A DNA stretch of 43,911 bases from Candidatus Sulfotelmatobacter sp. (GTDB taxonomy: Bacteria; Acidobacteriota; Terriglobia; Terriglobales; Acidobacteriaceae): contig JAICJP010000002.1 of NCBI GenBank assembly GCA_025928375.1, forward strand, positions 1-43,911, written 5' to 3'. Position numbers and translations under genes: made by a program. Shown here in pieces: positions 1-43,911 of the stretch (the stretch's first letter is position 1; each line of letters starts with the position of its first letter). The notes below the pieces were generated by a model. The model was given only the letters and a program-made list of their open reading frames with translations, had not been told where the DNA came from and did not search any database.

Positions 1-483
1 ACCTACGACGCCATGGCCACAGTCCTCAGCGGAATTCTTCTTTGCTTGCCCGCCGCTGTGCTGGGATTGCTCTCGGTCTTGTGGAATACCCCGGCGGCAC
101 TGGCCGTAGCCGCCATCGTTTTTCCGAGAGACTTCCGCTACGCGCGAAATCTGTTGGGAAGGGCGTATTCCCTGCCTCACATCATCACCGCGCGAGCCAA
201 AGGGCTGCACGAGTTGCGCATTCTCTTTTGGCATGTCATTCCTGTTGCCGGCCCTCAACTATTGGCATTGGCTGGAGTTTCGGTGAGCCTCGCGATTGGC
301 GCAGCAATCCCGATTGAGGCTCTGTGCGGGTTAGCAGGTATTGGGCAGCTGGCATGGCAAGCGGCCCTGGCACGGGATCTTCCTCTCCTGGTGAACATAA
401 CGGTGCTGGTCACGTTGGTAACCTTGCTGGCTAATACTGCCGCCGATTTAATCGGAAGCATGGTCGGGAGCGAGCCAGCATGA
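1..483 (+). CDS. ABC transporter permease, DppB/OppB-like (5' truncated by window edge)
   Basis: Frame is open to base 1. Hydrophobic C-terminal permease region with the EAA-like motif 'RAKGLHELRILFWHVIPVAGPQLLALAG'. Stop overlaps the next ATG (ATGA at 480-483). Confidence 0.8.
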   Translation, partial: TYDAMATVLSGILLCLPAAVLGLLSVLWNTPAALAVAAIVFPRDFRYARNLLGRAYSLPHIITARAKGLHELRILFWHVIPVAGPQLLALAGVSVSLAIGAAIPIEALCGLAGIGQLAWQAALARDLPLLVNITVLVTLVTLLANTAADLIGSMVGSEPA

Positions 484-1289
484 AGACCTCGCGCAGGGTA
501 GCGTGTGCCGTTCTGCTGCTCGTGCTGGGAGTTTCCCTGTGCGCAAAGCTTGTCGCTCCGGCTGGGTATGCCAGGCAATATCGCGAGGCCGCGGATGCCC
601 CGCCCTCGCGCCAGCACTGGCTGGGGACCGACGAGATCGGCCGTGATCGTTTTGCACGGGTGCTCTATGGAACCCGGCTTTCCCTGTTGCTTGCTCCTGC
701 TGCGGCTCTGCTTTCAACTTTGATGGCGGCGGTGATTGGGGGCCTGGCTGGTTATCTCGGTGGCATCTTTCAGCGTGCCGCCATGACTGTCACCGATCTT
801 TTTCTGTCCCTGCCCTGGTTGTTCCTACTGATCACAGTACGCGCGCTGCTCCCGTTAAACGTATCGCCGCTCGTTTCGGTGCTGGCCACGTTCCTGATTC
901 TGGGGATGCTGGGGTGGACGAGCGCAGCCCGCGTTCTGTGCGCGAGCGCGGCGTCCTTGCGTGATTCTGACTTTCTTCGGCAGGCGAGGGCCTCCGGCAT
1001 TCCGGGAGCACGGCTTTTTTGGATTCACGTGCTTCCCAATCTCAAGCCAGTGCTGCTCGCGCAGTTTTGGATTTCGATTCCAATCTTCATCCTGAGCGAG
1101 GCCAATCTTGGCATTCTCGGACTGGGAGTTGCCGAACCGATGCCCTCATGGGGAAGCCTGTTGAAAGAGCTTGAGGGTCTAGTCTCGGTTGGCGAGGAGC
1201 CGTGGAAGTTTGTGCCACTTATTTTGCTGGTGGCCGTAGTCACAAGTTTTCAATTGATCGTTTCAAAACAAGAGGAATTCGCTGTTTAG
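480..1289 (+). CDS. ABC transporter permease, DppC/OppC-like
   Basis: 'HWLGTDEIGRDRFARVLYGTRLSL' is the classic DppC N-terminal motif; EAA loop 'RASGIPGARLFWIHVLPNLKPVLL'. 4-bp overlap with upstream permease. Confidence 0.9.
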   Translation: MKTSRRVACAVLLLVLGVSLCAKLVAPAGYARQYREAADAPPSRQHWLGTDEIGRDRFARVLYGTRLSLLLAPAAALLSTLMAAVIGGLAGYLGGIFQRAAMTVTDLFLSLPWLFLLITVRALLPLNVSPLVSVLATFLILGMLGWTSAARVLCASAASLRDSDFLRQARASGIPGARLFWIHVLPNLKPVLLAQFWISIPIFILSEANLGILGLGVAEPMPSWGSLLKELEGLVSVGEEPWKFVPLILLVAVVTSFQLIVSKQEEFAV

Positions 1290-1301
1290 GCCAGGATCAC
1301 T

Positions 1302-2945
1302 ATGACGAAATTGACTTCCAGCCGGGCACTGCCCAACCTAGTTCTATGTCTGTGTCTCGGTCTGCTTACGCCCTCAGCATTTGCCCAGGGCGAACTACGA
1401 TTCTGCCTTCGCTCTGAGCCGAAGACGTTTGACCCCCTCCAGGTACAGGACGACGCCTCGGTCGCGATCCGGTATCTGACAGGCGGAACTCTGGTTCGGA
1501 TGAACAGGCAATCGCAGGTGCTGGAGCCGGAACTGGCGCAGTCCTGGAAAGTTTCAAAAGATGGCAAGCAGATTACATTCAAGTTGCGCAGCGGGATCTC
1601 GTTCTCCGACGGAACGCCATTCTCGGCAGGAGACGTTGCGTATACCGTTCAACGCTTGATGGACCCTTCCCTGCACTCGCCCACGGGCGATGCATTCCGC
1701 TCCGGACCCGGTAGCGTAGAGACGAAGATTCTCTCTCCTACCCAGATTTCCATCACGTTTCCTGCTCCAGTTGCGGGACTTGATCGGCAATTCGATCAAG
1801 TCGCCCTCATGTCGTCGCATTCTCCCAAAAAAGAGATGGCCGTTCTAGGGCCGTTCATGGTGGCCGATTACAATCCCGGAGCCACAGTGCTGCTGAAGCG
1901 AAATCCCAATTACTGGAAGACCGACGAGCAGGGACGCAGGTTGCCCTATTTGGATTCGATTCGACTCGACATCCAGCCGAATCGTGATATCGAAATGCTT
2001 CGCTTCAAGCGCAATGAAATCGATTTGATCAACTCCCTGGACAGCGAGTACTTCGACAAGCTAGCGTCTGGCTCTCCGCAACTGGTTCATGACGCCGGGC
2101 CCTCGCTGGATAGCGAGCAGATGTGGTTCAACCAGGTGGCGAAAGCGCCGTTGCCCGGATACAAGAAGGCATGGTTTCGCTCCGCAGTTTTTCGCCGGGC
2201 TATCTCAGATGCGATTAATCGTGGCGATCTTGCCAAGGTGGTGTTCCGCGGGCACGCCAAACCGGCAATAGGTCCGTTTTCCCCTGCCAATCGGTTCTGG
2301 TTCAACGCGAAGCTGAAGCCGCCGGTTTATTCGCCGGATGCCGCTCTCACAGCCTTGCAAACGGAAGGCTTTCGTTTGGACAACGGCACGCTTAAGGACA
2401 GAGGCGGCAATGCTGTCGTGTTCTCGATCATCACAAATTCGGGAAACAAATATCGCGAGCGGATGGCGACCATGATCCAACAGGATCTACAGAGGATCGG
2501 GATTCAAGTCAACGTTGTGACCCTCGACTTTCCTTCTCTGATCGAGCGCATGACTCAAAGCTTCGATTATGAAGCGATCCTACTCGGGCTAACCAATGTG
2601 GCCCTGGACCCCAATGAGGAAATGAATGTCTGGCTGAGTTCCTCCGAGAACCATCAATGGAACCCGCAGGAGAAGACTCCGGAAACGCCATGGGAGGCGG
2701 AAATCGACCGCTTGATGCGCCTGCAATCGGCTTCGTCGGACCCCAAAAAGCGCAAAGAAGCCTTCGATCGCGTTCAGGAGATTGTGGTCGAGCAAGCGCC
2801 TTTTATCTTCCTGGTGAATCGGAATGCGCTCTCGGCGAGTTCTTCCTCCGTGCATGGATTGAGCCCGGTGATCCTGGCTCCGCAAACTTACTGGAACGCG
2901 GAGCGCCTTTCTGTGGGCATCATGGAGGCGCAGAGCAGGCCGTGA
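1302..2945 (+). CDS. Extracellular solute-binding protein family 5 (peptide/oligosaccharide ABC transporter)
   Basis: Signal peptide followed by 'LRSEPKTFDPLQVQDDASVAIRYLTGGTLVR...LAQSWKVSKDGKQITFKLRSGISFSDGTPFSAGDVAYTVQRLMDP', typical of SBP_bac_5. Confidence 0.92.
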   Translation: MTKLTSSRALPNLVLCLCLGLLTPSAFAQGELRFCLRSEPKTFDPLQVQDDASVAIRYLTGGTLVRMNRQSQVLEPELAQSWKVSKDGKQITFKLRSGISFSDGTPFSAGDVAYTVQRLMDPSLHSPTGDAFRSGPGSVETKILSPTQISITFPAPVAGLDRQFDQVALMSSHSPKKEMAVLGPFMVADYNPGATVLLKRNPNYWKTDEQGRRLPYLDSIRLDIQPNRDIEMLRFKRNEIDLINSLDSEYFDKLASGSPQLVHDAGPSLDSEQMWFNQVAKAPLPGYKKAWFRSAVFRRAISDAINRGDLAKVVFRGHAKPAIGPFSPANRFWFNAKLKPPVYSPDAALTALQTEGFRLDNGTLKDRGGNAVVFSIITNSGNKYRERMATMIQQDLQRIGIQVNVVTLDFPSLIERMTQSFDYEAILLGLTNVALDPNEEMNVWLSSSENHQWNPQEKTPETPWEAEIDRLMRLQSASSDPKKRKEAFDRVQEIVVEQAPFIFLVNRNALSASSSSVHGLSPVILAPQTYWNAERLSVGIMEAQSRP

Positions 2946-3766
2946 TTTCCTCACAATCGAGTGCCCTCTTATCTGCGCACATTACCGTGCGCTACGGTAG
3001 TAAGCCGCCAGTCCTGCGAGATGCCGCTTTGGAGGTCCGCAGCGGTGAAATCGTTGGCCTCATCGGCCAGAGCGGTTCCGGGAAAAGTACCCTGGCGCTG
3101 GCAATCTTGGGACTGCTTGAGCGTAGGAGGGCAGAAATAGAAGGGTCGATCCAATTCGAGGGTCACGACCTGCTGGCTTTGCGAGAGCAGGAAATGCGCC
3201 AACTTCGGGGCGCCAAGATTGCCTTAGTCTTGCAGAGCCCCCTGTCTTCCCTGAATCCAGCCCTAAAGATCCGAACTCAGTTCAAAGAAGCGTGGCATGC
3301 CCACGCTCGCGGTTCGAAAGCTGAATGTGATCGCGCCATTCGCGCGGCGCTGGACGCCGTAACCTTGCCTTCGAATGACGAATTTCTCCGCAAAATCCCC
3401 TCGCAGATGAGTGTGGGACAAGCACAGCGGGTACTGATCGCTATGGCGGTCATGCATCGCCCGGCATTGCTGTTGGCGGATGAAGCGACCAGTGCTCTCG
3501 ACGTGATCACTCAATCCGAAATTCTGGCGCTGTTTCGCGATTTAAATCGAAATTACGGAATGGCCATTCTTTACATTTCACACGATCTGCCATCCGTCGC
3601 CGGACTTTGTGACCGAGTTTCAATTCTGCATCAAGGCGAGATCGTTGAATCGGGAGCGACCCGCTCAGTTTTACTGAATCCTCAACACGAATACACGCAA
3701 CGACTGATGGCTGCCGTACCGAAATTTCTGGACCCGTCCGCGGTCGCCAAAGCCGCATCGGTTTAG
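2942..3766 (+). CDS. ABC transporter ATP-binding protein, OppD/DppD-like
   Basis: Walker A 'GQSGSGKST', signature region 'MSVGQAQRVLIAMA', Walker B 'ALLLADEATSALD'. GTG start at 2942 overlaps the upstream TGA (GTGA); the longer ORF start at 2657 lies inside the SBP gene. Confidence 0.88.
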   Translation: MISSQSSALLSAHITVRYGSKPPVLRDAALEVRSGEIVGLIGQSGSGKSTLALAILGLLERRRAEIEGSIQFEGHDLLALREQEMRQLRGAKIALVLQSPLSSLNPALKIRTQFKEAWHAHARGSKAECDRAIRAALDAVTLPSNDEFLRKIPSQMSVGQAQRVLIAMAVMHRPALLLADEATSALDVITQSEILALFRDLNRNYGMAILYISHDLPSVAGLCDRVSILHQGEIVESGATRSVLLNPQHEYTQRLMAAVPKFLDPSAVAKAASV

Positions 3767-4022
3767 TCGATTCCACAATTGCGTCTCCCTCTGGACGCTC
3801 AAGCTTCCCTCACACCCAAACTCGGCCCTCGAGAGCCCGATCCGAGTGCGACAAATTGTCCCGTGCGCGCCTGCTTGGGACAGAGTGGCCCATCAGGGCG
3901 GCGGCGGCGGCTCCGATTTCCCCTGTTTGCAGTGACTTAGCACGCTCCCATTGGCCGCCCTCGTGCAACGGAACAGGTGGTTACGAGCTGGACTCTTCCC
4001 CCCAGAACGACAAGGGAGATCT

Positions 4023-5843
4023 ATGTTGCGTACATGGAAACAACAGAAGCCCTGCCGCCAGGAACGACACAGTGCAGCGTGGGGAAAACGCGTGGGGCTG
4101 GTAGTACTCCTGGCCACGGGTATGGCGTTGGGATCGACGTCACCCTCCGCACGCCAGAACGGCAGGCTCTCGAACATTGGTTCGGAACTGTCCGGTTTCC
4201 TGGCGAAAGCCAAGCAGGGATCTGCCGACGGCAAGACGGTCAGGGTCATCGTGCAGTACAAGCACATGCCGACCTCAGTCCACTACTCGACGATGAGGGG
4301 TCGAGGCGCACGGCTCCATACCACGCTGCACATGATTCGTGGCGCTGCGTTCACGATTCCGGTGAGCGCACTACCTGCCTTGGAAGCCGATCCGGAAATC
4401 GAGTCCGTGACCATCGACCACCCGATTGCCGTGATGGACGATTTGACGAATGCCGCAACCGGGGTTTCGTCGGCGTGGAATGCGGGTTTCACAGGCGCGG
4501 GCATCGGTGTGGCGGTAATTGATAGCGGCATCAACGACGCTCACCCGGACCTGTGGGATTCGACGCACACGACCTCGCGTGTCCTTTACCATCAGGATTT
4601 CACCGGGACGGCAACGACGAATTCTAACGGCGCGAAATATGACCTGTACGGTCATGGCACCCACGTTGCGGGAATCATCGCCGGCAATGGTTACCTTTCC
4701 GGCGGCCACTATTCTGGAGTAGCGCCGGAAGCCAACCTGATCGACCTGCGTGCCCTGGACGCCAATGGGGCGGGAACCGATAGCACCGTGATTGCGGCGA
4801 TCCAGCAGGCAATCGCTCTCAAGAACGCTTACAACATCCGGATCATTAACCTCTCGCTTGGCCGCGGGATTCCAGCGAGCTACACGCAAGACCCATTATG
4901 CCAGGCGGTCGAAGCAGCGTGGAAGAATGGCATCGTTGTGGTCGTCGCTGCCGGCAATCTCGGACGTCTTAGCGTGTACGGAAGCAACGGCTTCGGCACC
5001 ATCACAGCACCCGGCAACGATCCGTTTGTGATCACCGTCGGCGCAACCAAGAGCAACGCCTCCGCGACACCGCAGGCCGAATCCAAAGCAAGTTACAGTT
5101 CCAAGGGACCGACCACCTACGACCATGTTCTGAAACCTGACCTGATGGCGCCGGGCAATGCGATCGTGTCGCTGGCTGCTCCCGGAGCAACCCTCGAAGC
5201 CTCGTATCCAGGCGACGTTGTCGCAGGCACAGACGGCAAAGCAGACTACTTCACCCTGAGCGGTACCAGCATGGCCACCCCGGCCGTTGCCGGCGCGGCC
5301 GCTCTCATGCTTGAAGAACAAAATACGTTGACCCCGGACCAAGTAAAAGCCCGGCTGATGAAAACGGCATACAAGATGGGTATGTTCTCTACTTCGGCGT
5401 ATGTGCCCCATCTTTTTATGTCGTTCGTCGACTTCTACGACTTGTTCTCGGTCGGATCCGGCCTGCTGAACGTACAGGCAGCCACGACTAATACGGATCT
5501 CGCTCCCGCGGTTGTTGGATCGGCCCTTTCGCCCTACGCGGTCTATAACCAGCAGACGGGCGTGGTTTCCCTTGTATACGGGAACGGAACGGTGTCCAGC
5601 AACTCGGTAGTGTGGGGCAGCTCAGTCGTCTGGGGCACTTCAGTTGTATGGGGCTCGAACGTGGTGAGCGGAAACTCCGTCGTGTGGGGCAGCTCGATGC
5701 CCTGGAACAACAACCTGCTGAGCGCATTCAGCGTTGTGTGGGGTTCGAGTACTGGAACAGCCTCAGCCAGCAGCGTCGTATGGGGCGCCTCGGTAGGGAA
5801 TGCAACCTCAGCCTTCTCCGATGCGGGGGATGATGAGCAGTAA
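4023..5843 (+). CDS. S8 family (subtilisin-like) serine peptidase with I9-like propeptide and C-terminal VVWG repeat tail
   Basis: Catalytic motifs 'VAVIDSGINDAHPDL' (Asp), 'YGHGTHVAGIIAG' (His), 'LSGTSMATPAVAGAAALM' (Ser). Signal-like N-terminus from ATG 4023 preceded by 'aagggagat'. Confidence 0.93.
   Translation: MLRTWKQQKPCRQERHSAAWGKRVGLVVLLATGMALGSTSPSARQNGRLSNIGSELSGFLAKAKQGSADGKTVRVIVQYKHMPTSVHYSTMRGRGARLHTTLHMIRGAAFTIPVSALPALEADPEIESVTIDHPIAVMDDLTNAATGVSSAWNAGFTGAGIGVAVIDSGINDAHPDLWDSTHTTSRVLYHQDFTGTATTNSNGAKYDLYGHGTHVAGIIAGNGYLSGGHYSGVAPEANLIDLRALDANGAGTDSTVIAAIQQAIALKNAYNIRIINLSLGRGIPASYTQDPLCQAVEAAWKNGIVVVVAAGNLGRLSVYGSNGFGTITAPGNDPFVITVGATKSNASATPQAESKASYSSKGPTTYDHVLKPDLMAPGNAIVSLAAPGATLEASYPGDVVAGTDGKADYFTLSGTSMATPAVAGAAALMLEEQNTLTPDQVKARLMKTAYKMGMFSTSAYVPHLFMSFVDFYDLFSVGSGLLNVQAATTNTDLAPAVVGSALSPYAVYNQQTGVVSLVYGNGTVSSNSVVWGSSVVWGTSVVWGSNVVSGNSVVWGSSMPWNNNLLSAFSVVWGSSTGTASASSVVWGASVGNATSAFSDAGDDEQ
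5592..5802 (+). repeat. Intragenic repeats encoding [S/T/N]-[S/N]VVWG units in the S8 peptidase C-terminus
   Basis: Translation 'SSNSVVWGSSVVWGTSVVWGSNVVSGNSVVWGSSMPWNNNLLSAFSVVWGSSTGTASASSVVWGAS': six VVWG copies and one degenerate VVSG. Confidence 0.9.
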
Positions 5844-5879
5844 CCGCCCGTGTGAGTGAATGAATCAGGAGAAGATGCG

Positions 5880-6605
5880 ATGAACAACACACGGCAAATC
5901 AAGACCTTTATCGTTGCCATGGTCTTGGCCGGAATTGGGGCGGCTGGATATGGGTCATTCAGAAGCCACGCTCAACATGCCTATCTCGCACTGGCGGTCC
6001 TTGCTCTTGCCGCGACCTCCGCGCGGATGAAGGTCAAGCTGCCGGGCATGAATGGCAATATGTCCGTCAATTTGCCGTTCCTGCTTACCGCGGTAGTGAG
6101 CCTGAGTGCCGCCGAAGCAGTGCTGGTCGCTGCCGCTTCCACGATAGTCCAATGCTGGCCACGAAAGAACGGAAAGTTCAACCCGCAACAAATAACCTTC
6201 AACCTGAGCATGATGATGTTTGCCACGGCGCTCGCAAGTTTGCTGGCCCAGGCACAGTGGCTGCCTGCCACTGCGTGGGAATTGCGAACGCCGCTGTCGG
6301 TGCTCCTCGGCGCAGCAGCATTGTTCCTGGGACAAACGGTGCCTGTGGCGCGCATTGTCGCCCTTACCGAGGGCAAGCCGTTCACAAAGCTCTGGAGAGA
6401 ACTTGCGCAGCTATCGTTCCCATACTACGTGCTCAGCGCCGGCGTGACCTCGATGGTTCAGGCTTGCGGCAGCCATTTAGGTTGGGGACTCGCGCTTGCT
6501 GTCTTCCCGGTAATGTTCGGAATTCACCGCTCTTATCGGATGTACTTCAGCCGAATGGTTGAAAGTATGCAAACTGAGGTCCTCGTCAAAGCCGCTGGCG
6601 CGTGA
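5880..6605 (+). CDS. Multi-pass integral membrane protein, MASE-like sensory membrane module without a recognisable effector domain
   Basis: Several hydrophobic helices; 'NMSVNLPFLLTAVVSLSAAEAVLVAAASTIVQCW' resembles membrane regions of acidobacterial HD-GYP/GGDEF sensors. The ORF ends soon after the last helix. Starts 36 bp after the S8 peptidase. Confidence 0.55.
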   Translation: MNNTRQIKTFIVAMVLAGIGAAGYGSFRSHAQHAYLALAVLALAATSARMKVKLPGMNGNMSVNLPFLLTAVVSLSAAEAVLVAAASTIVQCWPRKNGKFNPQQITFNLSMMMFATALASLLAQAQWLPATAWELRTPLSVLLGAAALFLGQTVPVARIVALTEGKPFTKLWRELAQLSFPYYVLSAGVTSMVQACGSHLGWGLALAVFPVMFGIHRSYRMYFSRMVESMQTEVLVKAAGA

Positions 6606-6657
6606 GCTTAAGGGATCCTATAGCGGCGATGCTGTGTTAAGCGCGCCGTGCACTGCG

Positions 6658-8280
6658 CTAGAACCTGCCCAGCCGTACTCGCACCACCGCCGGATCGTGA
6701 GCGTGAAACTGCAAGCCGCGATCCGTCTCATCTCCGTTCCACAGGCGCTTTGTTTTCCAGACTCCGTCATCATAAGAACCCTCTTCAGCCGAAAGAATCT
6801 GCATTCTCATGCCAGGTAGTCTGCCGGGAACGTGAAAGCTGACACTCGCGTCCACCCCGCTAACCAGAAACTCGTCCGGTCCACATTGAGCAACGAGCGC
6901 TACACCATGCGCGTCATTCGTACCTGGGGGACGCCGGCCATCTTGCTGCGGAAAACCGTACGAGACCGTTGCCTGCCAGGGACCAAAATCCAGTTCCTGC
7001 TGGGCCTGCCCGGACTCTTCTATAGACGTTTTCAGTTTCCCTTCGAAATTCAATTTTGCAATCTCTCTCACCATGGGAGCGAGCAAGGCAAAATTGCGCG
7101 CGTGACCCGCCGCTGCCACGTCGCCAAGAATGTTCCAGCCGTGGGGGTCGACCCCGAATGGCGCCACGCCGGTTGCGCCTTCCCCTAAAGCCAGAAAATC
7201 ATACTTCGCGAACGAATCAGGCTTTGCGATTTCAGGTACTAACAGCGGGTTGTCGGGACGGTGGTAAGCGGCCAGAACGTCCCGGACAAAACCGGGATCG
7301 TCGCCGTAAATATCGGGAGCTATGGCATCGATGGACGGTGCGAGCGCTCGCCACAAGCCCACCCAAGGCTGCACGGCACCGCCGCTCGGGTACTGAACAC
7401 CGGGAATACGGGCGCGGCGCTCCGGCAACTCTGCCGGCGGATAGCTTAGCCACACATTCACGTAGAGCGGAAGATCAAATTCCGCTTTGCCCGCGGCTGC
7501 GATCTCATTGAGATAGTGCGCCTGATGGTAGAGCTGAAATAACTCATCGGCGTCACCGCGAAAGACCTCGCTCCAGGTACCGGGCTTCTGTTTCGCCGCA
7601 GCCAGCATGTCAGCGGGCACCGGGCCGGCAAATTCCTTGTTCGACTCCGGAGAAAAATCACGCGGGCTTCCGATAATGCCAGACTCATTTTCGACCTGCA
7701 CCATGAGGATGGTGCGCTCGGTTGCATCGAGAGTTTTCAGGTGGCGCAGGAGAGCGACAAAGGCAGCTTTGTCGGCATCGAGGTTGGACCGAGAGTTGGC
7801 GGAAAGAACGTCAATCGGCTCACCGTCTGCGCGCATCACGCGCGGGAAGCGCTTGGGATCGGTCTTCACCCACTGTGGAGCGTAATGCATGTTGCCGTTC
7901 TTCCAGGTGCCAAACCAAAGCAGCACCACATGCAGGTTGTGCTCGCGCGCACCCTTGACAACTGCATCGACATTGTCCCAATTGAACTGACCTTGCTGCG
8001 GCTCGATCTGCTCCCAGTAAACCGGGGTTTCCACCGTGTTGGCGTGCAGTTCTGAGAGAGACTTCCAGACGCCGGGTAGTTCCGAGGGCCAAGCGCTGGA
8101 ATTGTGAATCTGGCCGCCGAGCATCAAATAAGGTTGCCCGTCCACGAGCAGCGCCCAGCGACCATCCTTCGCTACCAACTTGGGAGCCTGCGCAGCCAGG
8201 CATAGTTGGGATGCTCCCGCGAGCATCAGGAGCAATGCCAACCTGCAGCATGGTCGCGCCACCACCTTAGAGTCTCTCAT
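6658..8280 (-). CDS. Secreted GH35-like beta-galactosidase (DUF5597-type)
   Basis: Signal peptide; 'YLMLGGQIHNSSAWP...NTVETPVYWEQIEPQQGQFNWDNVDAVVKGAREHNLHVVLLWFGTWKNGNMHYAPQWVK'; 'MVQVENESG' and 'LLVPEIAK' as candidate acid/base and nucleophile. Confidence 0.85.
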   Translation of the reverse strand: MRDSKVVARPCCRLALLLMLAGASQLCLAAQAPKLVAKDGRWALLVDGQPYLMLGGQIHNSSAWPSELPGVWKSLSELHANTVETPVYWEQIEPQQGQFNWDNVDAVVKGAREHNLHVVLLWFGTWKNGNMHYAPQWVKTDPKRFPRVMRADGEPIDVLSANSRSNLDADKAAFVALLRHLKTLDATERTILMVQVENESGIIGSPRDFSPESNKEFAGPVPADMLAAAKQKPGTWSEVFRGDADELFQLYHQAHYLNEIAAAGKAEFDLPLYVNVWLSYPPAELPERRARIPGVQYPSGGAVQPWVGLWRALAPSIDAIAPDIYGDDPGFVRDVLAAYHRPDNPLLVPEIAKPDSFAKYDFLALGEGATGVAPFGVDPHGWNILGDVAAAGHARNFALLAPMVREIAKLNFEGKLKTSIEESGQAQQELDFGPWQATVSYGFPQQDGRRPPGTNDAHGVALVAQCGPDEFLVSGVDASVSFHVPGRLPGMRMQILSAEEGSYDDGVWKTKRLWNGDETDRGLQFHAHDPAVVRVRLGRF

Positions 8281-8458
8281 TTCAGATTCTCTCCTCGATC
8301 GCGTTCTACCAATCCTTTGACTCTGATCCCGACGAGATTATAGCCGCGATGTGGCCTTCACCTCGTACCCGAGATAATGTGATGGGCATTTTCCGCGGTG
8401 GCTTTCAACATCAACTCGCGGTAACATTCGCAAACGGCTCTTGTAATCAGAGGAAGCA

Positions 8459-9649
8459 ATGCACTCAACCACGACGGACAGGGTTTACACCGCGCTCGAG
8501 ACATTCCGGGTTGAGCTTCCGTCCTGGGGATTCGCAAATACGGGCACGCGTTTCGGGAAGTTCATCCAGGCGGCAGCCGCGACCACAACCGCTGAAAAGT
8601 TCAGCGATGCCGGCCAGGTGCACTTATTGACCGGCGTCTGCCCGACCATCGCCTTGCATGTGTTATGGGACTGCCCGCAGGGCGTCCACAGTTCGGGCGA
8701 AATCCGAACCTTTGCGGGCCGTTACGGAGTCGCCCCGGGTTCCATCAATCCCAATCTTTTTCAGGATCAGGAATACAAATTCGGGTCATTCGGCAATCCC
8801 GACTCCGCGATTCGTCAACGCGCACTGAAGCATGCCAAAGACAGCATCGAAATTGCCACACGGCTGCATAGCCGAGACATTTCATTTTGGTTTGCGGATG
8901 GATCCAACTACCCAGGCACCGCCAACATTCGCCAACGCCGTCGCTGGTTCGAAGAAGCTTTGAAGGAATCACATCGCGCGCTAGCCCCAGAGCAGCGGAT
9001 GCTTATTGAATACAAGCCGTTCGAACCGGCTTTTTATCACACCGACATTGCCGATTGGGGGATGGCGCTCCTACTGGCTCGCGCCGCTGGGCCGCAGGCG
9101 AAAGTACTGGTGGATACTGGCCATCACTACGCCGCTCAGAACATCGAGCAGATTGTGGCGTGGCTGCTTTCAGAAGGTATGCTCGGCGGTTTCCATTTCA
9201 ATGATCGTCGGTATGCTGACGACGATCTGACGCTCGGTTCCATTGACCCTTATCAGGTCTTTCGCATCTTCCACGAGATTCAGTTTTTCGAGCGGGAGAC
9301 CGGCGCGCGCGCTGACATCGCTTACATGGTGGATCAAAGTCATAACCTGAAGGGAAAAATCGAAGCCATGATTCAGACCGTCACCATGGCACAACAACTT
9401 TTTGCAAAGGCTGCGCTGGTGGACTCCGCCAAACTCGCGACCGCTCAGAGGAATTGCGATCTGGTGGGCGCCGAGTCGCTCCTGCAGGATGCTTTTGCCA
9501 CCGATGTTCGCCCCGTCGTCCAGGAATGGCGACAGTCCAGGGGGCTGCCCAAAGATCCCATGGAAGCGTTTCGGCAAAGCGGATATCTGGAACGCATCAC
9601 CAAAGAGCGCGCTGCCAAGAATTCCCACAATATTTCTTCGTATGCCTAG
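8459..9649 (+). CDS. rhaI: L-rhamnose isomerase, RhaI type
   Basis: 'VELPSWGFANTGTRFGKF', 'IEYKPFEPAFYHTDIADWG', 'VLVDTGHHYAAQNIEQIVAWL', 'GGFHFNDRRYADDDLTLGSIDPYQVFRIFHEI' match TIM-barrel RhaI-type isomerases. Start preceded by 'agagga'. Confidence 0.85.
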   Translation: MHSTTTDRVYTALETFRVELPSWGFANTGTRFGKFIQAAAATTTAEKFSDAGQVHLLTGVCPTIALHVLWDCPQGVHSSGEIRTFAGRYGVAPGSINPNLFQDQEYKFGSFGNPDSAIRQRALKHAKDSIEIATRLHSRDISFWFADGSNYPGTANIRQRRRWFEEALKESHRALAPEQRMLIEYKPFEPAFYHTDIADWGMALLLARAAGPQAKVLVDTGHHYAAQNIEQIVAWLLSEGMLGGFHFNDRRYADDDLTLGSIDPYQVFRIFHEIQFFERETGARADIAYMVDQSHNLKGKIEAMIQTVTMAQQLFAKAALVDSAKLATAQRNCDLVGAESLLQDAFATDVRPVVQEWRQSRGLPKDPMEAFRQSGYLERITKERAAKNSHNISSYA

Positions 9650-9883
9650 TCAGGTGAAAAGAATAAAGGGCCCACCGGCGGTAACCTTCTGCTATACAAC
9701 CTTCATTCAACATCTGAACACCAGCGGCGGTGCTGCAAAACTGTGCATTGTGAGGCGGACGCCTTTAAGGCCGTAGCGCGAGGATTCTGAGCGCTGGAGT
9801 GGCAGTTGCGTTGGACTTGCAAAGCCGGCCGACGGGTGTAATTATCGGCCGTGTTGGGAACGTGGCCGAACCGCAATGCACAT

Positions 9884-10339
9884 ATGAGAAGCAAGATCAT
9901 CATTCGCGCCGCTGTGATGGCCGAGCAACAGGCCCTTGAAGCAGTGCAACTGCGTGCATCTCTTACGAATGATGGCGATCGCGAGGCCGTGCTTGCCAAT
10001 CCGGATGCGATCAGAATCCCCTTGGAACAACTTGCAGCAGGGCGGGTATTCGTCGCGGAATTGAACGGCGAAACACTAGGATTTTCTGCAATAGAGCCTC
10101 GAGTGGATGGACAAATCGAACTGGATGCTCTTTTTGTCGAGCCGAAGATCCGCCGGCAGGGCGTTGGACGGTTGATGGTCGAATATTGCGCAGAGGTCGC
10201 GCGCAAGCAGGGGTCCACCGCGCTGCATGTGATCGGTAACCCGCATGCAGAAAATTTTTATCTCTCTTGTGGGTTCGAGCAGACCGGAACCATTCAGACT
10301 CGTTTCGGCGTCGGACTGCAGATGCGAAAAGCGCTGTGA
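9884..10339 (+). CDS. GNAT family N-acetyltransferase
   Basis: 'LDALFVEPKIRRQGVGRLMVEYCAEVARKQGSTALHVIGNPHAENFYLSCGFEQTG' acetyl-CoA binding motif and C-terminal GNAT pattern. ATG 9884 preferred over GTG 9851. Confidence 0.85.
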   Translation: MRSKIIIRAAVMAEQQALEAVQLRASLTNDGDREAVLANPDAIRIPLEQLAAGRVFVAELNGETLGFSAIEPRVDGQIELDALFVEPKIRRQGVGRLMVEYCAEVARKQGSTALHVIGNPHAENFYLSCGFEQTGTIQTRFGVGLQMRKAL

Positions 10340-10565
10340 GTGCTCTGGCCGACAGTCGCTGTCGTGCTTCAGCGCCTATCTCTGCCCCACTTGTATTCGG
10401 CGAAATCTCGATTTCCACTGCAATGCATGGTCCCCGTGACCTGCGTACATGGGCATTTTTGTCGGCCGAAATAGGCGAGCGGTGACGAGTGATTACGAAC
10501 CCGACTGCCCATCAACGCCGCTGGGCATAGTGCCTCGCAGCTGATGTGCTTGCACTTGTTTAGCT

Positions 10566-10904
10566 CTATAGCGCTGCCACACCGCGCTCCTGATTGCGAA
10601 TGCGAATGGCTTCTTCCACTTTGGTCAGAAATATCTTGCCGTCTCCGATCTTTCCTGTGGCCGCCGACTGCAGAATGGCGGCGACCGCCGCGTCAACCAG
10701 GTTATCGTTCATCACAGATTCTATTTTGATTTTCGGCAGCAAATCCACGGAGTATTCGTGGCCGCGGTACATCTCGGTGTGCCCCTTCTGGCGGCCGTGC
10801 CCCCGCACTTCGGAGATGGTGAGACCGTCGATGCCCAGCTCAGAAAGAACTTCTTTCACCGCCTCCAGTTTCGTAGGCTGAATAATCGCTTCGACCTTCG
10901 TCAT
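10566..10904 (-). CDS. glnK: P-II family nitrogen regulatory protein
   Basis: 'KVEAIIQPTKLEAVKEVLSELGIDGLTISEVRGHGRQKGHTEMYRGHEYSVDLLPKIKIE...GKIGDGKIFL': P-II fold with T-loop Tyr conserved. Confidence 0.95.
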   Translation of the reverse strand: MTKVEAIIQPTKLEAVKEVLSELGIDGLTISEVRGHGRQKGHTEMYRGHEYSVDLLPKIKIESVMNDNLVDAAVAAILQSAATGKIGDGKIFLTKVEEAIRIRNQERGVAAL

Positions 10905-11036
10905 TGAGTGTCCCTCCCTGTACAGGTTTGTGTGACGCGGAATCTGGCTTGCAACAAACTCAGACAGCTTTGCCGCATTTTGAGGGAAAGGAGGCAGATA
11001 GTCTCTCTGCCTCCCGAGTTGCAGCGTGGCAGTTCG

Positions 11037-12665
11037 TCAGCTTATTGCTCGCGACAACGGATTGAGCGCCGTGACACTGGATGCGGCGGGTTGAGGTTCA
11101 GGCAATTCCTGCGTCATCCCGCTGGGAGCGCCCAAGGCTGAAATGACATATTCCGGATAAGCCGAGATGCCATGCTCGTGCAGATCCATGCCGTAGAGCT
11201 CTGCTTCGCGGGGCAAGCGCAGCGTGCCGGTTGCGTTGACCAGAAGCATGACGGCCATAGCAACGCCGAAGGTGGCCAGGGTTACGCACGCGCTTCCGAT
11301 TGCTTGTGCCCCAAGCAACTTAAATCCCCCACCATAGAGAAGTCCCTTCAGCGGTGCGGAATTGTCCGCCGCCAGAGGGCCTGTGGCTCCATATTGTCCG
11401 CAGGCGAACAAACCGAGTGACACCGTTCCCCAGATTCCACACATTCCGTGAACCGGTACCGCTCCAATGGGATCATCGATGCGCAGCCATTCCAGTAAGT
11501 CGACCCCTAGAATAACGATCACGCCGGCGATCCCACCCAGCAAAACTGAACCCGTAGGGCTGACCCAATAGCAGGGGCAAGTAATTGCGACAAGCCCGGC
11601 CAGGAACCCGTTGGTGGTGTAGCTTGCGTCCCATTTCTTGAATTTCAGATAGCCGTAAATAATGGAAGACAGGCCGGCAGCGCATGCAGCCAGAGTTGTG
11701 TTTGCAGCCACGCGCCCGATTCCAACGAAATCCATCGCCGAAAGCGTGCTGCCAGGATTGAAGCCGTACCAGCCGAACCAGAGAATCAGTCCTCCGGTGA
11801 CCGCGATTGTCAGATCGTGCGGCAACATGGGACCGCCGCCGTCCCTCTTGAACTTGCGGCCGAGGCGCGGGCCAAGGACAATCGCGCCAGCCAATGCGAT
11901 GAATCCACCGATAGTGTGCACCACCGTCGAACCCGCGAAGTCATGGAAGCTCGTTCCCAACCATGGGAAAACATAACCAGAACTGCCCATCGTGGCGAGC
12001 CAGCCATCCGGTCCCCAAGCCCAGTGTCCGATGATCGGATAGATGAAGCCAGTAACGCAGAAGCTATACAAGAGATCGCCGATGAAGCCTGTGCGGCCAA
12101 TCATTGCGCCCGACGTAATCGTGGAACAGGTATCGGCAAAGGCGAACTGGAAGATCCACACGGCCAGGAATGCAACCCCGGTGGTTTCGTAGGTCGCGGG
12201 TGCTCCCTGGAGGAAGAACCAGTGATATCCGATGAAACCATTGCCATGGCTAAACATGAATGCGAAGCCGACGGCGTAGAACAGAATGCCGCAAAGACAC
12301 GTGTCGACCACGCACTCTACGAGTACGTTGACCGTTTCACGGGAGCGGCAGAAACCAGCTTCGAGCATCGTGAAGCCGACCTGCATGCCGAACACGAGAA
12401 AAGCGGCAATCAGCGTCCACGCAGTGTTGAGCGGATTCACAACGTCGGCCGCTTTCAGTTCCGCTTCGGCCGCATAGACGTGCGCAAAGAATACTCCGGA
12501 GATCACGGTGATGAGCAACATCAACACTGCGATTCCAAGTGCCTTGCCGCCGAACAGCAGGCCGGCATAGCGGCGCCATTCGGGGTCTTTCAACCGCACA
12601 GCCAGACGGGAGAGCTTTTCCGAATACGAGAGATTCATTCCTCTGCCTCGAGTGCCAGACTTCAT
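11037..12665 (-). CDS. amtB: Ammonium transporter, Amt family
   Basis: 'FAFADTCSTITSGAMIGRTGFIGDLLYSFCVTGFIYPIIGHWAWGPDGWL', 'DFAGSTVVHTIGGFIALAGAIVLGPRLGR'. ATG 12665 has an upstream GGAG; alternative ATG at 12683. Confidence 0.95.
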   Translation of the reverse strand: MKSGTRGRGMNLSYSEKLSRLAVRLKDPEWRRYAGLLFGGKALGIAVLMLLITVISGVFFAHVYAAEAELKAADVVNPLNTAWTLIAAFLVFGMQVGFTMLEAGFCRSRETVNVLVECVVDTCLCGILFYAVGFAFMFSHGNGFIGYHWFFLQGAPATYETTGVAFLAVWIFQFAFADTCSTITSGAMIGRTGFIGDLLYSFCVTGFIYPIIGHWAWGPDGWLATMGSSGYVFPWLGTSFHDFAGSTVVHTIGGFIALAGAIVLGPRLGRKFKRDGGGPMLPHDLTIAVTGGLILWFGWYGFNPGSTLSAMDFVGIGRVAANTTLAACAAGLSSIIYGYLKFKKWDASYTTNGFLAGLVAITCPCYWVSPTGSVLLGGIAGVIVILGVDLLEWLRIDDPIGAVPVHGMCGIWGTVSLGLFACGQYGATGPLAADNSAPLKGLLYGGGFKLLGAQAIGSACVTLATFGVAMAVMLLVNATGTLRLPREAELYGMDLHEHGISAYPEYVISALGAPSGMTQELPEPQPAASSVTALNPLSRAIS

Positions 12666-13191
12666 GTTCCGCTCCTTTATCATTGGTTGTCGATTTCAGC
12701 CGCAAGCCGCAGCCGCCCTACGATCCATCTCTTCCCCTATTACCGATTTGCGTCCTGTTATCAGCTGACATCTAAGGTAGCCCGCAAATTCCGCTCGCCA
12801 GGCGCAGCGAAAGGCTCATCGCGGAAAGCAGAATCAGCACGGCCCCTATCGGATGAACCGATAACATCAGCAGCCCTCTGATCATTGCGGCAAGCACCAT
12901 CGGCAGCGCAGTCATGCAGCACACTCGATCTGAGATCACGAGCTTTCTTCTCCGTGGATTTCGTGACTCAACTCAAGACCGCAGACGAAACAGTGATGTA
13001 CCCGGTCAACCGCGGTGTTTTTCGTTGGGAGCTCCGCCTGCTCTGTTTTTTGGAGCGGGGGGCGGCCCGGGTGCTGACACCAGGGGTTAGTTGGGTTTGT
13101 GCCCAAGCCGCCGATCCCCACATAACGGGCAGCCCAGGTTTTAGCTGCTCGAAGTGAATCCAAAAAACGGGCTGTATCGATGCCCATTGCT

Positions 13192-14532
13192 TTATCTCGC
13201 CTCCCGGCTGTCGAAGGTGAATACCAGCCCCGCCGTCAATGTGTTCTGATCCAGCACCGGGTTGCTCCCTTTCAGGAACACGGGCTGATTCGACATGTCA
13301 CGGCGAAACTCGAAACGACTGATGATGTGATGTGCCATCATCCTCTCGAATGTCGTCGTAAATTCGTTGAAGTGGGTGGGAATTAGAGATCCCGTCGTGA
13401 ACCCGTCGTGGTCGTCGTAATATTCGTAGCGCGTGCTGAACGACGTGGTAGAGGTGAAGGCGTATTTGATATAGCCGCCCACGCCCGTCCAGAACACCGG
13501 ATGCGACAAAGTATTGAGGGTTGCGTCCGTAATGAACCGGTCGCCGCGTCCATAGTCGCCATTCACCATGAATGAAAGCTTGCTGGTGGGCGAATACGTG
13601 ATAACCGTGTCGCTCAATTGCCGGAGGTTGTGGTTAGTCGCGTTCTCCTCAGGCCCCGCCAGATACGTCTGGGCGATGCCGAGTTTCTTGTTGGGATTCC
13701 ATCCCAGGCTGAAGCCGTACGTCTTGCCACTGTTGTTATCAATGACGTTGTTCCAGCCGTTCACTAAGTATCCCGTCAGCGAGTATTTCTCGTTGAACGC
13801 ATACTTAGCGCGCATGCCGAAGTGATAGTAGGGAATGGCGTAGCTGAACAGAATGCTTCGCGAGTAGTTCCAGTTGTCCTTGGTCTCGATTACCTCCGCA
13901 CCCGCAGGTGTGACGAACTTTCCAACATCCACCTGCAAACCTTTTCCGACCGGCGCAAGGTAAGAAAAGTAAGCTTCCTTCAGGTACTGATCGAATCCCA
14001 GACCGCCCTTGGGTTCGGATCCATTCACGGCATTCATGGCTTGTCCAAATCCGAGTGCCACGTGATAGCCGGTGCGACTGTTGGAGGGATCCGGGGTCTT
14101 ATCTACCACCAGTTCCACCAAGTTGAGTCCGAACTGATTCGTGGCTCCGTCAAAGAAGCGCAGTCCATTCGCCTGCCCCGCGGGATTGTTGAAGTTCTGG
14201 CCGTAGTAGACGTCCACAAATCCGCTGAGCGAGGTCGGACCCAACAGTGAAGCTAGAGACGGGGGCGGCGGCACAGCGGTGGTGCCGCTGACCACCTTCT
14301 GTGCCGCATCCGGTATTGGCGCCGCGTTGCTCGCCGTTGTTTTGTCGCTTGCTTTCAATGTTGAAATCTCTATTTGCAATTCCTTGATCTGCTGTTCCAT
14401 TTCCTCAATGTGCTTCGTCATTGCATCATTTGCCGAGGGCGTACTGGCTGTGGCGTCCTGCCCCTGGCTTGGCAATGTCAACAACACACATGCAATGAAC
14501 ATCATGGCCCCTGCCTTGGAGCGACTACTCAT
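13192..14532 (-). CDS. Outer-membrane beta-barrel porin, BBP2/OmpL-like family, with N-terminal coiled coil
   Basis: Signal peptide, coiled coil 'MTKHIEEMEQQIKELQIEISTLKASDK', then 'LSGFVDVYYGQNFNNPAGQANGLRFFDGATNQFGLNLVELVVDK' and aromatic-rich alternating strands to the C-terminus. Confidence 0.82.
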   Translation of the reverse strand: MSSRSKAGAMMFIACVLLTLPSQGQDATASTPSANDAMTKHIEEMEQQIKELQIEISTLKASDKTTASNAAPIPDAAQKVVSGTTAVPPPPSLASLLGPTSLSGFVDVYYGQNFNNPAGQANGLRFFDGATNQFGLNLVELVVDKTPDPSNSRTGYHVALGFGQAMNAVNGSEPKGGLGFDQYLKEAYFSYLAPVGKGLQVDVGKFVTPAGAEVIETKDNWNYSRSILFSYAIPYYHFGMRAKYAFNEKYSLTGYLVNGWNNVIDNNSGKTYGFSLGWNPNKKLGIAQTYLAGPEENATNHNLRQLSDTVITYSPTSKLSFMVNGDYGRGDRFITDATLNTLSHPVFWTGVGGYIKYAFTSTTSFSTRYEYYDDHDGFTTGSLIPTHFNEFTTTFERMMAHHIISRFEFRRDMSNQPVFLKGSNPVLDQNTLTAGLVFTFDSREAR

Positions 14533-15273
14533 TGTTGTCCTGCTTTCTCCCCCGGTGTACCCAACGGATGTCCGAGCGCATCCGCTGTCAGCACGCTGAA
14601 CTTAGCGATGTGCGCTGCCGCAGTCCAACGCATACTTCCGCTATTGCGAATCGAAATTTCTTTTGGAAAACAAAAACTTATAAGAGCGATAAAGGAACTT
14701 TCTGTCCACGGGATCGAGGACGACTCACTTGAAAAGCTCGAATCTTGCGCTGACCCCGCAAATGCCGCACCAGTTGCTTCATTTCGGCTCTACCTCAGCA
14801 GATACGAGAGACCAAATGCAGGCTCGGAACACTACAGTTTCCGGCGCTAGGTTTTCGTTCATCCAATGCGTTTAGTTCCCACCGTAATGGAGGTCATAGA
14901 TTTTTTTCATAGACTCGAACTATCGGCAGAGTCAGGGGGCAGGATATTTTCAGCCGCACTTGCGGGCACCGAAGCAAGCAGGTGAATGGCGGCCACAGAC
15001 AAGGGTTGATATCGACCGAATTGCGCGATTTTCGCACCGCATCGGACGACGAACTCGAGAAGTAGAACTTCAAGGGCAAAAACAACGTGATAATCAGGTT
15101 ACCGCCGGGAAATTCAGGAAGATCGTCTCAAGCGTCTTAACGACGAGAAAGCGAATTCGAGCCTCGGCGCGATGGGCATGCGGCAACGCCTTTTACGTCG
15201 TATGCTTGATGACGCGACAGGGTAATTAACTGGTTGGGGTTCTCCAAACTGGCTACTGGACACGGCAGAGGAC

Positions 15274-16767
15274 GTGCTTATTAAGCGAAAACATCAGCGC
15301 TCCCCTTATCTGGCATTTGATCTTGGAGCCGAGAGCGGGCGAGCGGTGTTGGCCGACTTGCACTCAGGGATTCTTACGACCAGAGAGGTCCACCGCTTCA
15401 GCAATCAGCCGATGGAAACAGGGGGCGCGCTACGTTGGGACGTCGCGCATTTGTGGTTTGAAATTCGCAAAGCGCTGAATTCTGTGGAAGGGGTGAAACT
15501 CGCAGCTATTGGGGTGGATGCGTGGGGCGTGGACTATGCGCTCCTCGATGAGCACGGGCGGCTTTTGGAGAACCCTTACCACTACCGTGATCGCCGCACC
15601 GAGGGCATAATGCAGGAAGTTTTCCGAAAAGTGTCCAGGGAGGAGATCTATCGCGCTACTGGCATTCAGTTTATGCCGATCAATACCTTGTACCAGCTTT
15701 ATGTAGCACATCGAGATACGCCGGCGACCGTAGCAGCGGCAAGACAGTTGGTTACTATCCCTGATCTGTTCAACTATTGGCTTACCGGAAGAGCTGTATG
15801 CGAGTTCACCAACGCAACCACCACTCAGATGGTCGATCCGGTTCGTCGAGTCTGGGCGAAAGATCTCCTGCAGCGTGTCGGCTTGCGGACAGACCTTCCA
15901 TGTCCTATCGTCGAGCCTGGAACTGTCATCGGACCTTTGCTGAAGGGCATTGTTTCCAATTCCCTATTGTCGGGAACTCCCATCATCGCCCCGGCCTGTC
16001 ATGATACAGGGTCTGCCGTAGCCGCCATTGCCGCGCGAGATGGTACCGCCTTCTTGAGTTCGGGAACATGGTCGTTAATCGGAACCGAACTCGATGCGCC
16101 GGTGCTCACTCCCGAAGCGCTAAAGCTTAATTTCACCAATGAAGGCGGTGTGAATGGGACAACCCGCTTGCTCAAAAATGTCATGGGACTCTGGATGCTG
16201 CAAGCTTGCAAAAACTGCTGGACCGATCGAGGCCAGACTGGGAGCTATGCTGAGCTAGTGGAGCTAGCCGATCGGGAACCGGCATTTGTACATGTTGTTG
16301 ATCCTGACCACGAACTCTTCTTGCATCCTGCGGACATGTGCGCCGCTATCGACCGGTTCTGCTCGAAAACCCAGCAGCCAACGCCGTCCAACCCCGGAGC
16401 TTATGTGCGATGTATTCTCGAGAGTCTCGCGATGAAGTACCGGCTAACCCTGCGCAATCTCGAGGAAATCTGCGGGCTGCGCATGGAACAGATCAGGGTG
16501 GTGGGCGGCGGTTCAAAAAATCGACTTCTGAACCAATTCACTGCGAATGCCACGGGGAAGAGGGTACTTGCGGGTCCAGCTGAAGCTACAGCACTGGGCA
16601 ATATCGCGATCCAAATCGTGGCGACTGGCGAGGCATCGTCACTGGGGGAGATGCGTGCCATGGTTGAGCGTTCTTTCCCAACCGAGGCTTTTGAACCTAT
16701 GGACACCGACAAATGGGACCAGCACTTTCAACGGTTCGAACAATACTGTGAGATGACGCATGCATGA
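15274..16767 (+). CDS. rhaB: Rhamnulokinase
   Basis: FGGY kinase: 'YLAFDLGAESGRAVLADL', 'IGVDAWGVDYALLDEHGRLLENPYHYRDRRTEGIMQEVF', 'PACHDTGSAVAAIAARDGTAFLSSGTWSLIGTEL'. GTG start. Confidence 0.92.
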   Translation: MLIKRKHQRSPYLAFDLGAESGRAVLADLHSGILTTREVHRFSNQPMETGGALRWDVAHLWFEIRKALNSVEGVKLAAIGVDAWGVDYALLDEHGRLLENPYHYRDRRTEGIMQEVFRKVSREEIYRATGIQFMPINTLYQLYVAHRDTPATVAAARQLVTIPDLFNYWLTGRAVCEFTNATTTQMVDPVRRVWAKDLLQRVGLRTDLPCPIVEPGTVIGPLLKGIVSNSLLSGTPIIAPACHDTGSAVAAIAARDGTAFLSSGTWSLIGTELDAPVLTPEALKLNFTNEGGVNGTTRLLKNVMGLWMLQACKNCWTDRGQTGSYAELVELADREPAFVHVVDPDHELFLHPADMCAAIDRFCSKTQQPTPSNPGAYVRCILESLAMKYRLTLRNLEEICGLRMEQIRVVGGGSKNRLLNQFTANATGKRVLAGPAEATALGNIAIQIVATGEASSLGEMRAMVERSFPTEAFEPMDTDKWDQHFQRFEQYCEMTHA

Positions 16768-18976
16768 AATCAAGGAAACCGCGTACTTGAAAGACCTGTG
16801 GAATGAAGACCGAGCTCACGAATTGGGGGACAATCAATTGGCCCTCTTGCGCTACCGATCCAATCTGCTCGGAGCAGATCTCCGCATCACGAACTTCGGC
16901 GGAGGCAACACAAGTTCGAAGATCGAACTGCCGGACCCTTTCACCGGACAGCCGACCCGCGTTCTAGCGGTAAAAGGAAGCGGCGGGGATATCGGCTCGA
17001 TTACCGAGTCCGGCTTCGCACTGCTCTACCTCGCTCGTCTGGAACATTTGAAAACGCTATATCGCGGAGAGAAGTACGAGGATGAGATGGTTGGCTACTA
17101 TCCCCTCTCTGCGTTCGGACAGAATCGTGTCGCCGCGTCGATCGACACGCCGTTGCACGCATTCTTGCCATTTTTACACGTGGATCACTTGCATCCGGAC
17201 TGGGCCATCGCCCTTGCCGCGAGTGCAAACGGTAAGCGCAAACTCGGCGAGTTCAACAGAGAATTCGAGCGGAGAATCGTCTGGATTCCCTGGCAGCGCC
17301 CCGGGTTCGAATTGGCGCTGCAGATCGAAAAGGCGGTGAAGGATAACCCGGAGGCGGAGGGGTTGATTCTTGGCGGCCATGGCCTGTTCACCTGGGGGAT
17401 GACGCAGCGCGAGTGTTACCTCAATAGCGTGCGGACGATCGATCAGATGGGTGAATTCGTTCAGACCCATCAGGCAAAGAAAGGAACTTTGTTTGGCGGG
17501 CTTGAGACTGCGCCAGTGGACGATCGCAAAAGAATCGCTGCTGAAATACTTCCCACGCTGAGAGGCGTAGTTTCATCGAATCGGCGCGTCATTGCCCACT
17601 ATACAGATCACGAAGATGCGCTGAGTTTTGCCGGTTCGAAATGGGCGAAGGAGCTGAGCGCACTCGGCACTAGCTGTCCGGACCACTTCCTGCGAACTCG
17701 CGTGTGTCCTTGGTTTGTCCACTGGGACACCGCCAAAGAGGACGTTAACGCGCTCAAAGCGCGAATTTCGAAGGATGTTGCAGGTTACCGCGCGACATAT
17801 AAGAAGTATTACGAAGAATGGGCGACCCCGAATTCACCCAGGCTTCGCGATTCCAATCCGTCTGTTGTAGTTATTCCTGGTCTCGGACTTTTCGGCTTTG
17901 GCAAAAACAAAAAGGAAGCTCGCATCACCACGGAGTTTTTTATCAACGCAATCCATGTCATGGCGGGAGCAAACGCTCTGGAAGATGGTGAGATTGGTCA
18001 TCCCTTGCCCCAGGCGCGTACTGAAGAGCAGTCGAGAGAGTTCACGCAGTTTCACAACTACGTCGCCCTTCCCAGATCCGAAGCATTCCGAATCGAGTAC
18101 TGGGCCTTGGAGGAAGCCAAGCTTCAGCGCATGCTCTCCGAAGCTGAGTTCAGCCGGAAGATTGCCTTGGTTATTGGTGGCGCAAGCGGCATTGGCCGCG
18201 AAGTGGCACTGCTGCTGGGTCGCAGAGGAGCACATGTCGTAGTTGCGGATTTCGATTTGGAGGGGGCGACCAAGGTGTCAGCAGAGGTTGGGACGTTGTC
18301 CTCCGAGGAGTTTGCGGCCGCTACGGCCGTCGATCTCGGTTCGTCGGGATCTCTAGCGGAGGCAGTTCGATTTACTGTTTCTAGATTCGGCGGCGTCGAT
18401 ATTGTTATCAATACGGCCGCCGTCTATCCCGTCGCGGGCGCCGATGGGGAACTTTCAGACGCGCAGTGGTCCAAAGCATTCCTGGTCAATGTGACCGGAA
18501 ACTATCTTTTGGCTCGCCAAACTGACTGGGTTTTCCGAGAACAGACACTGCCGGCGACAATGGTTCTCACTGGTTCCGCCAACGCGATCGTGCCAAAGGT
18601 AGGCAGTGAAGCGTACGACACGAGCAAGGCGGCACTGAACCACCTGATTCGCGAACTTGCCGTGAGGCTGAGCCCAGAGGTGCGTGTAAATGGAATCGCG
18701 CCCGCAACCGTCGTGGCGGGTTCGACAATGTTTCCTCGTGAACGCGTAATTCAGTCCCTGCAGAAATACAAAATTGCCTTTTCTGAATCCGAGTCGGCGG
18801 AAGTCCTCCGAGACAAACTGGCCGATTTTTATGCTCAGCGCACATTAACGAAGCGGCCAATTCTCCCTCAGGACTGTGCTGCAGCAATCGTGTGGCTTGC
18901 GGGAGATCAGAGCGCCAAGACTACAGGGCACGTGATTCCCGTGGACGGGGGCTTGTCTGAGGCCTTCCTGCGGTAA
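16760..18976 (+). CDS. Bifunctional L-rhamnulose-1-phosphate aldolase / short-chain dehydrogenase fusion
   Basis: N-terminal class II aldolase region ('LGADLRITNFGGGNTSSKIELPDPFTGQPTRVLAVKGSGGDIG') fused to an SDR domain ('IALVIGGASGIGREVALLLGRRGAHVVVADFD...YDTSKAALNHLIRELAVRL'). Overlaps rhaB by 8 bp. Confidence 0.92.
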   Translation: MHEIKETAYLKDLWNEDRAHELGDNQLALLRYRSNLLGADLRITNFGGGNTSSKIELPDPFTGQPTRVLAVKGSGGDIGSITESGFALLYLARLEHLKTLYRGEKYEDEMVGYYPLSAFGQNRVAASIDTPLHAFLPFLHVDHLHPDWAIALAASANGKRKLGEFNREFERRIVWIPWQRPGFELALQIEKAVKDNPEAEGLILGGHGLFTWGMTQRECYLNSVRTIDQMGEFVQTHQAKKGTLFGGLETAPVDDRKRIAAEILPTLRGVVSSNRRVIAHYTDHEDALSFAGSKWAKELSALGTSCPDHFLRTRVCPWFVHWDTAKEDVNALKARISKDVAGYRATYKKYYEEWATPNSPRLRDSNPSVVVIPGLGLFGFGKNKKEARITTEFFINAIHVMAGANALEDGEIGHPLPQARTEEQSREFTQFHNYVALPRSEAFRIEYWALEEAKLQRMLSEAEFSRKIALVIGGASGIGREVALLLGRRGAHVVVADFDLEGATKVSAEVGTLSSEEFAAATAVDLGSSGSLAEAVRFTVSRFGGVDIVINTAAVYPVAGADGELSDAQWSKAFLVNVTGNYLLARQTDWVFREQTLPATMVLTGSANAIVPKVGSEAYDTSKAALNHLIRELAVRLSPEVRVNGIAPATVVAGSTMFPRERVIQSLQKYKIAFSESESAEVLRDKLADFYAQRTLTKRPILPQDCAAAIVWLAGDQSAKTTGHVIPVDGGLSEAFLR

Positions 18977-18987
18977 GGAGAAAATCA

Positions 18988-19305
18988 ATGCAGCGCATCT
19001 GCTTTGTCTTGCAGGTTAAGCCGGAGCGACTGGAAGAATACAAGGCACGCCACCGCAGCGTATGGCCGGAGATGCTGGCGGCGTTGGGTGAGACCGGGTG
19101 GAACAACTATTCGCTGTTTTTACGCGAGGACGGTCTCCTGGTCGGATATCTGGAAACCGAAGATTTCGCACGAGCGCGCTCGGCCATGGCACAACGTCAG
19201 GTCAATGAGCGATGGCAACGAGAGATGGGCGACTTCTTTGTTCAGCCAGACGGAGTATTGCCGGATCGGGCGATGCAACCGCTGCAAGAAGTTTTCCACT
19301 TATAG
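18988..19305 (+). CDS. rhaM: L-rhamnose mutarotase
   Basis: 'RICFVLQVKPERLEEYKARHRSVWPEMLAALGETGWNNYSLFLREDGLLVGYLETEDF', characteristic RhaM sequence. Confidence 0.95.
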   Translation: MQRICFVLQVKPERLEEYKARHRSVWPEMLAALGETGWNNYSLFLREDGLLVGYLETEDFARARSAMAQRQVNERWQREMGDFFVQPDGVLPDRAMQPLQEVFHL

Positions 19306-19323
19306 CTGACACTCGGGGGACGA

Positions 19324-20490
19324 ATGAATCCTAACCCGGCTTTGGGGGTGTTCTTTCACTGGTTGGGCGGTCTTGCGTCCGCTAGCTTCTACGTCCCTTA
19401 TCGGGGAGTCAAGAACTGGGCGTGGGAAACCTATTGGCTGGTTGGCGGATTTTTCAGTTGGATCATCGCGCCATGGCTGTTGGCATTGACTATGACTCGC
19501 GACCTCAGTCAGGTGCTACAACAGGCGCCCCGCAGCGCGATCCTTTGGGCCTACTTCTTTGGGGTGCTCTGGGGACTCGGAGGTCTAACGTTCGGGTTGA
19601 CCATGCGCTACCTCGGCATGTCGCTAGGCATGGCGGTCGCGCTGGGATACACGGCGGCGTTTGGCACATTGATGCCTCCGATCTTCCGCGGGGAGTTTGG
19701 CAGCCAAGTTCTTAGAACACGTTCCGGACTGGTCATTCTGGGCGGGATTGCCATTTGCCTGTTGGGAATTGCAGTCGCGGGTGCGGCTGGGGTTTCGAAG
19801 GAGCGGGAGCTGTCGGATGAACAGAAAAGAGCATCGATTAAAGAGTTCGACCTGAAGAAAGGATTGTTGGTCGCGACTTTCTCCGGGGTGATGAGTGCTT
19901 GTTTTGCATACGGTCTCGCCGCAGGAGATCCGATCAAAGCTATCACCGTGCAGCACGGAACGGCGGGACTTTGGCAGGGACTTCCGGTTCTGGTGGTGGT
20001 GCTTTTAGGCGGATTTACAACTAATTTCGTATGGTGCGTCATTCTGAACGTCCGAAATCACACCGGTTATCAATACTTTCAATCGGAGATTCGCGGAGAT
20101 GTACCGAGACGGAATGAAGAACACATTCTTGAAGCAGTGACAGATGCACCCGCAGAGGAGATGGCAGTTGCAGTAGCAGTAAAGCGCGAAATGCCAGCAA
20201 GAGCCCCATTGCTTCCCAATTATTTGTTTTCAGCTCTAGCGGGAACGACTTGGTACATGCAGTTTTTCTTTTACACCATGGGCGAAACGCAGATGGGCCG
20301 CTTTAAGTTCTCCAGCTGGACATTGCATATGGCCAGCATCATCATCTTCAGCACCCTGTGGGGTCTTGCGCTGAAAGAATGGAAGGGCGCCGGTGCCAAG
20401 ACAATGCTCCTCGTAGTGCTGAGCCTGCTGATATTGGTCACCTCGACAGTGGTTGTAGGCTACGGAAATTATGTCGGCGGAGCCCACTGA
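19324..20490 (+). CDS. rhaT: L-rhamnose/proton symporter
   Basis: 'GGLASASFYVPYRGVKNWAWETYWLVGGFFSWIIAPWLLAL', 'LWGLGGLTFGLTMRYLGMSLGMAVALGYTAAFGTLMPPIF', typical RhaT multi-pass protein. Confidence 0.93.
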   Translation: MNPNPALGVFFHWLGGLASASFYVPYRGVKNWAWETYWLVGGFFSWIIAPWLLALTMTRDLSQVLQQAPRSAILWAYFFGVLWGLGGLTFGLTMRYLGMSLGMAVALGYTAAFGTLMPPIFRGEFGSQVLRTRSGLVILGGIAICLLGIAVAGAAGVSKERELSDEQKRASIKEFDLKKGLLVATFSGVMSACFAYGLAAGDPIKAITVQHGTAGLWQGLPVLVVVLLGGFTTNFVWCVILNVRNHTGYQYFQSEIRGDVPRRNEEHILEAVTDAPAEEMAVAVAVKREMPARAPLLPNYLFSALAGTTWYMQFFFYTMGETQMGRFKFSSWTLHMASIIIFSTLWGLALKEWKGAGAKTMLLVVLSLLILVTSTVVVGYGNYVGGAH

Positions 20491-20569
20491 AGTTTGTCGT
20501 CGAGATTCTAAAGACCCATGCTTCCAACGAGCACCGCAATCGATGTCCGCGGTTGTCCATCAAGCATCT

Positions 20570-22975
20570 TCAAGGAAGATGCACCTGCTGATGGCCGGCG
20601 TGTAAGACGATGGCCTTTCCTTTCCACACGAAATCCCCTGTCATGTTCGGGGGGAGAGCTATTTCGGCGTCCACTCCAGTGGGACTCGATCGGAAACTAG
20701 CGTCGATGGTTCCTCGTGGAGTTGGTACTGCGGAGACCACGTTACTCAGGTGACCGAGATGAGGCTCGATGGTGACGCTGGAGAATCCCGGTGTCTTTGG
20801 CCGAATTCCGGCGATGATCGTGAGAAAATCAAAATTAGGATGAGCGCTCCAAGCGTGCGCATCAGACCTTGTGGGCTCTGGTTGTTCCGCCCAGGTGGTA
20901 AGTCCCATTGCAACCATGTCCCGCCACGGTTTCAACAGATCCAAATATCGGTCACCGAGACCTGCGTGATCCAGTGCGCGCGCCAAATAGAAGCGGAAGT
21001 AGTAGGTTGCAATCGTCATTTCCGGAACTGAACCGGATGTTGTGAAACCAGGGTCACTGGTCGAAAGAATCTTCGTCAGAACGTCCTTCTGCTTTTCCAC
21101 CGGGATTACGTCTAGCCATACGCCGAGGATATTGGCATGCTGGCTGTAATGCTTCTGGGCAGGAGTATCAGCAATTAAGCCGTACGAATCATTCCAGCAA
21201 AGCTTGCGGATCGCTGCCGCCGCGCGCGACTCAGCTTGACGGTAACGTTGCGCACGAATCCGGTCTCCGAACAGCGACTCCAGTTCGGCCGCATAGCGAA
21301 GCGCTTCAATATACTGCAAAGTGATGGGGGAGGACCCTCCGTTGACGTCCTGAGGAGGCATGCCGAAGGCAAAATCTTTTCCCCAATCGACGAATGGCCA
21401 CCACGGTACCTTTCCCAGAAGCCCATCTGGTCTTTGCTTATCGAGAAACCAGTCCATGACGGTTCTGGTGCCGGCAATTTGTTCTTTTACGAATTCATCG
21501 TCTCCGCGATACATCCAGAAATCGTGCAGCATTCCGATCCACAAGAGGGAGAATGTTGGAATCATCTGGGTCACCGAGGACGGATAGCGGCTACGCGTAA
21601 GGCCGTCGGGAACTCGGGAATCGTTAAAGGCCTGAATGGCTTGGCGGGCAAGGCGATCATCTTGGGCAACGACGTACGAGATCAAGGCCTGAATGCGTGT
21701 GTCCCCGATGTACTGCATCCTCTCGTAGTAGGGCGTGTCCATGTAGGTATCGTGCGCATCGAGGCGAGCGGTCCTCCAGCCAATTTCCCAAATCGGTGAC
21801 AGAGAGGGGTCATCCGAGGAGAAACGCGCTCGCTCTTCGAATGGAAAGGCTGTAAACCAACAACGAAGATTATCAACATGGAGCGGTTGATCCGCTGTGC
21901 TGAAGTCAAGCTGCAAGTATCGCCATGTACGCCAGACTAGGGGCATGAAGCGGCGTTCTTGGGCTCCATCGGGCAAGAACTCGTCGAAGATACCCACTAT
22001 CTTTTTGTCGGCGATTTCGTTTCGATTACCCTTCTGTCCCCGGCTATCAAAGAGAGCCTCGGCATAGGTGACACGGATAGTGCTCTGAGCGCCACCGGTC
22101 ACCGTCAACTCTGGATATGCGGTGATCAGATGAGCCTGGTCCAGCAGAAGAGTGACCTTTGCGTGAGCTGGTATTTCGAGGGGCGAGCCGGGAAAGCCCG
22201 CAGGCAACTGGATTCCAATCGTACGTACCACTCGTCCCGCGGGTGTTGCTTCCAGCTGCATTGGGGGCAGCGGGTCGGGCACCAGTTGCCAGTTGTTGTT
22301 CTGCAGCACCGCGCCTCGTAGGGACGCAAAACCCATGGCCACTGGCTTTTGCCATTGGCCGTGGGAAGATGCCACATTGTTCCACGACCAATCGAAGAGC
22401 GATGCATCTATGTGCTCGGCCGGCTCTGCAACGTAATATGACTTCTCGATATCCGGAGGGGTCGGCAAGGTCTGTATGCCTTTTTCCTCTTCGACCTCCC
22501 AGCTGTTGTCCGTATTAACAATCTCTTCGCTCGAGGTATCGCCTTGGAGTGCAAATCCCGTCTTATCTGTGATCTGAGCCAGCGGTACAACACCAAAGTT
22601 CCATACCGTGGCAGAGATCTCGTTTTTCCCGGCATGCAGGAATTTCGCAAGGTCGTAAGTTTCATATCTCCAATGAGCGAGATCGCTTCGCGCCGGCCCT
22701 CGCCCTATCTCCTGCTGGTTTATGAAAAGCACAAACTGCGCGTCAGCGCTGACATGAACTACGAAGTGCTCCGGCGACTGCGGAATGTCGAACAATTTGC
22801 GGAAATGCAGAACAACGCTATCTCTCAGGGGTGCGCTGGGCGAAGTTATCCATTGTGCTTTCCACAATCCACGCAGAGCCTCAGGCGGAAGCTGGGCTGA
22901 CGCTCTGATCTCCATAGCAAACAGGAGAGCGATCGATGTAATCGCGAAGAACTTGATTTTCATAGGTGAGGGCAT
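20570..22975 (-). CDS. Secreted alpha-L-rhamnosidase (GH78)
   Basis: Signal peptide; 'LWKAQWITSPSAPLRDSVVLHFRKLFDIPQSPEHFVVHVSADAQFVLFINQQEIGRGPARSDLAHWRYETYDL'; (alpha/alpha)6 part 'DTYMDTPYYERMQYIGDTRIQALISYV' and 'TTWAEQPEPTRSDAHAWSAHPNFDFL'. Start could be ATG 22963. Confidence 0.9.
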   Translation of the reverse strand: MPSPMKIKFFAITSIALLFAMEIRASAQLPPEALRGLWKAQWITSPSAPLRDSVVLHFRKLFDIPQSPEHFVVHVSADAQFVLFINQQEIGRGPARSDLAHWRYETYDLAKFLHAGKNEISATVWNFGVVPLAQITDKTGFALQGDTSSEEIVNTDNSWEVEEEKGIQTLPTPPDIEKSYYVAEPAEHIDASLFDWSWNNVASSHGQWQKPVAMGFASLRGAVLQNNNWQLVPDPLPPMQLEATPAGRVVRTIGIQLPAGFPGSPLEIPAHAKVTLLLDQAHLITAYPELTVTGGAQSTIRVTYAEALFDSRGQKGNRNEIADKKIVGIFDEFLPDGAQERRFMPLVWRTWRYLQLDFSTADQPLHVDNLRCWFTAFPFEERARFSSDDPSLSPIWEIGWRTARLDAHDTYMDTPYYERMQYIGDTRIQALISYVVAQDDRLARQAIQAFNDSRVPDGLTRSRYPSSVTQMIPTFSLLWIGMLHDFWMYRGDDEFVKEQIAGTRTVMDWFLDKQRPDGLLGKVPWWPFVDWGKDFAFGMPPQDVNGGSSPITLQYIEALRYAAELESLFGDRIRAQRYRQAESRAAAAIRKLCWNDSYGLIADTPAQKHYSQHANILGVWLDVIPVEKQKDVLTKILSTSDPGFTTSGSVPEMTIATYYFRFYLARALDHAGLGDRYLDLLKPWRDMVAMGLTTWAEQPEPTRSDAHAWSAHPNFDFLTIIAGIRPKTPGFSSVTIEPHLGHLSNVVSAVPTPRGTIDASFRSSPTGVDAEIALPPNMTGDFVWKGKAIVLHAGHQQVHLP

Positions 22976-23423
22976 TTCACAGAACGCACGCCGCGGATGG
23001 TTTCACCTGGATGAGCCCAATGTCAATCCGTGGGCCACTAGGTTCCGTAACGTCTCGATATGAAATTGATGGGTCACCTGCAATGGAACGAGCACAGGTT
23101 GCTTCGGAAGGACAGCGTCGCAATGGCTAACCGGAAAGGGGTATGGATCGCCTTCCACGTTTGTAGTCTCAGTTGGGACGCAGTGCCTCAAGAGCCGCGT
23201 CGGTGGTAGCTTGTTCCACGTCGGCTTCGACTCTAAACTCAACCAGCAAGATGCAGCCTGCAACCAGGAGAGCTGCCACACGTTCAAGGCAGTTCCAACG
23301 ATGGTGAAATAGTCCAGCCGGTTCCCGCGATGTGCAGCGAATTCACGGCCTATCACAACTTCAAACGTGTTTGCAGATTTCAAGGATGGTTCTGAGGGCG
23401 AGGATAAAGGCTTGAGCGGCAAA

Positions 23424-23473
23424 TGGCGGGGACGACGGGACTCGAACCCGCGGCCTCTGCCGTGACAGGGCAA
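23424..23473 (-). pseudogene. 3' half of a tRNA-Asp(GTC): anticodon arm, variable loop, T-arm, acceptor 3' strand and CCA; 5' half missing
   Basis: Minus strand: TTGCC-CTGTCAC-GGCAG (anticodon GTC), AGGCC, GCGGG-TTCGAGT-CCCGT, CGTCCCC-G-CCA. The 27 nt upstream (TTGATATCAACCAGTTACATCTCGTTG) cannot pair as acceptor or D-arm. Confidence 0.8.
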
Positions 23474-23503
23474 CAACGAGATGTAACTGGTTGATATCAA
23501 ACG

Positions 23504-23582
23504 GTGTCGGCGAACGTCGTTTGGTGCGAAATGATACCGGAGATGATTTCTTATCGTCCCCTTAACGTCCCCGGATCTTTGA
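23504..23582 (+). repeat. Imperfect direct repeat, copy 1
   Basis: GTGTCGGCGAACGTCGTTTGGTGCGAAATGATACCGGAGATGATTTCTTATCGTCCCCTTAACGTCCCCGGATCTTTGA; conserved ends, divergent middle relative to copy 2. Confidence 0.8.
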
Positions 23583-23599
23583 CTCTTTAAATGGAAGCC

Positions 23600-24300
23600 G
23601 GGTCGGCGCTACCCGAGGATGTCGCTCGACGAATCGCAAATGATCGTAAAGTCCGGACGTTTCGTCACGGCGGAATCTTCTCTTAGCCACATGTAACCGA
23701 CATGGCGTGGGACAAGGTGGGTAATACGTACATCAGCGATGGCTATATTAATCCCGCATCGCGAAAGTCAACAAAAACGGCAACTGGATTAAATCGTGGG
23801 GAGAGCCTGGAAACCAACCGGGACAGTTCAGCACTCCTCACAGCCTTGCTGTCGATGCCGAAGACCACGTCTACGTGGCCGACCGCGGCAATGGCCGCAT
23901 CCAGGTCTTGGACGGCGAGGAAGGTTCCTTCGGAAAATCACAATTGATGTGCCATTTGATCCGAACGCCAGCCCTGCCATTGGGAGCAAGCCGGTCTTAC
24001 CCATCAAAGGACCTCAGACAATGGCGCCGGCTCACCATGGGCAATCTGCATCACGCCTCCGCCGAACTAGGTTTTGTTTAGTTCTGATGCATACCGGGGT
24101 CGCATTTATAAGCTAACTCTCGACGGTAAAGTTTTGGGAGTGCTGGGGGAATCCGGCAAACAGCTCAAGCAGTTCGGGCGGATTCACGAAATTGCATGTC
24201 CATCCGACAATGAACTCTACGTGAGCGAGTTGTTGAACTGGCGGTGGCACGAAACTGCAGGGCGGTCGATACACCCTTCGAAGTCGGCGAGACGCGTGGA
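23600..24300 (+). pseudogene. NHL-repeat (peptidyl-alpha-hydroxyglycine alpha-amidating lyase-like) beta-propeller pseudogene with several frameshifts
   Basis: Consistent homology scattered over three frames: 'MAWDKVGNTYISDGYIN', 'VADRGNGRIQVLDGEEG', 'RFLRKITIDVPFDPNASPAIGSKPVLPIKGPQTMAP', 'LFSSDAYRGRIYKLTLDGKVLGVLGESGKQLKQFGRIHEIACPSDNELYVSELLNWR'. Boundaries approximate. Confidence 0.82.
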
Positions 24301-24316
24301 TTCATGTGGGACCACT

Positions 24317-24393
24317 GTGTCGGCGGACGTCGTTTGATGCAAAAGGGGAGCCGCATGTCCCTTCTTATATCCCCTTAACGTCCCCAGATTTGA
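24317..24393 (+). repeat. Imperfect direct repeat, copy 2
   Basis: GTGTCGGCGGACGTCGTTTGATGCAAAAGGGGAGCCGCATGTCCCTTCTTATATCCCCTTAACGTCCCCAGATTTGA. Confidence 0.8.
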
Positions 24394-24611
24394 AGCTGGC
24401 AAATTCTGTGAGCACAAGTGGGTTTCCCAAACTCCAACAGATGAGCCGACGACTTCCGGCTTGCCCGTCATCCGTAACGTCGGTCCAGAATGGAGTTTCG
24501 TCCTTGCCCGGGGAAGCGACCTTTATCGCCCGGCAATCCGAGGCACGGTATCCGCGCTCGCCGACATCAACTTGTGTTGATGAACTACAATCCAGAATTC
24601 GGACAGAGATT

Positions 24612-25435
24612 ATGAGTTCCGGCCAGATCGAAAAAGCGTCTCGCTTTCGTGCGCTTCATGACCGTCCGGGTCCATTTGTGATTCCGAATCCTTGGGACGT
24701 CGCCTCCACCCGCATTCTCGAAGGGATCGGTTTGGAGGCGGTGGCAACTTCAAGTGCTGCCTCAGCCTGTGCCGTGGGTCGACGAGATGGTGAGCTGACT
24801 CGAGATGAGGCGCTTGCGGATGCACGCATGATTGTGGACGCCACGGATTTGCCGGTCTCCGCTGACCTAGAGAGAGGATTCGGTGACGCCCCGGACGCTG
24901 TCGCTGAAACCATTCGGCTCGCGGCAGAAGCGGGCTGGTGGGCTGCACAATCGAAGACACGACAGGAAATCCAGATGAGCCTCTCTACGATTTCAGCCTT
25001 GCAGTAGAAAGAATTGCTGCCGCCGCACAGGCAGCACATGCAGTCGGGTTCCCCTTCATTCTGACTGCGCGAGCGCACAATCTCATGTTCGCGAACCCGA
25101 GCTTGGATGAGACTATCAAGCGTCTTCGGGCCTTTAAACGGGCGGGCGCTGACGTCCTTTTCGCACCTGGTCTTCCCGATCTTGGCGCCGTGCGGGCAGT
25201 TTGCAAGGTCTTATCGAAGCCAGTCAATTTCATGGTGGGCATCAAAGGCAAATCGTTTTCGGTTGTCGAACTAGCGACCGCGGGAGTAACGCGTATCAGC
25301 CTCGCCACTTCGCTTTATCGGGCGGCAATGACCCGGTTCCTTGAAGCTGCATCCGAAGTGAAAAACTCAGGCCAATTTGACTTTGTCGATCGCTGCGCCA
25401 GTACCGCGGAACTGCTGAAACTGATGCGAATCTGA
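24612..25435 (+). pseudogene. Isocitrate lyase/phosphoenolpyruvate mutase (ICL/PEPM) family protein, disrupted by a -1 frameshift near 24935
   Basis: 'RFRALHDRPGPFVIPNPWDVASTRILEGIGLEAVATSSAA...VSADLERGFGDAPDAVAETIRLAAEAG' continues in another frame as 'LVGCTIEDTTGNPDEPLYDFSLAVERIAAAAQAA...FVDRCASTAELLKLM'. One missing C (GGCCTGG to GGCTGG) explains the shift. Confidence 0.88.
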
Positions 25436-25569
25436 CGCTCGCGCCAATCCGAGGTTTGGAGCCGAGAAACTTGCCATTTCCGGATTACCCATCAGAACTA
25501 GCCGGCGCTCGGCGGACCATCCCCATCATAGTCAGCAAGTTGATTCTTACGGCGCGGTATGCCTTTTCA

Positions 25570-26412
25570 TCAAACCAAAGCCTGCCGAAAGAACTCGCTG
25601 CTGGCCTTGCCGTCCTTCTCGAAAGTACCTTGACCTTCGATCGAAATTCCCCCCGAGTAGCCGGCTTTCTTCACATACCCAAAGAATGCGGCATAGTGAT
25701 CGTCTTCCACTAGATCGTGCGGCCACACGCGGCCATGGGGATTGGCGAAGTGCAAATGCACTATCTCGCGTCTCCCAATCTCAATGATCCGCGGGTCTTC
25801 GTTCTCTTCCCGAAGGTGGAAGTAGTCGATGATCATCCGGATATTCGGGTGCTTCACCCGGCGCACCATCTCCAGAGCCTCAGCACCGGTGTTAAGGATG
25901 TTGCTCTCCTGGCGTCTTAAAGGCTCGATGGCAACGATGACGTGAGAACGGCTTGCCACTTCACCCGCCATCTTGAGGAAGGAGGCAATCTGATCCCGCG
26001 CCTGCTCACGAGAAAATCCCTCCGGCACATTGCGGGAACCGGCGCTGCCCCATACCACAATGGAAGCCCCGAGACGCCGGCAGCGGGGCAGACAGCCCTC
26101 GAGATATCCCCTCAAGGCAGAGGTTGGGACTTCGGGCCCAACCACTTTCAAGTCAGGACGGCGGATAAAACTATTGAAGGCATAGCAGCGGAGCGGCGAG
26201 GCAAGCACGGTATCGGAGAATTCGCGAAACTGGTCTTTGCTCATGGCCGCGATGTCAGCCGCGGCTGGTTCTACGTAGTCGAACCCATACTTCGCCGCGC
26301 CCGCGACGTCGCGGGTACAGACTCCGACCTTTACCGGGCGCTCCCGGCCCCAGGCGACAGGACATACGAAAGCGGCTGCGGCCGCAGCCAGAAATGTTCG
26401 GCGTGTCACCAT
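25570..26412 (-). CDS. Exported sugar phosphate isomerase/epimerase-like TIM-barrel protein
   Basis: Export leader 'MVTRRTFLAAAAAAFVCPVAWG'; 'IVAIEPLRRQESNILNTGAEALEMVRRVKHPNIRMIIDYFHLREENED', 'GYSGGISIEGQ', AP-endonuclease-2-like fold motifs. Confidence 0.85.
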   Translation of the reverse strand: MVTRRTFLAAAAAAFVCPVAWGRERPVKVGVCTRDVAGAAKYGFDYVEPAAADIAAMSKDQFREFSDTVLASPLRCYAFNSFIRRPDLKVVGPEVPTSALRGYLEGCLPRCRRLGASIVVWGSAGSRNVPEGFSREQARDQIASFLKMAGEVASRSHVIVAIEPLRRQESNILNTGAEALEMVRRVKHPNIRMIIDYFHLREENEDPRIIEIGRREIVHLHFANPHGRVWPHDLVEDDHYAAFFGYVKKAGYSGGISIEGQGTFEKDGKASSEFFRQALV

Positions 26413-26427
26413 GAGCAGTGTAAAGAG

Positions 26428-27828
26428 CTACACTTCTTCCGGCACTACATACGGCGCGCGATAGGTGCCGTGCAGCATCTTGGTGGCTTCCTCATCGCCG
26501 ATGATCTGCTCCCGCTCCGGATCGAATTTCAGGGTGCGACCCAGACGGTAGGAGGTATTTGCAAGGTGCACTAGAGTGGAAGAGATGTGACCTTCCTCAA
26601 TCGGACAATGGAGATCTTCGGCGCGCCGGCTGCGAACGCAATCGATGAAGTTTGCCCAGTGGTCGCCAGATGCTTTGCCGGACGGTCCAGGCTCGACCTG
26701 ATCTGTGAGCCAGGTCTTGTAGGCATCGTACCCATCCATTGCCAGGTAACCGTTCGATCCATAGAAGATATTGCCGATTGTGTTGGTTTTAGCCTCCTTC
26801 GGTCCCAGAACTTGCTTATCTTCGGGTTTCTTGGTCAGCCCCGCGGTTGGAATGCCACTGGCGCCAAAGGCGTTGGTGCCGATCTCGGCCTCGTGATTGG
26901 TGATCCAATGCCGTACTTCGATCTCCATCATCTTGCGTTTACCCTGCGGTTCCTCGAAGGCGAATGTGGCGTTCAGCGTGTTGGGTGTCTCCTGGTCATC
27001 GTCAAACATGAAGTGCCCGCCCATGGCGGAAACCTGAACCGGGAACCGCACCCCCAATCCCCAGCGGGCAATATCGATTTCGTGTATGGCCTGATTGCCG
27101 ATGTCACCGTTGCCGGTATCCCAGATCCAATGCCAGTTGTAGTGAAATCGATTGCGGGTGAAAGGTTTCATCGGTGCGGGACCGGTCCACAAGTCGTAGT
27201 TGATCCCGGCCGGCACCGCTTCCGGCTGCGCATGTCCAATGCTGGGCCGCCATTTGTAGCAGAGTGCGCGGGCCAGATAGGTATTGCCTATAGTGCCGTC
27301 GTTTACCCGCTTGATGGCTTCGATCATGCCGGGATTGGAGCGCGACTGGCTCCCATGTTGGCATATGCGGTTGTACTTCTTCACCGCCCGCACCAGTTGA
27401 CGCCCTTCAAACCAGTTGTGCGAGCATGGCTTCTCCACGTAAACATCTTTGCCGGCCTGGCAGGCCCAGATCGCCATCAGCGAGTGCCAGTGATTGGGCG
27501 TGGCGATGGAAATGGCGTCAATATCTTTGTCCTCAAGCAGCCTTCGAATGTCGCCGTACGATTTTGGCCTGGCCAGCCCCATCTTTTCCGCGTCACCAAG
27601 ACGCTGGTTCAATACGCTTTCGTCGACATCGCACATGGCAGCGATTTCGGTCCCAGGAACGTTGGCGAAGCCCTTGAGATGATCGTTGCCGCGACCGCGG
27701 AGTCCACAAATTGCCAGCCGCACCCGGTCGTTGGCGCCAAATATTCTGCCACCCATGGCAAGAGTCGCCGCGCCCACAGTCATGGCTCTTCCTGTCGTCT
27801 TCAGAAAATCGCGTCGATCAATTTCCAT
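26428..27828 (-). CDS. Tat-exported Gfo/Idh/MocA family oxidoreductase
   Basis: Tat leader 'MEIDRRDFLKTTGRAMTVGAATLAMGG'; 'VRLAICGLRGRGNDHLKGFANVPGTEIAAMCDVDE', 'DIDAISIATPNHWHSLMAIWACQAGKDVYVEKPCSHNWFEGRQLV'. ATG 27828 preferred over 27861. Confidence 0.92.
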   Translation of the reverse strand: MEIDRRDFLKTTGRAMTVGAATLAMGGRIFGANDRVRLAICGLRGRGNDHLKGFANVPGTEIAAMCDVDESVLNQRLGDAEKMGLARPKSYGDIRRLLEDKDIDAISIATPNHWHSLMAIWACQAGKDVYVEKPCSHNWFEGRQLVRAVKKYNRICQHGSQSRSNPGMIEAIKRVNDGTIGNTYLARALCYKWRPSIGHAQPEAVPAGINYDLWTGPAPMKPFTRNRFHYNWHWIWDTGNGDIGNQAIHEIDIARWGLGVRFPVQVSAMGGHFMFDDDQETPNTLNATFAFEEPQGKRKMMEIEVRHWITNHEAEIGTNAFGASGIPTAGLTKKPEDKQVLGPKEAKTNTIGNIFYGSNGYLAMDGYDAYKTWLTDQVEPGPSGKASGDHWANFIDCVRSRRAEDLHCPIEEGHISSTLVHLANTSYRLGRTLKFDPEREQIIGDEEATKMLHGTYRAPYVVPEEV

Positions 27829-28302
27829 ATTGCCGCCTTCGTACAAGGATATTTTCCGCATGCCGCATGATATCGCTTTCCACGAATAGACAGCGTGGCA
27901 ACGTACGCGGGAGTCCTCGCCTTTTCCCCCCGTTAAGGACGGTCGGCTGAACCAGAGCGCTTTCCCGAAACCTGGTGGTCCCAGAAGCTGCTATGCAGGG
28001 GTGAATCGATGCGCTGGAACACGAAATCAAAGGGAAGGTTGAGGTGATCACTATTGCGGCAGTCTTCGAAGAGAGTTTCCGATTTGAGAGGTCCCACTTT
28101 CATCATGGCCGACTCCAGATCGGCGCCTACCCTGATCTCGGTGGCTTGCCGGATCTGCATGCTGCAGCGATATTGAAGGTAGAATGACAACCAAGAGCAG
28201 TGAACCGGCAAACGAGACAGCAACTTCGCGGTCGACGAGACTCCATCGACTTACGTTTCTTTATTGACGTGCTACTTCCCCTGCGGACGGTAACAAATCA
28301 CC

Positions 28303-30666
28303 TCAATTTGCAGCAAAGTGTACTTCCCAAGCAACGTTCGTTTTTTGTCCACGAAACGTGGCCTGCAAAAGACGTCCGTCAGTTTTCATCTCGATGGACA
28401 CGGCACTCTTGTCCCCAGCGAACGCCTTCACATCAATCGGCTTCGAACCTTCGGAGATATGAAACCACAGCGAATATGGCACTCCCGGCACGCTCGCCGA
28501 TACACCTCTGAGGATTTTCCTCGATGGATCCCAATTCTGGGACAGCAGCGAGTAGCTCCCCGAGATGTGCCGGGACAAGCCAATGAGCTGAGGTCGCTCC
28601 ATTACTGGATGAATCAGCAAGACCCGTGTGTCATGTGCCGGGATGGGGACATCTACGTGATCGGTGAAGGTACCTAATAGTTTCTGATTCCAAAAATCGA
28701 ACACAACATACTTGGATTTCCCATCCAAGCCCAGCTTGTCAGCAAAGCTAACGGTCTTGTCAGCCTCTGTGCTGTGCCAGTTTGTGACTCCGACGACATC
28801 GTAGCTCCCGGCCGGTGTATTGACTTTGAGGTCAATAATTTCCGGATAGTGATGAATGTAATAATCCGGCTGCACTTGTTTGAATTTGTCCCATGAGCTC
28901 TGGGTACCTCGGCTGAACAGATCGATGGGGATGATCGGAAGCGTAGGCAAAGACTTTTGCAGCATCTTTACCCGTGCCTCGGGCAATTCAGGGGTCACGC
29001 TCGCCAAGGGGTACGCAACCCCGGTCAAGGCTATGTAGCTGACCAGTGTCCTCGCCTCGGCCTCCGTAACGCCAAACCCTGTAAGCGGTTCCTCACGATC
29101 CCGCTCAGTCTCAATAACGATTGGCTTGCGTTTCTTGGTTGCCTCAGAGACAGACATTGGCTCGCCCAGCTCTATACCCTCTCCCGGCATGACATAAACC
29201 AGCAAGTGGTTCAGAAACCCATTGGCGAAGATCGAGCTGAACAGCGAATACATTCCTTGCCAATTGTTGTAAACATCATCGCCGTTGAAATAAGAGTTCG
29301 CATACCCAATGGCGTTCAGTGGTGTGCCCGCGGGACAAACTTCGAGAAAGCGCTCCGGTCCGATCGTTTTCCGTATCATCGCAAGTCTTGATCTATAGTT
29401 CGCGATGAAGTCGATTCCTGGATCGTGTAAACGCGTTCTGTCTACCGGCGGCGCGTACTTGGGCAGCGCATGTTCTCCGTCGAGTTTGTAGTAGTCGAAG
29501 CCCCAGTCATCAAACGTTTGAAACACGCGGTGAACAACTTCCAGCGCCTGGGGATTAGTCGAGTCCAGTGCAGGAGTGTCGTAATCGCGAATCACGCTTC
29601 CTTTCTTGTCATACAGATACCAATCAGGATGCGTGCGCCGGCCGGCGGCGCAGGAATTTGGCACCAGCCAGATTCCAGCTTTCAATCCTTTTGAACGAAT
29701 GTAACTCGTCAGCCACTGCGGCCCATGTGGAAATTTCTTCTGATCCCAGTTTTCGATCCAGGAATGCCCTTCAGGAGTGCGGTCGTAGCCGTCATCAAGT
29801 TCAACAAATTCGAAGCCGTAAGGTAGAAGATGCGTTGCGATCCAATCCGCATTGACGGTCATGTCCGTTTCGGTGACATCTTCGTAGTAGCTGGTCCAAC
29901 TGGACCAGACCATCGGAGCGGCTCTGAAATGAGTGTCATCAAAGCTGGAGTAAAACGGCACACCCAAAGCCTTGGTGTAATAGTCCGGAATCAATCGAAT
30001 GATCCTGGTTCCATGCACGGGTAGAGTGATTTTGAGCAGGTCTGGATTCTGGGGATCGCGACGCAGCGTAACTGCTTCGCCAAAGTCAATACCGGTGTCG
30101 GTCTCCCGATCAAACAGGCTGTGGAAGACTGTGCCTTGGGACTGGCCGAGCGAGAAATACATCACATCCGGGTTTTGCCTCGGCAGGAAGGAGCGGTTAT
30201 GGGTGTAGTCGCCGCCATACGTGCCCGCGACTTCGCCTGTCCCCACCCAATCGACGGGCGCTCCTGCAGTATCGAGTAAACGGGCAACGATCCGGTTCGG
30301 CGGAGCGGGTGTGTCTGCGATCAGTTCGGCATCGTATTCCGTGCTGGAGATGATTAATACATTGTCGGCGCCTGCAAACGACCAGCCAGTGGCGGGTCCC
30401 GAGCTCCTGATATTCAGTCTCCCAACGCTCTCTTGCGCCTGCCATTGTGTGAGTTCGTGACGACCCGCTGGAGAATTCACATATAAATGCACGTTTTGCA
30501 GCAAGGTGCCAAGGATTTCATTCTTGACCGTTATTGCTTGACGCGCATTATCTGCGGTGATCGTCCATTGACTGTTTGAGACAGCCGCGATGGGCAGGTT
30601 CCGCAGAGCGGTTATCCCACCGATAGGCATCAGCAAGCAGCAGCAAAAGAAAGCCTTGATGATCAT
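28303..30666 (-). CDS. Secreted clan GH-D glycoside hydrolase, alpha-galactosidase-like
   Basis: Signal peptide; 'YGFEFVELDDGYDRTPEGHSWIENWDQKKFPHGPQWLTSYIRSKGLKAGIWLVP'; nucleophile region 'DDWGFDYYKLDGE'. Confidence 0.8.
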   Translation of the reverse strand: MIIKAFFCCCLLMPIGGITALRNLPIAAVSNSQWTITADNARQAITVKNEILGTLLQNVHLYVNSPAGRHELTQWQAQESVGRLNIRSSGPATGWSFAGADNVLIISSTEYDAELIADTPAPPNRIVARLLDTAGAPVDWVGTGEVAGTYGGDYTHNRSFLPRQNPDVMYFSLGQSQGTVFHSLFDRETDTGIDFGEAVTLRRDPQNPDLLKITLPVHGTRIIRLIPDYYTKALGVPFYSSFDDTHFRAAPMVWSSWTSYYEDVTETDMTVNADWIATHLLPYGFEFVELDDGYDRTPEGHSWIENWDQKKFPHGPQWLTSYIRSKGLKAGIWLVPNSCAAGRRTHPDWYLYDKKGSVIRDYDTPALDSTNPQALEVVHRVFQTFDDWGFDYYKLDGEHALPKYAPPVDRTRLHDPGIDFIANYRSRLAMIRKTIGPERFLEVCPAGTPLNAIGYANSYFNGDDVYNNWQGMYSLFSSIFANGFLNHLLVYVMPGEGIELGEPMSVSEATKKRKPIVIETERDREEPLTGFGVTEAEARTLVSYIALTGVAYPLASVTPELPEARVKMLQKSLPTLPIIPIDLFSRGTQSSWDKFKQVQPDYYIHHYPEIIDLKVNTPAGSYDVVGVTNWHSTEADKTVSFADKLGLDGKSKYVVFDFWNQKLLGTFTDHVDVPIPAHDTRVLLIHPVMERPQLIGLSRHISGSYSLLSQNWDPSRKILRGVSASVPGVPYSLWFHISEGSKPIDVKAFAGDKSAVSIEMKTDGRLLQATFRGQKTNVAWEVHFAAN

Positions 30667-30913
30667 CTCTAGTTAAGACCCCGTCTTTGGAATCTGCGGC
30701 GGGATTATAGGCCTGTGTCTACAAATCGTCCATGCGACGAGCGAACGAGGGCGGTTATTAGAGCTCGCGCAGTAGACCTACTTTTCCCTTGACTTCAAGC
30801 AACGTCGAGGGGTACAAGTTATGCCCATTATCGGCTCGGGGTTTCGATAACTTTCTTTTTCTGATCAAAGATTGCTTTTGTGGCGTGACAGAAGTCAAGC
30901 GGAGGTCACCGAT

Positions 30914-33900
30914 ATGTCCGCGAATGTAAACCCTTCCTGGAGTTTTGTTCTTTTCACCCTGTTGATGACTTCCCTTCTGACGCTGCATGTGCCTGCGAAC
31001 GCTCAGATGGGCAACGCCACGCTTGGCGGAACCGTAACCGATACAAGCGGTGCCGCTGTGGTGGGTGCTCAACTCACCTTGATTAATAAGGCGCAGCAGT
31101 TTGAGCAAAAGGCAGTATCGAACGACAGGGGCGAGTACACCTTTCGCAATCTCACGCCCGGAACATACGACCTGAGCATCGCGATGACGGGATTTGAGAA
31201 GTCCGTGCAAAGCGGCATTGTGCTGACCCTGAATCAGTCCGGTCGTGCCGATGTCACGCTGAGGGCAGGAGCGATCAGCGAGACTGTCACCGTTGAGGGC
31301 CAGAACACTCTCATCAACTACGACAACGGCACGGTGCAAGGGGGCATTGATCCACAGACGGTGAAAGACCTTCCCCTAATTGTCTCCGGCAAACCTCGAT
31401 CGTCAGCCAGCTTCGCGGTACTGCTGCCTGGCGTCTCTACGGGTAGCAGCAACGAGGCTTTCAACGCCCGCATCAACGGCGGCATTCAATCTGGAGACGA
31501 AGCTCTGCTAGATGGCGCCACCATGCAAGAAGGCTTCATGAGCCAGAGTGGCATGGTTTCGATTCAAGGTGATTTCCAGATGTCTCCTGACATGGTTCAG
31601 GAAGTCAAGGTACTCACCTCGGACTACGCCCCGGAATACGGTTCGTCCACCTCCGGCCAGATAACGATGGTAAGCAAGTCAGGGGGCAATCAGTACCACG
31701 GTGCCTTATTCGAGTACACGCGGAATCGATGGTTGAACGCGAAACCTTGGAACGCGCCGCCGTGCGAGACTCCCGGTTGTGATCAGCGCCCGTTCGACAT
31801 CGAGCACGATTTTGGCGCGAATTTCGGTGGTCCTATTAAGATTCCTTTCCTTTATCACGGAACATCAAAGCATCACTCCTATTTCTACTTCGACTGGGAA
31901 GCGTTTCATCAAGCGGGTGGAGCGAGTAAGCCGACCCTTTCCATTCCGTCACTCCTGGAACGATCTGGAAATTTCAGCGATTGGGGACTTCCCATCTATG
32001 CCCCCGGGAATTTCGCACCGGGGGCTGCATGTGCCCAGGCATTGCCGGTCGGCTTCGGTCCGGGTCAGCAGTTTCCGGGCAATATCATTCCGCAAGCGTG
32101 CATCAGTCCAATTGCGGCCGCCTATCTCGCGCAACTTCCTCAGCCCACGAACGGTCAGGCCCAAAATAATTACACTTTGTCCCGGCCAGTTCCGGACACT
32201 CTGGTAGCGAACAGTAATGTTTACATGTTCCGCATCGACCACAACTATGGCGATAAGGACCATTTCTATTTCTTCTGGTGGCGGCAGTTTACGGGCTTCA
32301 ACACAGCCACCGAACTTCCTGTTGCCATTGCGACAGAAGAGCCCACGCGGCCTCAAAATTCTCCGATCGCGCGCTTTAACTGGGAGCACACCTTTTCCGC
32401 CACGCTCACGAACCATGTCACGGTTGGTTACTTGAACCGCAACGAAGGATACGGTTCCCTCAACCTCTCTTTCATAGGAAAGCTGCCGGGAGTCCCCGGC
32501 GCTCCTGGTAACAATGCTCTTCCCGAATTTACGTTTGGCAACGATTTCAACCAAATGTCCGACAATAAGGGCGATCCGTCAGGCAACATCACAACCCGAC
32601 CAACCTGGGTGATCAATGATGTAGTGAATAAGGTACTTGGCCACCATACACTCACCTTTGGCGGGGAATGGCGCTCCGTGCAAGGCAACGTTCACGATCA
32701 CACGAACCAAGCTGGAACCTACTACTTTGATAGCTCTACAACAGGCTTACCGAGCCTGACCAGTGGAAATCCGATCGCCAGTTACTTGTTGGGAGCAGTA
32801 GGGGGCGGCAGCGTAGATTACAAAACTGTCCCCTCCTGGTATCCACGTCAGATTGTGTGGGCCTTCCACGGGAACGATTCCTGGAGAGTCACTCCCAAGC
32901 TAACGCTCAACTTCGGATTGCGCTGGGATTACTACTCTGCATCGCGCGAGAAGTATAACCATTTCTCATTTTTCGATCCCACCGGTATAAATCCGACCGC
33001 AGGCATCCCTGGAAGGCTCGCCTTTGCCGGCAGCGGCTCGAGTTGCGGAGATGCCTGCTTCGGCCGCGATTATCCGGAGCAACCCTGGAAAAACGGCTTT
33101 GCCCCGCGGCTTAGCTTCGCCTATGCCATGAACCAGAAGACCGTCATTCGTGCTGGCTATGGGGTGTTCTTCGCACAGGCCTTTTATCCAGGGTGGAACG
33201 GAGGCATGGCACTCGACGGATACAATCTGACGCAAACCTTCGGCACGCATCAGGATCCCGTCACAAACCAGACTGATCCAAACTTCTATTTGGATAATGG
33301 TGTACCAGCCCCTTCGCTGACGCCACCATTTATCTCGGCATCGTACGATAACGGACAATCCACGAACGACGGCCACCCCTTATATCGTCCGCTGGATGGG
33401 AATCGCCGGCCGTATTCCCAGCAGTGGAATTTGACCATTGAACGTCAGTTGCCGAAGAACATCTTTCTGAGCGTCGCTTACGTGGCCAACAAAGGCACAC
33501 GTCTACCCTCATCCTTGAGGCCTCTCAACGTCCTGAATCCTTTTGACCCAGGAATTCGGGCGCTGGAGGCGAACACCACTCCGATCGATCCAACCTGCGC
33601 CACTGGCAATCCAGCTCCCGGTGCGAACTGCAGCTATGTCCCCGAGTTGAACACGGTCTTCACCTCGGACACCCAGACGCTTTTCGGAGTGAACGCTCCC
33701 TACGCGGGTTGGGTCGAGGAGTTAACGAACGCTGGAGTTTGCGATCCGACGGTGGCTCAGGCACTGCTTCCGTTCCCACAGTATTGCGGCCACTTGCAGG
33801 GGTTGAACGAGAGCCACGGCAGTTCGATCTATCACTCCTTCCAGCTGAAGGCAGAGAAGCGATACACGAACAGCCTATACATGCTGGTTTCTTACACTAA

Positions 33901-34726
33901 TGCAAAGCTGATCACCGACGCCGCCGATAACACCCAGAGCTCAGCAAGCGGCAATGAGAACGGCTCGCAGCAAGTGATTTCGCCGTTCGAGACCGGGCGC
34001 AATCGGTCTATTGCACCTGATGATGTGCCGCAGACGCTGTCTGCCGCGTTTGTTTACTCCCTACCTTTCGGCAGAGGTAAGCCCTACCTCAATGGCAGCC
34101 ATGCTTTGAACTATCTGGTCGGCGGATGGGAGATCAGCCCCATCATTCGATACTCCCGTGGGACTCCCATGTGGATTCGTTCCGGCACCTGCCAGGTAGT
34201 GGAACAGTTCGCGCAGAGTTGTCTGGTCGGCCGCATTCCGGGAGTGAATCCGTTCTTGCAGGATGTCAACAGTTTCAATCCCGGGAAGGGTGGTTGCCCA
34301 TCGGACGTACCCAATTGCGCTTCACTGCTGAATCCCGCGGCGTTTGAGCCCGTCGGATCTTTCGAGCCGAATGGCGCGTGCCCCGGGTGCACTGGGACGT
34401 TTGGATACACGGGCGCTGGCCCGCGTATCTACTCGGCTCTCAGAGGGCCGAACTACAAGAATGTGGATTTCTCAATTACGAAGAAAACGGCTCTGACCGA
34501 ACGCCTCAACTTGCAACTCCGGGCCGAGTTCTACAACGCGTTCAACAATCACATGTTCATTGATGACAGCAATTTCAATATCGGAGGAAACTTCGCCTTC
34601 AACAATGACATCAGCGCTGCGCCTCTGACCAGCGCTACTGGGCAGAGTTTCCGCGGCTTTGGCATCTGGGGCGGCAACGTAAGTGCACCGCGACGCATTC
34701 AACTTGGCGCTCGGCTCGAGTTTTGA
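30914..34726 (+). CDS. Oar-like TonB-dependent receptor with N-terminal carboxypeptidase-regulatory-like domain
   Basis: 'GNATLGGTVTDTSGAAVVGAQLTLINKAQQFEQKAVSNDRGEYTFRNLTPGTYDLSIAMTGFEKSVQSGI' then plug/barrel 'VTVEGQNTLINYDNGTVQGGID...YAPEYGSSTSGQITMVSKSGGNQYHGALFEYTRN' ending 'RRIQLGARLEF'. ATG 30914 has a GGAGG at 30901. Confidence 0.92.
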   Translation: MSANVNPSWSFVLFTLLMTSLLTLHVPANAQMGNATLGGTVTDTSGAAVVGAQLTLINKAQQFEQKAVSNDRGEYTFRNLTPGTYDLSIAMTGFEKSVQSGIVLTLNQSGRADVTLRAGAISETVTVEGQNTLINYDNGTVQGGIDPQTVKDLPLIVSGKPRSSASFAVLLPGVSTGSSNEAFNARINGGIQSGDEALLDGATMQEGFMSQSGMVSIQGDFQMSPDMVQEVKVLTSDYAPEYGSSTSGQITMVSKSGGNQYHGALFEYTRNRWLNAKPWNAPPCETPGCDQRPFDIEHDFGANFGGPIKIPFLYHGTSKHHSYFYFDWEAFHQAGGASKPTLSIPSLLERSGNFSDWGLPIYAPGNFAPGAACAQALPVGFGPGQQFPGNIIPQACISPIAAAYLAQLPQPTNGQAQNNYTLSRPVPDTLVANSNVYMFRIDHNYGDKDHFYFFWWRQFTGFNTATELPVAIATEEPTRPQNSPIARFNWEHTFSATLTNHVTVGYLNRNEGYGSLNLSFIGKLPGVPGAPGNNALPEFTFGNDFNQMSDNKGDPSGNITTRPTWVINDVVNKVLGHHTLTFGGEWRSVQGNVHDHTNQAGTYYFDSSTTGLPSLTSGNPIASYLLGAVGGGSVDYKTVPSWYPRQIVWAFHGNDSWRVTPKLTLNFGLRWDYYSASREKYNHFSFFDPTGINPTAGIPGRLAFAGSGSSCGDACFGRDYPEQPWKNGFAPRLSFAYAMNQKTVIRAGYGVFFAQAFYPGWNGGMALDGYNLTQTFGTHQDPVTNQTDPNFYLDNGVPAPSLTPPFISASYDNGQSTNDGHPLYRPLDGNRRPYSQQWNLTIERQLPKNIFLSVAYVANKGTRLPSSLRPLNVLNPFDPGIRALEANTTPIDPTCATGNPAPGANCSYVPELNTVFTSDTQTLFGVNAPYAGWVEELTNAGVCDPTVAQALLPFPQYCGHLQGLNESHGSSIYHSFQLKAEKRYTNSLYMLVSYTNAKLITDAADNTQSSASGNENGSQQVISPFETGRNRSIAPDDVPQTLSAAFVYSLPFGRGKPYLNGSHALNYLVGGWEISPIIRYSRGTPMWIRSGTCQVVEQFAQSCLVGRIPGVNPFLQDVNSFNPGKGGCPSDVPNCASLLNPAAFEPVGSFEPNGACPGCTGTFGYTGAGPRIYSALRGPNYKNVDFSITKKTALTERLNLQLRAEFYNAFNNHMFIDDSNFNIGGNFAFNNDISAAPLTSATGQSFRGFGIWGGNVSAPRRIQLGARLEF

Positions 34727-34825
34727 TCTGATTCCCGGCCGAAATCCGTCAGGTCAGATGCGGGCGCTAGCATAGTTGGAGTATCTGGCTGAGGCTGAAC
34801 ACTGTGACATCGTAAGGCAGGCTGA

Positions 34826-36682
34826 TCACTTCGCGGTGAGCCCCCTTCCCTCCACCACGGTCAAGATACGATCGACAGGAGGCTTGTTTAGAACTTCTAT
34901 TTTTCCGCTCGGCCAGTGAATCTCGAGTTTGTCGATGTCCGACACGGCGCCGAGTCCGAAATGGACTCGCACGTCAGAGCTCGAACTAAAACTTCCTCCA
35001 CTGAAAACGTCAGCACGTTGCCTTACCCGGCCTGCGGCAACAAATACCTTCGCTCCAATCGCGTCACGAGGGCTTCCCGCGCCTCCCACCAGCTTCAGCG
35101 AGATCCAGTGATTGTCGTTCTTGGCCACATTTCTGAGGAGCGTGGGATGCGCGTCCATATTGTTGACGACAACATCGGTATGACCATCGTTGAAGAGGTC
35201 GCCAAATGCTGCTCCCCGGGCGGGAATCACAGCCGCGAGCCCGCTCCCGGTAGCCGGCGGGACTTCCGCAAATCTTGTTCCGTCCAAGTTCCGAAACAGT
35301 AGCGGACGCTGTGCCCAAGTGGTACCCCAATCGCGCTGGTCCACCCATCGGTATATGTGACCGTTCGCGACGAATAGGTCCAGCAAGCCGTCGTTGTCAA
35401 AGTCGAGGAATCCTGTACCCCAGCCCAGGAACGGAATCGTGATATTGGATACGCTCGCCTGAAAACCGACCTCGGAAAAGCTCACGTTGCCGTCATTTCT
35501 GTACAGAGTATTGAAGTCATCCGAAAAGGCGGTCACGTAGAAGTCGAGCCTGCCATCGCGGTTATAATCTCCCGCCGCAATACCCATGGATGCTTGTGCC
35601 AGACCATTGTCGGTGAGCGCAAAGCCAGAAACATAGCTCACATCTTCGAACTTGCCATTGTGTAGGTTGCGGTAGAGATACCGTGGAACCGAATCATTGG
35701 CGACTGCGAGATCTAACCAACCATCATCATCGACGTCGACAAAAATCGAGGCAAGGCCATAATATCCCTGGGAGTCGGCGACGCCCGCCGCCTCGCTCAC
35801 ATCGGTGAAGGTGCCATTGCCGTTGTTGTGAAATAGATGGTCGAGTTCACCGGTCAATCCCAAGGGGCCACACATGGACCCCACTCCACGGAACTGACAA
35901 GAAGAAGCCGGAATGCCGCCTCGGCCCGGCGTTGGAGGATGGTTCGGGTCAAACTTCAGGTACCCGGGGACGAACAGATCCAGGAAGCCATCATGGTCAT
36001 AGTCTCCCCATGTGGGGCCCGTGGACCAGCCCCCGAGAGCGACGCCTGCCTTCACTGCGAGATCGCTAAAACTACCGTCGTGGTTATTGTGATACAGGCG
36101 GTTTTTCCCAAAGTTGGCGACGTAAAGGTCAGCCCAGCCATCATTGTCGTAGTCGCCAACCGCGACTCCGAATCCCCAGCGTTCGTTGGCCACTCCGCCT
36201 TTCTCTGTGACGTCCCTAAACGTCCCATCGTGATTGTTATGAAACAGCATTGCGCGAGGCGGGGGCTCTTTTCCATTCTGTGCAGGCACAGTGGAGCCAT
36301 TGAGCAGGTAAATGTCGAGCCACCCATCATTGTCATAATCAAGAAGTGCCACGCCGGAGCCTACACTCTCCAGAATCATCGCTTTTTCGCGACTGCCAGA
36401 GCGGTGCAGGAAATTGTCCAAACCAGAGGATGAAGTCACGTCTTCGAATACCACCGGAGCGCCATCCACAAAGCCACCAGCGGTAATCGGTCGCATTTTG
36501 GCATCTTTGACCGCGGCACGCGGTGGTCCAGTCGATACTCCCATGGCCTGAGCCTGCGGTGGCTCATGAAAATCCGCCGCGTTCTGCGCGGAAACCTTGA
36601 TCACGCTTGCGGCAAGAAGGACTGCCAGCAGTGGCAGCAATGGGACCGTTCGATCCGAAAGACAGCAGGGGAGATGCGTCAT
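34826..36682 (-). CDS. Exported CRTAC1 family protein (FG-GAP/VCBS repeats plus ASPIC/UnbV domain)
   Basis: Repeated 'GVALLDYDNDGWLDIYLLNGS', 'VAVGDYDNDGWADLYVANFG' calcium-binding propeller units; C-terminal 'HWISLKLVGGAGSPRDAIGAKVFVAAGRVRQRADVFSGGSFSSSSDVRVHFGLGAVSDIDKLEIHWPSGK'. Confidence 0.93.
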   Translation of the reverse strand: MTHLPCCLSDRTVPLLPLLAVLLAASVIKVSAQNAADFHEPPQAQAMGVSTGPPRAAVKDAKMRPITAGGFVDGAPVVFEDVTSSSGLDNFLHRSGSREKAMILESVGSGVALLDYDNDGWLDIYLLNGSTVPAQNGKEPPPRAMLFHNNHDGTFRDVTEKGGVANERWGFGVAVGDYDNDGWADLYVANFGKNRLYHNNHDGSFSDLAVKAGVALGGWSTGPTWGDYDHDGFLDLFVPGYLKFDPNHPPTPGRGGIPASSCQFRGVGSMCGPLGLTGELDHLFHNNGNGTFTDVSEAAGVADSQGYYGLASIFVDVDDDGWLDLAVANDSVPRYLYRNLHNGKFEDVSYVSGFALTDNGLAQASMGIAAGDYNRDGRLDFYVTAFSDDFNTLYRNDGNVSFSEVGFQASVSNITIPFLGWGTGFLDFDNDGLLDLFVANGHIYRWVDQRDWGTTWAQRPLLFRNLDGTRFAEVPPATGSGLAAVIPARGAAFGDLFNDGHTDVVVNNMDAHPTLLRNVAKNDNHWISLKLVGGAGSPRDAIGAKVFVAAGRVRQRADVFSGGSFSSSSDVRVHFGLGAVSDIDKLEIHWPSGKIEVLNKPPVDRILTVVEGRGLTAK

Positions 36683-36845
36683 GGTTTGCGCGGCGTTTCC
36701 TTATCCAGGTCGTTCGACACTCCACTGTGCTGGCCTGGTACAGCCGAACGATTGAGTTGGTCCAGCTTCTGCAATGAGAACCAACGCCCTGCAGAACAGG
36801 CTTGCCTCACGGCACTGGCTGATTGCTTCAAATATTGCATCTGAC

Positions 36846-38453
36846 TTAAGGAGCTTCGAAGGGCCTCACCTCAACCATACGCAAGAACTCCTGGCTCTTT
36901 GTATCTCTGAGCTTTTGCAGGTCCTCGTATCGCTTTGATTGCGTGTCGTAGCGCGGATCGCGGGTACGAGCATACAGCGACAGCAGATAGAAATTTGCTT
37001 CCATGTGATCTGGATTCAACTTCAGAGCACGCTGCAACTGGTTCTCGGCTTCAGCATAGTTTCTGCGAACAAAGTAGTACTTGCCCAACTCAGCCAGCGC
37101 GTCTGGGTACTCCGGCTTTGCCCGTAACGCAGACTGCAACTCGGGAAGCGCGTCGTCTAAGCGGCCTTCCTGCAATGCCAGGGAGCCGAGGTAATAATGT
37201 GCCGAAGTTGCCGCCTCGGGCCGTTGTGCTGCTCGATCGAGCCAGGTTCTCGCCTGTTCATAGTCTCTGGCGCGAAAGAAAGCTATGCCCACCGCCAATC
37301 TACCCCGCGCGTCCTCCGGATTCCGCTTCAGATACTCTTGGAAGTACGGTACGGCGTCCTTCGGGTCATGGCTGAAAAGAGAGGTTGCCCCCGCTGCGTA
37401 GTTGTAACTGCTGTTTTGAGGATCGAGTTTAACTGCCTTCTCAAAACTTTTCTGCGCTTCGGCGAGCAGTTCCAGATCGAGACACACTACACCAAAAGAA
37501 TAATGGACACTGGCGTTATCCGGTTCGAGATCGCGGGCATGAGCCAAGTATCCGAGCGCCCCCTTATAGTCCTTCTGCTTGTACGCCACTCGCGCCAAGT
37601 CAAATAAAGCGTGGACCGACATATGGTCAATCGCAACCTTTTCCAGGATCGACCGGGCATCGTCCAACCTCCCCGATTGTTCATAGGCCAATCCCAGGCT
37701 GCGCTGAAGGTCGACGGGCAGACGTTGTCGCTTCCCAAAACCTTCGAGAGCAGTGATGGTGATGTCATTATCCTTGCCGGGTCGGATGCCGAGCAACAAC
37801 TGCCGCACGTCGGCTTGTGAAAGATCCAACGCTTCCAGAAATCGCGAGAGTTCGCTGGAAGTGTTCTTGCGATCTCCTAACCCGGCATAATCGGCGCACG
37901 AAATCGAGAGGGCCTGCGCACTTCCTCTCGTGGTTCTTGGCAGACGAGACAAACGCAGCAATGAAGCTTGAAATTTTCTATCTTCAAGCAGGAGCAGGGC
38001 GCTCTGATAATTCGCTTCTGAATTCCGCGGCTCATAACTCAGCAGCCTGTCATAAATGTGCAAAGCCTTCGTTCTAGCTTGCGCGTAGGTTGCGGGATTT
38101 TCCTGGTACAGTCGGCCCAGGTTCAGATAAGCCGCCGTGAACTGGGGTCGCCGTCCGATGGCTTGCTTAAAGTTCGCCTCAGCTGCGGAGTAGTGGTGCT
38201 CTTGTGCTTCGATCACGCCTGCCAAATTATCAAGTCCAGCGTCACTGCCGAATTGTGCAGCTGACGCTCTCAACAGATCTCGAGCGGCGGACAATTTTCC
38301 GATTTCGATTAATCTCTGGATTTCCATTATGGCCCGCTCGGGCGCGTGATCGTCTGGCGGTTTTGCCAGTGCGGGAGAAACAGCCAAGCAGAAAAGAAGA
38401 ACTGCGGAGACTGCCCTGGTGCGGCAACTGCCTGGCATTAACGAGACCGTCAA
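36846..38453 (-). CDS. Exported tetratricopeptide repeat protein
   Basis: Signal-like N-terminus; many TPR units, e.g. 'ASVHYSFGVVCLDLELLAEAQKSFEKAVKLDPQNSSYNYAAGATSLFSHDPKDAVPYFQEYLKRNPEDARGRLAVG'. Confidence 0.92.
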   Translation of the reverse strand: MTVSLMPGSCRTRAVSAVLLFCLAVSPALAKPPDDHAPERAIMEIQRLIEIGKLSAARDLLRASAAQFGSDAGLDNLAGVIEAQEHHYSAAEANFKQAIGRRPQFTAAYLNLGRLYQENPATYAQARTKALHIYDRLLSYEPRNSEANYQSALLLLEDRKFQASLLRLSRLPRTTRGSAQALSISCADYAGLGDRKNTSSELSRFLEALDLSQADVRQLLLGIRPGKDNDITITALEGFGKRQRLPVDLQRSLGLAYEQSGRLDDARSILEKVAIDHMSVHALFDLARVAYKQKDYKGALGYLAHARDLEPDNASVHYSFGVVCLDLELLAEAQKSFEKAVKLDPQNSSYNYAAGATSLFSHDPKDAVPYFQEYLKRNPEDARGRLAVGIAFFRARDYEQARTWLDRAAQRPEAATSAHYYLGSLALQEGRLDDALPELQSALRAKPEYPDALAELGKYYFVRRNYAEAENQLQRALKLNPDHMEANFYLLSLYARTRDPRYDTQSKRYEDLQKLRDTKSQEFLRMVEVRPFEAP

Positions 38454-38585
38454 CAGATATTTGAAAAGCAGAATTCGGACACATTATAGCCGAGCCAGCT
38501 AAGGTGCAGCCCCACAATTTCTACTGTTTTATACTGTTGGCCGCATCGGGACGCGGGAGCCGGTGCTACTGGTCTGCAGAACCCG

Positions 38586-39590
38586 ATGGTATGGGTGCCT
38601 TCAATTCCGGTGTGGCGAATTATAACTGCAGCCCTTTGGCTGGTTGCCGCCAGCAGCTGTTGTGCCCAGGACAGCCCGGCTGAAATTCACCGCACCTACA
38701 ACCTGTCCGCGTTACAACTCTCGCCTGAACACCGCAGTCAAGTCGAAGCTGCGCTCCAGCAAAAGGATTACAAAACAGCCGAAAGGATTCTCGTCCAAGA
38801 GGCAGAGCTCGACCCTAGATCCCCACGCGCGGCGAGATTGCTGGAGTTCTCGGGGGGGCTGTTCTTTCTCGATGCTCAATACGGCAATTCAGTGATTGCC
38901 TGGAAGAAAGCCGAAGCAATTGCACCGCTCGATGAACAAACACGATTCACGCTTGCCATGGCGTATATAGAGGTAAACCGTCGCTCCTGGGCACGGTCAG
39001 AGTTGGACAAACTTTCGCTGGCTCATCCTGATAACGCCCTGTATTTGTATTGGCTGGCCCGTATCGACTATGACGACCAGAGATATTCGGAAGCCATTGC
39101 CAGACTGCAGAGGATCGTAGAGCTGGATCCCAATATGGTGCGTTCGCATGATTTGCTCGGGCTGTGCTACGACTACACGGGTCATTTCGATCAAGCGCTC
39201 GCAAGCTTCAGCCGTGCAGTTGAATTGAACCGAGTGCAGGCCAAACCGTCTCCCTGGCCACCTCTGGATATGGCGGTCACTCAGATGGAGCTAAATCAAT
39301 TGGCGAATGCGGAGAAGGGACTACGAGAGGCAATTTCTTACAATCCAAAATTGCCTCAGGCGCAATATCAACTCGGCCGTGTGCTAGACAAAGAAGGAAA
39401 AGTCGAGCAGGCGATCCAGGCGCTCAAGACCTCGGCAGCTTTGGACGCGGCCTACGCAGACCCACATTACCTGCTCGGACGGATGTATCAAAAGGTCGGC
39501 AAAAATGATCTGGCCAAAACTGAAATCTTACAATTCCAGCGGCTCAAACAAGCAGGAAACTCTGGCAGCCACCGGCTTCCCGCTCCTTAA
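38586..39590 (+). CDS. Exported tetratricopeptide repeat protein
   Basis: Signal-like N-terminus 'MVWVPSIPVWRIITAALWLVAASSCCAQ'; TPR units 'VRSHDLLGLCYDYTGHFDQALASFSRAVELN', 'PQAQYQLGRVLDKEGKVEQAIQALKTSAALD'. Confidence 0.92.
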   Translation: MVWVPSIPVWRIITAALWLVAASSCCAQDSPAEIHRTYNLSALQLSPEHRSQVEAALQQKDYKTAERILVQEAELDPRSPRAARLLEFSGGLFFLDAQYGNSVIAWKKAEAIAPLDEQTRFTLAMAYIEVNRRSWARSELDKLSLAHPDNALYLYWLARIDYDDQRYSEAIARLQRIVELDPNMVRSHDLLGLCYDYTGHFDQALASFSRAVELNRVQAKPSPWPPLDMAVTQMELNQLANAEKGLREAISYNPKLPQAQYQLGRVLDKEGKVEQAIQALKTSAALDAAYADPHYLLGRMYQKVGKNDLAKTEILQFQRLKQAGNSGSHRLPAP

Positions 39591-39679
39591 GCCCGAATCT
39601 CTCGGCCTGCTCCGTAATCAGATGGTGACAGCGAGTATCGGGCAGTCCAGCCCGCACCTTGCTGGCTCTTAAGCACCGT

Positions 39680-41797
39680 TCACTTCGGCCGTACTTCCAA
39701 CAGGAGATGTTCATTGAACTCGATTGGCAAATGCGCAGAGTGTCCCGACACCGTGCCCAGGCTTTTTCCTGTGACATAGTCCACGACAGTGTAGTTGCGA
39801 TCCTCGAGGCCGCGTAGTTCGACTGGGCCCTTCCACTGCTTGGCAAAGAAGGCATAGTACATGACCTGGTTCTTGCGGATTGCATGCGTCTCCGGCGCAT
39901 CGAAGCCGATGTCATAGAGCTGCCCGAGGTATTGTCCTCTTGACAACATCTTTTCCCGATAGATGCGAAGCCACTTTTCGAATTGCTTCTCCCGCGATGG
40001 AGTCAGGTCAGATCGACTCCTCTTCGCGACCAGAGACGGAATAACAAACTGTGTTCCCACAACGCCTCCCACCCCCACAGTAGACGCGAAGTCATTGGCG
40101 CCATCGCTCAGTTCGACGTGATCCCCGAAGAACGGAACGTCATCGCCCATTAGGGCCTTCAACGTTTTTGCCTTCGAACGAACTTGAAAGGAACCTTTGG
40201 GGTCGGAAGCCACGGACATATTGAAGTGTGGCATGGTGAAAAAGGAAAACGCCGTGCCGCAGGGGCAGAACTCTACCAGCGTCCCTGGCTTTACAGACTG
40301 TGCGGTGTCGTAAATCGCCTTAAAGAAATCCGGCAAAGCTTCGACCGACTCCTCCGGCTGTGCGTGATGGTGAGCCGGGTTGTAGCAGGCTGGAACTCCA
40401 TTCATGTCCTGGCCATCGAGCTTCAGCCCGTCAAATCCCCAATCCACCAGAATTTTTCGCACCAATGCTTTGTGGTACTCCACAACGCGGCGGTCCGCTG
40501 GGCACAAATAATAGGAATTCCACCAGGAAACCTTTCTCGTGGAGCCATCACGGTTCAGTAACTCATAATCGGAATGATCCCGCAGCAATTCCGAGTTCGG
40601 CACAGCGCTGAGCGGAGACCACCAGAGCTGGGCCTTGAATCCTTCCTGGTGAATGCGGTCTACCAGGGCCTTGATGTCGGCATCTCCGTTCGGAAATTTC
40701 TTGGGATCAAGTTGCCAATCGCCCACATTGTTCTGCCAACCGTCATCGAGCGTGACCCACGTAAATCCCAGTCGCCTCGCCGTCGGAAGTGAGCCATACA
40801 CCTGTTGAGGTTGAACCGTTCGTCCATATCCCCACGCGCACCAGATGGCGCCAAAAGCGTCGCTGGGCGCGGTTGCCATCTGGAAACCTTGTTTCATCAT
40901 AAAGCGACGGTAATCCAAGAGCGCGCGGAAGTAGTCTCCTTGATGGATGGCGACGAAAGTACGAAACGTATGAAAGCTTTCGCCGGGATTTAATGAGGCA
41001 TCTTTGGTAAACCGTATGCCAACTCTGGCATGGGCGGGGTCGGGCATGGATACCGGGAGGGAAACCAGCTTCGGCCGCGGCTCGACATGTCCCACGGCAA
41101 TTCCAACGTCGCGGCGCCAGACGTCAATAACCGGCGTACCGCCACCATAATCGTCGGCATTCATGCCTTGATAGTTATCCTGCCGAAACTTCGTGTGCAG
41201 CGGCAGAACCCAGTTGGGCCGTTTCTCGTAGGAGCCACTCTGGTAAGACCAAAAAACTGGCCCGCGCACACCGCGTTGCGCGTTCACCGTGTACGCGTTG
41301 TTAGTCCAACTTTTGATGGCTAGCTTGGATGTTCCGGTATTGGTGTACTGGACATCGAAAAAGGCCATGGCAGGAAAATCGTCATACACGGTGACGGAAA
41401 CTGTCTTCGTGAGCGTTCCCATTTTTCCTTGCACGGTAAGCCGCTCGCCCTCGCCGAAAGAGTCTTTTGTACGCTCGTGTCTTTGCGAGGTCTGGAGGAA
41501 CTCGGTCCAGAGCTTGTCTGCAGTCGTCACCGTCTCTGAGGCAGTAAATGGTCCCATGACCGTCTCCATCTTGTCGAAACGGGCAACCACCCGGCTACGC
41601 AGGTGGTTATCAAATTCAATTCGCAGGTTGCCGCCTTGAATCTTAGCCGTGCCGGCGGGACCGCTCGCAACGGCACAGGGCGAACAAACCGCAAGCCCAA
41701 GGATGAGAGCAATCCAAAGCCCGGTCGTGGAAGTGGATTTCAGCCCTCGAAGCAGGTTGTTTTGTGATTGCAAAATCGCGCTTTTCATTGAAGACAT
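39680..41797 (-). CDS. Secreted clan GH-D alpha-galactosidase-like glycoside hydrolase
   Basis: 'RRLGFTWVTLDDGWQNNVGDWQLDPKKFPNGDADIKALVDRIHQEGFKAQLWWSPL'; nucleophile region 'WGFDGLKLDGQDM'. The signal peptide starts at MSSMKSAILQ (41797), not the longer ORF start 42010. Confidence 0.85.
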   Translation of the reverse strand: MSSMKSAILQSQNNLLRGLKSTSTTGLWIALILGLAVCSPCAVASGPAGTAKIQGGNLRIEFDNHLRSRVVARFDKMETVMGPFTASETVTTADKLWTEFLQTSQRHERTKDSFGEGERLTVQGKMGTLTKTVSVTVYDDFPAMAFFDVQYTNTGTSKLAIKSWTNNAYTVNAQRGVRGPVFWSYQSGSYEKRPNWVLPLHTKFRQDNYQGMNADDYGGGTPVIDVWRRDVGIAVGHVEPRPKLVSLPVSMPDPAHARVGIRFTKDASLNPGESFHTFRTFVAIHQGDYFRALLDYRRFMMKQGFQMATAPSDAFGAIWCAWGYGRTVQPQQVYGSLPTARRLGFTWVTLDDGWQNNVGDWQLDPKKFPNGDADIKALVDRIHQEGFKAQLWWSPLSAVPNSELLRDHSDYELLNRDGSTRKVSWWNSYYLCPADRRVVEYHKALVRKILVDWGFDGLKLDGQDMNGVPACYNPAHHHAQPEESVEALPDFFKAIYDTAQSVKPGTLVEFCPCGTAFSFFTMPHFNMSVASDPKGSFQVRSKAKTLKALMGDDVPFFGDHVELSDGANDFASTVGVGGVVGTQFVIPSLVAKRSRSDLTPSREKQFEKWLRIYREKMLSRGQYLGQLYDIGFDAPETHAIRKNQVMYYAFFAKQWKGPVELRGLEDRNYTVVDYVTGKSLGTVSGHSAHLPIEFNEHLLLEVRPK

Positions 41798-42089
41798 AGA
41801 ATTCCTCAAGCACAAAAGGGACGGCGCCAGGAAATCGATTGAAATAAAACGTAAATACTCGTAGTACAAGCAAAAACTCGCAAAGTCAACTTCATTTTGG
41901 GGTGGGATGCGGAGGCAAAATACGCAAAGCACATTGCTTTTATTGCGTTTGCAAGATGATCTGCCGAAACGTTCGCCGGAAACAGTAATGTTCCGATAGT
42001 GCTGAAACATGTGAATCGCATACCGAAGTACGCGCCCAAGTGGATTTGGCCAGCTGTAATCGGAAACTGCGAGAGAGGAGATGCCTTCA

Positions 42090-42212
42090 ATGCAGCGTAG
42101 AGATTTTCTAAAAAGTACTGTCGCTGTTGCGGTAGGCGATGGGTTTCACATGCTCCCGGCAACTAAAGGAGTCAAAGGAAAGGAGTCTGCGATTAATAGG
42201 CAGAAGCGTTAG
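42090..42212 (+). pseudogene. Truncated Tat-leader ORF (40 aa), remnant of an exported protein
   Basis: 'MQRRDFLKSTVAVAVGDGFHMLPATKGVKGKESAINRQKR*': twin-arginine RRDFLK leader with GAGAGAGGAG upstream, then stop with no mature domain. Confidence 0.6.
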
Positions 42213-42328
42213 CTTAACCAGAGCGAAAAGCGGATCGGGACGACCATCAGGACGCGGAGACCGCCAGAAATATCGGCATCACGTTGACAATCCTAAATCC
42301 AAGCACTGCCCTGAACGAGCCGACAAAG

Positions 42329-42526
42329 CTACGCCCCGGCTGACGTGTTTAGAACCAGCTCTTGGCGATCCTTCAGCTTCAAGAAATGAAGGACCCAGGC
42401 GATGCAGTTCTGTACGTTCACTTCGGTGAGACCTAGCTTCTTTGCTATATCGCGATCATCCAAGCCTTCGCCCAACGAGTGATAGATTGGGCCAAGGATA
42501 CCGGTTTGCTCCCAAAAGGAGCGCAT
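42329..42526 (-). CDS. Small LuxR-type HTH protein (65 aa, no receiver domain)
   Basis: 'YHSLGEGLDDRDIAKKLGLTEVNVQNCIAWVLHFLKLKDRQELVL' matches the LuxR C-terminal HTH pattern. ATG 42526 is preceded by CAGGAGGAGACGAT on the minus strand. Confidence 0.65.
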   Translation of the reverse strand: MRSFWEQTGILGPIYHSLGEGLDDRDIAKKLGLTEVNVQNCIAWVLHFLKLKDRQELVLNTSAGA

Positions 42527-42673
42527 ATCGTCTCCTCCTGAAGTCGAGTACACCACTAACAGGAGAGAGGACGTGCTCGTCTCAAGCATCATGATGGCCC
42601 ACATAGAGAGGAATAGCTGGTCTAAACTGCTCACCTCTATTTCGGGGTCACAAGCAGATTGGCTCACTTGGCA

Positions 42674-42960
42674 ATGGCCACAAAGTTTACCCCACTGCAC
42701 GACCGCATTTTGGTGCGGCGAGTAGAAGAAGTCGGCACAACTCGGGGTGGAATCATCATCCCGGACTCTGCTAAAGACAAACCACAGGAGGGCGAAGTCA
42801 TCTCGGTTGGCAAGGGCAAGACCAACGACGAAGGCAAAGTGTTCTCTCCGACTCCAGCGCCTACGACCGCAACAGCTCTGATCAAGTTCTTCGCTTTCGG
42901 AACTACTCCGATCGAAAGGCTTCTCCTGAGTCCGATGCCATCGCGATCGTGCGCGACTCT
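42674..42960 (+). pseudogene. Degenerate groES (co-chaperonin 10) remnant
   Basis: '[57 protein letters not shown]' is clear GroES N-terminal half; homology then breaks. A different frame carries a weak '[14 protein letters not shown]...ESDAIAIV', reminiscent of 'GDRVLFGKYSG...REDDVLAIV'. Confidence 0.8.
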
Positions 42961-42963
42961 CGC

Positions 42964-43473
42964 TCAATCCGCAGCGACCTGCTTTCTCCTCCATTCTCTT
43001 GCTTCGTCCGATTTAGCCCATTCCCCCGCCACTTGCTTTGTGGGCACATTGAGCCGATTCCAGACATTCGTCGTAGCAATCCAGAGAAGTAGCGAGGCGA
43101 GCGCGGTCTCGTCATAGTGCTGTCTCGCTTCCTTCCAAACTTCTTCTGGAACCGGATCGGAACGATCACTCAGCCGGGTCACGGCTTCGGTCAATGAGAG
43201 CGCCGCACGTTCGGCATCGGTGAAATAGGGCACATCCTGCCATGCGGCGACTGCGAACAGACGTTCCATGGTTTCGTCCGCGGCCTTAAAGCGGAAGTTC
43301 ATATCAACGCATACGCTACAGCCATTGATCTGGCTCGCACGCAAATGAACAAGGTCGAGTGTCTTCTTAGGTACGCCGCCCTGCTCGGTAGCCTTCGCCA
43401 AAGCTTGTAGTGCTTCCATCACGCCAGGAATGATCATTGCTGGATTTTTCATTCGTGCTTGCATGAGTATCAC
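42964..43473 (-). CDS. Carboxymuconolactone decarboxylase/AhpD family protein
   Basis: '[63 protein letters not shown]' with CxxC motif. Confidence 0.92.
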
Positions 43474-43560
43474 TCTCTCCTTCTTGAGAATTGCTAGTTT
43501 GCTTTCCCTACCATGACGAATCTCAAGCCGAAGATGTGACCGGCGGCGGCGCCAGTCTAT

Positions 43561-43911
43561 TTAGGTCATGTATCCACGGCCATAGATTCCGACCACGAGT
43601 GCTGCAACGGCGGCGACAAGGAACATGACCGGCACGCCATTTCCTAAAGAATGGTCATGTGCTCGGATGTGTGTGACCAGGGCCCCGATAAAGAACAGCG
43701 TGAGCCCAGCGGCGGCGAGCACCCCAATCAGGGGCACGCCAATGCCTACGAGCAATCCCACTGCACCCGCAGCTTTGAGTATCCCCAGAATGGGAAGCGA
43801 CCACTCCGGCACCCCCAACTGGTTCATGTTTCCGAGGAGCCACTTGGGACGGATGAAGTCATTCGCGGCCGCATATATGTTCGCGGCAGCAGCAACGGCT
43901 GTAATGATGAT
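43561..43911 (-). CDS. DoxX family membrane protein (5' end beyond window)
   Basis: Frame open to the window end: 'IITAVAAAANIYAAANDFIRPKWLLGNMNQLGVPEWSLPILGILKAAGAVGLLVGIGVPLIGVLAAAGLTLFFIGALVTHIRAHD'. Confidence 0.82.
   Translation of the reverse strand: MIITAVAAAANIYAAANDFIRPKWLLGNMNQLGVPEWSLPILGILKAAGAVGLLVGIGVPLIGVLAAAGLTLFFIGALVTHIRAHDHSLGNGVPVMFLVAAVAALVVGIYGRGYMT

Follow-up and report, generated by a model that had tools for sequence, protein, structure and literature searches.

Two imperfect direct repeats in a 43,911-nucleotide stretch of DNA from the soil acidobacterium Candidatus Sulfotelmatobacter sp. (the window) represent, as a well-supported conclusion, decayed attachment half-sites of genomic islands that target tRNA-Asp, sites of a known kind. 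Both repeats are present in the same orientation, copy 1 at 23501-23585 and copy 2 at 24314-24394. A repeat search of the window matched 23501-23531 with 24314-24344 (87%) and 23557-23576 with 24370-24389 (95%), both at an offset of 813 bp, and a gapped alignment of the two copies revealed conserved ends and a divergent middle, just as a preliminary description of this region had claimed. The local alignment score of the pair was 66, compared to a maximum of 31 among 300 shuffled pairs. When TGTCGGCGRACGTCGTTTG was searched with three or fewer mismatches, the window yielded two matches, corresponding to the two repeats, where 0.06 would be expected. The organism's own genome (484 contigs, 84% complete) contained no convincing copy beyond these two.

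Copy 1 is continuous with a remnant of a tRNA-Asp (GTC) gene on the reverse strand (23424-23468), namely its 3' half, a duplicated target, or scar, that ends in the anticodon loop. All 45 bases are identical to the intact tRNA-Asp of many congeners, in which the gene continues with GGCAGCGTTCTAACCAACTGAACTACGTCCCC; ARAGORN called no tRNA in the window, this segment included. The preliminary description had copy 1 begin 30 bp from the tRNA fragment. This proved wrong, as comparison with relatives revealed a unit running unbroken from the tRNA 3' half to about 23579. In an alignment that included some 20 copies of other genomes, all from relatives, copy 1 (23462-23579, forward strand) comprises a core, an inverted repeat, a spacer and tandem arm sites, and it is 93% identical to a consensus; across the copies, the unit starts inside the tRNA and continues with GTGACAGGGCAACAACGAGATGTAACTGATTGATATCAAACGGTGTCGGCGGACGTCGTTTGATAC, a variable spacer and CTTATCGTCCCCTTAACGTCCCCAGATT. 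The core in the anticodon loop, GTGACAG (23462-23468, forward strand), is the putative region of strand exchange: tRNA-Asp scars always diverge from the tRNA at or just past this heptamer, and unit copies at non-tRNA sites start with it. An imperfect inverted repeat, TATCAAACG N14 CGTTTG(A/G)T(A/G) (23495-23526, forward strand), forms a conserved block in the alignment and may be bound by an accessory protein, either Xis/RDF or one that bends DNA. Further on, TTATCGTCCCC|TTAACGTCCCC (23551-23572, forward strand) form a direct-repeat pair of 11 bp each, beginning 82 bp past GTGACAG, as at other scars, and their spacing and the integrase-side pairs of relatives mark them as candidate P' arm-type integrase sites. 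Judged by this layout, copy 1 very probably represents attL, the complete int-distal half-site with the P' arm, left by a tyrosine-integrase element that has tRNA-Asp as its target. In the same alignment, copy 2 (24314-24390, forward strand) corresponds to the unit of copy 1 minus its left ~40 bp, that is, a decayed unit without core or tRNA half. Direct reading and the alignment place its arm repeats, TTATATCCCC (one base lost) and TTAACGTCCCC, at 24365-24385 (forward strand).

We then followed the unit through related genomes. With copy 2 as the query against 200 relatives, copies were found in 18 genomes, counting its own; these share its genus, family or class, and one copy came from a different family within the class. 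When 397 genomes of the order were sampled, the unit was detected in 14, all belonging to the same family as the window, and the named records bearing it are Acidobacteriota, Candidatus Sulfotelmatobacter among them. Copies in relatives lie directly on tRNA-Asp 3' halves and break in the anticodon loop, lending support to the earlier suggestion of integration at a tRNA. Most copies retain nearly all of the tRNA half (33-37 of 37 bases) or lose it at the core, apart from two partial cases that keep 11-13 bases (L032 and L033). Integration at secondary sites may account for such a sharp break at the presumed crossover better than gradual erosion would.

Several loci add to this picture. At one of the sites without the tRNA-Asp half, a window-type unit directly follows a tRNA-Ser(CGA) 5' half in two genomes (G037:C371:2720-2911, L095; G012:C1:58138-58300, L093). 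The site looks orthologous in both, which suggests that some unit copies are old and inherited, and in G037 an intact tRNA-Ser lies 10.6 kb from the unit, with integrase fragments adjoining. Three congeners (L037, L043 and L047) carry just the inverted-repeat block ATCAAACGGTGTCGGCGGACGTCGTTTG, with small changes, after a conserved gene; core and arm repeats are absent there. In G022 and G037, the tRNA-Asp 3' half and the unit are matched 11-13 times per genome, counts by which tRNA-Asp looks like a heavily used, stacked integration site. The window's own, incomplete genome yielded no intact tRNA-Asp of the type seen in the scar; of the other tRNA-Asp-like sequences detected there, the nearest (G000:C1:17646-17676, L017) lacks a matching acceptor stem.

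The architecture of the arm repeats extends to scars of other sequence. In phage lambda attP, arm-type sites lie outside the core as direct repeats in tandem, spaced by roughly one turn of the helix; the arm repeats described here have a like layout and unrelated sequence. Blind scoring of scars for 11-mers repeated at 10-12 bp with at least 9 of 11 matches detected tandem repeats in 14 of 19 tRNA-Asp scars, compared to 7% of random 200-bp stretches; the remaining five showed no clear tandem repeat. The binomial value of this enrichment, 1e-12, ignores relatedness and overstates the evidence, as the scars are partly related. In 13 of the 14 positive scars, the repeats start 76-85 bp from the core, and they fall into about seven sequence types. 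Pairs found in the same place at other scars include ATCGGACCC/AAATCGGACCC, CTTATCGAACCC/TTAACGAACC, TGTGGATCGGG/TGTGGATCAGG, TGTGTACCACGA twice and TGGCCCATGAA/TGGACCAAGAA. At one locus (L094, G184:C88, about 10788-10870), two arm-type pairs, TTATTGAACCC TTATTGCGCCC followed by TTATCGTCCCC TTATCGTCCCG, occur within ~60 bp, with AGATT(C/T)TG after each pair.

Relatives carry integrase-family reading frames that stop no more than ~140 bp from tRNA-Asp or run into it (G014:C9, G022:C87, G022:C81, G041:C190, G004:C137, G011:C10 and G004:C20), the one at G014:C9 carrying a Phage_integrase domain (PF00589, 8.5e-15). Repeat pairs of the scar types sit between integrase and tRNA-Asp. The window-type pair on the integrase side is TTATCGTCCCC TAACATCCCC, matching the P' pair of the window with spacings one base apart (10 for P, 11 for P'). 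CTTATCGTCCCCTAACATCCCC lies between integrase and tRNA at G014:C9, G022:C87, G027:C111 and G034:C299, where the integrase is broken, and also at an integrase relic (G004:C76). When the retrieved loci were searched inexactly with this 25-base arm pattern, all matches were sites of this kind. A complete element of 13.4 kb is present at G027:C111, bounded by an intact tRNA-Asp with an integrase reading frame on one side and by a tRNA half on the other. Its arm pairs, TTACGACACAAAGAACGACACAAA (P) and TTACGTCACAAACCACGTCACAAA (P'), are identical at 20 of 24 positions, whereas the next best site in the 20-kb stretch reaches 15 of 24. One motif at both element ends was thus seen in G027:C111, which is of another arm type; the window-type match holds across loci and genomes, and a search of G014, G022, G012, G037, G033, G034, G027 and G004 for one contig bearing the two ends of a window-type element found none. 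That the repeats might be recombinase arm sites, as originally suggested, gains support from the tandem 11-12 bp repeats at a fixed distance from the core, the matching pairs beside integrases and the element with a pair at both ends. Neither the arm pattern nor the junction of tRNA and unit nor the integrase of G014:C9 had a match among viral contigs, and a plasmid search gave only short matches inside the tRNA part.

The window itself holds a relic, as it contained no integrase (by integrase profile), no P arm and no rebuilt tRNA; a second tRNA and an intact island were likewise not found there. At G000:C466, no PF00589 match was present among the matches listed. The left flank (15243-23124) is collinear with G031:C733 (86%), but the synteny stops 300 bp short of the scar and the sequence to its right differs, so that an empty site was not seen. 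The mechanism that we infer would involve a tyrosine integrase exchanging strands in the anticodon loop of tRNA-Asp. Integration would rebuild the tRNA at the integrase end of the element and leave the 45-bp tRNA 3' half, together with the P' arm, at its far end. Here, the inverted repeat and the two 11-bp direct repeats adjoin the tRNA half, and the N-terminal domain of the integrase would hold the direct repeats as arm-type sites. Copy 2 would be the corresponding region of a second, related element that has lost its core.

This mechanism is already known, while the family of marks and its integrases do not seem to have been described; the literature collection searched contained nothing on integrases in Sulfotelmatobacter. 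In Cluster J mycobacteriophages (Omega, BAKA), attP lies 3' of the tyrosine integrase gene, with a 44-bp tRNA core ~100 bp from the int end whose edge falls in the anticodon loop, and a pair of ~10-bp imperfect direct repeats on each side of the core forms putative arm-type sites (PMC3706429). The proposed tRNA-Asp element resembles this layout in the position of attP, 3' of int, in a core edge that falls within the anticodon loop and in pairs of direct repeats on each side, but the Cluster J site is in tRNA-Leu, its arm sequences are others and its host belongs to another phylum. Moreover, Cluster J members are phages, whereas no phage was identified for the tRNA-Asp site, of which the window holds a relic only. 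Partial tRNAs arising from island insertion are well known, as illustrated by PYG1 in the tRNA-Gln of Pyrococcus yayanosii, where a partial and a complete tRNA lie ~20 kb of island apart with direct repeats of ~44 bp (PMC9897764). G027:C111 invites comparison with this arrangement, while the window retains the partial tRNA copy only.

We considered whether the unit could instead be a small MITE- or REP-like repeat, dispersed between genes and lying near tRNA-Asp by chance. The counter-scenario of the preliminary description, in which the repeat is dispersed and has no relation to tRNAs or integrases, is not what the relatives revealed, yet about half of their copies lack the tRNA half, and three loci (L041, L046 and L036) hold part of the unit only, as such a repeat might. 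Against it, copies without the tRNA half break at the anticodon-loop core, the own genome holds just two copies, the alignment contains no terminal inverted repeats of the kind expected for a transposon or MITE, and unrelated sequences at other scars show the same architecture at the same spacing. We thus regard chance proximity of a dispersed repeat as very unlikely.

Still less probable is a structured RNA or a tRNA/tmRNA-like gene, a reading suggested by complementary heptamers at both ends, where GGGGACG may pair with the tRNA acceptor end CGTCCCC, and by an Rfam tmRNA match (21.2 bits, E 6.5e-06) that lies below the family cut-off. It is the T arm and acceptor that account for this match, and a full tmRNA gene is present elsewhere in the host (180 bits). 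Furthermore, the repeat folds no better than its shuffles under DNA parameters, and the other pair types (GGACCC, GAACC and GTGGATC) are unable to pair with the acceptor. The folding result also bears on an integron-type cassette boundary (attC), which the layout of two like repeats flanking a gene fragment brings to mind and for which the preliminary description had proposed a search for hairpins. No stable hairpin was detected, z-scores being near 0, no integron integrase has been seen so far, and in relatives the repeats belong to tRNA-Asp integration sites; the notion of a cassette-like unit thus went unsupported, and we give attC next to no credence. A protein-coding repeat, considered in several frames, was rejected because stops and indels between the copies break the frames.

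With the repeats read as attachment half-sites, their pairing could reflect either successive arrivals or a duplication on the spot. The nearest relative of copy 1 is a copy in G022 (87%) and the nearest known relative of copy 2 a copy in G420 (84%), whereas the two copies are 76% identical to each other. Because each copy is closer to copies of other genomes than to its partner, separate arrivals are favoured. The alternative, a variant of the best explanation in which copy 1 was duplicated locally to give copy 2 and no second arrival took place, draws on the distance of 813 bp, the shared orientation and the weak support of the branches that separate the copies; given the closer matches elsewhere, we consider it unlikely. 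The successive integrations envisaged at the outset are therefore favoured but not proven, the tree of copies being weakly supported, and the order in which the two elements would have arrived is likewise inferred.

If the attachment-site reading holds more broadly, the tRNA-Asp of Terriglobia could be a common docking site of a diverse family of integrases, in which the core and the spacing (~82 bp to P') are kept while at least seven arm-site specificities have arisen: TCGTCCCC, GGACCC, GGACCA, CGAACC, GTGGATC, GTGTACC and CGTCACAAA. We advance this proposal tentatively, considering it quite possible. Such a docking site would provide a natural series in which to read the recognition of arm DNA by integrase N-terminal domains, and the means by which islands stacked in a single tRNA escape cross-excision. 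That so many arm-site types share one core at constant spacing may be a new detail, and the varied motifs offer paired integrase and arm-site data for recognition tests. More immediately, an unexplained repeat pair turns into mapped island ends, and a search rule for Acidobacteriota follows: a tRNA-Asp 3' half ending in GTGACAG, with an 11-12 bp tandem repeat ~82 bp further on. The surrounding sugar-catabolism region is thereby marked as a place of island arrival and decay.

The sequence between and beyond the repeats contains further gene remnants. The NHL pseudogene reported between the two copies is real: the fragment at 23690-24243 (forward strand) is frameshifted, represents the C-terminal half and shares 88.5% nucleotide identity with codons ~183-368 of an intact 379-codon gene of the own genome (G000:C365). 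Near that intact gene, a 672-codon reading frame includes a part that is 84% similar to 116 bp of the window (28089-28202), possibly another gene fragment. Finally, a PEP-mutase-like gene at 24610-25435 is split over two frames, the open reading frames 24306-25007 and 24938-25435 matching consecutive halves of PF13714; the split is a frameshift or an assembly error.
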